A stretch of 64,000 nucleotides of DNA, taken from NCBI RefSeq assembly GCF_001438655.1, contig NZ_JQBR01000009.1, positions 1 through 64,000 on the forward strand. Reading direction: 5' to 3'. This document shows, in pieces, positions 1 to 64,000 of this stretch. The position numbers and the translations under genes were made by a program. The notes beneath the pieces were generated by a model that saw only the letters and a list, made by a program, of their open reading frames with translations, ran no database searches and was not told the DNA's origin. Origin of the DNA: Pediococcus cellicola. GTDB lineage: Bacteria > Bacillota > Bacilli > Lactobacillales > Lactobacillaceae. The stretch's first letter is position 1. Each line of letters starts with the position of its first letter.

Positions 1-206
1 TAACACTCCTTTTTGGTACTTATATTGTTTTTCCTGTACCTGACTTAGTCGATAATATTCTCCATTTCGAATTCATTTTCGCCAAGTGTAAATTAATCCA
101 TCACTCTTCAGCCCGAGAGTCTGGCATATTTTTCGGCCACTCATGCCACTGTTTAGAAGCCGGACTGTTCAAGTTTCGTTTCATAGGAATAACAATTATT
201 TGTCAT
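1..206 (-). pseudogene. Degenerate IS3-family OrfA (transposase HTH subunit), partial
   Basis: Minus-strand ATG at 206 preceded by a GGAGGTG ribosome site. The first frame gives MTNNCYSYETKLE and then stops 17 codons in. One base removed near 167/168 switches to a frame reading VRLLNSGMSGRKICQTLGLK and on to WRK, which resembles the N-terminal helix-turn-helix of IS3-type OrfA proteins. A second lesion is an in-frame TGA at 75-73 where a Trp codon is expected (WRK-stop-IRNGEYYRL). Reading then continues open to the window edge. Two independent inactivating changes mean it cannot make a working product. The rest of the element, if present, lies left of the window. Family assignment is from motif memory. 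Confidence 0.6.
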
Positions 207-309
207 AATAAAAACACCTCCGAATAAATTTTACTTTTTTCGAACGTGCTTTTATATGTTTGTATCAAATTATAACTTCAGTTCCTATAGCAATTACAAA
301 CATAATTTT

Positions 310-668
310 TTATTGTTTTTCGACATGACGTATCTCCCAACTGACTACTCCTGTTTTACGCATATAGACAGCTAGTTTTTGGCTTTTTACTGCCGTAACG
401 TAATATGCATTTTTGTCAGACCCCCCTTGAAAATTTGAAGTATCGCTAACTTTATCTTTGCTAGACAGACTTCTTAAAAAGATATATGTATGCTTATTAT
501 TAGCAACAGATTTCATTTGCTTATAATTCTTCTCTCTAATCATGCTATCCATCTTGGAATTCACTTGATTAACGGTATACATATCAGAATTTAAATATAC
601 GTATGCAACTACGCCACATACGATAATAACTAGCACTCCAAATATTGATAACCATTTTTTCTTTTCAT
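310..668 (-). pseudogene. Small membrane-anchored protein, frameshifted in an A6 tract
   Basis: A ribosome site GGAGGGG and ATG at 668 give MKRKN and then run out of frame. Adding one A to the A6 run at 660-655 gives MKRKKWLSIFGVLVIIV and joins the long frame that ends at 310. The restored product is about 118 residues: basic start, one transmembrane helix at about residues 6-25, and a polar extracellular part. Without the repair the only in-frame starts are internal (GTG at 636, no ribosome site), and an in-frame TAG sits just upstream. It could be a true mutation, a slippage-controlled gene or a homopolymer sequencing error. I do not recognise the family; it looks like a small YxeA/DUF-type exported protein. 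Confidence 0.55.
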
Positions 669-800
669 ACTCACCCCTCCACTATAACGATAACCCATTA
701 TTTAATACTATGAGCATGATTATTTTGTGAAGTTGGCTATAGTAGGTCATTTTTATTCATTTTTTCTATTAAACTTAAATTTTGTGGAAACTTTAATTAG

Positions 801-833
801 TGAATGCGAAACCAATGCTGAACGTGGTATACT
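801..833 (+). promoter_or_regulatory. Probable ldh promoter with extended -10
   Basis: The sequence TGGTATACT at 826-833 is a good extended -10 box about 37 bases before the ldh start. The matching -35 (TGCGAA at 805-810) is poor. A weak cre-like stretch (801-814, about three mismatches from consensus) overlaps it; I give that part little weight. Confidence 0.45.
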
Positions 834-842
834 AGTAGCTGA

Positions 843-1832
<990 letters not shown>

Positions 1833-1855
1833 GTTCATTTAATCCTTAAATGACG

Positions 1856-1899
1856 AATCGATCATTTACGAAATCCAATTCGTAGATGGTCGATTTTTT
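1856..1899 (+). terminator. Rho-independent terminator of ldh
   Basis: A 17-bp stem with two G-U pairs (AATCGATCATTTACGAA against TTCGTAGATGGTCGATT) and a 6-nt loop, followed by TTTTTA. Confidence 0.9.
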
Positions 1900-1986
1900 A
1901 TTAACTCATATTTATAGAAGCATTGCGATTTCCTAATTTTTGCAGTATCTTAAATTATAATATCAAAACGTTTAAGGAGAATCACA

Positions 1987-3378
1987 ATGACACATCACAC
2001 TCACCACTTTGGCCGAATCTTAGGAATTATTGCCCTACTATTCGTCCTCGCGTACGGGATTGGCACCTACCATTTTTCTCATAATGAACGATTCCTGCCC
2101 AACACAAAAGTGGCAAATATTCAAATTGGGAATCAGTCACTGAGTCAGGCCAAAAAAACAATTAACACTCACCTTTTGCAAAAGGACTTCGTAATTAAAG
2201 AAAAGGGTCGCACGTTGACTTCTTTTAACCTTCGGAGTGTGAATTTAAAATTAAATTCTCTCACGCCTTTAAAAAGGATTCTTCAAAACCAAAACCCATT
2301 TACGTGGCCACTATCCTTTATTCATAGTGCACAAGCAAGTCATTCTTCCACTTTGAACCTTTCTCAGAATGATCAAAAGCTTAGCCAAATCGTATCCAAA
2401 CACGTTGCCCGCCTAAATCGTCATCGGGCTGCAGGAAAAAGTGCGCGTTTAACAGTTGCAGCTGGGCATGTTAAGCTCGTACGGGCTAGCCAGGGAAATC
2501 GAATTGATCCGAAAAAATTAACACAACAGTTGAAAAAATCTTTATCACTTGGTCAAACAGCTTTGACGCTCACAAGTGCGACTTATCTGAGTCATCATTC
2601 TTCCAAAAACACGGCAGCACAGCGAGCAGCCACCCAAGCAACGGCTATTTTAAGCGAAAAAGCTATCTATAATATTGCTGGGTATCATTTTAGAATTCCC
2701 AAAAAGACCATTGCCAATTGGTTAACCTATCAAAACCAGCAACTTTCTTTAGACCCCACTCAGGTACAAGTCTATGTTTCTAAGCTGAATGCCAAGTATA
2801 AAACGTACGGTAAACCCAAGACCTTCACGAGCACTTTGCGAGGTAAAGTGACTGTAAATGGTGGCCTATTTGGATGGAGTTTCCGCATTACCGATGAAAG
2901 TGCAGCTTTAAGTGCAGCCATTTTGAGTGGGAAAGACTTTACCCGTCAACCATTGACTCAAGGTACCGGTTATAATACCAATAAACAGATTTTAGGAAAT
3001 ACCTACGTTGAGGTTGATAAAAAAAATCAAAAAATGTTCATTTATAAAAAAGGTAAATTAGTCTTAAAAACAAACGTCGTCACGGGTCTGCCTCCTAAGC
3101 AAACTACGACAACCGGTGTCTGGTCCGTTTGGGCAAAGAAACGCCACTCCACACTCCGGGGTAAAGAGGCCGATGGTAGTGCATACGCTTCAAAAGTTAG
3201 TTATTGGATGCCCATCGATGATACAGGAATTGGTATTCATGACGCTTCCTGGCAACCAACCTTTGGTGGTGATTGGTATAAAACTCACGGCTCCAACGGC
3301 TGTGTAAATACGCCGCCATCTGTGATGCCACGGGTATACAAGTTAGTTGCCTTAGGAACACCCGTGATCGTTTTTTAA
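1987..3378 (+). CDS. L,D-transpeptidase (YkuD) with peptidoglycan-binding region
   Basis: Predicted wall enzyme that forms 3-3 crosslinks or attaches proteins to peptidoglycan. The 463-residue product has a single N-terminal transmembrane segment (about 9-26), a long extracytoplasmic region (about 35-320) of the type that usually precedes YkuD in Gram-positives, and a C-terminal YkuD domain (about 335-463). The conserved His is in GIHDASW and the nucleophilic Cys (about 439) in HGSNGCVNTPP. AAGGAG lies just before the ATG, and a TATAAT at about 1955 could be the -10. Monocistronic between two terminators. Substrate specificity cannot be read from the sequence. Confidence 0.88.
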   Translation: MTHHTHHFGRILGIIALLFVLAYGIGTYHFSHNERFLPNTKVANIQIGNQSLSQAKKTINTHLLQKDFVIKEKGRTLTSFNLRSVNLKLNSLTPLKRILQNQNPFTWPLSFIHSAQASHSSTLNLSQNDQKLSQIVSKHVARLNRHRAAGKSARLTVAAGHVKLVRASQGNRIDPKKLTQQLKKSLSLGQTALTLTSATYLSHHSSKNTAAQRAATQATAILSEKAIYNIAGYHFRIPKKTIANWLTYQNQQLSLDPTQVQVYVSKLNAKYKTYGKPKTFTSTLRGKVTVNGGLFGWSFRITDESAALSAAILSGKDFTRQPLTQGTGYNTNKQILGNTYVEVDKKNQKMFIYKKGKLVLKTNVVTGLPPKQTTTTGVWSVWAKKRHSTLRGKEADGSAYASKVSYWMPIDDTGIGIHDASWQPTFGGDWYKTHGSNGCVNTPPSVMPRVYKLVALGTPVIVF

Positions 3379-3386
3379 AAAAAACT

Positions 3387-3441
3387 AAAAAGAGTGTGAT
3401 AAAATAATGAGAAACTTTTATTATCTTATCGCACTCTTTTT
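3387..3441 (+). terminator. Terminator after the L,D-transpeptidase
   Basis: A 14-bp stem, AAAGAGTGTGATAA against TTATCGCACTCTTT (one G-U), followed by TTTTT. The A-rich left flank lets it work in both directions. Confidence 0.85.
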
Positions 3442-3497
3442 GAAAACATGCTATCATTAAGGCTGTGAAGATTACTATTCAGTTGGAGGGATGTTAT

Positions 3498-4145
3498 ATG
3501 CTCTTAAAATCACTTGTTAAACCCAAAGAACGTTTGACCACTGTGAGAGAGGACGCTACTTTGGAAGAAGCGTTACAAATTCTTGAGGATTCAGGCTTTC
3601 GCTGTGTGCCAATATTAGATGAAACTGGTCAATTATTCCGTGGAAACATTTACAAAATGCATATTTATCGTCATAAGTCTCGAGGTGGCGATATGAGCCT
3701 TCCTGTGACTACCTTATTAAAGAATGCGACCAAATTTATTTCGGTAAACGCAGCGTTCTTTAATGTCTTCTTTTCAATCAAAGACTTACCGTACATTACA
3801 GTTTTGGATGACAATAATCATTTTTATGGGATTTTGACCCATGCACGTTTACTAGATATGCTTTCTCAATCTTGGAATGTGAATGTCGGCAGTTATGTGC
3901 TAACGGTCGTTTCAAGTGGCGAACGTGGCGATTTAGCTTCAATGGCTAAGATTATCACTAAGTACACCTCGATTGCCAGTGTCATGTCCTTAGATGCTCA
4001 AGGTGGCGAATTAGTTCACCGAACACTCTTTACGTTGCCATCTGATGTTGGCAAGAAAAAATTAGACCGTATTGTGGATAATCTAGAACGTAAAGAATTC
4101 CGGGTACCCGAAATTGAAGATTTACAGTCCTACGATCGTATTTAA
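3498..4145 (+). CDS. CBS-domain protein, probable c-di-AMP-binding CbpA type
   Basis: A 215-residue cytoplasmic protein starting at ATG 3498, seven bases after GGAGGG; an upstream in-frame start lacks a ribosome site. It has two CBS motifs (about residues 7-60 and 70-130) with the typical VPILDETG and LDDNNHFYGILT turns, then a C-terminal ACT-like half (about 135-212) beginning VGSYVLTVVSS. This architecture is the one I remember being called cyclic-di-AMP-binding CbpA in Lactobacillales; ligand binding is inference. Such proteins usually sense adenine nucleotides and link to potassium and osmotic control. Sequence alone cannot fix the ligand. Confidence 0.75.
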   Translation: MLLKSLVKPKERLTTVREDATLEEALQILEDSGFRCVPILDETGQLFRGNIYKMHIYRHKSRGGDMSLPVTTLLKNATKFISVNAAFFNVFFSIKDLPYITVLDDNNHFYGILTHARLLDMLSQSWNVNVGSYVLTVVSSGERGDLASMAKIITKYTSIASVMSLDAQGGELVHRTLFTLPSDVGKKKLDRIVDNLERKEFRVPEIEDLQSYDRI

Positions 4146-4339
4146 AATTCGTGATAAAAAAACGAAAAAAAAGGTACTTTTCTTCAAGCATGCGACGCTC
4201 GACTTAAAACACTAAAGCAATAAGTTGCTATGGCAACCCAGAAAACCGATAGAGTCTTTTTTTACATCGTCTGGTTTTCGTAGCCAAGTGGATAAGTTAG
4301 CCTTTTTGATCCAATTTGCCTATTCAAGTTCAGATACAG
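4146..4339. other. Intergenic stretch without a recognisable gene
   Basis: Lies between the CBS gene and the convergent queT. It is A/T rich with a 7-bp inverted repeat (GAAAACC / GGTTTTC, about 4239-4277) and several T runs. No ORF has a ribosome site. It could hold a 3' UTR structure; nothing firmer can be said. Confidence 0.3.
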
Positions 4340-4371
4340 AAAGAGACTGGAAAATTCCAGTCTCTTTTTTG
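4340..4371. terminator. Bidirectional terminator between the CBS gene and queT
   Basis: Perfect 11-bp stem AGAGACTGGAA / TTCCAGTCTCT with a 2-nt centre, T6 on the plus side and A-rich sequence on the other. Confidence 0.85.
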
Positions 4372-4377
4372 TGCAAA

Positions 4378-4884
4378 TTAATTTTCGATACGCTGATTGA
4401 AGTGTACGAATCGGTCTAAGTAATACATAATGGGTGCCGTAATAGTCATGATGATCAGCTCAGAAACGGCCGTTGTGAAGTATGTCCACCAAAATGGTAG
4501 ATTCAGTGTTAACTTGAGTTCTAGAGCTACCAAACACATTGAAACTGTAAACAAGACCGTATTTAGGGCCATTTTTTGCCACATCTTTGGTAGCCGAGGG
4601 CTAACATACCCCACGATTAGCAAGGCCAATAATGTTTGTCCAGTTCCAAAGATAACATTTGGAATCGAGTTTCCAGGACCGAATGCATTGAACAACAACA
4701 CACCAGCCGTAATGCCCCAAATATACTTCTTGTTAAAAACCACCAAATGATTGAGTCCTTCGGAAATTCGAAATTGAATGGCACCTGACGCCAAATTTAA
4801 AATACCAACTAATAACGATAGTACGATGTACAAAGCTGCCACCATGGCATTAATAATCCAGGATTTCGTCTGATGATTAGTCAT
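4378..4884 (-). CDS. queT: QueT-type queuosine-precursor transporter (ECF S component)
   Basis: A 168-residue integral membrane protein with about five or six hydrophobic helices. It shows the QueT pattern: SGAIQFRISEGLNHL in the first third and a conserved LFNAFGPGNSIPNVIFGT stretch in the middle. It would act as the substrate-binding S component with a shared ECF energising module, importing preQ1 or a related queuosine precursor. The preQ1-I riboswitch directly upstream strongly supports the assignment. The ATG at 4884 follows the riboswitch/ribosome-site stretch AAGGAGG at normal spacing. ECF module genes are not in this window. Confidence 0.9.
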   Translation of the reverse strand: MTNHQTKSWIINAMVAALYIVLSLLVGILNLASGAIQFRISEGLNHLVVFNKKYIWGITAGVLLFNAFGPGNSIPNVIFGTGQTLLALLIVGYVSPRLPKMWQKMALNTVLFTVSMCLVALELKLTLNLPFWWTYFTTAVSELIIMTITAPIMYYLDRFVHFNQRIEN

Positions 4885-4892
4885 TAGAAATA

Positions 4893-4935
4893 CCTCCTTA
4901 GTTTTTTTGTGTGGGATAATTGCGAACCACGAACC
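4893..4935 (-). promoter_or_regulatory. preQ1-I riboswitch upstream of queT
   Basis: Read on the minus strand the leader has GGTTCGTGGTTCG, an AAT-rich loop, ATCCCACAC and then an A-rich tract into CTAAGGAGG. This matches the preQ1 class I layout: a short GTGG/CCAC P1 stem, an A-rich segment that packs against it, and a 3' CTAAGG that forms the pseudoknot and includes the ribosome site. That arrangement implies translational control: preQ1 would hide the ribosome site and turn off queT. Confidence 0.88.
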
Positions 4936-4978
4936 TTTTTATGATATCATAAAATCATCCATAATTCAGGAGGCTTTT

Positions 4979-5467
4979 ATGAAAAATACACTGATTATCC
5001 GCCCTTTAGCACCCCAGGACGCTGAAACATTATATAAAATGGAAAATGAAATCTGGAATCATAACAATACGCCCGTTGACATTTATTACCCCGATGCCCA
5101 ATCTTACTTAAAAGATCACTCCGCTAAAGACACCATTGTGGCTTTGATTAACCAATTGCCAGTAGGATCAATTGATTTTCATCCCGCTACTTCTAAAACA
5201 GCCTCAAAATACACTTGGACCTTTGGAATTGGAGTTACCCAAAAATACCAATCAGCTGGTGTGGGTGGTCAATTGCTTGAACACCTTAAACAATTAGCTA
5301 AGGAAGCTGGCGTTCACAAACTTCATTTGCGGGTTTTGGCAACCAATCCTCGTGCCATTCAGTTTTATAAAAAACACGGCTTCGAAATTGAAGGAATTCT
5401 GAAGGACGAATTTTTCCTAGCAGGCATGTTTGTAGCAGATTATCAAATGGCTTACTTTTTAAAGTGA
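4979..5467 (+). CDS. GNAT-family N-acetyltransferase
   Basis: A 162-residue protein starting at ATG 4979 with AGGAGG six bases upstream; the longer reading from 4907 runs through the divergent promoter/riboswitch zone and is unlikely. It has a GNAT fold with the acetyl-CoA loop at about residues 88-102 (GVTQKYQSAGVGGQLLEHL) and the C-terminal motif LRVLATNPRAIQFYKKHGFE, with family-like FEIEGIL. Substrate unknown: a RimJ/RimL-like or small-molecule acetyltransferase is possible. Its last 16 bases overlap the end of the convergent DUF488 gene. Confidence 0.85.
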   Translation: MKNTLIIRPLAPQDAETLYKMENEIWNHNNTPVDIYYPDAQSYLKDHSAKDTIVALINQLPVGSIDFHPATSKTASKYTWTFGIGVTQKYQSAGVGGQLLEHLKQLAKEAGVHKLHLRVLATNPRAIQFYKKHGFEIEGILKDEFFLAGMFVADYQMAYFLK

Positions 5468-5817
5468 GCTTCAACATATGCTTTTAAAACAACTGCCTGA
5501 TTATGTGTTTCATCCTTCGCGCCAAATAGAAAAATGACGTTCTGTGTTGTTAATTGAGCCTGGATTTGTGTGACAAACTGGGGCGTAAATGAATTCTCAT
5601 TTAACTCGGCTTGATATTTTTTTTCAAATTCTAGAAACTTTTGGGGATCATGGTTAAACCACTTTCGAAGGTCGGTACTTGGTCCTATTTCTTTTGCCCA
5701 CCAATCTAACTTTGCGTTAACTTTAGAAATACCTCGTGGCCAAAGACGGTCCACTAAGACCCGGTAGCCGGACTCATCAACCGGTTTGGTATAAATACGT
5801 GCCAACTTAATTTCCAT
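5452..5817 (-). CDS. DUF488 (YeaO-like) family protein
   Basis: A 121-residue soluble protein with the family signatures RVLVDRLWPRGISK near the start, LDWWAKEIGPSTDLRKWFNHDP in the middle and LLFGAKDETHNQAVVL-type residues near the end. The biochemical function is not established; members are small conserved bacterial proteins. It overlaps the 3' end of the GNAT gene tail-to-tail with no terminator between, so the two transcripts would be complementary at their ends. The ATG at 5817 follows GGAAAGGAAGC. Confidence 0.8.
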   Translation of the reverse strand: MEIKLARIYTKPVDESGYRVLVDRLWPRGISKVNAKLDWWAKEIGPSTDLRKWFNHDPQKFLEFEKKYQAELNENSFTPQFVTQIQAQLTTQNVIFLFGAKDETHNQAVVLKAYVEAHFKK

Positions 5818-5849
5818 AATTGCTTCCTTTCCAATAAAAAAGTTGAACT

Positions 5850-5888
5850 AAAAAGGCTAGCTGCCACGTAACAGGCGCTAACCTTTTT
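5850..5888 (-). terminator. Terminator after mazF
   Basis: Imperfect stem AAAAAGG-TAGC against GCTAACCTTTTT with T/A tracts on both sides. It closes the acpS-alr-mazEF unit. Confidence 0.7.
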
Positions 5889-5915
5889 CTCTATGTGTAA
5901 TCGTTCAAACCTTTT

Positions 5916-6287
5916 TTATGTATGACGCACATTGTCTGCCAGACCCACACTTACCTTCAGTGCCGTGTCAACCTCACGCATTTTATCCGGCGCAAGTTGC
6001 CCAACCTGGTCCTTAAGTCGCTGTTTGTCAATTGTTCGAATTTGTTCCAATAAAATCACTGAATTTCGTTCTACGCCCGTCTCTGCAGCTGTAATCCCAA
6101 CATGGGTTGGCATCTTTGGTTTTTGAATTTTAGCAGTAATAGCTGCCACAATCACGGTCGGACTATAGTGATTACCAATATTATTTTGAATAATTAAAAC
6201 AGGGCGCATACCACCCTGTTCCGACCCAACTACAGGAGACAAGTCTGCATAAAAAATGTCGCCACGTTTAATATTGGCCTCACTCAT
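5916..6287 (-). CDS. mazF: MazF/PemK-type endoribonuclease toxin
   Basis: Sequence-specific mRNA interferase of a type II toxin-antitoxin pair. The 123-residue product begins [21 protein letters not shown], the classic MazF start, followed by RPVLIIQNN and a conserved VGLADNVR-type end; the catalytic Arg (GGMRPVL) and Thr (AITAKIQ) are in place. I prefer the ATG at 6287, eight bases after GGGGTGA; a GTG at 6299 is also in frame. The candidate antitoxin gene lies immediately upstream, and alr and acpS precede them, an arrangement common in Firmicutes. Confidence 0.9.
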
Positions 6288-6311
6288 TGCAACTGTCACC
6301 CCTATATTTAA

Positions 6312-6578
6312 TTAACTCTCTAAAAATTCATTGTAGCATTCATCATCACAAGCCTGAAACTCATGCACAATCTGCTCATTTAAGCTAGCCATTGTCGCAT
6401 ATCCTTCAATAAGTGATTGAACGCGGTCAAATTGATGATCCGTAAAATAAGTTTCGACAACATCATCAGAAACTGAATCTTGACTAACGCCAAACAAGTC
6501 ACAATAAGCTTGCAAATGGCTTATATTAAGGCCTTTATTCTTATCCGTACTCAATTGATTCTGCTGTTTAATTTCCAT
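6312..6578 (-). CDS. Candidate MazE-type antitoxin
   Basis: An 88-residue acidic protein ending 24 bases before the mazF ATG (12 before the upstream GTG). It has no clear ribbon-helix-helix or AbrB motif that I can name; the C-terminal half (EGYATMASLNEQIVHEFQAC) is acidic and may be the part that binds toxin. Position and size are the main support. The ATG at 6578 is preferred (GGGAG eight bases upstream) over a TTG six bases earlier. Lactobacillus antitoxins at this locus diverge much more than the toxin, so weak similarity is expected. Confidence 0.65.
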   Translation of the reverse strand: MEIKQQNQLSTDKNKGLNISHLQAYCDLFGVSQDSVSDDVVETYFTDHQFDRVQSLIEGYATMASLNEQIVHEFQACDDECYNEFLES

Positions 6579-6652
6579 GATCAAAACTCCCGTCGCTATT
6601 CATGAATTACCATTACTATATCACGTTTTCGTACTAAATGGTAATAAATTTA

Positions 6653-7780
6653 TTAAGCTTTTTGATCATGCAAGTAGTTTCGTGGAATACGTGATGAAAA
6701 GCCACAGGCAATTTCATAACTGATTGTCTGCGCAGCTTCTGCAACATCAACCATCGTAATGGCATTTTGTCCACTTTTGCCAACCAAAACCACTTTGGTC
6801 CCCACCGGATATGATTGTGGCAAACGAATCATTAATTGGTCCATACAGATTCTTCCAACAATTTCACAATAGTTACCATCTACCAAAACATGAAAGCCCT
6901 GCAACCGTCGAGGATAGCCATCTGCATATCCAATTGGCACGGTCCCAATCCATTCGTCATTTTCAGCAGTATACGTAGCACCATAGCCCACTGAACGCCC
7001 TTTTTTTAGCTCTTTCACAAAAACTAATGCCGACTCTAAAGTCAGGGCCGGGCTTAAGGGGTAAGGTGCAGATAACACGCGTCCTGATGGATTCATACCA
7101 TAAAGCGCTATGCCAAATCGTATCATGTTTCCCCCGCATGCTTTATGCCACAGACTGGTTGCCGAATTTGCCACATGAACGTAGCGCGGCTTTTGCTTTA
7201 AAACGGCCATAAACGCTTTAAACCGGTTCACTTGCGTCTGAAAGTACGTTTGATCCAACTCGTCTGCCGTCGCAAAATGTGTAAAAATTCCTTCGAATTC
7301 AAACTGCAGCTTGTGCTGAATTAAAAAAGCTTCTACGCGTTCTAATTCTGCAGGTTCCTGAAGCCCAATTCTACCCATTCCCGTATCCAGGGCGAGATGG
7401 ACGCGTACTTTTTGACCATCCTGTAAAAATTCGTCGGCTTTTTCTAGCCATTGCTGACTCCCCACAGCCACCGAAATGTGTTGGTCTGCAAGTAATGGTG
7501 CGTATTGAGGTGCCACAATACCCAGAATTAAAATGGGCTGTGTAAAACCCGCTTCACGCAGGGCTAATGCTTCGTCCAAGATGGCCACACAAAACCCGGT
7601 TGCCCCGGCCTCCAGTGCGTAGCGTGCCACGTGAAGTAAACCATGACCATAACCGTTGGCCTTAATCACCGCAAATAAATCCGTTCCCGATTGCATACGT
7701 AGTCGTTCTTGCTGAATATTTTGTCGAATAGCTTGTGCATCCACTTGAATTATAGTTGGTCGATGAATCCCTGCGTTCAT
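6653..7780 (-). CDS. alr: Alanine racemase
   Basis: PLP enzyme interconverting L- and D-alanine, supplying D-Ala for peptidoglycan and teichoic acid. The 375-residue product shows the PLP lysine motif [11 protein letters not shown] (Lys about 40), the catalytic Tyr region RSVGYGATY, and [11 protein letters not shown] near the C terminus, at full family length. It follows acpS by 7 bases and precedes mazEF, so one transcript is likely. Cytoplasmic. Confidence 0.95.
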
Positions 7781-7787
7781 AAAAATA

Positions 7788-8147
7788 TTATCCTTCCTGT
7801 TCTAAAATAACTTGTGTCATGACAAATTGACTCGTGTGCGATATAGAAACGTGCGCTATCCCAGTAAACGGCTGCTTTCTAACGACAGGTTTTCCGGACG
7901 GCTCATCAAGGATTTCAATATCTTGAAATCCTATCTGTGTGCCTAACCCAGTGCCATACGCTTTACTGTACGCTTCCTTAGCCGAAAACCGGCCCGCTAA
8001 AAATTCTGCGGCACGCCTCTGCGTTAGCTTTTGATAGACTGCACGTTCTTTTTCAGTTAAAACCCGTTGTGCAAACTTAGGTAAGCGCGCTTGGATTTTA
8101 AAGACACGATCAATTTCAGTAAGATCAATTCCCATTCCATAAATCAT
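7788..8147 (-). CDS. acpS: Holo-[acyl-carrier-protein] synthase
   Basis: Transfers the phosphopantetheine arm from CoA to acyl carrier protein for fatty acid synthesis. The 119-residue product has both magnesium-site motifs: [12 protein letters not shown] (Asp near residue 7) and [16 protein letters not shown] (Glu about 58). First gene of the acpS-alr-mazEF unit. A ribosome site TTGGAGATG precedes the ATG at 8147. Normal length. Confidence 0.93.
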
Positions 8148-8176
8148 AGACTCATCTCCAAGTTAAGTTACCCTCA

Positions 8177-8222
8177 TTCTATCAGATTTAAATTAGACGT
8201 TGGTCAATTTTTATTTATTGAC
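8177..8222 (-). promoter_or_regulatory. Possible acpS promoter with overlapping inverted repeat
   Basis: On the minus strand a good -35 (TTGACC, about 8205-8200) lies upstream of a TGATAGAAT stretch. The -35 is one arm of an inverted repeat, GTCAAT at 8203-8208 and ATTGAC at 8217-8222 with 8 bases between. The spacing to the -10 is not ideal. Confidence 0.35.
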
Positions 8223-8318
8223 GTAATGACATCATCCTTTCAAGTGTAGAACGTACTCTAAAGAAAGTAAACTTCATCTTTCTCAATGCAAAGTGAAATC
8301 CATTCACATTATTAAACC

Positions 8319-8372
8319 AAAAAATGCGAGTCCCTCAAACTCATTTATTGAGTTGCGGGACCCGCATTTTTG
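8319..8372 (-). terminator. Terminator of cshA
   Basis: Long stem AAAAATGCGAGTCCCTCAAACTC against GAGTTGCGGGACCCGCATTTTT with small mismatches and a 7-nt loop. T-rich at both ends, so probably bidirectional. Confidence 0.85.
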
Positions 8373-8401
8373 ACTTACTAATTCAATTTCAACTTAACTG
8401 A

Positions 8402-9970
8402 CTAGTTATGTTCACGAATCGTAAATTTTCGGTTAGACGAAGAATGGCGATTGCCATTGCTACTATTACCATGGCTACTGCCACTGTTCTTCTTGTAATT
8501 TCCATGACTGCGATCGGACTTACCATACTTATCACGATCCCGGTTGCCACGATAATTACCATTACCATGGCGGTTGTTATTACCACGATAGCCGCCACCA
8601 CGGTGACCGCCATTACCATGATAATTACCCCCATTGCCCTTTTTATGTTTTGGCAATGGTCGTTCAGGCGTGATTCGCACCTTAACTTGGCTAGAATCAG
8701 CTTTTGTCTTGCTATTTAGTAAAGCAGCCGCCAATTGTTCTGGGGTATACTTTTCTAATAATTCTTTGGCTTGATCACTAAATTGATCATCTTGTGTTTT
8801 AGTCACAAGATCTTCAATTTCTTGTTCTGCAATTGCCACACGGCCTTGGAAGGCTTCATCATTTGTTGGTGGCTTAAGTGGCAACATGCGCTTCTTTGTA
8901 AGCTTTTCAACCTCGCGAAGATAATCCATTTCCCAAGGAGTCACAAATGTGACAGAAACACCATGAGCACCGGCACGACCCGTACGTCCAATTCGATGAA
9001 CATAACTATCAGGATCTTGTGGAATGTCATAGTTATAAACATGTGTCACACCCGAAATATCTAATCCACGAGCTGCTACATCAGTAGCCACAAGAATATC
9101 AATTTGTCCATTTCGGAATTTTTGCAAAATGCTGGAACGGCGTTGTTGCGTCAAATCGCCGTGAATACCAGCAGCATTATAACCACGAGCTTCAAGGCCA
9201 CGAGAAACTTCATCCACACGGCGTTTTGTACGGCCAAATACCAAGGCCAGTGCTGGATTTTGAACATCTAAAATGCGGGTCAACATATCAAATTTTTCAA
9301 ATTCTTTTGATTTAATGTAATATTGATCGACCAAATCAGCTGTAAGCTCTTTAGACTTAACTGTAATTTGTTCTGGGTCAGTCATGAACTTAACCCCAAT
9401 TTTCTTCATTGCAGGTGGCATCGTTGCAGAGAACAACAGTGTCTGACGACTATCTGGTGTTTCTGAAATAATTGATTCGATGTCTGGCAAGAAGCCCATG
9501 TCCAACATGTCATCGGCCTCATCAAGCACTAATGTCTGAACATTTTCCAATTTAATTGTATGACGACGAATATGGTCTAATAAACGTCCTGGTGTTCCAA
9601 CAATAATTTGGGGATGGCTCTTTAGGTTTTTAATTTGGCGACGAATATCTGCACCACCATAGACCACTTGAACTTTAACATGTTTGGCTCTTCCTAAACG
9701 GTAGAGTTCTTCTTGAGTTTGAATGGCAAGTTCCCGAGTTGGGGAAACTACTAATGCCTGAACGTTTGGATTGTCAGTATCCACATGTTCCAAGATAGGT
9801 AATCCAAAGGCCGCTGTCTTTCCCGTTCCTGTTTGAGCCTGGCCAATAATGTCCTTACCAGCTAAAACGTGGGGAATAGTCTGTGCCTGAATCGGGGTTG
9901 GTTCTTCATAACCACTTTCTTGAATGGTTTTTTGCAACTCATCCGATAAATCAAAATCTGTAAACTTCAA
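8402..9970 (-). CDS. cshA: DEAD-box RNA helicase CshA
   Basis: ATP-dependent RNA helicase for cold adaptation, ribosome assembly and mRNA turnover with the RNA degradosome. The 522-residue product has a Q motif (EEPTPIQAQTIP), Walker A AQTGTGKTAAFG, the DEAD box in LVLDEADDML, SAT, and motif VI HRIGRTGRAG. After about residue 430 comes a basic tail very rich in Gly, Asn, Arg and His, typical of CshA. The start is TTG at 9970, eight bases after AGGAGG. It is preceded by a 110-base leader with an imperfect inverted repeat. Confidence 0.93.
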   Translation of the reverse strand: MKFTDFDLSDELQKTIQESGYEEPTPIQAQTIPHVLAGKDIIGQAQTGTGKTAAFGLPILEHVDTDNPNVQALVVSPTRELAIQTQEELYRLGRAKHVKVQVVYGGADIRRQIKNLKSHPQIIVGTPGRLLDHIRRHTIKLENVQTLVLDEADDMLDMGFLPDIESIISETPDSRQTLLFSATMPPAMKKIGVKFMTDPEQITVKSKELTADLVDQYYIKSKEFEKFDMLTRILDVQNPALALVFGRTKRRVDEVSRGLEARGYNAAGIHGDLTQQRRSSILQKFRNGQIDILVATDVAARGLDISGVTHVYNYDIPQDPDSYVHRIGRTGRAGAHGVSVTFVTPWEMDYLREVEKLTKKRMLPLKPPTNDEAFQGRVAIAEQEIEDLVTKTQDDQFSDQAKELLEKYTPEQLAAALLNSKTKADSSQVKVRITPERPLPKHKKGNGGNYHGNGGHRGGGYRGNNNRHGNGNYRGNRDRDKYGKSDRSHGNYKKNSGSSHGNSSNGNRHSSSNRKFTIREHN

Positions 9971-9994
9971 ATAATTTTCCTCCTAGTGAAATCG

Positions 9995-10075
9995 TGAAGT
10001 GCTTCTGTCAGAATCCAAAAGAAAATCCGTCCTTTTATCCTGCGGTTCTGAGAAGTCACTGCTATAAACATAACC
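9995..10075 (-). other. Structured leader candidate of cshA
   Basis: Minus-strand leader with arms AGTGACTTCTCAGAA and TTCTGACAGAAGCACT that pair with small bulges around about 30 bases of purine-rich loop (ACCGCAGGATAAAAGGACGG). It lies directly before the cshA ribosome site. I do not recognise it as a named RNA family. A cold-responsive or autoregulatory 5' UTR is plausible for this gene. Confidence 0.35.
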
Positions 10076-10100
10076 TTAACATCATACACCCGTGAATATA

Positions 10101-10138
10101 AATAAGCAAACCAGACCAATTAGGCCAGTTTGCTTAAT
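10101..10138 (-). terminator. Terminator of murF
   Basis: Stem AAGCAAACTGGCC / GGTCTGGTTTGCTT with a short loop, followed on the minus strand by TATTTATATT. Confidence 0.8.
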
Positions 10139-10142
10139 TTGA

Positions 10143-11522
10143 CTATTCTGCCTTTTGTAAAGCCGATAAAACCTTTTCAAGGTGAATCCCATGGCTTCCC
10201 TTAATCAAAACCTCATCTTGATTTGTCAGTTTTACCTGCAAATCCTCAATTAACTGTGTTTCTTCATTTACAGCATACCAATGAATTTGATTTGCTTCAT
10301 ATTTATTTTTCAAGCCTTCAGCTAAAGCCTTCATATGGGTTCCCACTAAATAAACTTCCGAAATAAGCTGTGGATCCAAGTATGCACGAAGACTCGCGTG
10401 CATTTCATCCGACTGTTCTCCCAGTTCCAGCATATCGCCCAAAACCACAAACCGTTTTCCTTTAGTTTCTGTTTGACTGAATGAGCTAATGACCTCTTTA
10501 GCCGCCGTTGGATTGGAATTATAGACATCACTCAAGATTAATTCGCCGTTTTTTCCCGATACCCATTCCGTTCGATTATGTGTCACCCTAAAGTTCCTAA
10601 GTGCAGCAACTGTCTGGGCAGGATCGATATGATAGGCTTTGGCTACTGCAATCGCAGCAAGCGCATTCATCACGTTATACTCACCAATCATGGGAATCTC
10701 ATAAGTCTGGTTAGGTACTAAATTAATCTCAAAAGTGGTATGATCCCGTGCAGTTTGAATATTGGTTGCAAACAATTCGTCAGCCGCATTGCTACCAAAA
10801 GTATATTGCTGCTGTTCAACTTGTTTGCTGCGCTCACGCAAGAGTGGTTCGTCTCCATTATAAATAAACAAACCATCTTCTTTTAAACCATCGGTAATCT
10901 CCATCTTGGCATCCGCAATCTTATCACGAGAACCGAAGAATTCAATATGGGCTTCCCCAATCATAGTAATAACTACCGTGTCTGGTTGAGCCATTTTACT
11001 CAAGAAATCAAGCTGACCAGGGCGATCCATCCCCATCTCAACCACGACAACCTCAGTATTGGCATTCATATTTAGTAGGGTAACTGGAACCCCAATCTCA
11101 TTATTAAAATTAGCTTCTGTTTTTACCACGTTGAACTGTGTTTCTAGCAATGAAGCTGTCATATCCTTGGTCGTGGTTTTCCCATTACTACCAGTAATTG
11201 CGACCACTTTGGGATTGATTTTTCGTAAATAGTACACAGCTAGCTTTTGTAAACTTGCGAGTGGATCATCAACAATTAATGCCGGATAGGCGCTGGGCAC
11301 ATTAGGATGATCTTTGGCCCACAAAGTGGCTACTGCTCCGTTCTTTATTGCGTTATCCACAAAGTCATGACCATCTCGTTGACCTTTCAATGGAATAAAT
11401 AATGAATTTGGTCGTACCTTGCGGCTATCAAACTCAACGTTTGCAATCGTAATTTCCTGCCAGCTCTCAGGTACGTCATCAATTCCAATCGCATTGGCAA
11501 TCTCTGTCAACTGCATTTTCAT
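10143..11522 (-). CDS. murF: UDP-MurNAc-tripeptide:D-Ala-D-Ala ligase
   Basis: Last cytoplasmic Mur ligase; adds D-Ala-D-Ala to UDP-MurNAc-tripeptide using ATP. The 459-residue product has the MurF N-terminal domain (about 1-90), the P-loop AITGSNGKTTTKDM (about 110-123), NNEIGVPVTLL, the metal-binding EMGMDRPGQ and the C-terminal LSDVYNSNPTA / GDMLELGEQS motifs. The start could be the ATG at 11531, but it is only one base after AGGAG; the ATG at 11522 has better spacing. It is transcribed alone from an extended -10 promoter and lies next to cshA, a common neighbourhood in lactobacilli. Confidence 0.94.
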   Translation of the reverse strand: MKMQLTEIANAIGIDDVPESWQEITIANVEFDSRKVRPNSLFIPLKGQRDGHDFVDNAIKNGAVATLWAKDHPNVPSAYPALIVDDPLASLQKLAVYYLRKINPKVVAITGSNGKTTTKDMTASLLETQFNVVKTEANFNNEIGVPVTLLNMNANTEVVVVEMGMDRPGQLDFLSKMAQPDTVVITMIGEAHIEFFGSRDKIADAKMEITDGLKEDGLFIYNGDEPLLRERSKQVEQQQYTFGSNAADELFATNIQTARDHTTFEINLVPNQTYEIPMIGEYNVMNALAAIAVAKAYHIDPAQTVAALRNFRVTHNRTEWVSGKNGELILSDVYNSNPTAAKEVISSFSQTETKGKRFVVLGDMLELGEQSDEMHASLRAYLDPQLISEVYLVGTHMKALAEGLKNKYEANQIHWYAVNEETQLIEDLQVKLTNQDEVLIKGSHGIHLEKVLSALQKAE

Positions 11523-11560
11523 TTTATCCATTCTCCTAATCTCTAATTTAGAACCCTTAA

Positions 11561-11569
11561 ATTATACCA
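11561..11569 (-). promoter_or_regulatory. murF promoter (extended -10)
   Basis: TGGTATAAT on the minus strand, about 40 bases before the murF start. No good -35 was found, as is usual for extended -10 promoters. Confidence 0.55.
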
Positions 11570-11712
11570 CATTCAAATTCTTCGCCATTTTGAATTGAAA
11601 TAAAAAAACTGAACTTCATATTTGTTTGTATCAATTCACAGTCCCTTTTATCCAAAACTGTAACTTGAAAAACAAACATGTCGCCCAATTTTTACTTTAG
11701 TTTTTTACAATA

Positions 11713-12495
11713 TTAATAAAACTGATCGTCTTCAAACGCACTCGAATCCGTAATCACCAAATGCCAGTGTCCACTAATCATATTGTACCGTAACACAGCC
11801 ACTTGGGTTGCTTGGGTATAAAGTGATGTGCGACTCCGATAGATAGGTGATTGGGCATTGTCCTTCACCACTAAAATTGGAATTCGATATTGCTTTTCCT
11901 GTTCGAATGCTTGGTCAAAAGCAAAAATAATGCCACTGCTTAAAATTGGCGTTAATTGGCGTAGCAGCGTTTGTGGAATATCTGCAAAATTTTCATATCG
12001 CCTAAACATTCGTCGCTCATTAAACGACTGCCGTGTATGTCGGATAAGCGAGCCGTTTAAAACCGGATAAAAGTTTTTCAGCTGCCGATAATAAATTTTA
12101 AGCTGTTTACTGGCCAGTGACAAAAACACAAAGTCATTTTGTAACTTATAAGAAAATGGTGTTGTGTAATGTGTATGCATGTGCCCCAAATATAACAATT
12201 CAGCAATTTCTTCTGGAAGTAATTCGTCTAATCCTTCCGGACGTGAATAATCTAACCAGCTCACGTGATCCGCCTTAGGGTTGGTCAAATATTTACGGAT
12301 ATTAAACGTCCCGCTCACTGTATTCAATTGTGTATGATTATCAATACTTAAATTATCATTTACCGGTGTATTCAACACCAAAATATGCGTTGGTATTCTT
12401 GGAATGCCACGTAAGAAATCTTCAACACTTAGTCCTCTTGAATAAATCAAGTTTGCAATGGGCTCCAAGTGGATATATACGAAATCATCCCGCAT
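11713..12495 (-). CDS. Conserved-looking hypothetical protein, 260 residues
   Basis: I do not recognise a family. The product is soluble (no signal peptide or membrane helix), rich in Tyr, Phe and Arg, with an N-terminal part that looks like a folded alpha/beta domain (FVYIHLEPIANLIYSRG, THILVLNTPVNDNL) and a helical C-terminal half. It sits alone between murF and htpX, same strand, with about 180 bases upstream of murF and 70 bases after htpX. The start ATG at 12495 lacks a strong ribosome site (GAGCTATTAAG). An intact 260-codon frame with normal codon use supports a real gene. Confidence 0.7.
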   Translation of the reverse strand: MRDDFVYIHLEPIANLIYSRGLSVEDFLRGIPRIPTHILVLNTPVNDNLSIDNHTQLNTVSGTFNIRKYLTNPKADHVSWLDYSRPEGLDELLPEEIAELLYLGHMHTHYTTPFSYKLQNDFVFLSLASKQLKIYYRQLKNFYPVLNGSLIRHTRQSFNERRMFRRYENFADIPQTLLRQLTPILSSGIIFAFDQAFEQEKQYRIPILVVKDNAQSPIYRSRTSLYTQATQVAVLRYNMISGHWHLVITDSSAFEDDQFY

Positions 12496-12565
12496 AATCT
12501 TAATAGCTCACTTTCAATATTTTATCGTTCACCTAATCATTGTACGCTAGTTTTCAGCAAATGAC

Positions 12566-13462
12566 TTACATCTTTTCAAGTCTTGCAATTCGATCTGCAA
12601 TGGGCGGGTGTGTATCAAACAAATGCGATATTCCCCCCTTTTTACGCAAGGGATCAGAAATGTACAGCGCTGAGCTAGTCGGATCCGCCGCTTGCATCGG
12701 TTGACTATCAGAAATTTTTTCTAAGGCATGAATGAGTCCTTGGGGATTTCGAGTCAATTCCACACTCGAAGCATCCGCTAAGTACTCTCGATTCCGTGAC
12801 AATGCCATTTGGGCAATAGAAGCCGCAATTGGCCCCAGTATAATCAACACAACTGATAGGATTAAGAGAATAATTTGCGCACTTCCCCCCTCAGAATCGT
12901 TATTGTTTCGGCGACGACCTCCGCCCCACCAAAATGAATGCATCCCAATATTTACAAGCATTGAGATAGCTGCAGATAACGCTAAGGCAATGGTTTGCAA
13001 CCGAATATCGTAGTTACGTACGTGAGAAATCTCATGCCCTAAAACGCCTTCCATTTCTTCTCGGTTCAATCGTTGCATAATACCACTTGTAACGGCAACA
13101 GCAGCATGTTTAGGATCATTACCCGTGGCAAACGCGTTTGGACTGGGATCATCAATAATATAAACCTTGGGCATGGGCACTTTACCCACTAAAGCCATAT
13201 CTTCAACAATATGCCAAAGCTCAGGCTGCTCCTGTTCACTAACCTCGTGGGCATGATTCATGCGCATAACGACCGAAGTGGACTGTGAAATCATGATTCC
13301 CATATAGATGACTGCGATCACTGCCGACATGATGAGTCCCGAAATCGCACTATCATAGAAAACATACCCCAACGCACCACCAATTAAGAGGACCAGTAAC
13401 GTAAAGCCGATCATCACATAAATGGTGCGTCGTTTATTTTGTGCAATTTGTTGAAATAGCAA
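12566..13462 (-). CDS. htpX: Zinc metalloprotease HtpX
   Basis: Membrane-embedded zinc protease of family M48 involved in membrane protein quality control. The 298-residue product has two N-terminal helices (about 17-60), the zinc motif [12 protein letters not shown] (about 144-155), two further helices (about 160-215) and the distal Glu in [12 protein letters not shown]. The start is TTG at 13462, nine bases after AAGGAG. It lies 30 bases downstream of lemA and is very likely co-transcribed, a pairing widely conserved in Firmicutes. Confidence 0.94.
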
Positions 13463-13492
13463 CGTTAACCACTCCTTGCTTAGCGAACACTT

Positions 13493-14086
13493 TTATAAAT
13501 CCTCATATTTTTTGAAGGATACCTCTGGGGTTTTGGTTTCTTCTTCAGGCACCTGTAAATAAGTAGCCTCTTTAAAGCTCGTGACTTTCGCCACAAAGTT
13601 ACTTGGAAAAGTCTGTAGCTTCATATTGTAGGTCGCGACACTTGAATTATACAGTTGTCGTGAGTACGCAATTTTATTTTCGGTATTGGTGAGTTCTTCC
13701 ATTAACTTACTAAATTCCGCGCTGGCCTTTAAATCTGGGTAGTTCTCTGATAAAGCGAAAACGCTTTTTAGCTGATTACTTAATTGATCCGATAAAGCCA
13801 TTGTTTGTGTGCGTTCTGCAGCCGTACTCTGTGGTGTACCGGTTGCGGCCACTAATTGATTACGCAACTCTACAACCTTTGTTAAAGTGCTCTTTTCATA
13901 AGATGCATACCCTTGTACAGTTGAAACTAAATTGGGGATCAAATCATTACGCCGTTTTAATTGCACATCAATCTGACTCCATGATTCTTGAGTATAGGTA
14001 CTGGCTTTAACCAGATTGTTATATAATAAAATAAACAGTCCAATTAAAATGACGACAATCACTGCGATTACTATTCCTGTTGTCAT
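13493..14086 (-). CDS. lemA: LemA family protein
   Basis: A 197-residue protein with one N-terminal transmembrane helix (about 3-24) and a long helical cytoplasmic-type domain that carries the LemA signature AYSRQLYNSSVATYN and the earlier SWSQIDVQLKRRNDLIPNLV. Function is not firmly known; members are often operonic with HtpX. A TATTAT element with extended TGG at about 14125-14117 could drive both genes. Confidence 0.92.
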   Translation of the reverse strand: MTTGIVIAVIVVILIGLFILLYNNLVKASTYTQESWSQIDVQLKRRNDLIPNLVSTVQGYASYEKSTLTKVVELRNQLVAATGTPQSTAAERTQTMALSDQLSNQLKSVFALSENYPDLKASAEFSKLMEELTNTENKIAYSRQLYNSSVATYNMKLQTFPSNFVAKVTSFKEATYLQVPEEETKTPEVSFKKYEDL

Positions 14087-14189
14087 ACGAATTCTCCTCT
14101 ACGTTTTGATACCTTGATAATACCAGACGCTCGATCGTTTATAAAGCTAAAGGACTGAATTCAAACAATATTTAATATTAGGTGGTTTT

Positions 14190-14654
14190 ATGGAAAAAAT
14201 TTTATTTGTTTGCTTGGGTAATATCTGTCGTTCTCCGATGGCTGAAGCAATCTTTCAACAAAAATTAGTTGCGCAAAAGTTACAAAATCAATTTTGGGTG
14301 GACTCCGCCGGTACTAGTGATTGGGAAGCCGGAAACCCCGCTCATCCACAAACCTTAGCCGTTTTAAAAAAACATCATGTGGCTCACAACCCACTTATTT
14401 CCAGACCAGTCACACAAGCTGATTTTGAAAAATTTGATTGGATCATTGGTATGGATCATCAAAATGTCCGTGATTTAAAGGCATTAGCGCCCGATTATGC
14501 AAAATCTAAAATTAGGCTCTTTATGTCCGTTGCTCCAGAAAATTCGGCGGCTGACGTTCCCGATCCCTGGTACACGCACAAATTCGAAGCCGCCTATCAG
14601 CAGATAAATGCTGGTGTGGTTGATTGGGTAGCTTTTCTAAGCCATAAAAAGTGA
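14190..14654 (+). CDS. Low-molecular-weight protein tyrosine phosphatase
   Basis: A 154-residue cytoplasmic phosphatase. The P-loop CLGNICRS (Cys about 8, Arg about 14) and the general-acid motif DPWY (about 127) are both intact. In Firmicutes such enzymes act on phosphotyrosine of capsule regulators or on arginine phosphate (YwlE type). Residue choice after the P-loop (SPMAEAIF) suits either, so substrate is open. AGGTGG precedes the ATG. Single gene between lemA (divergent) and its terminator. Confidence 0.9.
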   Translation: MEKILFVCLGNICRSPMAEAIFQQKLVAQKLQNQFWVDSAGTSDWEAGNPAHPQTLAVLKKHHVAHNPLISRPVTQADFEKFDWIIGMDHQNVRDLKALAPDYAKSKIRLFMSVAPENSAADVPDPWYTHKFEAAYQQINAGVVDWVAFLSHKK

Positions 14655-14657
14655 CAT

Positions 14658-14694
14658 AAAAAAGCGACTGAAATTTTATTTCAGTCGCTTTTGG
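14658..14694. terminator. Terminator between phosphatase and sortase
   Basis: Perfect 14-bp stem AAAAGCGACTGAAA / TTTCAGTCGCTTTT with a 5-nt loop. Placed between convergent genes. Confidence 0.88.
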
Positions 14695-14766
14695 TTTCCA
14701 AACTTTATTAGTCGGAATCGCGGAAAAGGCTATGTTTGAAGTTAAAATACTTTTTTCTAGCCCTTT

Positions 14767-15468
14767 TTATTTATTATTGAAATTTTTAGAAAAACTGCTC
14801 TGAATTTTCTTTGGTGCCTTCTTATATGCCATGGAACTTTCGTATTTTCCTCGAATCATCAAACGTTTGGCCCCCGTCGCATCACAGGTAATTAACGTAA
14901 TTAATTTTTGATTAGGCACATCATTAATCACATCAACTCTGGTAGCCGCAATAAACTTTCGCTCTGTTGCTTTATAGGTATAAATACGTTTTAAATCCGT
15001 GACGTAAATCTTCATACCTGGGCGCATTTTCCAGTACAACGGACTAAACAAAATATCCTTGCGTACCATATGATGCCCAGCTAAAGCATAGTTGCCTTGG
15101 CCCATCTTCATGTCCGCTTTCAACGTCGCAGCTGCTAACGCTAAATTTTCATTCGTCACGCCGTTTGCAATGGGCAAATTAAGCTTCACTTGCGGAATGC
15201 TAATCTCTCCGACCACATTTAGCTTAGATGAATTGGCCCGGGCCTTTGCCACGGTCTGAAAGTCGAGTGATTTGACACTTCTAAAATTATAACTTGCTTT
15301 TTTATGCTTATTCTTCGTAATTGTTTGTTGTGTGATTTGTGGCTTATAGGAATCCACCAACCAGTTCTTAATTTGTTCATTGAAAATCAGTGCCAGACTA
15401 ACTAGCAGTAATAAAAAGATCAAAAAAGTTGTTAGCCAATTTCTCACACGATGTTGTTTTCTTTGCAT
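14767..15468 (-). CDS. srtA: Class A sortase
   Basis: Membrane transpeptidase that anchors LPXTG proteins to the wall. The 233-residue product has an N-terminal anchor helix (about 12-32) and a C-terminal sortase domain with the catalytic His in LAGHHM, Cys in LITCDATG and Arg in MIRGKY. Motifs and the N-terminal anchor fit class A (housekeeping). No LPXTG substrate gene was seen in this window, as expected for a housekeeping enzyme. Likely monocistronic. Confidence 0.9.
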   Translation of the reverse strand: MQRKQHRVRNWLTTFLIFLLLLVSLALIFNEQIKNWLVDSYKPQITQQTITKNKHKKASYNFRSVKSLDFQTVAKARANSSKLNVVGEISIPQVKLNLPIANGVTNENLALAAATLKADMKMGQGNYALAGHHMVRKDILFSPLYWKMRPGMKIYVTDLKRIYTYKATERKFIAATRVDVINDVPNQKLITLITCDATGAKRLMIRGKYESSMAYKKAPKKIQSSFSKNFNNK

Positions 15469-15556
15469 ATACTTCTTCTCCCCTGTGTTCTCGAATAGTG
15501 GTATCCTAATAAATATAGTTTTTAACTCATTAAAACTTTTTTAAAGGAGGATAACT

Positions 15557-16789
15557 TTGCTTTCAAAATTTAAAAAAACCATTTTTAAAAAGCGGGCACC
15601 TTGGGAACAGAACTTAGTTGTCCTTTGGTTTGGAACCTTTATGGCCGGCATGGCATTTAGCGAAGTCATGCCTTTCTTGTCGCTTTACGTGGATACACTT
15701 GGCCAGTTCTCCAAACAACAACTCTCATTCTACAGTGGGATTACATATTCTGCAACTTATTTGGTGACCGCTTTCGTTTCACCACTTTGGGGACGCTTAG
15801 CCGATAGTAAAGGGCGCAAATTGATGATTTTACGTGCCTCACTAGGTATGGCCTTTGTGATTGGTGCTATGGGACTGGTGTCTAATATCTGGCAACTGAT
15901 TGCCTTACGGATGATCCAAGGCTTCTTCTCCGGTTACATCAGCAATGCCAACGCACTGCTGGCCACCGAAACCCCAAAAGAAAAAAGCGGGTTAGCCTTA
16001 GGCACCTTATCCACCGGCTATGTCAGTGGAAATTTAATTGGACCATTGCTTGGCGGGCTTTTAGCTGAATTCTTTTCTTATCGGATTACTTTTTTTATAA
16101 CTGGTGCTGTTTTATTAATTGTTTTCTTCCTCAGTTATTTTTTTGTACACGAACATTTTCATCCTGTTCAACGTGCCAAACCGCTGTCTACAAAAGAAGT
16201 GATTGGTAAATTACAAAATCCTAAAATTGTTTTTGGCATGTTTTTAACAACCATGATTATTCAAGCCTCTAACAATTCCATTACCCCAATTCTAAGTTTA
16301 TATGTACGTCAACTTATGCAAGGAATCGGCCCCGTCACTTTAGTAGCCGGTGTGGTGGCCGCCGTTCCTGGCATTGCCACATTATTCTCTGCACCACGAT
16401 TGGGTGAACTAGGAGATCATATTGGTACAGAAAAAATTCTGTCAATTGGTTTTATTTTTGCCATCTGCATGTACATCCCCATGGCTTTTGTGAATTCTGT
16501 TTGGCTGCTAGCCTTCTTCCGATTTATGGTGGGCATCTCAGATGGTGCCATGCTGCCCGCTGTGCAAGCCATCCTGTCTAAACGTTCTCCAGCAGAAGTC
16601 ACCGGAAGAGTTTTTAGCTGGAACCAATCGTTTCAAGCTTTAGGAAATATGTCGGGTCCTCTAATTGGCTCTGCTGTATCTGGATCCTTTGATTACGGTG
16701 CCGTTTTTATTTCTACTTCTGTATTAGTTGCATTAAATTTTATTCTTGTTCAGATTGTCTCGCGATTAGAACAAAAAAAAGCAAATTAA
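15557..16789 (+). CDS. MFS transporter, drug:H+ antiporter-1 type
   Basis: A 410-residue membrane protein with about twelve helices. It has the motif A loop WGRLADSKGRKLMI between helices 2 and 3, a motif-C-like GNLIGPLLGGLLAEF in helix 5 and a repeat of the motif A pattern in the second half (LGDHIGTEKIL). These fit DHA1 multidrug exporters; the substrate cannot be read. The start is TTG at 15557, six bases after AAAGGAGG. It is divergent from the sortase gene. Confidence 0.85.
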   Translation: MLSKFKKTIFKKRAPWEQNLVVLWFGTFMAGMAFSEVMPFLSLYVDTLGQFSKQQLSFYSGITYSATYLVTAFVSPLWGRLADSKGRKLMILRASLGMAFVIGAMGLVSNIWQLIALRMIQGFFSGYISNANALLATETPKEKSGLALGTLSTGYVSGNLIGPLLGGLLAEFFSYRITFFITGAVLLIVFFLSYFFVHEHFHPVQRAKPLSTKEVIGKLQNPKIVFGMFLTTMIIQASNNSITPILSLYVRQLMQGIGPVTLVAGVVAAVPGIATLFSAPRLGELGDHIGTEKILSIGFIFAICMYIPMAFVNSVWLLAFFRFMVGISDGAMLPAVQAILSKRSPAEVTGRVFSWNQSFQALGNMSGPLIGSAVSGSFDYGAVFISTSVLVALNFILVQIVSRLEQKKAN

Positions 16790-16832
16790 AAAAGCTCATA
16801 TCAGCGGTAATGCTGATTCGAGCTTTTTTAAT
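16788..16832. terminator. Bidirectional terminator between MFS gene and rpmE
   Basis: AAAAAAGCTC-ATCAGC stem pairs with GCTGAT-GAGCTTTTTT with a two-base internal mismatch on each side and a 6-nt loop. Confidence 0.88.
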
Positions 16833-16839
16833 TTTACTA

Positions 16840-17097
16840 TTATTTGTTGTCGTCTGAAAAACCGTACTTCTTGTTGAAACGATCGACTGTTCCGTCGACT
16901 TGGTTGAACTTCTGACGGCCCGTGTAGAATGGGTGTGAATCAGAAGAAATTTCAACACGAACTAATGGATATTCTTTCCCATCGTCCATCTTGATGGTTT
17001 CATCAGAAGTCTGGGTAGAACCAGAAATAAACTTATAACCAGTTGTTGAATCTTGAAAAACAACTTCGTGATAATCTGGATGAATTCCTTTTTTCAT
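16840..17097 (-). CDS. rpmE2: Ribosomal protein L31, type B
   Basis: An 85-residue 50S subunit protein. It starts [16 protein letters not shown] and contains SDSHPFYTG, the L31 signature. The zinc ribbon cysteines of the type A form are absent, so it is the zinc-independent type B. It is separated by 200 bases from rho, and the rho-rpmE order is common in Firmicutes. Confidence 0.95.
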
Positions 17098-17297
17098 TAT
17101 AATTACGCTCCTTTGCCATGAGTCATTTACTGAGACATAGTTATTTATACTAATTAGTCAACGTCCACTATAATATCATGAATATTTGTTAGACGCAACT
17201 CCACAATTGTCAAAAATCACCAACAAATCTTGTGACGTCTGGCTTAGTAGCCAAATTGGCCTTACTAGCTAACAATGCCTTTTCAAGTAACAATATT

Positions 17298-18590
17298 TTA
17301 CCTCGAATTGCGACGTCGTGTAGTTGATTTAAACTTCACATTTTCAATATCTTGTAAAAAGTCACGATCATTTTTGGTATTACGCAAAAACTGCAGAAGT
17401 TGTTCCGTTGTTTCTAGTGAATCGCCAACCATTGCCCGGCGAATCCGCCAAATTTGATCCAATACTTTTTGCGAAAGTAGCAATTCTTCTTTACGAGTAC
17501 CAGACTGTTTGATATCTAGCGCCGGAAAAACTCGTCGCTCTGCCAGTTCGCGTGATAATGTTAATTCAGAATTACCGGTTCCCTTAAATTCTTCGTAAAT
17601 CACATCATCCAAACGACTCCCCGTCTCAACCAATGCCGTCCCTAAAATGGTCAAACTGCCGCCCTCTTCAATATTCCGTGCGGCACCAAAAAACTTTTTG
17701 GGCTTATAGAATGCTGCAGGATCAATACCACCGGAGAGCGTACGTCCACTTGGTGGAATGACTAAGTTATAGGCACGTGTCAGGCGTGTAATGGAATCTA
17801 ACAAAATGACGACGTCTTCTTTATCTTCTACTAAACGTAACGCGCGCTGTAAAACTAATTCGGAGACACGAATATGATTCTTTGGTTCCTTATCAAACGT
17901 TGACGACACAATTTCACCCTTAATGGAACGCTCCAAATCCGTAACTTCTTCGGGTCGTTCATCAATGAGTAAAACAATTAGTTTTACTTTCGGGTAATTG
18001 GTTGCAATTCCATTTGCAATTGATTTCAATAAGGTGGTTTTTCCAGCCTTAGGCGGTGCCACAATCAAACCGCGTTGGCCGAAACCGATGGGTGTGAAAA
18101 TATCAATTAATCTGGTAGCTAGGTTTTTCGAGGTTGTTTCTAATTTGATTTGTTGCTTTGGATAAATTGGTGTAAGTGCAGGAAAATGAGGACGTTGCTT
18201 GGCTTCTTCCGGATTTTTACCGTTCACACGATCTACGTGCATCAAACCATAGTATCGTTCCGAAGGTTTCGGATGCCTTGCTTTACCAGTCACCAGATCC
18301 CCATTTCGCAGACCAAAACGGGTAATCTGAGACGCTGAAATATAAATGTCCTCTTGAGATGGTCCGTAATTAATAGGTCTCAGAAAGCCAAAGCCTTCCT
18401 GCGAGACGATATCCAAAACGCCTTCCATCTCTACGAAGTCTTGTTCTTTAGCTTGTGCACGAATAATTGCTAAAGATAATTCGGCCTTATTCATTTGCCC
18501 ATAGTACGGAATCTTAAACTGACGTGCAAATCCATAAATTTTTTTGAGCGTCATATTTTGAAGCTCCGCCATTGTCAAAAAATCGCTCAT
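17298..18590 (-). CDS. rho: Transcription termination factor Rho
   Basis: RNA-dependent ATPase that terminates transcription. The 430-residue product has the N-terminal Rho domain (about 5-45), the cold-shock-like RNA-binding domain (about 50-125, with [13 protein letters not shown]), the P-loop [11 protein letters not shown] (about 180) and the Q-loop/R-loop region [10 protein letters not shown] plus [13 protein letters not shown]. It starts nine bases after the murA paralog, so they are co-transcribed. Confidence 0.95.
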
Positions 18591-18599
18591 GCTTTACCT

Positions 18600-19880
18600 C
18601 TATTTAATTCTTTCTTCTTCATCACTAACAATCTCAATATCGGCACCCAATTGTTGTAATTTGTAGACAATGCGATCATAGCCACGTAAAATATTTTCGG
18701 CTTTATTAATCGTTGTCGTGCCATTTGCCATAAGTCCTGCAATCATCAAGGCAGCCCCAGCACGTATTTCACCGGCTTCAACTTCGGCACCGTGGAGCTG
18801 TTCCGTATGGGCCACGATAATAATGTCATTTTCAACCCGAATATTTGCTCCCATTTTTTGCAGCTGAGCAATGTGCTTAACTCGTTTAGGATAAATAGTA
18901 TCCACGATGACACTATTGTCTTGTGCTTTTAACAAAGCAGGCGTGATTGGTTGCTGAAGATCAGTCGCAAATCCTGGAAAGGGATTGGTTTTAATTTCGA
19001 TCCCGTGAAGATTCGTGGCTTCTGGTACAAAAATACTATCTTCATCCACAACCAAATCAACACCGAGTTCGAGTAATTTTGAATTAAAGGATTCTAAATG
19101 CTCCGGAATAATGTTGTTAATCTGAATGCCTGTACCAACCGAAGCAGCCAGAGATAGATATGTCCCAGCTTCAATACGATCTGGAATAATCGTATGTGTG
19201 GCATCAGTGCCCAGACTGTCAACACCATCAATACGAATGACGTCCGTACCGGCTCCCCGAATCTTAGCGCCCATACTATTCAAGAAAGTCACTAAATCAA
19301 TAATTTCAGGTTCACGAGCTGCATTTTCAATAGTAGTTTGTCCATGTGCTTTAACTGCAGCCAAAATCACATTAATTGTCGCACCTACTGAAACCACGTC
19401 TAAAAAGATATGTGCCCCATGCAGTTCTCTGGAATCAGTTGTAATATAGACAGAATCATTTTTTTCGTTAACGGTCGCTCCTAGTGCTTTAAACCCCTTG
19501 ATATGTTGATCAATGGGACGCGGGCCAATATTATCTCCACCCGGAAAACTTACTGTGGCACGTTTGAATCGACCTAGCAATGCCCCCATAAAATAGTAGG
19601 AAGCACGCAAACTTTTAATGGCCTTACTAGGCAAGGCACTTTCAATTATATGAGTTGGATCAATTTCCATGACACCATTTTCAAACGTTGAATGCACATT
19701 CATAGATTCAAGAATAATCATTAAGTTATGAACATCCAAAATGTCAGGAACTGAGTCCAGGCGGACAGGGGTGTCAGCTAGTATTGCAGCTGGAATCAAA
19801 GCTACCGTGCTGTTTTTAGCACCGCCAATGGTTACTTCACCGGAAAGTTGTTGTCCGCCACGGATTACCATTTTCTTCAT
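18600..19880 (-). CDS. MurA-type UDP-GlcNAc enolpyruvyltransferase with Asp at the Cys position
   Basis: First committed step of peptidoglycan synthesis: transfers enolpyruvate from PEP to UDP-GlcNAc. The 426-residue product keeps the substrate Lys/Asn ([12 protein letters not shown]) and the Asp/Arg-rich C-terminal half. In the catalytic loop, where most MurA enzymes have GGCAIG, it reads [14 protein letters not shown]: Asp 116 replaces the Cys that fosfomycin alkylates. Cys-to-Asp MurA is known to stay active but to resist fosfomycin. The ATG at 19880 follows GAGGAAAG. It is the paralog usually placed before rho in Firmicutes (MurZ/MurA2 position); another murA may exist elsewhere. Confidence 0.92.
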
Positions 19881-20050
19881 GTGTACTTTCCTCACTTATC
19901 AACATGCTAATAATTGTACAGTCAATTCTAATCATAAATAACCTATATCAAAAAAACAACCATTAATTTAAAAAAAGTCAGTTATTAACCCGAAGCAGGG
20001 TTGTCAAGCTAGCAGCCACTTCCCACAACCTTTACTTCTTAACTTTGTGT

Positions 20051-20092
20051 TAAAAAAAGACCGAAGAAAAAGTAACGATTTTCTTCGGTCTC
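20051..20092 (-). terminator. Terminator of pyrG
   Basis: 13-bp stem AGACCGAAGAAAA / TTTTCTTCGGTCT, then T7 on the minus strand. Confidence 0.9.
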
Positions 20093-20140
20093 CTACTAAA
20101 AGTTACTGCTTTATAACCTAGTTACAAAGTTATTTTAGTT

Positions 20141-21816
<1,676 letters not shown>

Positions 21817-21855
21817 ATTAAAATCCGTACTGTTGTCTTTGCACATAGCAAAGCG

Positions 21856-21894
21856 CCCAATAAAGATAATACAAGCTCACATCTTAATTGTCAA
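21856..21894 (-). promoter_or_regulatory. pyrG promoter with GGGC start (CTP-sensing initiation)
   Basis: A -35 TTGACA (21894-21889), 17 bases, -10 TATTAT (21871-21866), seven bases, then GGGCGC starting at 21858. This is the initial sequence needed for reiterative G addition when CTP is low, as described for B. subtilis pyrG. Confidence 0.85.
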
Positions 21895-21909
21895 GCTTAA
21901 GTCAGTGAA

Positions 21910-22485
21910 TTAATCATCGTCATCCGAATCGTCATCATCATCTAACTCTGATAGCTGGCCTTCAATGCCATCAGGTAAATCATCATCTGGCAAATCGTCA
22001 CTATCATCATCTTTGTTGGTATCAGTATAATCGTCATCATCATCAGAATCGAAGTCATCGTCATCATCGGCAACCACATCATCATCTTCTGGATCATCAG
22101 CATCGTAATCAATGACATCATCGTCATCAGCTGCATCAGCTAAGAAAGCATTGACCTTCTTACGCTTCTTACGCTTTGGACGATCATCATCTTCGTCTTC
22201 ATCTGCATGAATAATAGCTTCGTCAATAGAGTCAAAAGGATACCACGTACGTAATCCCCAGCTATTGTCTCCTAAAGAAATGAAACTACCATCAGTGTTT
22301 AAATCAGTATAAAATTGTGATAAGCGATCGCGGAATTCTTCATCGGTTTTGCCAAGATATTGTTGAACTTCATTAGCAAGATCCACAAATGCCATGGGAT
22401 CTCCGTGTTGTGCAAGAATTGCATGCGCAACCTCAATTAAAGAAAGCTCTGTTTTATCCTGACCATCAAAAATTTTCAAATCCAA
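21910..22485 (-). CDS. rpoE: RNA polymerase delta subunit
   Basis: A 191-residue RNA polymerase accessory subunit that speeds recycling and improves specificity. It has an N-terminal HARE-type winged helix (about 1-90, LSLIEVAHAILAQHGDPM) and a C-terminal half made almost entirely of Asp and Glu, the normal Firmicute arrangement. The start is TTG at 22485 with AAAGGA about eleven bases upstream, a little long. It lies upstream of pyrG, the conserved rpoE-pyrG order. Confidence 0.94.
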   Translation of the reverse strand: MDLKIFDGQDKTELSLIEVAHAILAQHGDPMAFVDLANEVQQYLGKTDEEFRDRLSQFYTDLNTDGSFISLGDNSWGLRTWYPFDSIDEAIIHADEDEDDDRPKRKKRKKVNAFLADAADDDDVIDYDADDPEDDDVVADDDDDFDSDDDDDYTDTNKDDDSDDLPDDDLPDGIEGQLSELDDDDDSDDDD

Positions 22486-22530
22486 ACTGGTGCACGTCCT
22501 TTCAACAGTCTACTCCCTATAATACATTAC

Positions 22531-22971
22531 CTAAGCTGTAAATTGCAATCTAATTCTGTAGTCTCCTAATAAACTTTCCCCTGCAAACAACTGATAGTCC
22601 ACTTTGACCGTCCCCGAAAAAGGACGATCACGCAATCGGACTTCCAAAAACGGTGTCACAGTATCAACTGGCAAAATGCCATATGGTGTACGATAGCGCG
22701 CTTGAATTCGTTTGCCATTGCTGAATCGTAACCGTAATTTATTTTCTCCAGACCGTGTTAACAAAACGTCGCCGTCATCATCAATCTTCATTGTAACTGG
22801 AACTTGTTTATTGGTTTGCTCTTCAGTTTCTTGATACCGGATATAAATTGAATCGCCCATTTGAAAAAGCTGACCCTTCTCATCAAACGTAAAATGAGAT
22901 TGTTCTCCTTCTTGCGTAATATAGGTATCCAAATGAATGGCCACAGGTACGCCAGTATTAAGTTCATCCAT
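22531..22971 (-). CDS. DUF1934 (YwiB-like) protein
   Basis: A 146-residue soluble protein, mostly beta strand, with a calycin-like YwiB pattern: GVPVAIHLDTYI at the start, DSIYIRYQE in the middle and KVDYQLFAGESLLGDYRIRLQF at the end. The function of the family is not known. The ATG at 22971 is nine bases after GAGGGTG; a GTG at 22983 is part of the ribosome site. It lies 45 bases upstream of rpoE on the same strand and is probably co-transcribed; the same gene neighbours rpoE/pyrG in several Firmicutes. Confidence 0.75.
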   Translation of the reverse strand: MDELNTGVPVAIHLDTYITQEGEQSHFTFDEKGQLFQMGDSIYIRYQETEEQTNKQVPVTMKIDDDGDVLLTRSGENKLRLRFSNGKRIQARYRTPYGILPVDTVTPFLEVRLRDRPFSGTVKVDYQLFAGESLLGDYRIRLQFTA

Positions 22972-23117
22972 CGAAACAAACACCCTCTTTTCCCAAAAAT
23001 AGCTTCTCTATTAGTATAAACCCAAAGTATCATTCATCATAGCGTTTTGGCTTTATCGGGACTGAATTGTTATACTTAGTTTAATCAATAAATTTAGATG
23101 GAAGGAAGCCTATTTTC

Positions 23118-24485
23118 ATGGATTATCGGAATCAACTTTTACCAATGGAAAAGGTGTTTCGCGACCCCGTTCACGATTACGTTTATGTTCAAAACCAAGT
23201 TATTTTAGATTTAATTAACACCAAAGAATTCCAACGCTTAAGACGTATTCATCAACTAGGCACCACATCGCTAGTTTTTCACGGTGCCGAACACACCCGC
23301 TTCTCTCATTCCTTAGGCTGTTATGAAGTGGCTCGCCGTATTTGTGACAGTTTCGAACGTAATTACCCTTCCAAAAAGCCCGGTGATGGCCTTTGGGATA
23401 ATTCAGAACGTCTCGTCACACTGTGTGCGGCTTTACTTCATGATATTGGTCATGGTGCGTACTCACATACTTTTGAGCATATCTTCCATACTGATCATGA
23501 AAGTTATACCGAGCACATCATCACAGATCCTGAAACACAGGTTAATCAAGTCTTGCGACGCGTGTCACCCAAATTTCCTGCTGAGGTTGCCAGTGTCATT
23601 GCCCACAAATATCCGAATCCTCAAGTGGTTCAAATGATTTCTAGTCAAATTGATGCCGACCGGATGGATTATCTTTTGCGAGATTCTTATTACACTGGCA
23701 CTAACTATGGTACTTTTGATTTGACCCGTATTTTACGCGTTATGCGCCCTTATAAAGACGGTATTGCCTTTTCAATCAGTGGCATTCATGCAGTTGAAGA
23801 TTTCATTGTGAGCCGTTTTCAAATGTATCTGCAGGTTTACTTCCATCCGGTTTCACGTTCTATGGAAATGATTTTAAGTCATCTTCTCCAACGTGCAAAC
23901 GAAGTTTATGGCCAAAATCAGAATACTTTAGAACAGCAACGAGACTTTATTCCCTATTTTTTAATGCCATTTTTTAAGCATACCGCAACGGTAGCCGATT
24001 ATTTGCGACTGGATGATGGAGTATTAAACACCTATTTTCAACAGTGGGAGGACGATAAAGATCCAGTTTTAAGAGATTTATCGAATCGCTTCTTGAATAG
24101 AATCCCTCTGAAATCTGTTCGCTTTACGCAAAATTCCGAATACTTGCTTCCTAGATTACGACAGCTCATCGAAAAGGCTGGTTTTAACAGTACTTATTAC
24201 ACCGCCATCAATGACAGCTATGATTTGCCTTATGATGCCTATGATCCTAGCACCCAAAAGCCACGTACCCAAATCGAACTGATGCAGCATGATGGTAGTT
24301 TAGTGGAATTGTCGACGGCCAGCGCCCTGGTTGCGGCAATTACTGGTCGTGTTTCAGGCGATCAACGTTTCTTTTTCCCAAAGAAAATGCTTGCTTCTGA
24401 TACCAGTGAACTTTTTTATCCAATTTATCAAGAATTTCAGTCCTATATTAATAATGGAAATCTTATTCGTCCAAAGGAGGTATAG
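23118..24485 (+). CDS. HD-superfamily hydrolase (YwfO type)
   Basis: A 455-residue cytoplasmic phosphohydrolase. The HD metal residues are present: RFSHSLGCYEVAR, then LLHDIGHGAYSHTFEH (HD about 106-107), and the later DADRMDYLLRD. The family is related to dGTPase; members such as YwfO remain incompletely characterised (dNTP or (p)ppGpp-like substrates have been proposed for HD proteins of this kind). AGGAAGG precedes the ATG. Its 3' end overlaps the ribosome site of the HAD gene, so the two are translated together. Confidence 0.85.
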   Translation: MDYRNQLLPMEKVFRDPVHDYVYVQNQVILDLINTKEFQRLRRIHQLGTTSLVFHGAEHTRFSHSLGCYEVARRICDSFERNYPSKKPGDGLWDNSERLVTLCAALLHDIGHGAYSHTFEHIFHTDHESYTEHIITDPETQVNQVLRRVSPKFPAEVASVIAHKYPNPQVVQMISSQIDADRMDYLLRDSYYTGTNYGTFDLTRILRVMRPYKDGIAFSISGIHAVEDFIVSRFQMYLQVYFHPVSRSMEMILSHLLQRANEVYGQNQNTLEQQRDFIPYFLMPFFKHTATVADYLRLDDGVLNTYFQQWEDDKDPVLRDLSNRFLNRIPLKSVRFTQNSEYLLPRLRQLIEKAGFNSTYYTAINDSYDLPYDAYDPSTQKPRTQIELMQHDGSLVELSTASALVAAITGRVSGDQRFFFPKKMLASDTSELFYPIYQEFQSYINNGNLIRPKEV

Positions 24486-24490
24486 CTGTA

Positions 24491-25303
24491 ATGAAAATCA
24501 AACTTGTCGCCATTGACTTGGATGGCACCCTTTTAACTGATGATAAAAAAATAAGTGACGCAACCGTCAAGGTCATCAATCAGGCCAGTCAAGCTGGTGT
24601 CAAAATTGTGCTTTGCACTGGCCGACCTTTAACAGGCGTTGCAGAACATTTAAAGACCCTGGGCCTAGCTGGTGATGATCAATATGTGATCACTTACAAC
24701 GGTGCGCTAGTTCAGACAATTGAAGGACGCGTTATTATCCGTCATACGCTAAATTACGATGATTACACGGATCTTGAAGCTTTAAGCCGTAAATTACGCA
24801 GCCATTTTCACGTAGAAACTGAAAATCACATTTATACGGCCAATAAAAATTTAAGCCCATACACGATTGGCGAAAGTTTTTATGTTCGGATGGGTATTCG
24901 TTATCGTGAGGTCAGTGAAATGCCCCATAGTTTAAAAATTCCCAAGGGCATGTTCATTGATCCCCCGGAAAAAATTACGGCTTTGCGGCACAAAATTTCT
25001 CAAAAATTTTTAGATAAGTATTATTTTGTTCAAAGCGAACCCTATTTCCTAGAAGTTCTTAATAAGTCTGCCAGCAAGGGAAATGCACTCCTTGACTTGA
25101 CTAAGCGACTCACCTTCAAGCCTGAAAACGTGATGGCCATTGGAGATCAAGGAAACGATTTATCCATGTTACAATTTGCTGGAACTGCCATTGCAATGGG
25201 TAATGCTATCCCCGAGGCAAAACAATTAGCTACTTTTGTGACAGATACCAACGAAAACGATGGGGTGGCGCATGCCATTCAAAAATTTGTTTTAGATGCG
25301 TAG
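24491..25303 (+). CDS. Cof-type HAD-IIB phosphatase
   Basis: A 270-residue soluble phosphatase of the HAD superfamily, type IIB cap. Motif I is DLDGTLL (Asp about 8 and 10), motif II CTGRPL, and motif IV GDQGNDLSML with the Lys in SKGNALLDL. Substrates of Cof enzymes are sugar phosphates, PLP or FMN; the sequence does not say which. AAAGGAGG is inside the end of the HD gene, five bases before this start region. Confidence 0.9.
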   Translation: MKIKLVAIDLDGTLLTDDKKISDATVKVINQASQAGVKIVLCTGRPLTGVAEHLKTLGLAGDDQYVITYNGALVQTIEGRVIIRHTLNYDDYTDLEALSRKLRSHFHVETENHIYTANKNLSPYTIGESFYVRMGIRYREVSEMPHSLKIPKGMFIDPPEKITALRHKISQKFLDKYYFVQSEPYFLEVLNKSASKGNALLDLTKRLTFKPENVMAIGDQGNDLSMLQFAGTAIAMGNAIPEAKQLATFVTDTNENDGVAHAIQKFVLDA

Positions 25304-25327
25304 CCCTCACTTATGCACTAAAATAAA

Positions 25328-25371
25328 GAATCGAGAACTTTCCTCTATTTGAGAAAGTTCTCGATTTTTTA
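25328..25371. terminator. Bidirectional terminator after HAD gene
   Basis: 13-bp perfect stem ATCGAGAACTTTC / GAAAGTTCTCGAT, 10-nt loop, followed by TTTTTTAT. Confidence 0.9.
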
Positions 25372-25749
25372 TATAAATGAAATTAAAATACTCATCACAA
25401 TTGTAAAAATACCGACATGTAAAAAATATTTTGCCGGTCTCGTAATCACAATTGGGCTGTTTTTAAGACGTCCAACTTTGTGAACATCAATCTTTTTTTG
25501 CGGTAACTTTTCTTCACCTTTTGCAGGTCTTTTGAACCACCCGGTGAGTAAATGCCCACGTTCCAAAACAAAAATTACCCCAATCAGCAATAATGCCAAG
25601 CCTAACATAAAGAAGTGGTTACTAGTCGCAATCGTATTTCGAGTAACTATCCAGTCAATAAGACCGATCAAAACTAGAACAATATCGGTTGTTAATGCTT
25701 TATGTGTTTTAATAAAATTCGTAATTTTCACACCTTTATTTGCAGTCAA
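25369..25749 (-). CDS. Small membrane protein, DUF3899-like
   Basis: A 126-residue protein with about three transmembrane helices (about 18-37, 44-63 and 104-125) and a basic cytoplasmic loop between the second and third. The pattern FFMLGLALLLIGVIFVL and the C-terminal PAKYFLHVGI resemble DUF3899 proteins of lactobacilli, but I am not certain. The start is TTG at 25749 with AAGG nine bases upstream. It is downstream of the YihY gene with the same orientation. Confidence 0.6.
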   Translation of the reverse strand: MTANKGVKITNFIKTHKALTTDIVLVLIGLIDWIVTRNTIATSNHFFMLGLALLLIGVIFVLERGHLLTGWFKRPAKGEEKLPQKKIDVHKVGRLKNSPIVITRPAKYFLHVGIFTIVMSILISFI

Positions 25750-25796
25750 AAAATATGACCTTATTATATGTTTGTATTATACCAGTTAATTTTCCT

Positions 25797-26678
25797 TCAA
25801 GTCTGTTTTCTTAATTGACTAATTTTGGGTTCAAATGGTTGATGACTATATTTTTCCTGTACGGTAGCATTGATCACGCCACCAATAAGCAGAATTTCGG
25901 CCAAGAAATCTAACCAAAGCATGATGACAATAAACGTCCCAATTGTTTTGTAAGTGGTGACTGCCCCACCAAAATAATGTAAATACAGTGTGAAAAATTG
26001 CGTTAAAATGACTAAAGCAATCATCGAAAAGAGTGCGCCAACCCAGACATATCGCCAACGCACTTTGGCTATCGGAATAATCATGTACAAAATTGTCAAA
26101 ATCAGCCACACCCCAAGCACCATAATTGGCCACTTAATAAATTCCAGCAAACCCACCAACTCCTGGGACAAATTCAGTACTGGGGCAAGATAAGATAGTA
26201 AAAGCTGACCAAATGAAAAAAACAACACGATGATAACTAGTGCTCCCATAAATAATAAAACGATCAAAAACGATAAAATTCTCATTAAGATAGCATTTGT
26301 GGTCCCTTCCATATCATAAGTGGCATTCAAAGCCTGTTGAAAAGCACTAATTCCTTTGCTAGCAGACCACAATGCCACTACCACCCCAATTGAAAGAACA
26401 CCACCACTATTTGTCGTTAATAGCTGTTTTATTAACGGACGCAAAATTGTATAAATATTTTCTGGCATAATTTGATGCACATATTTTAAAACAGTTTGGA
26501 CCGGCAAATTCAATAATGGAATTAAATTTCCGATTAACAGGAGCAATGGAAAAAAGGAGAGTAAAGTGTAATAAGCTAACACAATACTATTATTTGAAAT
26601 GTTTCCTTTTTTATAGCGACGCCAAAAAATCGCGACGAACCCGAAAAATGTCGTTTTTCGAAATCTGTTTAACATCAT
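25797..26678 (-). CDS. YihY/BrkB-family membrane protein
   Basis: A 293-residue membrane protein with about six helices. It shows family marks: SIVLAYYTLLSFFPLLLLI near the start, ALWSASKGISAFQQALNATY (about 100-120), and a C-terminal LWLDFLAEILLIGGVINA. The function is not established (early claims of RNase BN activity are not accepted). GGGAGG precedes the ATG; the gene is followed by the DUF3899-like gene. Confidence 0.85.
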   Translation of the reverse strand: MMLNRFRKTTFFGFVAIFWRRYKKGNISNNSIVLAYYTLLSFFPLLLLIGNLIPLLNLPVQTVLKYVHQIMPENIYTILRPLIKQLLTTNSGGVLSIGVVVALWSASKGISAFQQALNATYDMEGTTNAILMRILSFLIVLLFMGALVIIVLFFSFGQLLLSYLAPVLNLSQELVGLLEFIKWPIMVLGVWLILTILYMIIPIAKVRWRYVWVGALFSMIALVILTQFFTLYLHYFGGAVTTYKTIGTFIVIMLWLDFLAEILLIGGVINATVQEKYSHQPFEPKISQLRKQT

Positions 26679-26838
26679 CGTCCTCCCGCTTCTTTTTTCT
26701 TAATTTTACCACGTGACCAATGCTTATTAAAATGATAAGACAAAAATAAGTAATCCAATCAAAAGCACTTAAAAATAGTAATCTTTCTAATGGTTTAATG
26801 TTAAAATTAGCTTAGAATATATCAGTTGAGGTGAGCTT

Positions 26839-27227
26839 ATGTCAGATAGTAACTATGATGTATACGTAATTAAAATGCTAGAAGTGGCTTATGATGCAAC
26901 CATTGATCAGACCGCGCGCTTTGACGGCCTTTACAAAGGGATGATCTGGCCATACAACCACGGTGATGTGCCATGCAAGGCCCTTGCATGGCGCATCCAT
27001 TCATGTCACACGGGAAGCCAGTCTAAATACCGGCATGACTTTTGTTGAATTTTCCTGGAAAAACAACACAGTTTGGATTTCAAAAGAAGGTATTATACCA
27101 CCCAAATTAGCAGTAAAAACCCTATTAACTAATCAGTTGGCCACGCTAGTTGACGGCCGCGTGAACTACCCCTATTTTAAAGCAATACCGCAAACTCAAA
27201 GCCACAGCCATATTCCAGTTGGGTATC
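26839..27227 (+). pseudogene. GW/SH3_8-like surface-protein fragment, frameshifted
   Basis: Two plus-strand frames join near 26963. The first starts MSDSNYDVYVIKMLEVAYD with DQTARFDGLYKG; the second continues HGASIHVTREASLNTG and VEFSWKNNTVWISKEG. Together they look like one repeat of the GW (SH3_8) cell-wall-binding domain found in lactobacillus autolysins and surface proteins (DGLY, vVTREA, TFVEFS-N-KTVWI). A one-base frame change lies close to a 23-bp palindrome at 26970-26992. The fragment begins with a ribosome site (GAGGTGAG) but has no signal peptide or catalytic domain, and downstream it dissolves into the opposite-strand fragment. Probably a decayed gene; family is by pattern recognition. 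Confidence 0.5.
26970..26992. repeat. 23-bp palindrome
   Basis: GCCATGCAAGG and CCTTGCATGGC around a single C. Lies at the frame change in the GW fragment. Confidence 0.75.
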
Positions 27228-27368
27228 TTAGTCAGAGCTCAATAACTGCAATGCTGCGTTTTCATTTTCTGCTTCAGCAACAATTGTAAAATCTTTTTTG
27301 TCTGCAAAAACTGTTTTTAAACAGTCCCTATAAATTGGATGATCGTCAACGATCATTACTCTTACCAT
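27228..27368 (-). pseudogene. Truncated NarL/LuxR-type response regulator (receiver start only)
   Basis: A strong ribosome site (GGAGG) and ATG at 27368 start MVRVMIVDDHPIYRDCLKTV followed by FTIVAEAENENAA, the beginning of a NarL/DegU-type receiver domain with the acidic pair (Asp 8-9). The frame stops at 27228 after 46 codons, before the phosphoacceptor Asp and the DNA-binding domain. Nothing further downstream matches. The partner kinase is not in the window. So this is the broken 5' end of a two-component gene placed head-to-head with the surface-protein fragment. Confidence 0.7.
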
Positions 27369-27606
27369 GTTGCGCCTCCAAACAGAATATCAGCCTACCA
27401 TTTAGAATGTTATTCAATCAAATTTATGTATGCTTTCCTTTTTCCCCATTACGAATCATTGTTTTAGCTCACTCTAAAATCAAAACTTGTTTTCATCATA
27501 TAGTCTTTTTGCTTTTTATTGTAACAAAGCCTACCGTCATTATAAAACAACCCGAATTATACTTTGGTATGCTGCTTCTCTTAAACTAAATTTTAAAGAT
27601 AAATAA
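27369..27606. other. A/T-rich intergenic region without a gene
   Basis: Sits upstream of the broken response regulator. It includes promoter-like TATAAT (minus strand, about 27544-27539) but no ORF with a ribosome site. Confidence 0.4.
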
Positions 27607-27640
27607 CCAAAAAGGAGTAGATTTCTCTACTCCTGCCTCA
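27607..27640 (-). terminator. Terminator of the Gls24 stress operon
   Basis: Stem AGGAGTAGA / TCTACTCCT with a short loop, then TTTTTGG on the minus strand. Confidence 0.8.
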
Positions 27641-27659
27641 CCTATCAATTATTTTTTCA

Positions 27660-28280
27660 TTATTCTACGCGTGGTTCACTTGCTTCTTCTACTTTATGAC
27701 GCCCTTTATCCATTGCTCGTTTGGCTTGATCAGCTTTTTTCGAAGTGAAATCACCCGTTTTTTTAGCTGTATTTGTGACTTTGTCTTGTACAGTTTCACT
27801 ATCTGCTTCATATTCATCACGTGTTTTGACATCAACCACATTCACGTTTAGTTCAATCACATCCAAGTGTGTCATTTCCTTCACTTCACGTGTGATGACT
27901 TCCTTCATTTGATCATAAATATGTTCAATATCTTTCCCATATTCCGCCACAATATCCATATCAAGCGCCACTTGTTTCTTGCCGACTTCTGCATTAATAC
28001 CAGAATGAACGTCGTCTGTATTCACTAATTTGTCCTTGATATTGGAAAAGAAGCCACCATCCACCGTTAGCAAACCATCAATTTCTTCTAGTGCAATGCC
28101 TACAATTTTTTGCACAACCTTGTCATCGTATGTCAATTCGCCTCTGATATCAGTATTTGCTTGCATCTTATCTTGTGTTTGTGAGCCTGTTCGTGTATTC
28201 ATTTGATCCCTCTTATTCATTTGATTTTTTTGTCCTGCCTGATTTGATGCGTTAGGTTGAATAAGTTCTTTTTCTTTCAT
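27660..28280 (-). CDS. Asp23/Gls24 family envelope stress protein
   Basis: A 206-residue soluble protein with a central Asp23 domain (about 55-150: ELTYDDKVVQKIVGIALEE, then VALDMDIVAEYGKDI and LDVIELNVNVVDV). The N and C tails are hydrophilic, rich in Gln, Asn and Lys. Asp23 proteins are recruited to the membrane by AmaP and act in envelope/alkali stress. Last gene of the operon SDR-amaP-DUF2273-gls24, spaced by 15 bases or less. Confidence 0.92.
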   Translation of the reverse strand: MKEKELIQPNASNQAGQKNQMNKRDQMNTRTGSQTQDKMQANTDIRGELTYDDKVVQKIVGIALEEIDGLLTVDGGFFSNIKDKLVNTDDVHSGINAEVGKKQVALDMDIVAEYGKDIEHIYDQMKEVITREVKEMTHLDVIELNVNVVDVKTRDEYEADSETVQDKVTNTAKKTGDFTSKKADQAKRAMDKGRHKVEEASEPRVE

Positions 28281-28295
28281 TTGAATAGCCTCCCT

Positions 28296-28490
28296 TTATT
28301 GTTTATCGTTCAAATAGTCATCCAGTAAATGACTTTTGTCTAGATACAGCCCGATAGCGATTCCTACCCCCATTAAAATAATGATGAGTAAGGTCTGAAA
28401 AAAGCCGATTGTCACAAACAAAAGTGCCACAATTAATCCGATTACGCCACCAATGATGGGAAGTTTATAAGTTTCAAACATTTTTTCCAT
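28296..28490 (-). CDS. DUF2273 small membrane protein
   Basis: A 64-residue protein with two transmembrane helices (about 10-27 and 31-50), matching DUF2273 proteins that sit between amaP and asp23/gls24. Role unknown, probably part of the membrane complex. The ATG at 28490 follows AGGAGG by six bases; a TTG two codons earlier would overlap the ribosome site. Confidence 0.88.
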   Translation of the reverse strand: MEKMFETYKLPIIGGVIGLIVALLFVTIGFFQTLLIIILMGVGIAIGLYLDKSHLLDDYLNDKQ

Positions 28491-28502
28491 TTGCAACCTC
28501 CT

Positions 28503-29069
28503 CTACTCAACGCGAACTTTATTAGAAGTTGGCGTATCACGTGGTTGGTACCGTTCTAGTCTTACATACACCTTTACGGAATGATGCGGTCCCACAAGGT
28601 TTTTAATGCGATCTTCCACGCTTGCCGACCACTCATCTGCATGGTCAACCAAAGCAGAAGTTCGTTTGATGCTGCCCTTCACATTAACTTTAATTCGATG
28701 ATTCAATGTCTGAACTTTAATCCTCGGTGCTCTTATGAAATCATCCTCATTTAACATCGAACGCACAATACCCTCAATGGCACGGCTATGCACGCTTAAC
28801 TTGCCACGATCATCCTTCAACGTAAAGGTCGTGGTGGCTTTGGGGTAAAAAAGAATGACTAAGATACCCACAATAAACGCCACTAAACACGCTATCGCAA
28901 TCCAAAAAATGGCACTATACGCATAGTAGTTGGTTGTGAAAAAGTATCTAATGCTTCCCCATATTTCCGAATTTTGCGCCCATGGCCAAGTCACAGAAAC
29001 AGCGAACACGCAAACGGTCATGAAAAGCAACGAAAAAATAATGAGGAGCGTTTTTGAAAATTTATTCAT
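28503..29069 (-). CDS. amaP: Alkaline shock response membrane anchor AmaP
   Basis: A 188-residue protein with two N-terminal helices (about 7-28 and 49-75) followed by a cytoplasmic domain like that of Asp23 relatives (LSVHSRAIEGIVRSML, then VKVYVRLERYQP). It anchors Asp23/Gls24 to the membrane. Start ATG 29069 lies 13 bases after the SDR gene; spacing with DUF2273 is 12 bases. Confidence 0.88.
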   Translation of the reverse strand: MNKFSKTLLIIFSLLFMTVCVFAVSVTWPWAQNSEIWGSIRYFFTTNYYAYSAIFWIAIACLVAFIVGILVILFYPKATTTFTLKDDRGKLSVHSRAIEGIVRSMLNEDDFIRAPRIKVQTLNHRIKVNVKGSIKRTSALVDHADEWSASVEDRIKNLVGPHHSVKVYVRLERYQPRDTPTSNKVRVE

Positions 29070-29081
29070 CTACTCGTCCTC

Positions 29082-29975
29082 CTATAAATTAATTGCCTCA
29101 CCACCGGTAACACCGTATATTTGTGCCGTCACATAACTGGCATCGTTTGAAGCTAAAAAGACGTAAACGGGTGCTAATTCAACTGGCTGGCCAGCTCTTT
29201 TTAGCAGTGTGTCCTGACCAAATTTAGGTAAGGCTTCTTTGGGTTGTCCTTTATCCAATTGCAGTGGCGTCCAAATTGGTCCGGGAGCAACACCGTTGAC
29301 ACGAATCCCTTTTGCGGCTACCTGCTTTGCCAGATTCACCGTAAAATTAGCAATTGCTGCCTTGGTCGCCGCATAATCCATTAAATGATCACTCGGATTA
29401 AACGCCTGAATGGAAGTCGTCGTGACAATACTGCTGCCAGCTGATAAATGTGGTAATGCGGCTTTAGCAATCGCAAACATTGCCAAGATGTTTATCTGAA
29501 ACGTATCGTGAACCTGCTTAGATGTTAAATGTTCTAATGAAGGCTGCGAAATTTGTTGCGCCGCGTTCAGAATCAACGTATCTATGCCACCAAATTCGGC
29601 AATAGTTTTGGCAATCAACTCCTCAGGTGCCTGCTCATCACGCAGATCGCAGGGAAGTATCAATGCCTTGCGACCAGCTTCTTTAACGATCCGAGCCACT
29701 TCATCGGCATCCTGTTCTTCACCCGGGAAAAACTGAATAGCAACATCTGCCCCTTCACGAGCAAATGCAATAGCTGCTGCTCGCCCAATTCCCGAATCTC
29801 CGCCAGTGATCAAAACACGGCGATTTTCTAGTTTATGATTACCTTGATAACTTTTCTCACCACAATCAGGAATAGGTTGCATATTTGCTTGGAGAGCCGG
29901 CGTGGGTTGATCTTGTTTTTCAAAGCCTTCTGTTTGGTACAAATAGCGTGGATCTTTCAAATCTGGTTCATTCAT
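29082..29975 (-). CDS. SDR-family oxidoreductase (general-stress type)
   Basis: A 297-residue short-chain dehydrogenase. NAD(P) motif TGGDSGIGRA (about 56-65), NAG-like LNAAQQ, Ser/Tyr/Lys in SIVTTTSIQAF and YAATKAA (catalytic Tyr about 198). The N-terminal extension (LKDPRYLYQTEGF, KQDQPTPALQANMQPIPDCGE) is that of the YhxC/YdaD stress-inducible SDRs; the substrate is not known. The ATG at 29975 follows GGAGG by about twelve bases. First gene of the stress operon, which supports a stress role. Confidence 0.88.
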   Translation of the reverse strand: MNEPDLKDPRYLYQTEGFEKQDQPTPALQANMQPIPDCGEKSYQGNHKLENRRVLITGGDSGIGRAAAIAFAREGADVAIQFFPGEEQDADEVARIVKEAGRKALILPCDLRDEQAPEELIAKTIAEFGGIDTLILNAAQQISQPSLEHLTSKQVHDTFQINILAMFAIAKAALPHLSAGSSIVTTTSIQAFNPSDHLMDYAATKAAIANFTVNLAKQVAAKGIRVNGVAPGPIWTPLQLDKGQPKEALPKFGQDTLLKRAGQPVELAPVYVFLASNDASYVTAQIYGVTGGEAINL

Positions 29976-30026
29976 AGCTCTTACTTTCCTCCTTCTCCAT
30001 TTGTTTTCGTCGGTTCTTTCGACACT

Positions 30027-30079
30027 TGCTATCAAAGTAGCAGAATCCTTTAACAGTTTTTTAGCAGTATGAAGGATTC
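30027..30079 (-). repeat. Two inverted repeats upstream of the stress operon
   Basis: TGCTA/TAGCA with a six-base spacer (30027-30042) and GAATCCTT/AAGGATTC with a 21-base spacer (30043-30079), abutting each other between the SDR start and corA. Possible regulator sites for the stress operon. I could not match them to a known box such as CtsR or HrcA. Confidence 0.4.
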
Positions 30080-30259
30080 CCTTTTGATACTTCTAGAATA
30101 ACGAACTCTCATTGGCTTTCCAAACAAGATGCTCAACATTTTCTAATGATTAAAATAAGCAAATTCTTTCATTAAGTGACCAATTTTCTGCCATAATAAA
30201 GTTAGTCTTTACATACATTTTGACAAGTCATTATGGTTTTTCTTAAGGAGGAAAATTCG

Positions 30260-31204
30260 ATGATCATCACTTATCAAATTTCTGAAAGCGGCATTGTTGA
30301 AACAAAATCGACCAAACAAGCCAATTGGCTTGTTTTAAAAAATGCTTCTCAAAATGAAATCCAAGCTGTCATTGAGCAATTCAAGCTTCCCAATGATATT
30401 TTTATTGGTGCCGATCAAGCTGAAGAAGTAACACGCTTTGAAAAACTCAATAAGACAGACCTTCAGGACAGCTATTCACTTGTTTTAATGAATCTTTCGG
30501 CTCATACCAAACAGAAAATTGAAACGCGGCTTGAACCTGTTTCTTTCGTCATTTCTGATGAGTTACTGATCACCCATGTAAGCGGCAATTCGGATTTTGT
30601 AGATCGTTTATTGGAAAAATACGGCCCTGAAACGACAAGTGCCCAGCGTCTCATTTCATTTGCGATTCTAATGACTTATACGCATTTTATTAAAGAACTT
30701 TTCGAACTCAAAAAAATTATTGATGAATTAGACCAAGCTGCACGCCGAACAACCGAAAATGTTGAGCTTTTTAGGCTTGCAGACACAGAACGCCGCATTG
30801 TCTATTTAGATCACACCCTTCAAGATCAGGCCGAGACACTTTCGGTTTTATGGCAAGAAAAAAGCTTTATCAACCGCGTGGAAGATGAAGCTTTGATCTA
30901 CGATATTAAGTTGCGCCAACGACATGCAGACAAATTAGTTCATGTTTATCGTGATTTATTAGAAACGATTGGTGGTTTATTTACCGATATGATGGATAAC
31001 AATCTTAATCACTTGATGAAATATTTAGATTCCGCCGCACTAATCATCTCAGTTCCTGCCCTCATTGCTGGCATCTGGGGCATGAACACAGGCGGCATGC
31101 CAGGAAAAAGCTCGTCATTAGGTTTTTTTCTTGTGATGGGCTTAGCTGTTGTCTTAACATTTGTGGTTGCGATTCATCTCAAACACAAAGATTTCAATAA
31201 ATAA
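30260..31204 (+). CDS. corA: CorA-family magnesium/cobalt transporter
   Basis: A 314-residue divalent-cation channel. Large cytoplasmic N-terminal domain, two C-terminal membrane helices and the GMN signature in the connecting loop (IWGMNTGGMPG, about 275-285). The ATG at 30260 follows AAGGAGGAAAATTCG; a longer frame from 30233 lies upstream of the ribosome site. Monocistronic. Confidence 0.92.
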   Translation: MIITYQISESGIVETKSTKQANWLVLKNASQNEIQAVIEQFKLPNDIFIGADQAEEVTRFEKLNKTDLQDSYSLVLMNLSAHTKQKIETRLEPVSFVISDELLITHVSGNSDFVDRLLEKYGPETTSAQRLISFAILMTYTHFIKELFELKKIIDELDQAARRTTENVELFRLADTERRIVYLDHTLQDQAETLSVLWQEKSFINRVEDEALIYDIKLRQRHADKLVHVYRDLLETIGGLFTDMMDNNLNHLMKYLDSAALIISVPALIAGIWGMNTGGMPGKSSSLGFFLVMGLAVVLTFVVAIHLKHKDFNK

Positions 31205-31247
31205 ACCGTCGCATCGAGAAATTCTTTTCTCAAGCCGACGGTTTTTT
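31204..31247 (+). terminator. Terminator of corA
   Basis: Stem AACCGTCG..TCGAGAAA / TTTCTCAAG.CGACGGTT with a small internal mismatch, then T7. Overlaps the stop codon. Confidence 0.85.
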
Positions 31248-31271
31248 TGTATGTCTACATTTAGGTCATCA

Positions 31272-32186
31272 CTAATTTGATTCATACTTTCCGGAAATTG
31301 TATTCAACTTTGACACACTGCCGGTCTGTGAATTATAACGGTAAATACCAGTTAAACTCCCAACGGTGTTCGTTGAATTGCTTTGCCGAACTTCAATTTG
31401 ATACTCATTCGTGCCGATCTGACTAACCCCAAATGACATTCCAGTTTGAGCCGTGATACCAGCTGCACTCTGGAAAGATTGAATAATACTATCATTTTGG
31501 TCATCACTTAGACTACCTGTCGATGCCGAGCTCGAACTGTTTGTTGCATTTGAGCTTGCATTTTGACTCGTTGATGAACTGTTTTGATTAGCATTAATTT
31601 GGTTTGTGAGTGCTTTCCCCTGGTCCTGTAAACTCTTGATAGCTTTCACAGTTGAAGGGAGTGCATTCAATTGCGCCAACTTAGCCTTAGCGGTCTCGTA
31701 ATACCCATTTGAAACAGCATCATAGGCACTTTGATAAAGTGTATTGGCCTGTTTCAATTGACTAGCCTGAGTATTCAAGTCCTTAGCCTGAGAAGTCAGC
31801 GCGTTATTCTTGGTCTGCTCTGACGTCATTTTAGATAAGTTAGATTGGGCAGTAGAAGTGTCCCCTTCATTCAAAGCTGCCTTGGCAGATAAATAATTTT
31901 GAACATTAGCTAATAACTCATTCACCTTGGCATTATCACTGTCTAATCTTTGGGCCCTTTTCAAAGTTGTTAAAGCTTCATCATTTTGCCCGTTTTCAAT
32001 TTGTCTCTGTGCTTTTTTAAATAATTTAGCAACTTTTTGTTGGTTGCTCCGATTCGAAGTGGAAGATACTGATGAACTACTTGAAGTCCCACTTTGACTG
32101 CTTTTGGCACACGCTGATAATGAAAACAACATGGTGACCGCAGTCGCTGCAACTAAACTCCGCTTAATACTTAATTGTAAGGTCAT
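31272..32186 (-). CDS. TPR-containing lipoprotein
   Basis: A 304-residue protein with a lipoprotein signal: basic start, hydrophobic core and lipobox LSAC (Cys 26). After a Ser-rich linker, residues about 50-190 form tetratricopeptide-like helices (KLFKKAQRQIENGQNDEALT, then LYQSAYDAVSNGYYETAKA). A second Ser/Asn linker (about 200-230) leads to a C-terminal domain (about 235-304, YQIEVRQSNSTN). Function unknown; likely a membrane-anchored scaffold facing the wall. AAGGAGG precedes the ATG. It follows the YdcF gene with a 44-base gap, so possibly the same transcript. Confidence 0.85.
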   Translation of the reverse strand: MTLQLSIKRSLVAATAVTMLFSLSACAKSSQSGTSSSSSVSSTSNRSNQQKVAKLFKKAQRQIENGQNDEALTTLKRAQRLDSDNAKVNELLANVQNYLSAKAALNEGDTSTAQSNLSKMTSEQTKNNALTSQAKDLNTQASQLKQANTLYQSAYDAVSNGYYETAKAKLAQLNALPSTVKAIKSLQDQGKALTNQINANQNSSSTSQNASSNATNSSSSASTGSLSDDQNDSIIQSFQSAAGITAQTGMSFGVSQIGTNEYQIEVRQSNSTNTVGSLTGIYRYNSQTGSVSKLNTISGKYESN

Positions 32187-32230
32187 GATTTTCTCCTCCT
32201 TGACGACATTATACCATGTTCCTTAACTAA

Positions 32231-33250
32231 TTAATAAATGAATAACCAAGAGATTAAATATCCAATCATACATAAAATTAAGACGGCAAGGTGTACCCAC
32301 TTGAACATCACTATTAAGGCTAAATACTCGCGAAAAATTGCAAATGGTAAATAATATATAGAAGTCGGCGCACTAACCCCGGTCATCGTGGTATGTAGCC
32401 TTTTAGCAATAATGCCTGCCCGAAAGACATGAAAACTGTTGGTCACAAAAATTGCTCGATGAAAGATTTTGTTCTTTGTCATCAAAATTTGTGAATTTCG
32501 CAAATTTTCATAAGTTGAGGTAGATTTATTTTCCTGAATAATCTGGTCTGCAAGAATTCCTTGTGTCATCAAATAATTAGCCATGGCTTGTGATTCAGGC
32601 ATGATTTCATCAGGACCCTGCCCACCGGAAACAACAAATTGTGGATGAGCCCCACGTTTTAATTGTTTTTGGTACTGGCTAATGCCTTTGTCCAAACGTT
32701 GTTTTAAAATTTTGGAAACTTTACCATTAGGGAGCAGACCCGCTCCTAAAATCACAATAAAATCTACAGAATAAGCCACTGGTAATTCATCAAGTAAAGA
32801 AGCCACTAAATAAGCCAAAAACCCCACTGTAAAGTAAGCAATGCCCAGGTAGCCAATCCCCAAACAAAACCATAAAAATCTATTATGAACAAACAAAACA
32901 TTTAGTAACGTGACAAGCAGCATTCCCCATATTAGAAAGCCTACTAACGCCAATAAAACATATCCTTTTTGACGTCCCATTTCATGAATAAGCCGGCGAC
33001 TGTAAAGAATGCAAGCTAACGCAAAGAGAAATAGCGCCACTGGAATGAGACCGGTAAAAGCAAGCGTTAAAACTAAAAGAAGTGCTTGTACCCATGGCAC
33101 TTGCATACCTTCCAGCCATTGCCAAACAGCGATGACAAAACAAATAAGTCCTGCCATTAAAAAATATCCGTTTAGAAATCTCCTGCGATCCGTTATCCAA
33201 AGTGTCATAAAGATGGCTAAGCAAATGCTCCCCCAATAATTAAAATCCAT
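32231..33250 (-). CDS. YdcF-family (DUF218) membrane protein
   Basis: A 339-residue protein with about seven hydrophobic helices in the first 155 residues and one at the end (about 315-338), and a DUF218 domain between (about 160-300: FIVILGAGLLPNGKVS, FVVSGGQGPDEIMPE SQAM, SFHVFRAGIIAKR). ElyC/SanA/YdcF proteins act in envelope or lipid-carrier metabolism, exact role unknown. The ATG at 33250 is preferred (AGGAGG at eight bases); the GTG at 33259 overlaps it. Confidence 0.85.
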   Translation of the reverse strand: MDFNYWGSICLAIFMTLWITDRRRFLNGYFLMAGLICFVIAVWQWLEGMQVPWVQALLLVLTLAFTGLIPVALFLFALACILYSRRLIHEMGRQKGYVLLALVGFLIWGMLLVTLLNVLFVHNRFLWFCLGIGYLGIAYFTVGFLAYLVASLLDELPVAYSVDFIVILGAGLLPNGKVSKILKQRLDKGISQYQKQLKRGAHPQFVVSGGQGPDEIMPESQAMANYLMTQGILADQIIQENKSTSTYENLRNSQILMTKNKIFHRAIFVTNSFHVFRAGIIAKRLHTTMTGVSAPTSIYYLPFAIFREYLALIVMFKWVHLAVLILCMIGYLISWLFIY

Positions 33251-33393
33251 TTTGCTCACCTCCTAAAATTTGCTTATAATTTAAAATAATTTTGCCATTA
33301 AAATTAGCTATCTGTTAAATTGTTTTACATAACGCAAAAAAAAAATAAAATCAAGACTTTCATTTTTTTTAATTGGAGATACAATATATAGTG

Positions 33394-33415
33394 TTCTCTG
33401 ATTTTGAAATCAGAA
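33394..33415 (+). repeat. Inverted repeat 1 upstream of pnuC
   Basis: TCTGATTT/AAATCAGA around TG, extended outward by GTTC/GAAC with a bulge (about 33392-33416). In RNA it would form a stem of about 11 bp with a tight loop; in DNA it would be a dyad operator. Confidence 0.6.
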
Positions 33416-33422
33416 CATGTAG

Positions 33423-33436
33423 TATACGGCCGTATA
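33423..33436. promoter_or_regulatory. Inverted repeat 2 upstream of pnuC: TATACGGCCGTATA
   Basis: Perfect 14-bp palindrome, 30 bases before the pnuC ATG and a few bases after inverted repeat 1. A perfect dyad without a loop suggests a DNA-binding site more than an RNA hairpin. I cannot name the regulator. A NAD-II (pnuC) riboswitch was considered but I could not match its consensus. Confidence 0.55.
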
Positions 33437-33465
33437 TGAAGAATTTAAGCTAGGGAGAAGATTAT

Positions 33466-34236
33466 ATGTCTAATTACTTACATTTTTTGGCTCATCAATT
33501 AAAAGGATGGCCACAACAAAACTATTATTTATTCTTTTTCAGTCTTGGTTGTCAAATCATGACGCTTGTCAATGCCCCAATTACAGCCTTGACGATCACA
33601 ACCTTCATCGGAACGACGTTAGGTGTTTTATGTATTCTAGCAATTAATGCTGCTAAATCAGTTAACGGATGGTTAGGACTTTTATCTGCCCTCTGCTTTA
33701 TTATTACAGGTTTTGCTGCAAAAAACTACCTAAGTATGGCAGAACAGTTAGCTTATGTGGTCACTTTGGACTTACCCGTCTTAATGAGTGCCAACTGGAA
33801 CGTCAACATGGTTTCTAAGATTCGTAAATTCACCGGTAGAACCTGGTTCGTTGCTTTAGCTTCTACTATCATTGTCTATTTCGTTTCTGGTTACTTAATC
33901 GGTACTTTTACAAACGATCCTCGTCCTTGGGTTGACGCCATCAGCTTCTCCATTAGCTTAACGGCCGGTGTTATCTGCTTCCTACGTTACAACAACCAAT
34001 ACTTTTGGTGGGTGGCTTCAGGAATTGCACAAATGGTACTTTGGTTCATTTCCTTCCGTCAGGGATCCGCAACACTTGCAATGTTTGTAAACAGTTCTAT
34101 TTACTTGATTAACGATGTTTTGGCATTTACAACTTCCCCATGGTACAACAAAAAGGAACGTGCCCGTCTTATCAAAGCTGAAAATAGTTATTCTGAAAAA
34201 GAAGAAGAAACAGTGGCCGATGTCACTCATGCTTAA
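33466..34236 (+). CDS. pnuC: PnuC-family nicotinamide riboside transporter
   Basis: A 256-residue membrane protein with about seven helices. It shows the PnuC pattern: NGWLGLLSALCFI, WVDAISFSISLTAGVIC and the Trp/Asn-rich NNQYFWWVASGI; it imports nicotinamide riboside for NAD synthesis. AGGGAG precedes the ATG by eight bases. It is probably regulated via the dyads in its leader. A terminator closes the unit. Confidence 0.9.
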   Translation: MSNYLHFLAHQLKGWPQQNYYLFFFSLGCQIMTLVNAPITALTITTFIGTTLGVLCILAINAAKSVNGWLGLLSALCFIITGFAAKNYLSMAEQLAYVVTLDLPVLMSANWNVNMVSKIRKFTGRTWFVALASTIIVYFVSGYLIGTFTNDPRPWVDAISFSISLTAGVICFLRYNNQYFWWVASGIAQMVLWFISFRQGSATLAMFVNSSIYLINDVLAFTTSPWYNKKERARLIKAENSYSEKEEETVADVTHA

Positions 34237-34258
34237 TTCTTAAATTAATTTCTAATTC

Positions 34259-34296
34259 TAAAACACATCTCTCCTTGCGAGGGATGTGTTTTTTCT
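34259..34296 (+). terminator. Terminator of pnuC
   Basis: AACACATC-CTC / GAG-GGATGTGTT stem with a 5-nt loop, then TTTTTTCT. Confidence 0.85.
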
Positions 34297-34312
34297 GGTT
34301 TGGCAACTGTCA

Positions 34313-34605
34313 GTCAGACTAGAAAAATAGGCGAGGCTCCCAGCTAAGAATTCTCCTAGCCTCCGCCCAGTTTCCCTTTCTCTTTTTTCCACAGAGTTTG
34401 AGGACAACTCCGTAGGTCAGACTAGAAAAATAGGCAAGGCTCCCAGCTAGGAATTCTCCTAGCCTCCGCACGGTTTCCCTTTTCTCCTTTTTTCCGCTGA
34501 GCTTGAGGACAACTCCGTAGGTCAGACTAGAAAAATAGGCAAGGCTCCCAGCTAGGAATTCTCCTAGCCTCCGCCTCGCCTATTTTTCTAGTCTTATCGA
34601 CCTAC
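34313..34605. repeat. Three tandem ~104-bp repeats with a terminal foldback
   Basis: Units begin with GTCAGACTAGAAAAATAGGC at 34313, 34416 and 34521 (periods 103 and 105), with the shared core CTCCCAGCTA[AG]GAATTCTCCTAGCC in each. GCTAGGA ATTC TCCTAGC is a perfect 7-bp hairpin in units 2 and 3 (one change in unit 1). Unit 3 ends in an inverted copy of its own start: AGACTAGAAAAATAGGC (34524-34540) pairs with GCCTATTTTTCTAGTCT (34578-34594), and GTAGGTC (34517-34523) with GACCTAC (34599-34605). The element lies between the convergent pnuC and glsB-like genes. No ORF with a ribosome site lies within it. Confidence 0.9.
34517..34605. repeat. 89-nt nested foldback (unit 3 terminal hairpin)
   Basis: 17-bp perfect stem plus a 7-bp outer stem with a 4-nt TATC bulge, enclosing the 7-bp inner hairpin. 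As RNA on either strand this would be extremely stable. It resembles a terminator or a MITE end in shape, but no run of Ts follows the outer stem. Confidence 0.85.
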
Positions 34606-34614
34606 TACGTTCAC

Positions 34615-34866
34615 TTATGTTTTTCTCATTCCAAAAATTGCTGATACTATCAGCACCACCACAATCGCGCCGATTATCGAGGGAATCAACGCCATTCCTG
34701 CCAGCTGAGGCCCCCATGTGCCTAATAAGGACTGCCCCAACCAAGCACCCACCAGACCCCCGACAATATTGCCGATCCAGCCTGCTGGCAAATCTCTACT
34801 TGTGATTGCACCCGCAATGGCACCTATAATTCCACCAATAATTAAAGCCCATAGCCATCCAAACAT
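34615..34866 (-). CDS. GlsB/YeaQ/YmgE-type stress membrane protein
   Basis: An 83-residue protein with three hydrophobic segments and the family motif GGIIGAIAGAITSRDLPAGW..NIVGGLVGAWLG, known as transglycosylase-associated or GlsB proteins, linked in some species to Gls24 stress. Role unknown. AAGGAG precedes the ATG. The gls24 operon is about 6 kb away, so no operon. Confidence 0.88.
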   Translation of the reverse strand: MFGWLWALIIGGIIGAIAGAITSRDLPAGWIGNIVGGLVGAWLGQSLLGTWGPQLAGMALIPSIIGAIVVVLIVSAIFGMRKT

Positions 34867-35102
34867 CGCTACTCACTCCTTTTTTCTGTCTAGAGTTTTA
34901 ACATCAACCAGTGATCACTTAGCTGTTGCTATAAACGCCTCTCTACAAAAAACAAGATTTGTTTACAAAATTAGCATAGCAAATCTCTAGGCCAATTCAC
35001 AAGCTTAATGCTTATTATAATCATTAGGAAATCCTGAGACACAAGTTCACCTCATCCCCGCATTCTACCCCGTTTTTAGAACCCTGATTTAATAGTTATT
35101 TT
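34867..35102. other. Non-coding region between glsB-like gene and AKR promoter
   Basis: No ORF with a ribosome site is visible on either strand. The left end contains the ribosome site of the glsB-like gene; its promoter was not located. I see nothing else that I can support. Confidence 0.4.
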
Positions 35103-35151
35103 TTGCATGCCATCTCAACTTAGCTTATGCTATATTTATAGAACGTTTTCA
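35103..35151 (+). promoter_or_regulatory. AKR promoter and cre-like site
   Basis: A -35 TTGCAT (35103-35108), 17 bases, -10 TATGCT (35126-35131). Immediately downstream the reverse complement of 35138-35151, TGAAAACGTTCTAT, matches the cre consensus in 12 of 14 positions, placing it to block elongation or initiation. Confidence 0.55.
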
Positions 35152-35204
35152 TTTCAAACCGCTTTAATGAATTGCTAATTCTAATACTTTTAGGAGATGT
35201 TTAC

Positions 35205-36047
35205 ATGAGTCATATCATTCCACAAATTAAACTAAATGATGGTGCTATTTTCCCACAAATTGGATTTGGTACCTATAAATTAAACGGTGCCACGGGGGTC
35301 AGTGCCGTTCGTAGTGCCATTGATAATGGCTACCGTTCCTTAGATTCTGCTTATAACTATGAAAATCACGGTGCTGTTGGAGAAGCGATACGCCAAAGCG
35401 ATATCCCTCGTTCACAAATCATGGTAACCTCCAAACTGCCAGGTCGACATCACCAGTACGATGAGGCCTTGACCACCATTCAGGAGTCTTTGTATCAAAC
35501 AGGATTAAAATACTTTGACTTGTATCTAATCCACTGGCCGAATCCAAAAGAAGACCATTACGTTGAAGCCTGGAAAGCTTTAATTGACGCCCAAAAATGG
35601 GGACTTGTACGCTCTATTGGCGTTTCAAATTTCTTACCAGAACATATCGATCGACTCATTGATGCCACCGGAGTAACCCCCGCCGTCAATCAAGTAGAAC
35701 TCCATCCCTACTTTTCACAAGATCCACAACGTCAATATGATGCCGCACATCATATTGTGACTCAGGCTTGGAGCCCACTCGGACGGGCAAACGCTGTCTT
35801 ACAAGATCTTACAATTGAAAAAATTGCCGCTGCGCATCATAAATCAGTGGGACAAACCATTCTCCGCTGGGAAATTCAACTTGGGGTAATGCCTTTGCCA
35901 AAGTCTGCATCAACAGCTCGGCAACGCGAGAATATCCAAATCTTTGACTTTCAACTTACTGATCAAGAAATGCAAGCCATTACTGGATTAGATCGGCCAG
36001 ATGGGCGAACGAAAGATCAAGATCCAGCTGTCTACGAAGAATTTTAA
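35205..36047 (+). CDS. Aldo/keto reductase (2,5-diketogluconate-reductase-like)
   Basis: A 280-residue NADPH-dependent oxidoreductase. Catalytic tetrad residues are visible: Asp and Tyr in LDSAYNYENHGA (about 43-54), Lys in VTSKLPG, His in YLIHWPNP (about 107). C-terminal cofactor motif PLPKSAS-TARQRENIQIFDF. Starts at ATG 35205, AGGAGA at nine bases. The class reduces a range of carbonyls; substrate unknown. The cre-like site suggests catabolite control. Confidence 0.9.
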   Translation: MSHIIPQIKLNDGAIFPQIGFGTYKLNGATGVSAVRSAIDNGYRSLDSAYNYENHGAVGEAIRQSDIPRSQIMVTSKLPGRHHQYDEALTTIQESLYQTGLKYFDLYLIHWPNPKEDHYVEAWKALIDAQKWGLVRSIGVSNFLPEHIDRLIDATGVTPAVNQVELHPYFSQDPQRQYDAAHHIVTQAWSPLGRANAVLQDLTIEKIAAAHHKSVGQTILRWEIQLGVMPLPKSASTARQRENIQIFDFQLTDQEMQAITGLDRPDGRTKDQDPAVYEEF

Positions 36048-36083
36048 ACCGACATCTAATTGCGTTTAAATTTTCCACAAAAT

Positions 36084-36122
36084 AAAAACGAAGACCAACT
36101 TTATAGTTAGGCTTCGTTTTTT
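36084..36122. terminator. Terminator between AKR and permease genes
   Basis: AAAACGAAG-CCAACT / AGTTAGG-CTTCGTTTT stem with a 4-nt loop and T6. Bidirectional between convergent genes. Confidence 0.88.
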
Positions 36123-37424
36123 CTATTTTTTGGAGCTCGCCTTATTTTTACGTAATCCCAAATAAAATGGTACCGCAATTAATAAGGCTCCAAACCCGAA
36201 TAATAATTGAGACACGTTTACTTGAATTAATAACCAGCCACTCACTAGAATCGCAACAACCGGAATGATCCAACCACCAGGTATTTTGAATGTTCTCGTC
36301 TGTTCTTTACGTGTGTATCTAAACACAATTACTGCCAAACAAGTTGGAATATACTGGGCGAATCTGGACACCACACTAATTTGTGCCAGTGTTTCGAACG
36401 TCCCTGACCAAGCAATTAAGAGCGAAATGGTGGCCGAAATAATGATTGCAACATATGGTGCATTCTTGCCATTTCGTTTACCGATAACAGCTGGCATAAT
36501 TCCATTTTCTGCCATTGCAACTCCAGAACGTGGGGTAATAAAGGACGAGGCCACACAAATACCGCCAATTGAAATGATGGTTCCTGCTGCCACCAAACTT
36601 GTGCCAAAGCTTCCCGCAATTTTGCCAAATGCTTCTTGAATTGGTGCAGTAGATGCCCCAAGATTTTGGCCCAAAATTCCAATTGAAACAACTTGCAACA
36701 GTACGTAAAATAACGTCACTAAACTAATGACTAACAAAATAGCTCGCGGTAAATTTTTTTCTGGCTTACGCATATCACCAGCCGCTACAACCAACCCTTC
36801 AAACCCGGTAAAAGCATAGAAGAGTAAAACTGCTGCTGCCGCAAATGAGCCACTTTGATAGTTACCACCTGGAAATAATGGCTGAAAATGACTACCATTA
36901 ATTGCAAAAAAACCAATGAGAACAAACAACACCAACGGGAACAATTTAGCAATAGTGACAATATTATTCACAATTTTAGAAATAGTTACACCGGAAATAT
37001 TCATTAGTGCCAACCCAATAATGACAATAGTAACAATCAGGTTTTTAGAAAATGTCGTATTCCAAGCTGGAATTATTCCTGACAGAGCCGTAGCAAAGGC
37101 AACCGCCATGGTTGCTTCCGCAATAATTCTGATAGCCCAAGTCACAAACCCAACTTCATAACCAATAAATTCGCCAAAAGCTGCTTTAGCATATATGTAC
37201 GGTCCCCCATTTACTTTAAACAAGGAGGCACACTCTGCAAAGCAAACCGTAATACTTGCAACAAGTAGGGCGTCGAAAATAAAAACACCAATACTTGCAG
37301 TTCCAATGAGTTTCATAGCTTGGTTAGGTAGCAAAAAAATTCCAGAGCCAATAATACCATTAATGCCTAAAAGGACAATACTCCAAAATCCCATCTTTTG
37401 TTTTTCTGTTTCCATTCGCGACAT
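36123..37424 (-). CDS. APC-family amino acid permease
   Basis: A 433-residue transporter with about twelve helices. The first helix carries the APC motif VLLGINGIIGSGIFLLP, and FYAFTGFEGLVVAAG lies mid-protein, with the LARLPRAI-like PEKNLPRAILL after it. Substrate unclear. The closest hint is the neighbouring gamma-glutamyl hydrolase gene 24 bases upstream on the same strand, which would fit import of glutamyl, polyamine or GABA-like compounds. AAGGAAGG lies just before the ATG at 37424; a second in-frame ATG is three codons in. Confidence 0.85.
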   Translation of the reverse strand: MSRMETEKQKMGFWSIVLLGINGIIGSGIFLLPNQAMKLIGTASIGVFIFDALLVASITVCFAECASLFKVNGGPYIYAKAAFGEFIGYEVGFVTWAIRIIAEATMAVAFATALSGIIPAWNTTFSKNLIVTIVIIGLALMNISGVTISKIVNNIVTIAKLFPLVLFVLIGFFAINGSHFQPLFPGGNYQSGSFAAAAVLLFYAFTGFEGLVVAAGDMRKPEKNLPRAILLVISLVTLFYVLLQVVSIGILGQNLGASTAPIQEAFGKIAGSFGTSLVAAGTIISIGGICVASSFITPRSGVAMAENGIMPAVIGKRNGKNAPYVAIIISATISLLIAWSGTFETLAQISVVSRFAQYIPTCLAVIVFRYTRKEQTRTFKIPGGWIIPVVAILVSGWLLIQVNVSQLLFGFGALLIAVPFYLGLRKNKASSKK

Positions 37425-37447
37425 TTCCTTCCTTTTTTACGATTTTT

Positions 37448-38176
37448 CTAAAACCGTTGACTACGTTTCACTAAATCCTTGAATAACGCCAACTGTTTTG
37501 GAAATTCCCGCCACATGTTTTCGGGATGCCATTGAACTGCCAAAATTTCAGCACCTTGTGTGGATTCAACCGCCTCAACCACTTGATCATCACTTTGAGC
37601 TGTCACTTCAAGCCCAACCGCCACCTTGCGTACAGCTTGATGATGGCGTGAGTTCACATAATCGCGGGTTGTATCAAGAATTTTCGTTATGCGACTGTGT
37701 TGCGCAATAGTCACATGATGGGTTGGAAACTCTCCAGGGGCGGCTTGTGCATGACGAATTTTGCAAGTTGGATCTTGCGCCGCCAAATCTTGAAAAACAG
37801 TTCCACCCATTGCCACATTGATCACTTGAAGACCTCGACAAATTCCAAAAATTGGTTTTTTCTCCTCAATCGTTGCCTTAATGAGTGCAATTTCGAACGC
37901 ATCACGTTTATAATATGTGCGCCCTATTTCTGGAATAGGTTCCTCCCCAAAAAAAGTCGGATCCACATCCGGTCCTCCAGGAATAATTAACCCATCGAAG
38001 GTTTTCACTAGTTCATGAGCAAGCTCAGGACTAGTATAAGGCAACACAATTGGTAAGCCTCCTGCTGCTAAAACGGCATCTACAGCACCTCTGGGAGCAA
38101 AATCAGCACGTCGTTCATTAATAATTTCGGAATCTGCAACGCGAATATCAGCAGTTATCGCAATAATTGGTTTCAT
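37448..38176 (-). CDS. Peptidase C26 / gamma-glutamyl-GABA hydrolase-like
   Basis: A 242-residue class I glutamine-amidotransferase-like hydrolase. Nucleophile elbow PIFGICRGLQVIN (Cys about 113), His/Glu in AVQWHPENMW (about 217-220), and start DIRVADSEIIN. Family members split gamma-glutamyl bonds, for example PuuD on gamma-glutamyl-GABA. It lies directly upstream of the APC permease and is likely co-transcribed, which suggests a linked uptake/degradation path. The substrate is inferred from context only. Confidence 0.85.
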   Translation of the reverse strand: MKPIIAITADIRVADSEIINERRADFAPRGAVDAVLAAGGLPIVLPYTSPELAHELVKTFDGLIIPGGPDVDPTFFGEEPIPEIGRTYYKRDAFEIALIKATIEEKKPIFGICRGLQVINVAMGGTVFQDLAAQDPTCKIRHAQAAPGEFPTHHVTIAQHSRITKILDTTRDYVNSRHHQAVRKVAVGLEVTAQSDDQVVEAVESTQGAEILAVQWHPENMWREFPKQLALFKDLVKRSQRF

Positions 38177-38311
38177 AGTTTAGCATTCCTTCCTCATTTT
38201 TTAATTCAATTTTAACAATATAACATTATTAGGAAGCTTTCTCAAGCTAAAAATAACCTTAGCAAATCTAGTCACTTTAAAAGTGTCATGCCACTATGCC
38301 AATTACCCAAA

Positions 38312-38341
38312 CAAAAAATCTCACCCCAGAAGGATGAGATA
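38312..38341 (-). terminator. Terminator of degV
   Basis: Stem ATCTCA-CC / GG-TGAGAT with the loop TTCT, then T6 on the minus strand. Confidence 0.75.
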
Positions 38342-38371
38342 CGTCATTTTCAATATTCATATATAAGGACT

Positions 38372-39247
38372 TTACTTTTCAATTTCCATTTTTTGCCAGT
38401 CTTTTCCCCAAATCACACCGACAATTTCTTCACCTGTATGTGACATAATGACGGGTCCTAGTTGATTGCTTTCAAATATGGCACTCGGAAAAGTTTCTTT
38501 TATCGTTTCTTCCCATTTTGAACTCAGCTCTCGGTCAATCCCATAGATAATTGAAACACGATAATCAGATTCTGCACGGTCCAAATCAGAATGCAGGTTT
38601 TCCAAAACTTTTTTGAGTGCTCGCTTACGTGTTCGCTCTTTACTTTGTACCACAATCTGACCATTCTCATTCATATCCAAAATTGGTTTGATTCGCAACA
38701 AATTGCCCATAATTGCAGACCGATTTGTGATTCGGCCTGAACGCATCAAAAAACTTAAGTTATCGACCATGAAGTCAACTTTGGTACTTTCACGCAGCCG
38801 TTCTAAATAAGGGACAATCTCATCGCCAGTTTTACCCTCGCGACGTAATTTTGCTGCCAACAAGACCATATTAGCTTCCCCTTGGCTCGTCATTCGTGAG
38901 TCAAACGGAATGATATGTATCTCATCAATCGTTTTGGCATATTCAGTCAGATTATTTATAAAACTTGTGATCCCGCTAGATAGATGAATACAAATCACTT
39001 CATCATACTTTTCAGCAATTAATTTATCAAACACCTTTTGCATTTGTCCCAATGTAATTTGTGTGGTAGACGGCATCAGGCCAGAATTCTGAAGCTTCTC
39101 ATGAAAGAGTTGATCATCGATATCAATATTTTCCAGGAAAGTTTCTTGACCAAAAATAACTGTAATTGGCACAACAATCACATCATTTTCTTTGACCTGT
39201 TGCGCAGTTAAATAGGCTGAACTATCCGTTACAATTGCTGTTTTCAT
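38372..39247 (-). CDS. DegV-family fatty-acid-binding protein
   Basis: A 291-residue soluble protein. It starts MKTAIVTDSSAYLT and has the DegV signature: the conserved Thr/Ser pair PSTTQIT (about 57-63), HLSSGITSF (about 80), DSRMTSQGEANMV and SFLMRSGRIT. DegV proteins bind fatty acids and, in Staphylococcus and others, feed the FakA fatty-acid kinase (FakB role). Whether this is a FakB is plausible but not shown. Single gene. Confidence 0.9.
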   Translation of the reverse strand: MKTAIVTDSSAYLTAQQVKENDVIVVPITVIFGQETFLENIDIDDQLFHEKLQNSGLMPSTTQITLGQMQKVFDKLIAEKYDEVICIHLSSGITSFINNLTEYAKTIDEIHIIPFDSRMTSQGEANMVLLAAKLRREGKTGDEIVPYLERLRESTKVDFMVDNLSFLMRSGRITNRSAIMGNLLRIKPILDMNENGQIVVQSKERTRKRALKKVLENLHSDLDRAESDYRVSIIYGIDRELSSKWEETIKETFPSAIFESNQLGPVIMSHTGEEIVGVIWGKDWQKMEIEK

Positions 39248-39486
39248 AGATTTCTCCTCATCGTTTGGATACTTTTAGTATAAAGAGTTATTTAAGAATA
39301 GCAACTCAAATCTTTCACGCAGCGCAGAAAACTAAATTTATATACTTTTAGTACATAATCAAGTTTAGAAACAATATTAATCTATCATATGACACAACAA
39401 GCACACATCAATATTGAAATGCCATTGTGAGATCGCTACCAACTGCGCTATAATAGCTTTATTGAGAAGAAGAAGGGATTAATCAA

Positions 39487-40467
39487 ATGAACTATGAGCC
39501 AGACAAGGATTACCTAAGTATTGATATCGGTGCTACTTATACGAAGTACGCCCTTATTGATCATGGGGGCAACCTAAAGGTGAAGTCCCAATTTAATACC
39601 CCACGTGATAGTGTGGATACTTTTTTAAAAAAAATCTATGATGTTATTAATGAAGTCCTTCCTAATATCAAGGGGGTTGCTTTTAGTGTGCCTGGCCGGA
39701 TCGACCAAAAAGCACAAATTATTTATCATGGCGGTGCACTGCCCATGTTGCATGGCCTCAGCCTCAGCAAGATTATTAATCATCGTTATGACTTACCGGT
39801 GGGCATGGAAAATAGTGGTAAATCAGCAGCTCTTGCAGAACTATGGTTAGGCAATTTGAAGGGCATCCATAATGGCGCGGCAATTATTTTGGGAAATGCA
39901 GTCGATGGTGGCATTATTTTAAATGACCAGCTGTGGCATGGATCTAATGCACAAGGCGGTAATCTCAGCTTTATGTTATCCCAAATAAATGGGGAACCTG
40001 AAAATCCCGATAATTTAATGTTTTCAGCTGCCTCTGCTGTTAAAATGATTAATGGCATTGCTGAAAAACTCGATTTTGCCGATCGTAATGATGGGATGCG
40101 CGTATTTAAAGCCATCCAAAATGGGGAACCAGTCGCTCGTGAATTTTTCGAACAATACTGTCGCCGAATTGCTTACATGATTGTTAACATTCAAGCTGTC
40201 CTAGATCTTAGTCGGTTTGTTATTGGTGGGGGTATTAGTAGCGAAAGTATTCTTGTTCCTGAAATTAAGCACCAACTTCAACTGCTTCGTGATGAAAATT
40301 CGTTATTACGTAAAACTGTGGCTGTCCCTGAGATTTTAACTGCTCGCTTTAAAAGCGATGCCAATCTGTATGGTGCCCTTTACAACCTTTTATCCCGCTT
40401 AAATGATAAAGAATTGATTCCAGAAACCGATTCTGATAAGGACGACAATTCTAACCACAAAAACTAG
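39487..40467 (+). CDS. ROK-family protein lacking the usual zinc motif
   Basis: A 326-residue ATP-grasp-free sugar-kinase fold protein. The phosphate loop DIGATYTKYALID (about 13-25), GVAFSVPGRID, NSGKSAALAELWLG and the adenosine region IGGGISS (about 247) identify it. The zinc site CXCGXXGC normally found near residue 175 is absent: the region reads GGNLSFMLSQINGEPENP. This is typical of the BglK-like subgroup, so a beta-glucoside or other sugar kinase is possible. The C terminus has an acidic/Asn tail. GAAGGG lies before the ATG. Confidence 0.8.
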   Translation: MNYEPDKDYLSIDIGATYTKYALIDHGGNLKVKSQFNTPRDSVDTFLKKIYDVINEVLPNIKGVAFSVPGRIDQKAQIIYHGGALPMLHGLSLSKIINHRYDLPVGMENSGKSAALAELWLGNLKGIHNGAAIILGNAVDGGIILNDQLWHGSNAQGGNLSFMLSQINGEPENPDNLMFSAASAVKMINGIAEKLDFADRNDGMRVFKAIQNGEPVAREFFEQYCRRIAYMIVNIQAVLDLSRFVIGGGISSESILVPEIKHQLQLLRDENSLLRKTVAVPEILTARFKSDANLYGALYNLLSRLNDKELIPETDSDKDDNSNHKN

Positions 40468-40477
40468 CGTTTAAACA

Positions 40478-40517
40478 CAAAAAAGAGAGACTGGGGAACC
40501 CCCAGCCTCTCTTTTGG
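40478..40517. terminator. Bidirectional terminator
   Basis: AAAGAGAG-CTGGGG / CCCCAG-CTCTCTTT stem with a 2-3-nt loop, T4 on the plus side and A-rich on the other side. Separates the ROK gene from the convergent hypothetical gene. Confidence 0.85.
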
Positions 40518-40543
40518 TATCTTACGATTCAAAAACGGTCTAG

Positions 40544-41068
40544 TTAATCACTCAACACTGTTTGTTCAATACTTAAAATGGCAATCCGAATAATAGCTAA
40601 ATTCACATTTTTTTCGGTATCATCGTCCAATTCCAAATATTGACTTACATATTTGTCTAGTTCTTTGTACACACTACTTGCTTCTATTTCGGAATCCGAG
40701 GCGTCCTGATACGTACGCAACATCTTTTGGATTTCATCTTTTTCAACTGCATCTGAAAAATCAGTGACAACTCCAGCTCCATCGTACATTTCAATTAAAC
40801 TGGTATCTGGATTAATATCCAAATAAAAGTCCGATAATGGCGTTTCAATCAAGAAAAATCCTAAGTCGCTATAGTTATCAGCATGAATGACTGCTCCACC
40901 TTGGTCCCCGCGATCAATAAAAACATAATAGTTATGTTGATCTTTACTTTTCACAAAGTAATCGACTCCAGTTAAATGAGGTAATTTTTGGATAATACTA
41001 TCTTCATTAACCTGGATTGCATGTCCGGTTTCGTTGATCTGTGCTAACGTTGGATATTGGTAAAGCAT
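40544..41068 (-). CDS. Hypothetical protein, 174 residues
   Basis: I do not recognise this family. The product is acidic and soluble with no signal peptide. The first two thirds look like a mixed alpha/beta domain (NYYVFIDRGDQGGAVIHADN, LGFFLIETPL) and the last 60 residues are acidic helices (KMLRTYQDASDSEIEASS). A good ribosome site (GGGAGG) supports translation. It lies downstream of the alpha-glucosidase with which it may share control; it is about 80 bases away on the other side of that gene's end. No homologue comes to mind. Confidence 0.7.
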   Translation of the reverse strand: MLYQYPTLAQINETGHAIQVNEDSIIQKLPHLTGVDYFVKSKDQHNYYVFIDRGDQGGAVIHADNYSDLGFFLIETPLSDFYLDINPDTSLIEMYDGAGVVTDFSDAVEKDEIQKMLRTYQDASDSEIEASSVYKELDKYVSQYLELDDDTEKNVNLAIIRIAILSIEQTVLSD

Positions 41069-41148
41069 TCTAAACCTCCCACACTGAATATTCAGTGATT
41101 TTCAATTCATAGGATTCATTATACAACTAATTGGCATAAATGCATGTC

Positions 41149-42810
41149 CTACTGAATTAAATAAACTTTACATTCATATGGACGAAGTGTTTCATTTTGA
41201 TCATCCGCATAATTGCCAATCAATTCTACCTTATTACTTTGTTGACTTAACTCATACCATCGCTGGACCGTTCTCTGGGTAAAATTACTAATGACAAGTA
41301 AGTCCTGATCCCCAAAATGACGTGTATATGCCCAGACCTGGTCATCATCAGGATCTAATAATTGATAATCGCCATACACTATAATGTCATATTGCCGGCG
41401 CAACTGATTCATTTTGCGATAAAAATTAAAGACCGAATTTTCATCATCAATAGCTTGCTTAGCATTAATTTTTTTAAAATTTGTATTTACGGCTAACCAT
41501 GGTGTTCCCTGGGTAAAACCTGCATTTTCACTTTCATCCCACTGCATAGGCGTGCGGGCATTATCACGCGAAGAATGTCTAAGATCGTTTAACATTTCTT
41601 GGGAGGAGACTAACTGCTTTTGATCCACTAACTCATGATAAGCATTAAGGCTTTCAATATCTTGATATTGATCTAACGTTCGAAATTTGGCATTTGTCAT
41701 TCCTAACTCTTCACCCTGGTAGATATACGGGGTTCCCTGCATAAAATGTAAAGTTGCGCCAAGCATTTTTGCAGAAACCACGCGATACTTAGCTTGGTCG
41801 TTGCCAAATCGTGACACAACACGTGGTTGATCATGATTATTCCAATACAAGGCATTCCAAGCTTTACCCTCTAAATCAGTTTGCCATTTAGACATGACTT
41901 GCTTTAAGTCCGTCAACTTCACACGATTCGTGCTCCACTTACCTATTTCAGGATTATCATTGGCATCAAGCCCCATATGTTCAAACTGGAAGACCATCTC
42001 TAATTCGTGGCTATCAAATCCAGTATACCGAATGGCATCCCGCGTCGTTGCATTCGGTGTTTCACCAACCGTCATTACGTCGTAGTGTGATAAAACCGCT
42101 TCATTCATTTCTTTCAGGTAGTCATGCACGTGAGGCCCATTTGCTGCTAAATTTTGCTGTCCCGCACTCTTTACGTCCGGAAGACCCTCCGGCTTGGAAA
42201 TTAAATTAATGACATCCATCCGAAACCCATCTACGCCTTTGTCTAACCAGAAACGCATAATGTCAAAAACAGAATGCCGCACATTGGGGTTATCCCAATT
42301 TAAATCTGGTTGTTTTTTGGAAAACAAGTGTAAATAATATTGTTCCGTTTTTTTGTCATATTGCCAGGCAGAACCGCCAAAAGCACTTTGCCAATTATTA
42401 GGCGCTTCGTCATTTTTGGGATCGCGCCAAATATAATAGTCACGATAGGCGTTACTACGGTCTTTTCGACTTTCTACAAACCACTGATGCTCGTCAGAAG
42501 TATGATTAACAACTAAGTCCATCATGATTTTTAACCCCATTTGATGTGCTTGAGTTAAAAGACGGTCAAAATCCGCCATACTGCCAAATTCTTTCATGAT
42601 TTTTTGATAGTCGGCGATGTCATACCCATTATCATCATTGGGTGATTGATAAATTGGATTTAACCAAATCACGTCAGCACCCAATTTCTTAATGTACGTC
42701 AAGTGTTGTGTGACCCCATTTAAATCACCAATACCATCATTATTCGTGTCTTGAAAACTACGCGGATAAACTTGATAGACAACCGCTTCTTGCCACCAAT
42801 GTTTTTCCAT
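41149..42810 (-). CDS. GH13 alpha-glucosidase (oligo-1,6-glucosidase type)
   Basis: A 553-residue cytoplasmic glycoside hydrolase. GH13 motifs: DLVVNHTSDEH (region I, about 97), DGFRMDVIN with nucleophile Asp (about 199), VGETPN with acid/base Glu (about 253), and NNHDQPR with Asp (about 325). It matches oligo-1,6-glucosidase/alpha-glucosidase in length and in KMMLDLVVNHTS pattern. The ATG at 42810 is eight bases after GGGAG. It has its own promoter with an operator-like core (described separately) and so belongs to the maltose regulon by signal. Confidence 0.92.
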   Translation of the reverse strand: MEKHWWQEAVVYQVYPRSFQDTNNDGIGDLNGVTQHLTYIKKLGADVIWLNPIYQSPNDDNGYDIADYQKIMKEFGSMADFDRLLTQAHQMGLKIMMDLVVNHTSDEHQWFVESRKDRSNAYRDYYIWRDPKNDEAPNNWQSAFGGSAWQYDKKTEQYYLHLFSKKQPDLNWDNPNVRHSVFDIMRFWLDKGVDGFRMDVINLISKPEGLPDVKSAGQQNLAANGPHVHDYLKEMNEAVLSHYDVMTVGETPNATTRDAIRYTGFDSHELEMVFQFEHMGLDANDNPEIGKWSTNRVKLTDLKQVMSKWQTDLEGKAWNALYWNNHDQPRVVSRFGNDQAKYRVVSAKMLGATLHFMQGTPYIYQGEELGMTNAKFRTLDQYQDIESLNAYHELVDQKQLVSSQEMLNDLRHSSRDNARTPMQWDESENAGFTQGTPWLAVNTNFKKINAKQAIDDENSVFNFYRKMNQLRRQYDIIVYGDYQLLDPDDDQVWAYTRHFGDQDLLVISNFTQRTVQRWYELSQQSNKVELIGNYADDQNETLRPYECKVYLIQ

Positions 42811-42853
42811 AAACAAAACTCCCATCTAAAAATCTGAATTTGTCTTTAACTTC

Positions 42854-42882
42854 ATTATGACCGGTTACGGAATCTGTTTCAA
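42854..42882 (-). promoter_or_regulatory. Promoter of GH13 alpha-glucosidase with ACCGGT core
   Basis: -35 TTGAAA (42882-42877), 17 bases, -10 CATAAT (42859-42854). The spacer contains GTAACCGGT, sharing the ACCGGT core with the TGTTACCGGTAACA palindrome in front of the ABC operon. The dyad is degenerate here. Confidence 0.7.
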
Positions 42883-42897
42883 TCTTCCCGATTATTA

Positions 42898-43572
42898 CTA
42901 AATTAACGAAATAATATTATTGAACATGTGCAGCCCAATATTGTAACGGATGTCTTTTGTATAAGCGTACGTGATCGCTAACAACCAGCCCATTAACGCG
43001 TATACAAACCAGCTCAATAAGCTGCTCACATCATGGACGGCCCCAAAAATGGCACCGCTCAAAAAAACACCCAGCAACCGAATTCGTTTGTCCTCAGAAT
43101 TAAAAAACCAATTAAAGAACAAACCTCGAAATAAAAGTTCTTCAATAATCGGACCAAAAATAACAGCGTCTAAGCCCATCCACCATGGAATAGCTCTGGC
43201 GAAGGCCATTACTGTTTCTTGATTTTCGGATTCTGGTAAAGCACTCATTCGACTTAACCAAATTTGTAAAGCCAAAAAAAGAATCCATAAAATCAAAATG
43301 ATTCCCATAAAAATCCCGATTTTTTTGGTTAGTTTTGTTCGACCAAAATGAGCTGGATTATCCGTTTTTAATTGCGTGGTATACATTTGGATAAATAAGA
43401 CCAACATGAAGCCCATCGTAATTAGATACATCACGAACGCTACTGACACAAAAATTGGATTATTCGGTAATTGATAAGCAAGTCCAAGTGGCAGTGTACT
43501 AATTTGATAAACAAAGAACATTCCAATAAATTTTAAAATGTTAAAAAATAATTGTTGCCAGTTTACTTTCAT
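42898..43572 (-). CDS. CPBP-family membrane metalloprotease
   Basis: A 224-residue membrane protein with about six or seven helices. The zinc motif EELLFRGLFFNW (Glu-Glu about 150 and Arg about 155) and the downstream AIFGAVHD and HMFNNII motifs are all present. CPBP proteases (CAAX/bacteriocin-processing type) process membrane or exported proteins. No bacteriocin gene was found next to it. Single gene. Confidence 0.88.
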   Translation of the reverse strand: MKVNWQQLFFNILKFIGMFFVYQISTLPLGLAYQLPNNPIFVSVAFVMYLITMGFMLVLFIQMYTTQLKTDNPAHFGRTKLTKKIGIFMGIILILWILFLALQIWLSRMSALPESENQETVMAFARAIPWWMGLDAVIFGPIIEELLFRGLFFNWFFNSEDKRIRLLGVFLSGAIFGAVHDVSSLLSWFVYALMGWLLAITYAYTKDIRYNIGLHMFNNIISLI

Positions 43573-43685
43573 GAGAGCTCCCCCAATGCATTCAATATGC
43601 CTTTTAGTTTAAGCGTTACCACCCACAAACGCAACTTTACACCATCATTTTAATCTATTTAAAGTTAAGGTCGTTTCTTTCTTAT

Positions 43686-43699
43686 TGAAAACGTTTGCG
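43686..43699 (+). promoter_or_regulatory. cre-like site upstream of galM
   Basis: TGAAAACGTTTGCG, differing from the cre consensus only at the last base or two. It lies about 40 bases before the galM start. Confidence 0.6.
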
Positions 43700-43737
43700 G
43701 TATGCTTAAACTATAGAGATAAATGGAGGACTTTAAC

Positions 43738-44745
43738 ATGGAAATTAATCAACAAATTCACAATCAAGCCACATGGTTCACCTTAACCAATGACCACAAC
43801 GTTTCTGTGATTATTAGTGATTTTGGTGCCACAGTCGTTGCAATCAATACGCCTGATAAAAATGGTCACGTGGCAAATATTACTTTGGGTTTCATGCATT
43901 CCCATTCCTACTTGCAGCACCATGATTACTTTGGCGCTACTGTGGCTCGCGTGGCCGGCCGACTTGCTAATGCTTCTTGGCAAGGCCACCAACTCGACAT
44001 TAATAGTACCCCCAATCATATGCATGGTGGTGAACACCCTTCCCTTAGTTATACTCATTGGAACTTGATCAAATTAATCAAAACTGATTCACAAATTGGT
44101 GTCGTACTCCGTTATATTAGTCCTGCCGGTGAAAACGGCTACCCTGGTCGGCTTTCAATTTCTGCTATGTTTGTTTTAGATCAAAAAAACAAATTTACCA
44201 TTACCTATTTTGGCAACACTTCTGAAACAACCTTATTTAACCCGACAACCCATATCTACTTTAATTTATCGGGCAATGCACATGCCGTTGTAGACAACCA
44301 CGAAATCCGAATTAATGCCGATACTATTGCCGAAACCGATGCTAACAAGCTGCCCACTGGAAAGTTCTTGTCTGTCGCTGATATGCCGTATGATTTTCGC
44401 CAACCTCAAAACCTCGGTTTGGCTCTCAGTAAGTTACCTAACGGACTGGACACACCTTTCAAACTCAATCCACAAAGTTCATTGCAGCCACAACTAAGCT
44501 TGAAAGATCCAGAATCAGGAAGAAAACTGGGAATTCACACAAATGCCAATTCTTTTATTGTCTTTTCCACAACTGGTTTTGAAGGTGACTTTTTAGTTGA
44601 TGGGACTCGCAAAATGACTTCTCAGTTAGGGCTTGCAATTGAACCACAAATGCTGCCAGATGCGCCCAACCATCCTAATTTTGGCAATATTGTGATCACA
44701 CCAGATAATCCCATGATTTATCAAACAGCTTACACCTTAAATTAA
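43738..44745 (+). CDS. galM: Aldose 1-epimerase (mutarotase)
   Basis: Interconverts alpha and beta anomers of aldoses, here useful between maltose phosphorylase and glucokinase. The 335-residue product has the galactose-mutarotase pattern: ATVVAINTPDKNG, GRLANASWQGHQLD, HGGEHPSL, the conserved His in PTTHIYFNLSGN, and AIEPQMLPDAPN near the C terminus. The ATG at 43738 follows GGAGGA; the upstream in-frame ATG overlaps the ribosome site. It converges on pgmB, with a terminator between them. Confidence 0.92.
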   Translation: MEINQQIHNQATWFTLTNDHNVSVIISDFGATVVAINTPDKNGHVANITLGFMHSHSYLQHHDYFGATVARVAGRLANASWQGHQLDINSTPNHMHGGEHPSLSYTHWNLIKLIKTDSQIGVVLRYISPAGENGYPGRLSISAMFVLDQKNKFTITYFGNTSETTLFNPTTHIYFNLSGNAHAVVDNHEIRINADTIAETDANKLPTGKFLSVADMPYDFRQPQNLGLALSKLPNGLDTPFKLNPQSSLQPQLSLKDPESGRKLGIHTNANSFIVFSTTGFEGDFLVDGTRKMTSQLGLAIEPQMLPDAPNHPNFGNIVITPDNPMIYQTAYTLN

Positions 44746-44754
44746 ATTGTATTT

Positions 44755-44801
44755 CAAAAAAATGAAGTTGTGATTTTTTCAACCACAACTTCATTTTTTA
44801 T
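44755..44801. terminator. Terminator between galM and pgmB
   Basis: Perfect 14-bp stem AAATGAAGTTGTG / CACAACTTCATTT with about 10-nt loop and T6; serves both convergent genes. Confidence 0.9.
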
Positions 44802-45457
44802 TTTTCAAATGCTTGTTTCAAGACTGAATAAGTCAGCTCACTGGTGTTGCCCACAACACTGTCTGCCTCATGCAGTTCGTTAGCATCGCCCACACCAACT
44901 GCCACGGCACCCGCTGCTTTGATAGCTTCCACGCCAGCTTTGGCATCTTCAATCCCCACACATTGCTGAGGTGTCAAATGAATTTGGTTAGCCGCTTCAA
45001 TAAAAATATCTGGAGCTGGCTTGCCATGTTTCACTTTTGCTGGATTGGCAATGGCATCAAATTGTTGTTTCAACCCTAACTTTTCAAGAATAAACGGCGC
45101 ATTTTTACTTGCAGAAGCAACCGACAATTTCACATGGTTAGCTGCCAATTCGTCCAGTAAATTTTCAATTCCAGGTAGAATATCGGCCTGCGTCAACTTG
45201 CTGATCTCATTTAAATACAACTCATTTTTAGTCTGAGCAAGTTCATTAACTTCTTCAGCTGTATACTCATTCTTCATCCCAGCAAATTTCAAGATTCGAT
45301 TCATAGAATCAATCCGGCTAATGCCTTTCAAGTCACTCTCAAAACTGGCCGGCAGGGTCACATTCAATTTTTCTTTGGCCAAACGACTCCACGCTTTAAA
45401 ATGAAATCTTGCCGTGTCCGTAATTACACCATCCAAATCAAATAGGACACCTTGCAT
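44798..45457 (-). CDS. pgmB: beta-Phosphoglucomutase
   Basis: Converts beta-glucose 1-phosphate, the product of maltose phosphorylase, to glucose 6-phosphate. The 219-residue HAD enzyme has DLDGVITDTA (Asp about 8 and 10), KGISRIDSM, SASKNAPFILEKL and IEDAKAGVEAIKAAG. The ATG at 45457 begins two bases after the mapA stop, with GGAGG inside the end of mapA, so the two are translationally coupled. Confidence 0.94.
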   Translation of the reverse strand: MQGVLFDLDGVITDTARFHFKAWSRLAKEKLNVTLPASFESDLKGISRIDSMNRILKFAGMKNEYTAEEVNELAQTKNELYLNEISKLTQADILPGIENLLDELAANHVKLSVASASKNAPFILEKLGLKQQFDAIANPAKVKHGKPAPDIFIEAANQIHLTPQQCVGIEDAKAGVEAIKAAGAVAVGVGDANELHEADSVVGNTSELTYSVLKQAFEK

Positions 45458-45458
45458 G

Positions 45459-47720
45459 CTAGTCGCCTCCTTTAAGCGCAACAACTTCTTGATTTAGTTG
45501 GACTTTCAAGGGTTGCCCCTTTAATAAATTAATTTTAGTTCCTGTCGTATCTACACGGACTTCAATCAACCGACCGCGGAAGTTGATCCGGAACTGATAA
45601 GCGGTCCACTTTTTTGGTAAGAACGGTTTAAACGACAATTGATCGCCTGACACACGCATCCCGGCAAATCCCTGCACAATTGCTAACCAACTACCAGTCA
45701 TTGAAGTTATGTGTAAGCCGTCAACTGTGTCATTGTTATAATTATCCAAATCTAGTCGCGCGGTTCGTTCATACATTTCAACTGCTTTTTGTTCATATCG
45801 TAAATCAGCTGCCAAGATGGCATGAACACAGGCCGACAAACTGGATTCATGGACTGTCAAAGGCTCATAAAAGTCAAAATTACGTTTCTTCACGTCTTCT
45901 GGGAATTTATCGATAAAGTACCAAATTCCTTGTAGCACATCAGCTTGTTTGATGTACGGTGAACGCAATATTTTGTCCCAGGACCAATGTTGATTAATAG
46001 GTAACTGGTCTTTCGGAATTGATGTAACCGGTTGCAAATCTTTATCCAAGAAACAATCGTTCTGTACAAAAATACCGAGCTTTTTATCTTCTGGCAAATA
46101 CATTTTATGAATGATATCTTGCCACTGAGCTTCTTCTTCTTTAGAAATTGCTAAATCGGCAATTTTTTTATCACTTACTTTTTTCAAAGATTCAAGCGTA
46201 TATTTTAACGTCCATTGAGCAAGAAGATTGGTATACCAGTTGTTATTGACATTATTTTCATACTCGTTGGGGCCAGTTACACCATGGATCATATAGACAC
46301 CTTTCCGTTTGGACCAGTGCACACGATCCGCCCAAAAGCGTGAAATAGCGGTTAAAACATCAATCCCTTTGGTTTTAAGGTAGGTCTCATCCCCCGTGTA
46401 ACGTGTATAATTGTATATTGCGTACGCAATTGTGCCATTACGATGAATTTCTTCAAAGGTAATTTCCCATTCATTATGATTTTCAATACCATTAAACGTC
46501 ACCATTGGGTACAGTGCGCCTTTAAGCCCTTGTTCACGAGCATTATGGAACGCGCCTGCCAACTGGTTATGGCGGTATTCTAACAAGTTTTCTGAGACTT
46601 TTTGATCCGCTAAGGATAAGTAAAGAGGTAGTGCGAAACCTTCCGTATCCCAATAAGTGGCACCCCCGTACTTTTCTCCTGTGAAGCCCTTTGGTCCAAT
46701 ATTAAGCCGCTTATCCTCACCATAAAAAGTTGAGAATAGCTGAAACAAATTAAAACGAATGCCTTGTTGCGCAGCATCATCTCCTGAAATTTGAACATCA
46801 GCTTTTGCCCAACGTTTAGCCCACTCAACACTTTGCTCTGTCACCAGTTGTTGGTGAGTTTGAGCAGCTACTTTTTGGCTAAGAACTTCCATGCCAGCTT
46901 TGAGCGTCGCATCGTCATCATAATCACGAGAAGTAACCACAATCACGCGTTTTTCAAACTGACTTGATTCTTGATTTGCCAATGTGCCTTCAAAAGTATT
47001 CACAACATTTTTTTCTGTTTCTGCTGTCTGAACGGCCTTAAGATCAGTCTGATGGGTCATTTGCGTCCCCACAGTGAACTGCGGTGTACCAAAGTCATTT
47101 GGCTTCGTTTCTGCAATTAAATACCCACTGTCCGTTGTTTGGGCTTTCGTTTTGACATTCCAAAACTTTTCATCATAGTTAGCATCCTCATTAGAAACAT
47201 CCGCATTTATTTCAGAAACAATTCTAATGGTAACCGGCTGTGATCCCAAGTTTTCAACCTGATACGACACATCAAACAATTGTTTTTGTGCCACGCTGAC
47301 AAAGCGTTGAATTGTAAAGCGCACCTGTGTCTCCTGATTGTCCACTGTAAATTGACGGGTCAAAATACCGGTCTTCATATCGAGAGACAATTCAAAGTCC
47401 TTGATAGGCGTCGTAGCCAAATCTAATTTTTGGTCATTTAGCCAAACATTGACTTTATCAAAATTTACGGCATTGATCACCTTACCAAAATATTTAGGGT
47501 AACCATTTTTCCACCACCCAACAACCGTTTTGTCAGGAAACCATACACCACCAATATATATCCCAGAATGCGTATCAGCAGAATAGTCTTCTTCAAACAT
47601 TCCTCGCATTCCCATGTAACCATTGCCAATGCTGGTCATGGACTCTTGAAGTCGCTTATTCGCTTTATCGAGTTTATGGGTAACGATCTTCCATGGATCG
47701 ATCTCAAAAGTTCGTTGCAT
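45459..47720 (-). CDS. mapA: Maltose phosphorylase (GH65)
   Basis: Phosphorolysis of maltose to glucose and beta-glucose 1-phosphate, saving an ATP. The 753-residue product starts MQRTFEIDPWKIVTHKLD, has GGVWFPDKTVVGWWKNGYP, WDTEGFALPLYL, and the catalytic-acid motif GPNEYENNVNNN (about 485). It is very close in pattern to lactobacillus maltose phosphorylases. It is followed by pgmB. Upstream, a terminator separates it from the ABC operon, so a separate promoter or partial read-through is expected. Cytoplasmic. Confidence 0.95.
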   Translation of the reverse strand: MQRTFEIDPWKIVTHKLDKANKRLQESMTSIGNGYMGMRGMFEEDYSADTHSGIYIGGVWFPDKTVVGWWKNGYPKYFGKVINAVNFDKVNVWLNDQKLDLATTPIKDFELSLDMKTGILTRQFTVDNQETQVRFTIQRFVSVAQKQLFDVSYQVENLGSQPVTIRIVSEINADVSNEDANYDEKFWNVKTKAQTTDSGYLIAETKPNDFGTPQFTVGTQMTHQTDLKAVQTAETEKNVVNTFEGTLANQESSQFEKRVIVVTSRDYDDDATLKAGMEVLSQKVAAQTHQQLVTEQSVEWAKRWAKADVQISGDDAAQQGIRFNLFQLFSTFYGEDKRLNIGPKGFTGEKYGGATYWDTEGFALPLYLSLADQKVSENLLEYRHNQLAGAFHNAREQGLKGALYPMVTFNGIENHNEWEITFEEIHRNGTIAYAIYNYTRYTGDETYLKTKGIDVLTAISRFWADRVHWSKRKGVYMIHGVTGPNEYENNVNNNWYTNLLAQWTLKYTLESLKKVSDKKIADLAISKEEEAQWQDIIHKMYLPEDKKLGIFVQNDCFLDKDLQPVTSIPKDQLPINQHWSWDKILRSPYIKQADVLQGIWYFIDKFPEDVKKRNFDFYEPLTVHESSLSACVHAILAADLRYEQKAVEMYERTARLDLDNYNNDTVDGLHITSMTGSWLAIVQGFAGMRVSGDQLSFKPFLPKKWTAYQFRINFRGRLIEVRVDTTGTKINLLKGQPLKVQLNQEVVALKGGD

Positions 47721-47740
47721 GAATGAATCTCCTCCTCTAT

Positions 47741-47783
47741 TAAAAAGGGATCAGGCAAGACTTACGCCCAATCCCTTTTTGTA
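47741..47783 (-). terminator. Terminator after the ABC operon, before mapA
   Basis: Stem AAAAAGGGAT-GGC / GCC-ATCCCTTTTT with an internal two-base mismatch, T5 on both sides. Suggests that mapA-pgmB levels are set partly by read-through. Confidence 0.8.
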
Positions 47784-47789
47784 TTCGAT

Positions 47790-48893
47790 CTAAATAATTG
47801 CTTTATCAGTCTCATCATCAAAATAGTGAGCTTTCGTCATTTCAAATGCCATTTTCAGCGTATCACCAGGTTCGTGATAATCTCTGGAATTAACTTTAGC
47901 AATAAAATCAGTTGATCCCGTGCGTGAATAAAGCATCGATTCAGATCCCAATAACTCTGAAACTTCAACTGTAGCATCTATAACTGCATCTGGGAAAGTT
48001 TGTAAGGCAACTTCTTCAGCATGAATATCTTCTGGACGAATACCCAAGGTCACTGTCTTGCCATCATAGCCCTTTGACTGCAATGTCTTAAGTTGGCCAC
48101 CAGGAATGGCAACTCTGAGTCCACCCTCGCCGACTGCATAACCACCATCTATTTTGACTTCAAAGAAATTCATCGCAGGAGACCCCATAAACCCAGCCAC
48201 AAACTTGTTGACTGGCTCATTATATAATTGTGCAGGTGTCCCGACTTGTTGAATACGTCCCTCATTCATAATGACAATTCTATCTGCCATAGTCATAGCT
48301 TCAACTTGATCATGTGTCACATAAATAAAGTTTCTGCCTAAACGTTGATGAAGTTGTGCAATTTCAGTTCGCATTTGAACACGAAGCTTAGCATCCAGGT
48401 TAGAAAGAGGTTCATCTAATAAGAATAGTTTTGCATCACGTACAATCGCTCTTCCTAAAGCAACACGTTGGCGTTGTCCACCAGAGAGTGCTGCTGGTTT
48501 TCTCTTCAGATAATCAGTTAATCCTAAAATCTTAGCCGCGTTATCAACCCGTTTTTTCGTGTCTGCCTTATCATTTTTACGAATATTTAATCCAAAGGCC
48601 ATATTGTCATAAACCGACATGTGTGGATAAAGCGCATAATTTTGGAACACCATCGCAATATCTCGATCCTTAGGTGCCACTTTATTCATGACTTTACCGT
48701 CCATCTTAAAGTCGCCTTTAGTAATATCCTCCAAGCCTGCTATCATACGTAATGTGGTTGATTTTCCACATCCGGAAGGCCCAACAAAGACTATAAATTC
48801 ACCATCATTTATAGCTAAATTGATGTCGCTAGCTGAATAGTCAGTATTGCCTTGATAGCGTTTATAAATGTGATCTAAATTAATTTGTACCAT
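47790..48893 (-). CDS. Sugar ABC transporter ATPase (MalK/MsmK type)
   Basis: A 367-residue ATP-binding subunit of a CUT1 importer. Walker A GPSGCGKSTT (about 37-46), signature LSGGQRQRV (about 135), Walker B LFLLDEPLSNLD and the H-loop YVTHDQ. The C-terminal regulatory (TOBE) half (about 240-367) is present, with GIRPEDIH. It powers the binding protein/permease set just upstream; it may also energise other CUT1 importers, as MsmK does. Confidence 0.94.
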   Translation of the reverse strand: MVQINLDHIYKRYQGNTDYSASDINLAINDGEFIVFVGPSGCGKSTTLRMIAGLEDITKGDFKMDGKVMNKVAPKDRDIAMVFQNYALYPHMSVYDNMAFGLNIRKNDKADTKKRVDNAAKILGLTDYLKRKPAALSGGQRQRVALGRAIVRDAKLFLLDEPLSNLDAKLRVQMRTEIAQLHQRLGRNFIYVTHDQVEAMTMADRIVIMNEGRIQQVGTPAQLYNEPVNKFVAGFMGSPAMNFFEVKIDGGYAVGEGGLRVAIPGGQLKTLQSKGYDGKTVTLGIRPEDIHAEEVALQTFPDAVIDATVEVSELLGSESMLYSRTGSTDFIAKVNSRDYHEPGDTLKMAFEMTKAHYFDDETDKAII

Positions 48894-48983
48894 TTGAAAC
48901 GCCCCTCATTTTGATTTTTTGACTTTCAGTAATCATAGGTAAACCTATGAACCAATCTAGATGTGGTCATTCACATCCCAAAG

Positions 48984-49640
48984 TCAATCATTCTTTTCCA
49001 CTCTTCCGCCAAACATTCGATATGCGATAAAAACCGAAAGAGAAACACTGCATATTACAATCAAGAATGCTAATTGTAAAACTAAATTTAAAATTAATAA
49101 TGTGATCAGTATGACCGTTGCCACAATTATTTTCACTGGAAAGTCTAAACACAACTCTGTGAAAGATTGTGTTGCTTCAGTACCTACCTTAAAACTTGTT
49201 ATCAGCAACATTGCTAGCAGAATTATTGAAGAAGTTAGCACAAACATGTGTGGGAGTACTAGTCCAAAAGATAATTTGTTAAAGAAAATCAAAAGTCCCA
49301 AACCACCCGCAAAAGATAAATTGAGTTTGACATTGCGCAACATCTGCACCCAATTCATAATTTCTTCTTTAAAGAACGAGCCACTTCCATTAACTTGCCA
49401 ATCCTCAACCGTTCGAAAAGTTGCCATTAAGCTAGGAACCGTAAATATCGTCAACATCACAACTAAAATCAGGTTAATCATTATAAATCCAACATTTAAT
49501 TCAAAACTTCCCAAAACAATGAGTGTTAGAATTACGGAAAAATTAATTAAAAACCATGCAAAATTAATTGTAAAGAGCGACCAAGCCCAATTGCCTGCAG
49601 CTAAAATTTTTTGACCACCTTTTGTTTTTAAATTAATCAC
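48984..49640 (-). CDS. DUF624 (YesL-like) membrane protein
   Basis: A 218-residue protein with about five or six hydrophobic helices. Patterns such as FTINFAWFLINFSVILTLIV and the absence of other motifs fit DUF624/YesL, a family often found in carbohydrate ABC operons with unknown role. I take GTG at 49640 (GAGGAG about twelve bases upstream); the TTG at 49652 touches the ribosome site. It is wedged between the second permease and the ATPase. Confidence 0.7.
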   Translation of the reverse strand: MINLKTKGGQKILAAGNWAWSLFTINFAWFLINFSVILTLIVLGSFELNVGFIMINLILVVMLTIFTVPSLMATFRTVEDWQVNGSGSFFKEEIMNWVQMLRNVKLNLSFAGGLGLLIFFNKLSFGLVLPHMFVLTSSIILLAMLLITSFKVGTEATQSFTELCLDFPVKIIVATVILITLLILNLVLQLAFLIVICSVSLSVFIAYRMFGGRVEKND

Positions 49641-49667
49641 TGTAAATCCCAACTCCTCATTTTCATT

Positions 49668-50480
49668 CTACTTAACAGCTCCGTCAGTGACACCTTTGAT
49701 AATCCATTTCTGTGCTGCCAGATAAAAGACAATAACTGGAATAATTGAAAGCGTAATGCCGGCTAACGCTAAATGCCATTGCTTAGTGTATTCACCAAAG
49801 AAATTAAACATCTGAAGCGGAATGGTATATTGAATTTGTGGAAGTACCAACGATGGCAACAAATAATCATTCCAAATCGCAATAATATTCAAAATTGCAA
49901 CTGTCACGGTCATCGGACTTAACATTGGAAAGATCACCTTGTAAAAGATTTGCCAGCGACTGGCACCTTCCATTTCGGCCGCCTCATCCATTGCGAAAGG
50001 AATACTTGATAGTGTGCCTTGGTAAAGAAAAATAGATAGGCTGCAATCAAACCCTAAGTACATGAACATTAGACCGTACATGTTTAACATGTGTACACCA
50101 CCAAAATTGGCAGTCAAAGGAATCATAACTGACTGAAACGGAATCAGCATCGCTGAAATAAAGAGTAACAGTAAACCACTACTTAATTTGCTGTGGTTAC
50201 GTTGTAATGCATAAGCTGCCATTGAGGAGCAAAGGATGATTAACAACACACTGCAAACGGTAATGATGAGCGAGTTAGTTAATGATCCAATAAAATCCAA
50301 GGCCTTAAACGAATTTACGTAGTTATGTCCGGTTGCTGGATGTGGCAATGCAAGTACGGAAGCAAAGATTCCCTTTGGTGTCTTAAAGGAATTAGTCACA
50401 ATCATATAGAAGGGAAATAACCATAACAATCCGATTAAAGCACCAAAAATAGCAACCAAATGTGTACTTTTCTTACTCAT
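49668..50480 (-). CDS. Sugar ABC permease (MalG/MsmG type)
   Basis: A 270-residue membrane subunit with about six helices. The EAA loop is AAEMEGASRWQIFYKVIFP (about 170). It starts one base inside the stop of the previous permease gene (ATG overlaps TAA), a sign of coupling. Substrate is set by the binding protein. Confidence 0.93.
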   Translation of the reverse strand: MSKKSTHLVAIFGALIGLLWLFPFYMIVTNSFKTPKGIFASVLALPHPATGHNYVNSFKALDFIGSLTNSLIITVCSVLLIILCSSMAAYALQRNHSKLSSGLLLLFISAMLIPFQSVMIPLTANFGGVHMLNMYGLMFMYLGFDCSLSIFLYQGTLSSIPFAMDEAAEMEGASRWQIFYKVIFPMLSPMTVTVAILNIIAIWNDYLLPSLVLPQIQYTIPLQMFNFFGEYTKQWHLALAGITLSIIPVIVFYLAAQKWIIKGVTDGAVK

Positions 50481-51340
50481 TACATATCCACCTCCCGTTT
50501 ACGATTATAGAAGACTTGGATTAGCGAAATGGCTGCGACGATAATGAAGAAGATAATCGCCTTTGCTTCTGCTAAAGAAAAATTACTAGAATTGTAAGCA
50601 GTATTTACAATATCCATAGCTAACATCTGGGTTGAATTGTATGGACCACCACCAGTTAACGAAAGGTTTTGATCATAGATTTTGAATCCATTAGAAAGTG
50701 TCAGGAACATACAAACGGTAAAAGCTGGTGCAATCATTGGAAAAGTAATTTTAGTAAATCTTTGCCATGCGGAAGCGCCATCAATTTCGGCGGCCTCGAT
50801 AATTTCTTGAGGAATATTTTGTAGATAAGCAATGTAGATAATCATAATATATCCGCTCATTTGCCATACCGTTACAATGACTAATCCCCAAAATCCAGTG
50901 TGCTCGGTTGTCAACCAATTCTGTAGCCACCCAGCATGAAGTGCATTACCTAATGCACTAAATCCTTGGGTGAAGATAAATTGCCAGATAAATCCCAAGA
51001 TCAATCCACCAATCATATTTGGCATAAAGAATACGGTTCTTAGGAAGTTACTTCCTTTAAACTTCTGTGTAACTAAAAGTGCTAAACCTAACCCGATTAC
51101 GTTAAGTGCAATAACGGTGACGATTACAAACGCAACTGTAAACCAAAAGGCGTTAACAAACGCCTTATCGTGAAGTAACGTAATGTAATTTTGAAATCCC
51201 ACCATTTTGGTAAATGACAATCCATCCCAATTTGTAAAGGAATAAAACAATCCTTCTAACATTGGAATAAAGACAACCAAGGCTAACGCAACGAGGGTTG
51301 GCGTCAGAAACAGCCAAAATGAAAGACTACGGTTTTTCAT
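50480..51340 (-). CDS. Sugar ABC permease (MalF/MsmF type)
   Basis: A 286-residue membrane subunit with six helices and an EAA loop AAEIDGASAWQRFTKITFP (about 190). Short MalF form without a large periplasmic insert, as in CUT1 systems of Gram-positives. Confidence 0.93.
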   Translation of the reverse strand: MKNRSLSFWLFLTPTLVALALVVFIPMLEGLFYSFTNWDGLSFTKMVGFQNYITLLHDKAFVNAFWFTVAFVIVTVIALNVIGLGLALLVTQKFKGSNFLRTVFFMPNMIGGLILGFIWQFIFTQGFSALGNALHAGWLQNWLTTEHTGFWGLVIVTVWQMSGYIMIIYIAYLQNIPQEIIEAAEIDGASAWQRFTKITFPMIAPAFTVCMFLTLSNGFKIYDQNLSLTGGGPYNSTQMLAMDIVNTAYNSSNFSLAEAKAIIFFIIVAAISLIQVFYNRKREVDM

Positions 51341-51363
51341 GTTACATTACCCTCTTTTATTTA

Positions 51364-52662
51364 TTAATTCGAACTGCTTGCTTGTTGTTTCTTCCAACCA
51401 TCTTGCATATTCTTTACAGTAGCAGCCCAGCCTTGTTTGCCTGATAGATACTTCTGTAAGTTTGGTTGTGCAACATCTGGATCCCATGAAGTACCAGTAT
51501 ATCCAGGGAATGCCCAGCCGATGGTCTTATTTTCATTTGAATACTTAAATACAGTTTGTGTCAATGCATCTTGCATCTTGAAATTGCTGTAACCTTTGTA
51601 AGCTGGTACAAAGTGTAATGTATTTACAACATCTTTTTTACCGGCTTTAGAGGTGTATAACCAATCCAAGAAGTTTTTAGCAGCTGTTTGTTCTGCTGAA
51701 GATTTTTGTCTGTTAACGGCCCAGTATAATGATGTTCCAACTGGTAATTTACCTTCTTCACCTTTAACAGGAATTGGAATCATGCCAACATCATTTTTAG
51801 CAAATTTCTTATCAATTTGTGCAATAGTAGGATAAATCCAATCACCTTGTTGAATCATAGCTGTTTTACCTTGTGAGAAGTATTGGTTAACTTGTGCTGA
51901 GTAATCCATTTGCATTACTGGTTTGATAGAGTATGTACTCTGTAAATCAAGCATTTGTTTCATGTCAGCATTCTTGGTAAATGGCATTGTCTTAGAATTG
52001 TATAGCTTCAAAGCATTCCCTTTGAAATCTTGACCAATGTACAAGTTAGCTAAATGGTCAGACATAATCCAAGCTTCCTTACCAGGTAAAGCAAAGACAC
52101 CCTTAATTCCTAACTTAGTCTTCATGGAATCGATCTTTTTAACAGCCGCCTGTAATTTAGCATAGGTTGTTAAACTTGTTGCATCAATTCCTGCTTCTCT
52201 AAAGACTTTCTTATTATATACAAATCCATAACCTTCAACGTTAAATGGTAAGCCAACCGTCTTCCCGTCAGTCTTAACAGAACTTAAAGTTCCAGGTTGA
52301 GCTGCTTTGGCAGCCTTTGTGTCAGACAAATCAGCTTCGTGAGCTTTGAACTGTTTAACATCAGCCGGACCTGCTAAACTAAAGATCGTCGGCGCATTAC
52401 CAGATGAAATTCTAGTTTTTAGAACTGGATCATATTGTGTCCCACCGCCAATAGAAGTAACTTCAATTTTTACATTAGGATGTGATTTCTCGTATTGAGA
52501 AGCAATTTGTTTAAATTGCTTATTATTTTCTACCTTCCCTTGTAAAATGGTAATCTTAACATTCTTTTTACTTGCGTTACTATTTCCGCAAGCTGCCAAT
52601 GTTAGTGCTGCGCCAGCCACCATCGTAACTGTTGCAAGATGTTTCCAAAACTTATGACTCAT
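51364..52662 (-). CDS. Sugar-binding lipoprotein of ABC importer
   Basis: A 432-residue extracellular solute-binding protein (family 1). Signal peptide with lipobox LAAC (Cys 25), then about 400 residues in two lobes (SHPNVKIEVTSIGGGTQYDP, VGLPFNVEGYGFVYNKKVF). It captures malto- or isomalto-oligosaccharides by context; specificity is inference. GGGAGG is eleven bases before the ATG. First gene of the ABC operon, with the regulated promoter in front. Confidence 0.92.
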   Translation of the reverse strand: MSHKFWKHLATVTMVAGAALTLAACGNSNASKKNVKITILQGKVENNKQFKQIASQYEKSHPNVKIEVTSIGGGTQYDPVLKTRISSGNAPTIFSLAGPADVKQFKAHEADLSDTKAAKAAQPGTLSSVKTDGKTVGLPFNVEGYGFVYNKKVFREAGIDATSLTTYAKLQAAVKKIDSMKTKLGIKGVFALPGKEAWIMSDHLANLYIGQDFKGNALKLYNSKTMPFTKNADMKQMLDLQSTYSIKPVMQMDYSAQVNQYFSQGKTAMIQQGDWIYPTIAQIDKKFAKNDVGMIPIPVKGEEGKLPVGTSLYWAVNRQKSSAEQTAAKNFLDWLYTSKAGKKDVVNTLHFVPAYKGYSNFKMQDALTQTVFKYSNENKTIGWAFPGYTGTSWDPDVAQPNLQKYLSGKQGWAATVKNMQDGWKKQQASSSN

Positions 52663-52708
52663 AATAAGAACCTCCCTGTAATTTTTTTATTTCGTCCTTA
52701 CGCATTTC

Positions 52709-52738
52709 ATTGTACGCAGGATAATTACTGTTATGCAA
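52709..52738 (-). promoter_or_regulatory. Promoter of the sugar ABC operon
   Basis: -35 TTGCAT (52738-52733), 18 bases, -10 TACAAT (52714-52709). The cre-like site overlaps the -35. Confidence 0.75.
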
Positions 52739-52747
52739 GCGCTTTCT
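52734..52747. promoter_or_regulatory. cre-like site in ABC operon promoter
   Basis: TGCAAGCGCTTTCT, 13 of 14 matches to the cre consensus. It overlaps the -35, so CcpA would repress. Confidence 0.75.
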
Positions 52748-52750
52748 GAG

Positions 52751-52764
52751 TGTTACCGGTAACA
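52751..52764. promoter_or_regulatory. Probable LacI/MalR operator TGTTACCGGTAACA
   Basis: Perfect 14-bp palindrome just upstream of the -35 and cre site. A near copy (TGTTACCGATAACA) lies at 55852-55865 before the GH13 pair, so this is likely the motif of the regulator encoded at 55866. Confidence 0.8.
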
Positions 52765-52806
52765 GCTTTTTTTCACTCTTTAAATCGTTTACCCAGACTT
52801 TCGTCT

Positions 52807-54096
52807 CTAAATAGCAATATTTTCAATCACAATTGGGCTCCCACTAACGTGAATAATGCCGTTTTTAATCATGACCAAACTTCCATCTATAGTGTTACGA
52901 TAGTTTCCATCTTGAAAGCTAGTTTTAACAATGCCACTATTGCTATGCAAAGAAAAAATTCCCAGCCTTTGTTTCTCATTTTTACTATAGTCAACCATTA
53001 CAATATCATTACCAGCATCCTTTAGTTGATAAGTCCCCTCAACTTGAATGGTATCTTGGCTTAATTTATGCATTTGTTTAATTAATTTCGACAGATCGAT
53101 AGTTGTATTCCAATTTAATTTGTCTGTCTCAAATAAACTTGGTGTGTGGGACAACCCAAACTCCTGCCCCGCATAAACCAAAGTGGCTCCTTTCTGAAAT
53201 TCAGAAAAAGCAGTCCAATTCAACAAATCATTTTCATTTTTTATTAATTCATGTGCTCTCGGATTATCATGATTTTCAAGATTACGCATTTTCACATAAT
53301 TGGCTGGATACATAATGTCTTGTCGATTCAATGTCTTTACATACTCATTCAATGAGATTTTTCCAGCCAGATAATCATGCCAATCTTGATCAATATCATA
53401 ATCATACGCAAGATCAAACGCGCGATAAATTTCGCCATCTGAAGAAATCCAATAACCCTTACTACGAATTTCACGAATGTAGTCACCGCCCGTTGATTCT
53501 GCCAACCAAACTAAATCAGACTTTACCTCCGACACTTCTTTGCGTGCCTCTAACCAGAATGGCAAGGGAACCTGCGGCGCTACATCACAACGAAAGCCAT
53601 CCACGATCTTTGCATATTGTTTTAGAGTTTCGATCTGATAATGCCATAAATCATGATTAGAATAATCAAGTTCAGCCACATCCGACCATTCTGGATTTTT
53701 ATTAAATAATTTTCCTTGGCTATCGTGCAAAAAGTATTCCGGATGTTGTTTTAATAGCACCGAATCACGTGAAGTGTGATTGTAAACGATGTCAATCATT
53801 AACTTCATTCCTTGGCGGTGAATTTGCTCCGCCAAGTGAACAAAATCATCCCAAGTTCCCTGAGCAGGATCAATTTTACGATAATCCTGAATGGCATAGG
53901 GTGAGCCTACAGTTCCCTTGCGGCCCGTGTGACCAACTGGATTAATAGGTAATAACCAAATAAAGTCTGTTCCCAATTCTTTTATTCTGGGTAAATCTGA
54001 TTCTAATGCCCTTAGAGTTCCCTCTTTGGTATGATTTCTAACAAACACACTATAAATTTGCAACTTACGAAGTTCAACACTTGTATCATCAGCCAT
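52807..54096 (-). CDS. GH13 alpha-amylase-family enzyme, short
   Basis: A 429-residue cytoplasmic GH13 enzyme, no signal peptide. Motifs: DIVYNHTSRDS (about 97), DGFRCDVAPQ (nucleophile Asp about 170), WLAESTGG (Glu about 199), LENHDNPR (Asp). Sequence like QIYSVFVRNHTKEGTL resembles neopullulanase/cyclomaltodextrinase relatives but without the N-terminal domain, so it could be a trimmed maltogenic amylase or a sucrose-phosphorylase-like glucosyl enzyme. It lies 14 bases after the preceding GH13 gene and should share its transcript. Confidence 0.8.
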   Translation of the reverse strand: MADDTSVELRKLQIYSVFVRNHTKEGTLRALESDLPRIKELGTDFIWLLPINPVGHTGRKGTVGSPYAIQDYRKIDPAQGTWDDFVHLAEQIHRQGMKLMIDIVYNHTSRDSVLLKQHPEYFLHDSQGKLFNKNPEWSDVAELDYSNHDLWHYQIETLKQYAKIVDGFRCDVAPQVPLPFWLEARKEVSEVKSDLVWLAESTGGDYIREIRSKGYWISSDGEIYRAFDLAYDYDIDQDWHDYLAGKISLNEYVKTLNRQDIMYPANYVKMRNLENHDNPRAHELIKNENDLLNWTAFSEFQKGATLVYAGQEFGLSHTPSLFETDKLNWNTTIDLSKLIKQMHKLSQDTIQVEGTYQLKDAGNDIVMVDYSKNEKQRLGIFSLHSNSGIVKTSFQDGNYRNTIDGSLVMIKNGIIHVSGSPIVIENIAI

Positions 54097-54110
54097 TACT
54101 TTTACCTCAC

Positions 54111-55772
54111 TTACTTTTCTTCAATTACAATACTGCCATGTGCTTCAATTGTGACGACATTGTCAACTAGTGAACTCGCTTTGTTGGAAAGTAACGTATG
54201 CACAACTTTCAGAGTTGGAATACGATATTTCACCGTCTGCGTACCAAAATTCACAATAACAAAGGCCCTTTGTTTATTTAACTTTCGTTCATAGGCATAA
54301 ATTTGAGGCTGCGTATCTAGTAACAAATAGCTTCCTGCCTCAAAAAGTGGCGAAGCTTTGATTTTCAATAGTGCCTTATAGAATTCCAGCTGACCATCAC
54401 TTTCCCGCAATGACTCTGCCGCCGTCACTTCATTATGTTCTGCCCAATTCCACGGATGATGGGTAGAAAAACCGACGTACTTGTCATTCTGCCATTGGAA
54501 GGGTCCCCTAGCCGTCATTTCGTCTTGTTGATTTAAAAGATCAATAATCTCTTGATCCGAGTATCCCTTTTCCTGCATAAACTGGATTAAATCTACGCCC
54601 CTTTGATCATGAAAATCCTTTAATTTTTTATACTTCAAATTACGCATGCCGATCTCTTCACCGTAATAAATAATGGGAACACCCCGTTGCAAATACATGC
54701 AGGCGGCCAACGCTTTGGGTAAATCTTGATCACTTTCATCAACGTGCAGGCGATCCAAAACGCGACTAATATCATGATTACCCCAGGTTAACGCGGGCAA
54801 ACTCGTTTGAGATAACACTGCCTCCCAAATCGAGAAAGTTTCTTTCAATCGTTTAACATCCAAATACCGAGGTTGGAAAAACATTGGCAGTTTTTTATCT
54901 TTTAATGGGTAAACCTCACCATAATTATCGGAAGTCACCACCATATCACACCCAAATTGTGAAGGTCGGGTATATTCAGCTGCTTGGTACGCATCGGCGG
55001 AAGAAGCTTCTCCCAAGAAAAAGACGTCTGGTTTATATGCTTTTACTGCCTTCACAAAATCCTTAAGATAGTTTTTAACTTCAGGTAAATTGGCATAAAA
55101 AGCCGAATCAACTGGATATTTTTCTTTTTGATTTAGAATTTGTTGTTCAAAATTTGCCTTAGCAATATGAATAAAAGCGTCCAATCGAAACCCATCTACA
55201 CCTTTATCAACCCAAAATTTAGCAATATCGGCCATCGATTTTCGAACTTCAGGGTTCTGCCAATTAAGATCAGGCATTTTTTTATCAAAAACATGACAAT
55301 AATATTGAGAACCGCCTTTAGGGTCTGGTGCCCAAACACTACCTCCAAAAAATGATCCCCAATTATTAGGTCGCTGTCCGTCTTTTTCCTGCCAAATATA
55401 ATATTCTCTAAAGATACTATCTTTATTTGCAATAGCATCCTGGAACCAAGGATGCTGATCTGAAGTATCATTGATAGGCAAATCCAAAATTAAATGCATA
55501 TTGCGTTTATGAATCTGTGTCACCATTTCTTTAAAATCATTCATATTCCCCAATAAGGGGTCAATTGCGAAATAATTCGAAACATCGTAGCCATTATCAA
55601 CCTGTGGGGAAACAAAAATGGGATTTAACCAAATCGTGTTTGCTCCTAGATTTTGCACATAGTCAAGCTTCTGGGTAATTCCAACTAGATCCCCAATGCC
55701 ATCATTATTAGAATCTTTAAAACTTTTAGGATAAATTTGATAAATTATTGCTTGTTCATACCAGTTACCCAT
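54111..55772 (-). CDS. GH13 oligo-1,6-glucosidase / glucan 1,6-alpha-glucosidase type
   Basis: A 553-residue cytoplasmic GH13 enzyme. DLPINDTSDQHPW (variant region I with Asp), DGFRLDAFIHI (Asp nucleophile about 192), FLGEASS (Glu about 250), WGNHDISRVLD (Asp about 322). Close paralog of the enzyme at 41149 (same length) but with motif differences, so a different linkage or chain-length preference is likely. AAAGGAGG is seven bases before the ATG at 55772; a longer reading starts inside the terminator. Confidence 0.9.
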   Translation of the reverse strand: MGNWYEQAIIYQIYPKSFKDSNNDGIGDLVGITQKLDYVQNLGANTIWLNPIFVSPQVDNGYDVSNYFAIDPLLGNMNDFKEMVTQIHKRNMHLILDLPINDTSDQHPWFQDAIANKDSIFREYYIWQEKDGQRPNNWGSFFGGSVWAPDPKGGSQYYCHVFDKKMPDLNWQNPEVRKSMADIAKFWVDKGVDGFRLDAFIHIAKANFEQQILNQKEKYPVDSAFYANLPEVKNYLKDFVKAVKAYKPDVFFLGEASSADAYQAAEYTRPSQFGCDMVVTSDNYGEVYPLKDKKLPMFFQPRYLDVKRLKETFSIWEAVLSQTSLPALTWGNHDISRVLDRLHVDESDQDLPKALAACMYLQRGVPIIYYGEEIGMRNLKYKKLKDFHDQRGVDLIQFMQEKGYSDQEIIDLLNQQDEMTARGPFQWQNDKYVGFSTHHPWNWAEHNEVTAAESLRESDGQLEFYKALLKIKASPLFEAGSYLLLDTQPQIYAYERKLNKQRAFVIVNFGTQTVKYRIPTLKVVHTLLSNKASSLVDNVVTIEAHGSIVIEEK

Positions 55773-55789
55773 CGCAGCTCCTCCTTTTT

Positions 55790-55803
55790 TGAAAACCTTT
55801 TCA
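55790..55803. promoter_or_regulatory. TGAAAAGGTTTTCA-type dyad before GH13 gene
   Basis: Arms TGAAAA and TTTTCA on the minus strand, similar to cre but with GG in the middle instead of CG. It sits just before the ribosome site. Confidence 0.3.
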
Positions 55804-55813
55804 TTTGCAAGCA

Positions 55814-55849
55814 TAAAAAATAAGCCTATCAAATGCAAGGCTTATTTTG
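55814..55849 (-). terminator. Terminator after the LacI regulator gene
   Basis: AATAAGCCT / AGGCTTATT stem with about 10-nt loop, T6 on the minus strand. Confidence 0.8.
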
Positions 55850-55851
55850 GA

Positions 55852-55865
55852 TGTTACCGATAACA
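55852..55865. promoter_or_regulatory. Operator-like TGTTACCGATAACA
   Basis: One change from the TGTTACCGGTAACA palindrome. It lies between the regulator gene and the GH13 pair, directly after the regulator stop codon. Confidence 0.65.
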
Positions 55866-56825
55866 TTATTTTGCTGCATCGCGAATCGTGCCCCCCATAC
55901 TAATTTGTGGTTCAAACATCAGTGAACCAGCTGAATCAACATGATTCATAATCTTATCCAGTAACCGATCTCCACAAGCCATTCCCATTTCTACAATGGC
56001 TTGTTTAACGGTTGTAATTTGTGGAAATGCCACCTGATTCAAAAAGACACCATCAAACCCCGTAACCCCATAATCTTTAGGAATTAGGCCGCCACAACTT
56101 TCAATTGCCCGTTCAGCACCCAAAGCCAATCGGTCAGACGCGCAAATGAAACAAGTATCGGGTTCAAACTTATCCCAGTTATCAACAACAAATTTTTGAG
56201 AGAGGTGACTATGATTGTCAAAGCGATGAATTTCCGGCAACATTTGGTTTTCTTGCAAAAGTTGTAAATAACCTGCCTCACGCGAATATTCAAACGATTC
56301 TCGACTATCCATACCAATGAATATCAATCGTTTATACCCTCGTTTTAAAGCTAAATTGGAAATCATAAAGGTTCCCGCTTTATTGTTAGTATCCACATAG
56401 TCAAATCCAAACCGATTTTCTCCAAAAATAACAAGTGGTTTTTTTAATTTTCCAACCCATTCAAAATCATCTTTTCGCATGCCGGTCACCACATAACCAT
56501 CACAATTACCAATATCAAAGTTTCTACGTGTAACTAACTGTAAGGAATACTGTTGCGCATCCAGTGCTCTGGCTATCCCAATCATCAAATTCATATAATA
56601 AGGTTCCGTCGTATCAATATCTTCCAACACACAGAATTTAATAATCCGTGTACTGTTATTTACCAAGGCCTTAGCAGCCACATTGGGATGATAATCTATT
56701 TCTCGCATGGCCTGATAGACTAATTGCTTTAAATCATCCGTTACTTTTTCTGGATGATTGATCACGCGGGACACAGTCATTTTTGAAACATTTGCCAATT
56801 TTGCGACATCATTTAAGGTTGCCAT
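55866..56825 (-). CDS. LacI-family regulator of maltose utilisation (MalR type)
   Basis: A 319-residue repressor. N-terminal HTH TLNDVAKLANVSKMTVSRVI (about 3-22), hinge VNNSTRIIKF, and a periplasmic-binding-protein-like ligand domain (about 60-319). By position it controls the GH13, ABC and mapA genes through the TGTTACCGGTAACA-type sites. The ATG at 56825 follows GGGGGAGAGACC; the longer reading has no ribosome site. A promoter TTGGTATAAT lies at about 56874-56865, and an AACCGGTT dyad (56906-56913) upstream may allow self-control. Confidence 0.92.
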   Translation of the reverse strand: MATLNDVAKLANVSKMTVSRVINHPEKVTDDLKQLVYQAMREIDYHPNVAAKALVNNSTRIIKFCVLEDIDTTEPYYMNLMIGIARALDAQQYSLQLVTRRNFDIGNCDGYVVTGMRKDDFEWVGKLKKPLVIFGENRFGFDYVDTNNKAGTFMISNLALKRGYKRLIFIGMDSRESFEYSREAGYLQLLQENQMLPEIHRFDNHSHLSQKFVVDNWDKFEPDTCFICASDRLALGAERAIESCGGLIPKDYGVTGFDGVFLNQVAFPQITTVKQAIVEMGMACGDRLLDKIMNHVDSAGSLMFEPQISMGGTIRDAAK

Positions 56826-57039
56826 TTGGTCTCTCCCCCTTACCAATTTTTTAACTAATATATTTATTATACCAAGTAATCCCTTACGAAATCGATTTTT
56901 TTTTAAACCGGTTATTTTCACTTTCTTTTTCCAAGTTCCACTTATCCTCACTTATTTTGTGCTACACTTTTACATGAGTTCAGGAAACTTAAAATTGATT
57001 GCGTTTAGATACCGATCGCATAATTAGGAGTGTGTAGAT

Positions 57040-58233
57040 TTGAAAAAAATTTTAGTTATCAACGCTGGGAGTTCTTCATTGAAATGGCAACTTTTTAATA
57101 TTGAAGGCCTTACTCTCATTAATAAGGGTGCCATGGAACGCATGCAAACACCCGAAGCCGTTTTTACTATTATTCGCAATGGCGAAAAAATTTCTCAACA
57201 AATCGCCAATTTAACTTACCAACAAGGCGTGGAGCTGTTATTCGATCAATTAAAACACCTTCACTTAATTCAAGATGTGACTGACATTGCTGCCGTCGGA
57301 CATCGCGTGGTTGCTGGAGGCACAACCTTCAAGCAACCTACCCAAATCACTACTAAAAATTTAGACCGTTTAAAGGCTTTAAATAAATATGCCCCGCTTC
57401 ATAATCCCGTTCAGGTTGCGTGCATCGAAACTTTAATGCAAGTTCTACCAGAATCAACGCCGCAAATTGCCGTTTTTGACAGTCAATTTTACCTAGATAT
57501 GCCAGAACAAAATGCCCTTTATGCGATTCCGTATGATTATTCCAAGAATTATCAAATTCGTAAATATGGTGAACACGGCATTAGCCACAGTTATATTTTG
57601 CACGAAACCGCTCGTTTTTTAAATAAGGACTATCATGACTTAAAACTTGTTACGCTTCATTTAGGCGGCGGATCTTCCATTACTGCTAGCAAGAATGGTA
57701 AACCGTTTGATACTTCAATGGGCTTTACTCCTCTGGAAGGGTTACCTATGGGTACGCGATCCGGTTCCGTCGATCCTGCTGTAGTTCCATTTCTAATGAA
57801 TGAATTACACGTTGATGCCAACGAAGTTATCAACATTTTTAACGAAAAGTCCGGACTACTGGGAGTTTCAGGTTTGTCCGCTGATATGCGTGATATCATG
57901 GCAAATGCCCCGACAAATACCCGTGCCAAACTCGCTTATGAAATGTTTGCGAGCGCTGTTGTGAAATATATCGGAGGTTATTTTACCGAGTTGGGTGGTC
58001 TAGATGCCATTGTGTTCACCGCCGGAATTGGTGAACACCAAACTGACTTGCGAACTGATATTATCAAACGACTAGCCGTCCTAGGCATTAAATTAGACGA
58101 AAACAGTAATCAGCAAGGAGCCGGTGAACGCGTCATTAGCGCCGATGATTCAAGTGTGAAGGTCTTGATGATTCCAACTAATGAAGAACTCGCAATCGCA
58201 CAAGCTGTCAAACAACTTACAAAATTAAACTAA
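57040..58233 (+). CDS. ackA: Acetate kinase
   Basis: Acetyl phosphate + ADP to acetate + ATP (or reverse), part of the acetate branch. The 397-residue product has NAGSSSLKWQ (about 7-16), GHRVVAGG, HLGGGSSITA, GTRSGSVDPAVV and FTAGIGEH. The start is TTG at 57040, nine bases after AGGAG. Monocistronic and divergent from the LacI gene. Confidence 0.95.
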   Translation: MKKILVINAGSSSLKWQLFNIEGLTLINKGAMERMQTPEAVFTIIRNGEKISQQIANLTYQQGVELLFDQLKHLHLIQDVTDIAAVGHRVVAGGTTFKQPTQITTKNLDRLKALNKYAPLHNPVQVACIETLMQVLPESTPQIAVFDSQFYLDMPEQNALYAIPYDYSKNYQIRKYGEHGISHSYILHETARFLNKDYHDLKLVTLHLGGGSSITASKNGKPFDTSMGFTPLEGLPMGTRSGSVDPAVVPFLMNELHVDANEVINIFNEKSGLLGVSGLSADMRDIMANAPTNTRAKLAYEMFASAVVKYIGGYFTELGGLDAIVFTAGIGEHQTDLRTDIIKRLAVLGIKLDENSNQQGAGERVISADDSSVKVLMIPTNEELAIAQAVKQLTKLN

Positions 58234-58235
58234 CA

Positions 58236-58308
58236 AAAAAGTGGCAAATTAGTCTTTTTCAGTGATAGATAGGATATCTACCCTAAAATCGATTAATTTG
58301 TCACTTTT
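58236..58308 (+). terminator. Terminator of ackA
   Basis: AAAGTGGCAAATTA / TAATTTGTCACTTTT long stem (one G-U) with a large loop that contains a smaller dyad (GATAGATAGGATATC), T-rich at the end. Confidence 0.75.
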
Positions 58309-58495
58309 ATTTGTTTGTTTTTCTAGAATATTGCAAAAGATACCAGCCACAATAACCAAAAGCCAATATACCGGCAATACCTATCCATAGACGATCTGAA
58401 AAGCTTCCTTGTCGAATTTGGTTTACGACAACACCCAGCAATCCGAGAATAATAAAAATATCGAAACCTAGTAAAATAATTGTAGAAATTTTCAT
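58307..58495 (-). CDS. Small membrane protein downstream of MATE gene
   Basis: A 62-residue protein with two transmembrane helices (about 4-22 and 33-53) and a basic tail. Starts at ATG 58495, eight bases after AAGGA, four bases after the MATE gene stop, so co-translation is likely. No family recognised; may be a partner of the MATE pump. Confidence 0.65.
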   Translation of the reverse strand: MKISTIILLGFDIFIILGLLGVVVNQIRQGSFSDRLWIGIAGILAFGYCGWYLLQYSRKTNK

Positions 58496-58499
58496 TTGT

Positions 58500-59876
58500 T
58501 TAATCCTTCTTTTCATCCGGAATCGGGACCCTTTGTTTTAATCCCTTGGCACCACGCAAATTACGAATGGTTCGTAAAAATGAGACGACAAGGACTGCAT
58601 TTGAGGCCGCCCATGCTAATGGATTTGCAAAACAGGCACTGACAAATCCAAACATTGGTACCATCACAGCCCCAATAAAGATTCGCGAGGCAAGTTCGGC
58701 CACACCTGCCATCGTTGGCGCAAAGCTTTGACCAAGCCCTTGTAGCGCATATCTCACCACAAACAATATGGACAACAAGAAGTAAGCTGAGCTGACAACC
58801 CAGAAGTAAGTTTGTGCTAACTGTGTGACGTGTGGTTCCGAATTACCAATAAATAAGTTAACAAGTGTATGACTATTTAAAATAATCAACGCGGCAACGA
58901 CTACGCTATAAGCAATAGTCACAATCAAACACTGACGAATACCAGCTAAAATGCGGTCATAGTTTTTGGCTCCAAAATTTTGTGCCGTAAACGTCGCCAT
59001 CGTAATACCTAAAGAAGCCATCGGTTGCGTTGCCAGCTGGTCCACTTTACCAGCAGCTGTATAAGCCGCAATCGATTGCGGTCCCAATTCATTTAAAGAA
59101 ACCTGTAAAATGATTGAACCAATGGCAATGATTGAGGCCTGAAATCCCATTGGTAAGCCAATACGTAATTCTTCTAAAATGATTTTGCGATCAATTTTCA
59201 TATCTTGACGAGTGACATTTAGTTCAGGAATGCGTCGCTCAATATACCAAATACAGAGGACACACGAAACAAGTTGTGCCGTAACTGTAGCAATACCAGC
59301 TCCCGCAATGCCAAAATGAAAACCAATAATAAGGACAATGTCTAAAATAACATTTAAAACCGCTGCAATAATCAAAAAGATTAGCGGTGTGCGACTGTTA
59401 CCTAAAGCGCGTAACATATTGGAAAATAAATTAAAAAACATTGTGACCGTAACACCAGCAAACAAAATACTAATAAAAGTTTCTGCCCCTGAGAGTAACA
59501 CACGTGGTGTTTGCATGACCTCTAGTAGCGGTCGTGCAAAACTCACACTGAGTACAGTTAAGATGACACTGGTTGCCGCACAAATCCAAATACTATTCGC
59601 AAAGCTCTTCTTAACACCCTTCAAATCACCATTACCAAAATCCTGAGCTGTAATAATAGATAGGCCAGTTGTCATTCCCTGTGCGAACCCAATAATCAAG
59701 AAGCTTAGCCCACCAGTTGCGCCGACTGCAGCCAAAGCATTCACTCCGACGGCTCTGCCGACAATAAGCGTGTCTGACATGGTATAAATTTGTTGAAAAA
59801 TATTTCCTAAAAATAACGGAATGCTAAAAAAGATAATTCCTTTAATTGGACTGCCCTTAATGAGCGAATTGTCCAT
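58500..59876 (-). CDS. MATE-family efflux transporter
   Basis: A 458-residue membrane protein with about twelve helices in two repeats. Family marks: PLFLGNIFQQIYTMSDTLIV near the start, FNLFSNMLRALGNSRTPL and the second-half GMQASI-like PMGFQASIIAIGSII. Exports cationic drugs or metabolites with Na+ or H+. AGGGAGG lies before the ATG. Confidence 0.9.
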   Translation of the reverse strand: MDNSLIKGSPIKGIIFFSIPLFLGNIFQQIYTMSDTLIVGRAVGVNALAAVGATGGLSFLIIGFAQGMTTGLSIITAQDFGNGDLKGVKKSFANSIWICAATSVILTVLSVSFARPLLEVMQTPRVLLSGAETFISILFAGVTVTMFFNLFSNMLRALGNSRTPLIFLIIAAVLNVILDIVLIIGFHFGIAGAGIATVTAQLVSCVLCIWYIERRIPELNVTRQDMKIDRKIILEELRIGLPMGFQASIIAIGSIILQVSLNELGPQSIAAYTAAGKVDQLATQPMASLGITMATFTAQNFGAKNYDRILAGIRQCLIVTIAYSVVVAALIILNSHTLVNLFIGNSEPHVTQLAQTYFWVVSSAYFLLSILFVVRYALQGLGQSFAPTMAGVAELASRIFIGAVMVPMFGFVSACFANPLAWAASNAVLVVSFLRTIRNLRGAKGLKQRVPIPDEKKD

Positions 59877-60027
59877 TATAACCCCTCCCTAGTGAGGATC
59901 ATTTTTCGATAACAATTTTTACTCCATAATTAAGTCTATACTACCTTGTTTATGATAAAAAACAACTTCAAACTTCATTTTTTATTGTCACACATTATAC
60001 AAGCCTTGAAAAATTTTGGTTTAAAAC

Positions 60028-60074
60028 GCTAAACGGCATGATCCCTAGGAATAGGAATCATGCCGTTTAGACAA
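60028..60074 (-). terminator. Terminator of first LysM gene
   Basis: Perfect 14-bp stem CTAAACGGCATGAT / ATCATGCCGTTTAG with about 14-nt loop. The T run after it (CGTTTTAAACC) is weak. Confidence 0.7.
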
Positions 60075-60127
60075 TGTCTGATCATATTTTTTTATTGATT
60101 TTTAGTAACGATCGATTTATTTGCTTT

Positions 60128-60811
60128 TTAGTTTAAAGCCCAAGCACCCATGCCTTGTACTTTGTACAAACTTACAGCGGCATCAACTTGTTGTTGAACA
60201 GAACCACCACTAATGTGCATGTTCTGGAATAAACCATAAGCACCACTAGAACTATTACGAACTGATGGTTGCCAGTTAGATTCACGCTGGATAATAGCAT
60301 TCCAAGTTGATGCAGGAACATTTGTACGTGATGACATTTGGCTCAAGACATAACTCTTCAAGTTGCTACCAGTGTATGAAGCTGATGAGCTTGTTGAAGT
60401 TGATTGTGTCTTAGCAGCTGCTTTTTGTTGTGTAGAAGCAACTGACTTGTAGCTTTGTGTGTTCTGTGAACTCTGAGTTGACTGCACATTTTGGTTACTT
60501 TGAGTATTAGCAGTATTTGCTGATTGTGTGGCTTGTGTCTGCTTTGTTGAAGCAGCTGAGTTATCACTATCAGTCTTGATAAGTAATTGCTGACCAACGT
60601 AAATCAAGTTAGCATTTGCAATGTTGTTATCTTTTGCTAATTGTTGATAATTTGAATCCTTCTTGAAGTTATACTCGATTTCAGAAAGTGTATCTCCTGA
60701 TTTAACCGTGTATGTTTCATCGGCGCTAGCGGCAGTTGTCAATGCAACTGTACCTAAAGCGATAGCTGATAAAAATGCAACTGTATACTTAGTAAAATTT
60801 TTTAACTTCAT
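60128..60811 (-). CDS. Secreted LysM protein with IsaA/SceD-like transglycosylase domain
   Basis: A 227-residue exported protein. Signal peptide 1-30 (cleavage around ASA-DET), LysM domain about 32-76 ([16 protein letters not shown]), a Gln/Ser/Thr linker about 80-145 and a C-terminal domain about 150-227 ([52 protein letters not shown]) like IsaA/SceD lytic transglycosylases; the Glu in QRESNW is the likely acid. It would cut peptidoglycan during growth. Its twin is directly upstream with a shared N terminus. Confidence 0.88.
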
Positions 60812-61007
60812 GTAAATAATAATCTCCTCTTTAATTCTCTTTTTTTAACCAACGCTAGCTATGATACAGGACCAACTTTTCGCTAGGATTTCACGTATAT
60901 AACTATTTTGCTATTTTTGTAATACTTTGTAACATAATCTCAATGTTAAGCGCTTCATACTTGTTCTCGCTTAACATCGCTAGACCCGGATTGAGCCTCT
61001 TAAAAAT

Positions 61008-61036
61008 AATAAAACCACCTATTTAGGTGGTTAATT
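61008..61036 (-). terminator. Terminator of second LysM gene
   Basis: AACCACCTAAATAGGTGGTT palindrome followed by TTATTATTTTTAA. Confidence 0.8.
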
Positions 61037-61051
61037 TGAACTTTTTATAGT

Positions 61052-61735
61052 TTAGTACCAGCCATTTGCTTGCCAGAATGACTTAGCAGCTGACCATGAA
61101 CCATAACGTGATGACACATATTTGTTGGCTACTTTTTCTTGATTAGCAGCAGAGTAATCACCATTTAAGTAAGAAGAACTTAATTGATATTTACCAATAT
61201 ACTGACCATTACGAGCTGTATATGAACCACCAGATTCTTTATTAGCAATCCAAGCCTTGGCAGATGAATCACCACCGGTTGCTGCTGTTGTAGTCTTAGT
61301 TGCTGTTTGTTGACTCGTTTTGTTTGAACTTTGTGTTGTTGTATTTTGCGTGTTAGCTGAATAATTTGCTTTTTGTGTATTAGCTGAATAGTTCGTCTTG
61401 GCAGACGTATTCGTTTTTACAGTCGAAGCGGTATTCTTAACAGCTGGTGTTGTTTGTACTTCATGTTGTGTGGCTTGTTTAATTTCACCATCACTCTTAA
61501 TTAACAATTTTTGACCCACATAGATTAAGTTAACGTTCGAAATCTTGTTAGCCTTTGCTAATTGATCATAATTTAAATCGTGATTGAATTGGTATTCAAT
61601 TTCGGAAAGTGTATCACCAGATTTAACGGTATATATTTCATCCGCACTGGCAACAGTTGTTAAAATAGTTGAACCTAATGTCACAGTTGAAAATAAAGCG
61701 ACTGAAAATTTAGTAATTTTGCTTCTTAATGTCAT
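61052..61735 (-). CDS. Secreted LysM protein, aggregation-promoting-factor (Apf) type
   Basis: A 227-residue exported protein, same length as its neighbour. Signal peptide 1-31, LysM about 33-77 ([16 protein letters not shown]), a Thr/Asn/Ala repeat linker (NYSANTQK repeats), and an Apf C-terminal domain about 160-227 (AWIANKESGGSYTARNGQYI, GKYQLSSSYLNGDYS, SWSAAKSFWQANGWY). Apf proteins are abundant surface proteins that affect cell shape and aggregation; lytic activity is possible (Glu in NKESGG). It has its own terminator and leader. Confidence 0.9.
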   Translation of the reverse strand: MTLRSKITKFSVALFSTVTLGSTILTTVASADEIYTVKSGDTLSEIEYQFNHDLNYDQLAKANKISNVNLIYVGQKLLIKSDGEIKQATQHEVQTTPAVKNTASTVKTNTSAKTNYSANTQKANYSANTQNTTTQSSNKTSQQTATKTTTAATGGDSSAKAWIANKESGGSYTARNGQYIGKYQLSSSYLNGDYSAANQEKVANKYVSSRYGSWSAAKSFWQANGWY

Positions 61736-61921
61736 ATTGATAAAATCCTCCTGATTGCGTTTGTGATTTAATTTATGTTGCTATCCTACCTCCTGTTTTT
61801 TACAGACTGATGACTAGAACATATCAATTTAGCCCTTTTTTGAAACGATTCGTAACCGTTAGTTCAAAAAAGAGGTGTCAGCGCCGGTATTAACCTATTT
61901 TCATACCGACGAAAATCTAGC

Positions 61922-61975
61922 CAAAACAAAAAGAAAGTTGGAAATTTTTGTAAAATTTCCGACTTTCTTGCTTAA
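61922..61975 (-). terminator. Terminator of acetyltransferase gene
   Basis: AGAAAGT-GGAAATTTT / AAAATTTCC-ACTTTCT stem, then TTTTGTTTT. Confidence 0.85.
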
Positions 61976-61989
61976 ATAACCTGATTTAC

Positions 61990-63174
61990 TTAAAAATAAT
62001 CCCATAACATTGGCGAATCTGCTTGCAAGGCATTCCCCAAATTTTGAACAGCGTCTAAATTTCCTGAAATGGCCCCCACACGTTTTAAGTACATTAATTG
62101 ACGGTACCCCATTAAAGCTTTCGTCAAGTTTTGAATATCTAAATGAATATCAGCCATGTTACGTTCGTTTTCGCTCACTTTTTCAAAACTTGTGCCATTA
62201 ACATTGACCTTCAATCGCCAAATGCCATTATTTTGTGGAATCAAGGCATCCCGAATTCCTAAACGTAAGGACTTTACTTTTTGAACAAATGGATAATCCG
62301 CTATGAATTTTTGTAAATTAATAATTCGCGCCATCATATATGGTTGAATACTTACATTTACTGCATACGGATTTGCCATCACATCTGGATAGCCCTTGGG
62401 GTCGCCATCAGCATACTCAAAATTAGCAAACATAGATTCATGCTGACAAATAAATCTTAATAAGTACTGATAACTAATCTGATTTGTATACATTAATTCT
62501 TGAATTTTAAAGGTGTCGCCTCGGGTTTCATAAATCACATAGCCGGCAGCACTCTGATCATCCTCTAAATACACGCCAACTTGCCAGCGGGGATGCTTTA
62601 AGACTAAATAATGCCACCACCATGCTGCTCGTTTAAGGCCACCATGGCGACTTTGCTCATTATTTTCATAAACCTCGTCAATTAAAGTAATAGCTTCACT
62701 CAACGGTAATCTAAGAAAAGTGCCTCGCTCCTCAGCAAGCTTAATTCGTGGTAAATCCGTATTATGAATCCGATAAACGGCTCGATCGAAAACTTCTTCA
62801 TAACCAAAACGACGATAAAACTCATAAGAAAACGGTGCTAAGTAAGATAAAGCCACACCATCTTTACGCATATCCGAAAATGCTTGCTGCATCAAAGCCG
62901 TAATAGCGCCATGACCACCAAATTCTGGATAGCTCATCACATCCCCAATCCCATTCATTTTGTAGCCCACACCGTGAAAGTTAACTTTAAATGGTATGCT
63001 GAGCATTCCACTGCTTAATTTATTCTCGTGAAAAAGGCCGTACACATGTGAATGTTCATAACGGTCATTGAAAAAAGCCTGCCGTTGCGCACTATCCTCA
63101 TTATTAAAGGCATACAAATAAAGCTGATAAAATGCCTGTAATTCTTTTTTGGTAAGCTGCTTAATCTCACTCAT
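61990..63174 (-). CDS. Eis-type GNAT acetyltransferase
   Basis: A 394-residue protein of the Eis family: N-terminal GNAT domain (about 1-145; GIGDVMSYPEFGGHGAITALM), a second GNAT-like domain (about 160-270) and a C-terminal SCP2-like lipid/sterol-carrier domain (about 290-394). Eis acetylates amines of aminoglycosides or proteins in mycobacteria; the substrate here is unknown. GGGG before ATG at 63174. Single gene with the small membrane protein 15 bases upstream on the same strand. Confidence 0.85.
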   Translation of the reverse strand: MSEIKQLTKKELQAFYQLYLYAFNNEDSAQRQAFFNDRYEHSHVYGLFHENKLSSGMLSIPFKVNFHGVGYKMNGIGDVMSYPEFGGHGAITALMQQAFSDMRKDGVALSYLAPFSYEFYRRFGYEEVFDRAVYRIHNTDLPRIKLAEERGTFLRLPLSEAITLIDEVYENNEQSRHGGLKRAAWWWHYLVLKHPRWQVGVYLEDDQSAAGYVIYETRGDTFKIQELMYTNQISYQYLLRFICQHESMFANFEYADGDPKGYPDVMANPYAVNVSIQPYMMARIINLQKFIADYPFVQKVKSLRLGIRDALIPQNNGIWRLKVNVNGTSFEKVSENERNMADIHLDIQNLTKALMGYRQLMYLKRVGAISGNLDAVQNLGNALQADSPMLWDYF

Positions 63175-63189
63175 GTACTGGACCCCTTT

Positions 63190-63378
63190 TTATCTTTTTG
63201 TTTGCTCTCTCAATTTAGCTACACACCAACCCAATCCTGTAAATAGAATAGTGCCACCGACCATCACGAGTTGCTGACTAGAAATAGCCTTAAAAGATAC
63301 CTGGGTTGCCACGAAAGCTAAACTACCTAAAACACCTGTGCCTATTAGGCCGAGCTCCATTATTTTTATTGGTTTCAT
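63190..63378 (-). CDS. Small membrane protein, 62 residues
   Basis: Two hydrophobic helices (about 7-26 and 36-55), short basic tail KLREQTKR. GAAGGA is before the ATG. No family recognised. Probably co-transcribed with the Eis-type gene 15 bases downstream. Confidence 0.6.
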   Translation of the reverse strand: MKPIKIMELGLIGTGVLGSLAFVATQVSFKAISSQQLVMVGGTILFTGLGWCVAKLREQTKR

Positions 63379-63560
63379 ATTTTTCCTTCTATATTATATA
63401 TTTTTTTCAAACAGCCGTGTGACTTTATTTTCAAACCGTGATCATTTTTAATTTTGTTTGTCTTCTTTTATGAAGAATCGATTGCAGTCTTGTCATTAAG
63501 CATGCCTACGCCTTTTTTCCTATTTTAATTTAATGCTAATTTTTTTATTCTTGATAGCGA

Positions 63561-63574
63561 CCAAGGGCCCTTGG
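63561..63574. promoter_or_regulatory. Palindrome CCAAGGGCCCTTGG before sigH-like gene
   Basis: Perfect 14-bp dyad ten bases before AAGGAG. Possible operator, or a hairpin controlling initiation. Confidence 0.5.
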
Positions 63575-63599
63575 ATCTTTACTTAAGGAGATTCAAGAA

Positions 63600-64000
63600 T
63601 TGGAAAAACAAACTGTACAAGACGCTTTTAAATTCTTATATCAAGAAAATCGTGAAAAGATTATTTACGGCGCAGCCAAAAAGCTGCATCTACATCCAGC
63701 ACAAACAAATTATGAAGACTTTATTCAAGAAGGCTATCTTACTTTTGTCCAAGCTTATGATCGTTATCCGTCATCTCCATTGGACAATCCGCAAAAGTTT
63801 TGCATTTATGCCTACCAGGCTGTATACTGGCGGTTCCTAGATCTGATTCGGCAATCAAATCGGTTAGCGGATCAGATCGAAGTGAACCCACTTCCCTTAG
63901 TGAATCAGGCACACTCTAACTTAGAGGAAGCATTTGAAGCCATCTACCAAGACGAATTATTTGCACAGCTTTACAATTCTTGTACAAAGTCAGAACAAAT
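63600..64000 (+). CDS. SigH/ComX-like sigma factor, cut by the right edge
   Basis: TTG at 63600 lies nine bases after AAGGAG. The frame is open to the window end (133 codons): MEKQTVQDAFKFLYQEN, then YEDFIQEGYLTFVQAYDRYP, FCIYAYQAVYWRFLDLIRQ. This is the region-2 pattern of small sigma-70 factors: GYLTFVQAY matches the helix that contacts core polymerase and AYQAVYWRFLDLIRQ the -10 recognition helix. It resembles the SigH/ComX factors of lactobacilli, in which it controls competence genes. The rest lies outside the window. Family by pattern. Confidence 0.75.
   Translation, partial: MEKQTVQDAFKFLYQENREKIIYGAAKKLHLHPAQTNYEDFIQEGYLTFVQAYDRYPSSPLDNPQKFCIYAYQAVYWRFLDLIRQSNRLADQIEVNPLPLVNQAHSNLEEAFEAIYQDELFAQLYNSCTKSEQ

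Follow-up and report, generated by a model that had tools for sequence, protein, structure and literature searches.

The analysed DNA of Pediococcus cellicola (a stretch of 64,000 nt, hereafter the window) contains a tandem array of foldback units between two convergent genes, and the question that it raises is what kind of element this array represents and in which form it acts. Our analysis indicates that it is probably an array of a small non-autonomous palindromic repeat of ~113 nt, belonging to a superfamily found across Lactobacillales, with the folded minus strand as its working form.

The array is real and consists of three units of 103-105 nt, spaced in register at 103 and 105, namely two truncated units followed by one full ~113-nt palindrome at 34503-34615. 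Units 2 and 3 are 97% identical, and the head of unit 1 is worn. The inverted arm is found in the last unit only (34517-34545 against 34573-34601, 86% complementary over 29 nt), as a sequence-only reading of the window had correctly described. That reading recognized the array but placed its end at 34605 and described it on the plus strand: the natural bounds of the full element are 34503-34615, and base 34615, the last one in window numbering, doubles as the last A of the TAA stop of the minus-strand GlsB-like gene. The selected fold is that of the minus strand, so the "head" of that reading corresponds to the 3' end of the element and its "distal arm" to the 5' arm. Folding of the 322-nt array gives -135.8 kcal/mol, compared with -100.3 +/- 5.7 for shuffled sequences (z -6.2). 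The upstream heads had been supposed to compete for the single distal arm; the fold shows nothing of the kind, the lone 5' arm being paired in both the MFE and the centroid structure with the partner closest to it. On the minus strand the full element reads, in order, AGUGAACG, the 7-bp lower stem, a one-sided bulge, the long variable stem, the apical hairpin, the return strands and GGAGUUGUCCUCAA. The features of the locus are as follows (R1 and R2 are the models of the Pediococcus type and of the superfamily, respectively).

34503-34615, minus strand: full element, 113 nt; 101.9 bits with R1 and 81.9 bits with R2 (E 6.6e-21 in the window), scores that are partly due to construction, since both models had this element in their training rows
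34599-34605, minus strand: lower 7-bp stem, 5' strand, from the fold; partner at 34517-34523, the helix covarying across loci and families
34517-34523, minus strand: lower 7-bp stem, 3' strand, from the fold and helix covariation
34578-34594, minus strand: long locus-specific arm, 5' strand (the "inverted copy of the head" of the sequence-only reading), from inverted repeat I3 and the fold
34524-34540, minus strand: long locus-specific arm, 3' strand, from the inverted repeat and the fold
34551-34568, minus strand: apical hairpin with a GGAATTC core, from the fold
34398-34502, minus strand: truncated unit 2, which keeps the apical hairpin and one arm, the other arm being replaced by a tract that is pyrimidine-rich on the plus strand; similar truncated units occur at other loci
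34295-34397, minus strand: truncated unit 1 with a worn end, from unit comparison
34615-34866, minus strand: GlsB-like gene (Transgly_assoc, PF04226); its TAA stop (34617-34615) shares one base with the element, the first base of the latter
33466-34236, plus strand: convergent gene for an NMN transporter (PnuC-like, PF04973)
34260-34292, plus strand: intrinsic-terminator-like hairpin of the plus-strand gene, outside the element, from terminator calling

At all Pediococcus loci read, the tract that replaces the lost arm (e.g., 34470-34502 in the window) was rich in purines on the minus strand (GCGGAAAAAAGGAGAAAAGGGAAA). The truncated units very likely arose by tandem duplication with loss of one arm.

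The strongest new fact is a strand bias in the arms. A fold selected in a single strand tolerates its own G.U pairs, but not the mirror-image A.C mismatches. Among 84 distinct full Pediococcus elements, arm mismatches read on the plus strand comprised 135 A.C against 11 G.T; RNAfold gave 33 GU pairs on the plus and 262 on the minus strand, and the minus strand was the more stable one in 82 of the 84. A strict count, restricted to strict columns and to cluster representatives of less than 85% identity, with the poorly registered apical hairpin excluded, gave 54 to 10 (p about 2e-8). Elements of Lentilactobacillus provided an independent replication (57 to 11; minus strand more stable in 45 of 46). 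Since the A.C excess on the plus strand corresponds to G.U wobbles on the minus strand, the selected fold is that of a single strand, the minus one. RNA and single-stranded DNA fit the wobble bias alike; the data support single-strand (RNA-like) selection, and the folded strand is probably RNA.

Covariation shows that the pairing is retained while the sequence is free to change. Across 28 full elements, both sides vary with pairing retained in 30 of the 34 base pairs, and the covariation score is 0.604, compared with 0.20 for shuffled alignments and 0.07-0.16 when the partner is slid. For the core helices across four families the score is 0.617 against 0.10-0.14 with slid partners, and even the weak closing helix of 3-4 bp covaries across families. 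At the asd locus, followed in five species, the arms have diverged with compensatory changes; the asd stop codon lies inside the element in all five, and the element provides the last residues of the protein in four of them (the exception being the Pediococcus genome G007). In the source genome (G000:C12:243.7-244.4 kb, L009), the array behind asd contains a tandem duplication that includes the last ~23 asd codons, with one N between the copies, which is either a real duplication or an assembly join.

The repeat is dispersed. A BLAST search with the array, a check of the kind that the sequence-only reading had suggested, finds further copies in the same genome, and model R1 identifies ~17 full and ~25 truncated ones there. 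The loci read in this genome share a common plan with differing arms, in which at least one truncated unit is followed by one full palindrome beside a gene. At one locus (G000:C21:96.4-97.7 kb, L011), about ten near-identical truncated units stand in a row upstream of one full unit; this array is likely a variable-number tandem repeat useful for strain typing. Neighbouring Pediococcus genomes contain tandem full palindromes, sometimes of two alternating kinds, and carriers include P. parvulus, P. ethanolidurans and many Lentilactobacillus species. Matches to R1 were found in 40 of 301 genomes of the family (12 of 40 genera). Model R2, for which 34 sequences from several families were taken on the folded strand, matched 122 of 395 Lactobacillales genomes (39 of 80 genera, enterococci included), some single weak matches among these possibly being chance hairpins. 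Two Pediococcus genomes (G003 and G009) have no R1 matches yet do have R2 matches, so that "absent" holds for the R1 type only. The window element has the features of the R2 superfamily: 5'-AGNGNGYGRARCAAAKC, a one-sided G-K-TTA bulge, and closing and lower helices that covary on the minus strand. The same core was found in R2 matches inspected in eight further genomes, where the wobble bias is weaker (GU 36 plus vs 72 minus; minus strand more stable in 26 of 28). One family (f3) was taken to be enterococcal on the evidence of its plasmid relatives. A gene with a tyrosyl-tRNA synthetase-like C-terminus, from another family of the order, ends in a similar array, its TAG stop abutting the element (L221, positions 1473-1760). 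Two plasmid records, NZ_CP151545.1 (labelled Pseudomonas aeruginosa) and OL539428.1 (labelled Escherichia coli), each contain an enterococcal-type element, for which transfer, contamination or mislabelling are possible explanations.

Known RNA families do not account for the array. Rfam covariance models gave no match to it above the gathering score, only sub-threshold miRNA-like hairpins. Elsewhere in the window, a PreQ1 riboswitch (4892-4936, minus strand) and an L31-Firmicutes ribosomal leader (17108-17140, minus strand) scored above the gathering score. No phage or viral copies were found with the pattern and query tried. An earlier description in Lactobacillus or Pediococcus was likewise not found in the literature searched, most subscription journals being outside its reach.

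The copies are placed in a characteristic way relative to genes. In Pediococcus one end of the element, the tail, lies near a gene end in 43 of 50 cases, compared with 9 of 50 for the other side; in Lentilactobacillus the other side is near a gene edge in 8 of 73. Read on the folded strand, the element starts within -9 to +7 nt of the stop in 34 of 43 (Pediococcus) and 31 of 34 (Lentilactobacillus) stop-side copies, and the stop codon itself is built from element bases in 26 and 18 cases, respectively. A second class, comprising 23 Lentilactobacillus copies, has the tail end just 5' of a Shine-Dalgarno site, with the start codon mostly 18-24 nt away. In these copies the folded strand is antisense to the gene, and the bias is retained (40 to 6). 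As the bias is equal in antisense copies, the preference for one strand is a property of the element rather than of the host mRNA; this speaks more for the life cycle of a mobile element than for a purely host-serving role in the 3' UTR.

Presence of the element at a given site varies. Copper-resistance plasmids shared, among others, by Listeria, Pediococcus and Lactiplantibacillus have a divergent copy between copY and the gene for the copper ATPase, and Leuconostoc plasmids with nearly identical flanks are without a 154-bp segment that holds the element. The empty site reads GGAAACTTAT|TTTTAGGGGG, and the filled one has ACTTAT at both ends. Both an insertion and a clean deletion between the short ACTTAT repeats fit this cleanly polymorphic site, and in the latter case the empty site would not be the pre-insertion state. 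On the copper plasmids of L. reuteri (L207) and L. amylovorus (L210), half of the element is deleted between AAAAATCC repeats, one of which is in the host flank and the other in the loop of the element. At the GlsB site, the elements of G000, G005 and G008 have unrelated arms, only a tail-like remnant is present in G007, and G006 has none. The proposal of a new MITE-like family of intergenic repeats is thus upheld as far as dispersal, copy number, order-wide range and one site polymorphic for presence are concerned, but not as to the MITE likeness: there are no terminal inverted repeats beyond the element's own stem, and no general target duplication. The suggested check for flanking duplications, made on 53 single copies, showed no excess of direct repeats over shuffled pairs. 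The Y1 domain (PF01797, TnpA_REP) is absent from G000, G005, G006 and G008, i.e., from four of five element-rich Pediococcus genomes, and the fifth (G007) has one partial match; a Y1 transposase was rejected as the mobilizer on these grounds.

An RNA serving the host, that is, a stop-proximal hairpin for mRNA stability or double-stranded RNA processing that was spread by recombination and is not mobile, would agree with the anchoring at stops, with wobbles on the sense strand of stop-anchored copies, and with the asd copy that persists in five species through compensatory changes. It is an unlikely explanation, as the Shine-Dalgarno-anchored copies are antisense to their gene yet show the same strand bias, and close species at the GlsB site, like the plasmids, differ in the presence or identity of the element. 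The small size and the dispersed, palindromic, non-coding nature of the copies, along with their tandem and mixed arrays, recall a classical MITE or a REP moved by a DDE or Y1/RAYT transposase; we consider this improbable given that a survey for Y1 transposases found no Y1 domain in four Pediococcus genomes (G000, G005, G006, G008), and that neither separate terminal inverted repeats nor target duplication above the control were observed.

The sequence-only reading had also offered a strong transcription barrier for both flanking genes. A terminator module, possibly bidirectional, might be expected from the frequent convergent context and from the A-tract and T-tract that flank the GC-rich upper stem. 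Nevertheless, no terminator (a GC stem directly followed by a T run) was called within 34296-34615, the NMN transporter gene has a terminator of its own, and the lower stem and 3-bp closing helix are conserved though needless for termination. A barrier as the main role thus finds no support, and a terminator module is slightly less probable still than a transposase-moved MITE or REP. As a candidate terminator the element was rejected, being uncalled as such and adjoining a called one (34260-34292). Finally, quasipalindrome correction is known to produce paired changes, and template switching of this kind combined with strand-biased C-to-T change could imitate covariation with no selection on the fold. 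Such an artefact is scarcely credible in view of a wobble bias of about 5:1 that stays the same with gene direction reversed, and of a weak closing helix (3-4 bp) that covaries between families.

The array is therefore best read as a new order-wide branch of EFAR/REP/BOX-like palindromic repeats, kept as a folded single strand. Closest in outline are EFAR (Efa-1) repeats of Enterococcus faecalis, a family of 163 bp (about 163-170 bp) with two adjacent stem-loops (PMC2267715, PMC3733652). Like the repeats described here, they are short, modular, intergenic palindromic repeats of Lactobacillales with tens of copies and a long stem-loop. Enterococcal relatives found with R2, including an E. faecalis copy located 3' of a PTS gene with a second hairpin alongside the long one, fit the published outline, the comparison being one of descriptions only. 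By this outline rather than by sequence, EFAR is probably the enterococcal branch of the R2 superfamily. The branch described here differs in its ends (AGUGARCG...GUCCUMA), single long hairpin and truncated tandem units; strand-biased covariation and anchoring at gene edges were not found described in the literature searched. BOX, RUP and SPRITE of Streptococcus pneumoniae are also small dispersed intergenic repeats with folding potential and a variable number of modules (PMC10969869); by description, they are set apart in that the arms here vary freely and only the pairing and the ends are kept. REP/RAYT and GTAG-tagged palindromes resemble our elements in being extragenic, near gene ends and clustered, and wobble has been reported in REP stems too (PMC3733652). 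They are 20-40 bp long, end in a GTAG tag and come with a Y1 transposase, whereas the element here is ~113 nt long, lacks a terminal tag (GGTAG/GTTAG occurs in its internal bulge only) and has no Y1 in most carriers. ERIC elements, of about 126 bp, likewise form one long stem-loop in intergenic regions; their sequence is conserved, whereas the arms here are free to change while pairing. A classical MITE would have the terminal inverted repeats of an insertion sequence and a target-site duplication, neither of which was found, with one copy having ACTTAT on both sides.

As to mechanism, we favour a mobile element whose folded strand, RNA more likely than single-stranded DNA, would be recognized by the mobilizing or processing machinery, because selection acts on one and the same strand regardless of whether a host gene reads it in sense. 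The recognizing enzyme could be of host or mobile origin. The repeat would be tolerated because its landing sites are gene edges and it supplies stop signals in several frames. Placed after a stop codon, it would be transcribed as the start of the 3' UTR, in the window as the first part of that of the GlsB-like gene, forming a duplex of roughly 30 bp; tentatively, such a very stable duplex may influence the stability of mRNA 3' ends or processing of the RNase III type instead of serving as a terminator. A bolder proposal, which we regard as rather doubtful, is that these repeats form an order-wide selfish class whose members move or are copied in the form of one folded strand, target the borders of translated regions (just past stops and just before Shine-Dalgarno sites), and are made harmless in last codons by stops in several frames.

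Relatives of the element are carried by about a third of the Lactobacillales genomes sampled, food bacteria and enterococci included, typically at gene ends, where the repeat can provide a gene, such as asd, with its stop codon and final residues. This anchoring prompts the question of what guides such elements to their sites, and the one-strand wobble signature makes the RNA or single-stranded DNA nature of small bacterial palindromic repeats directly testable.
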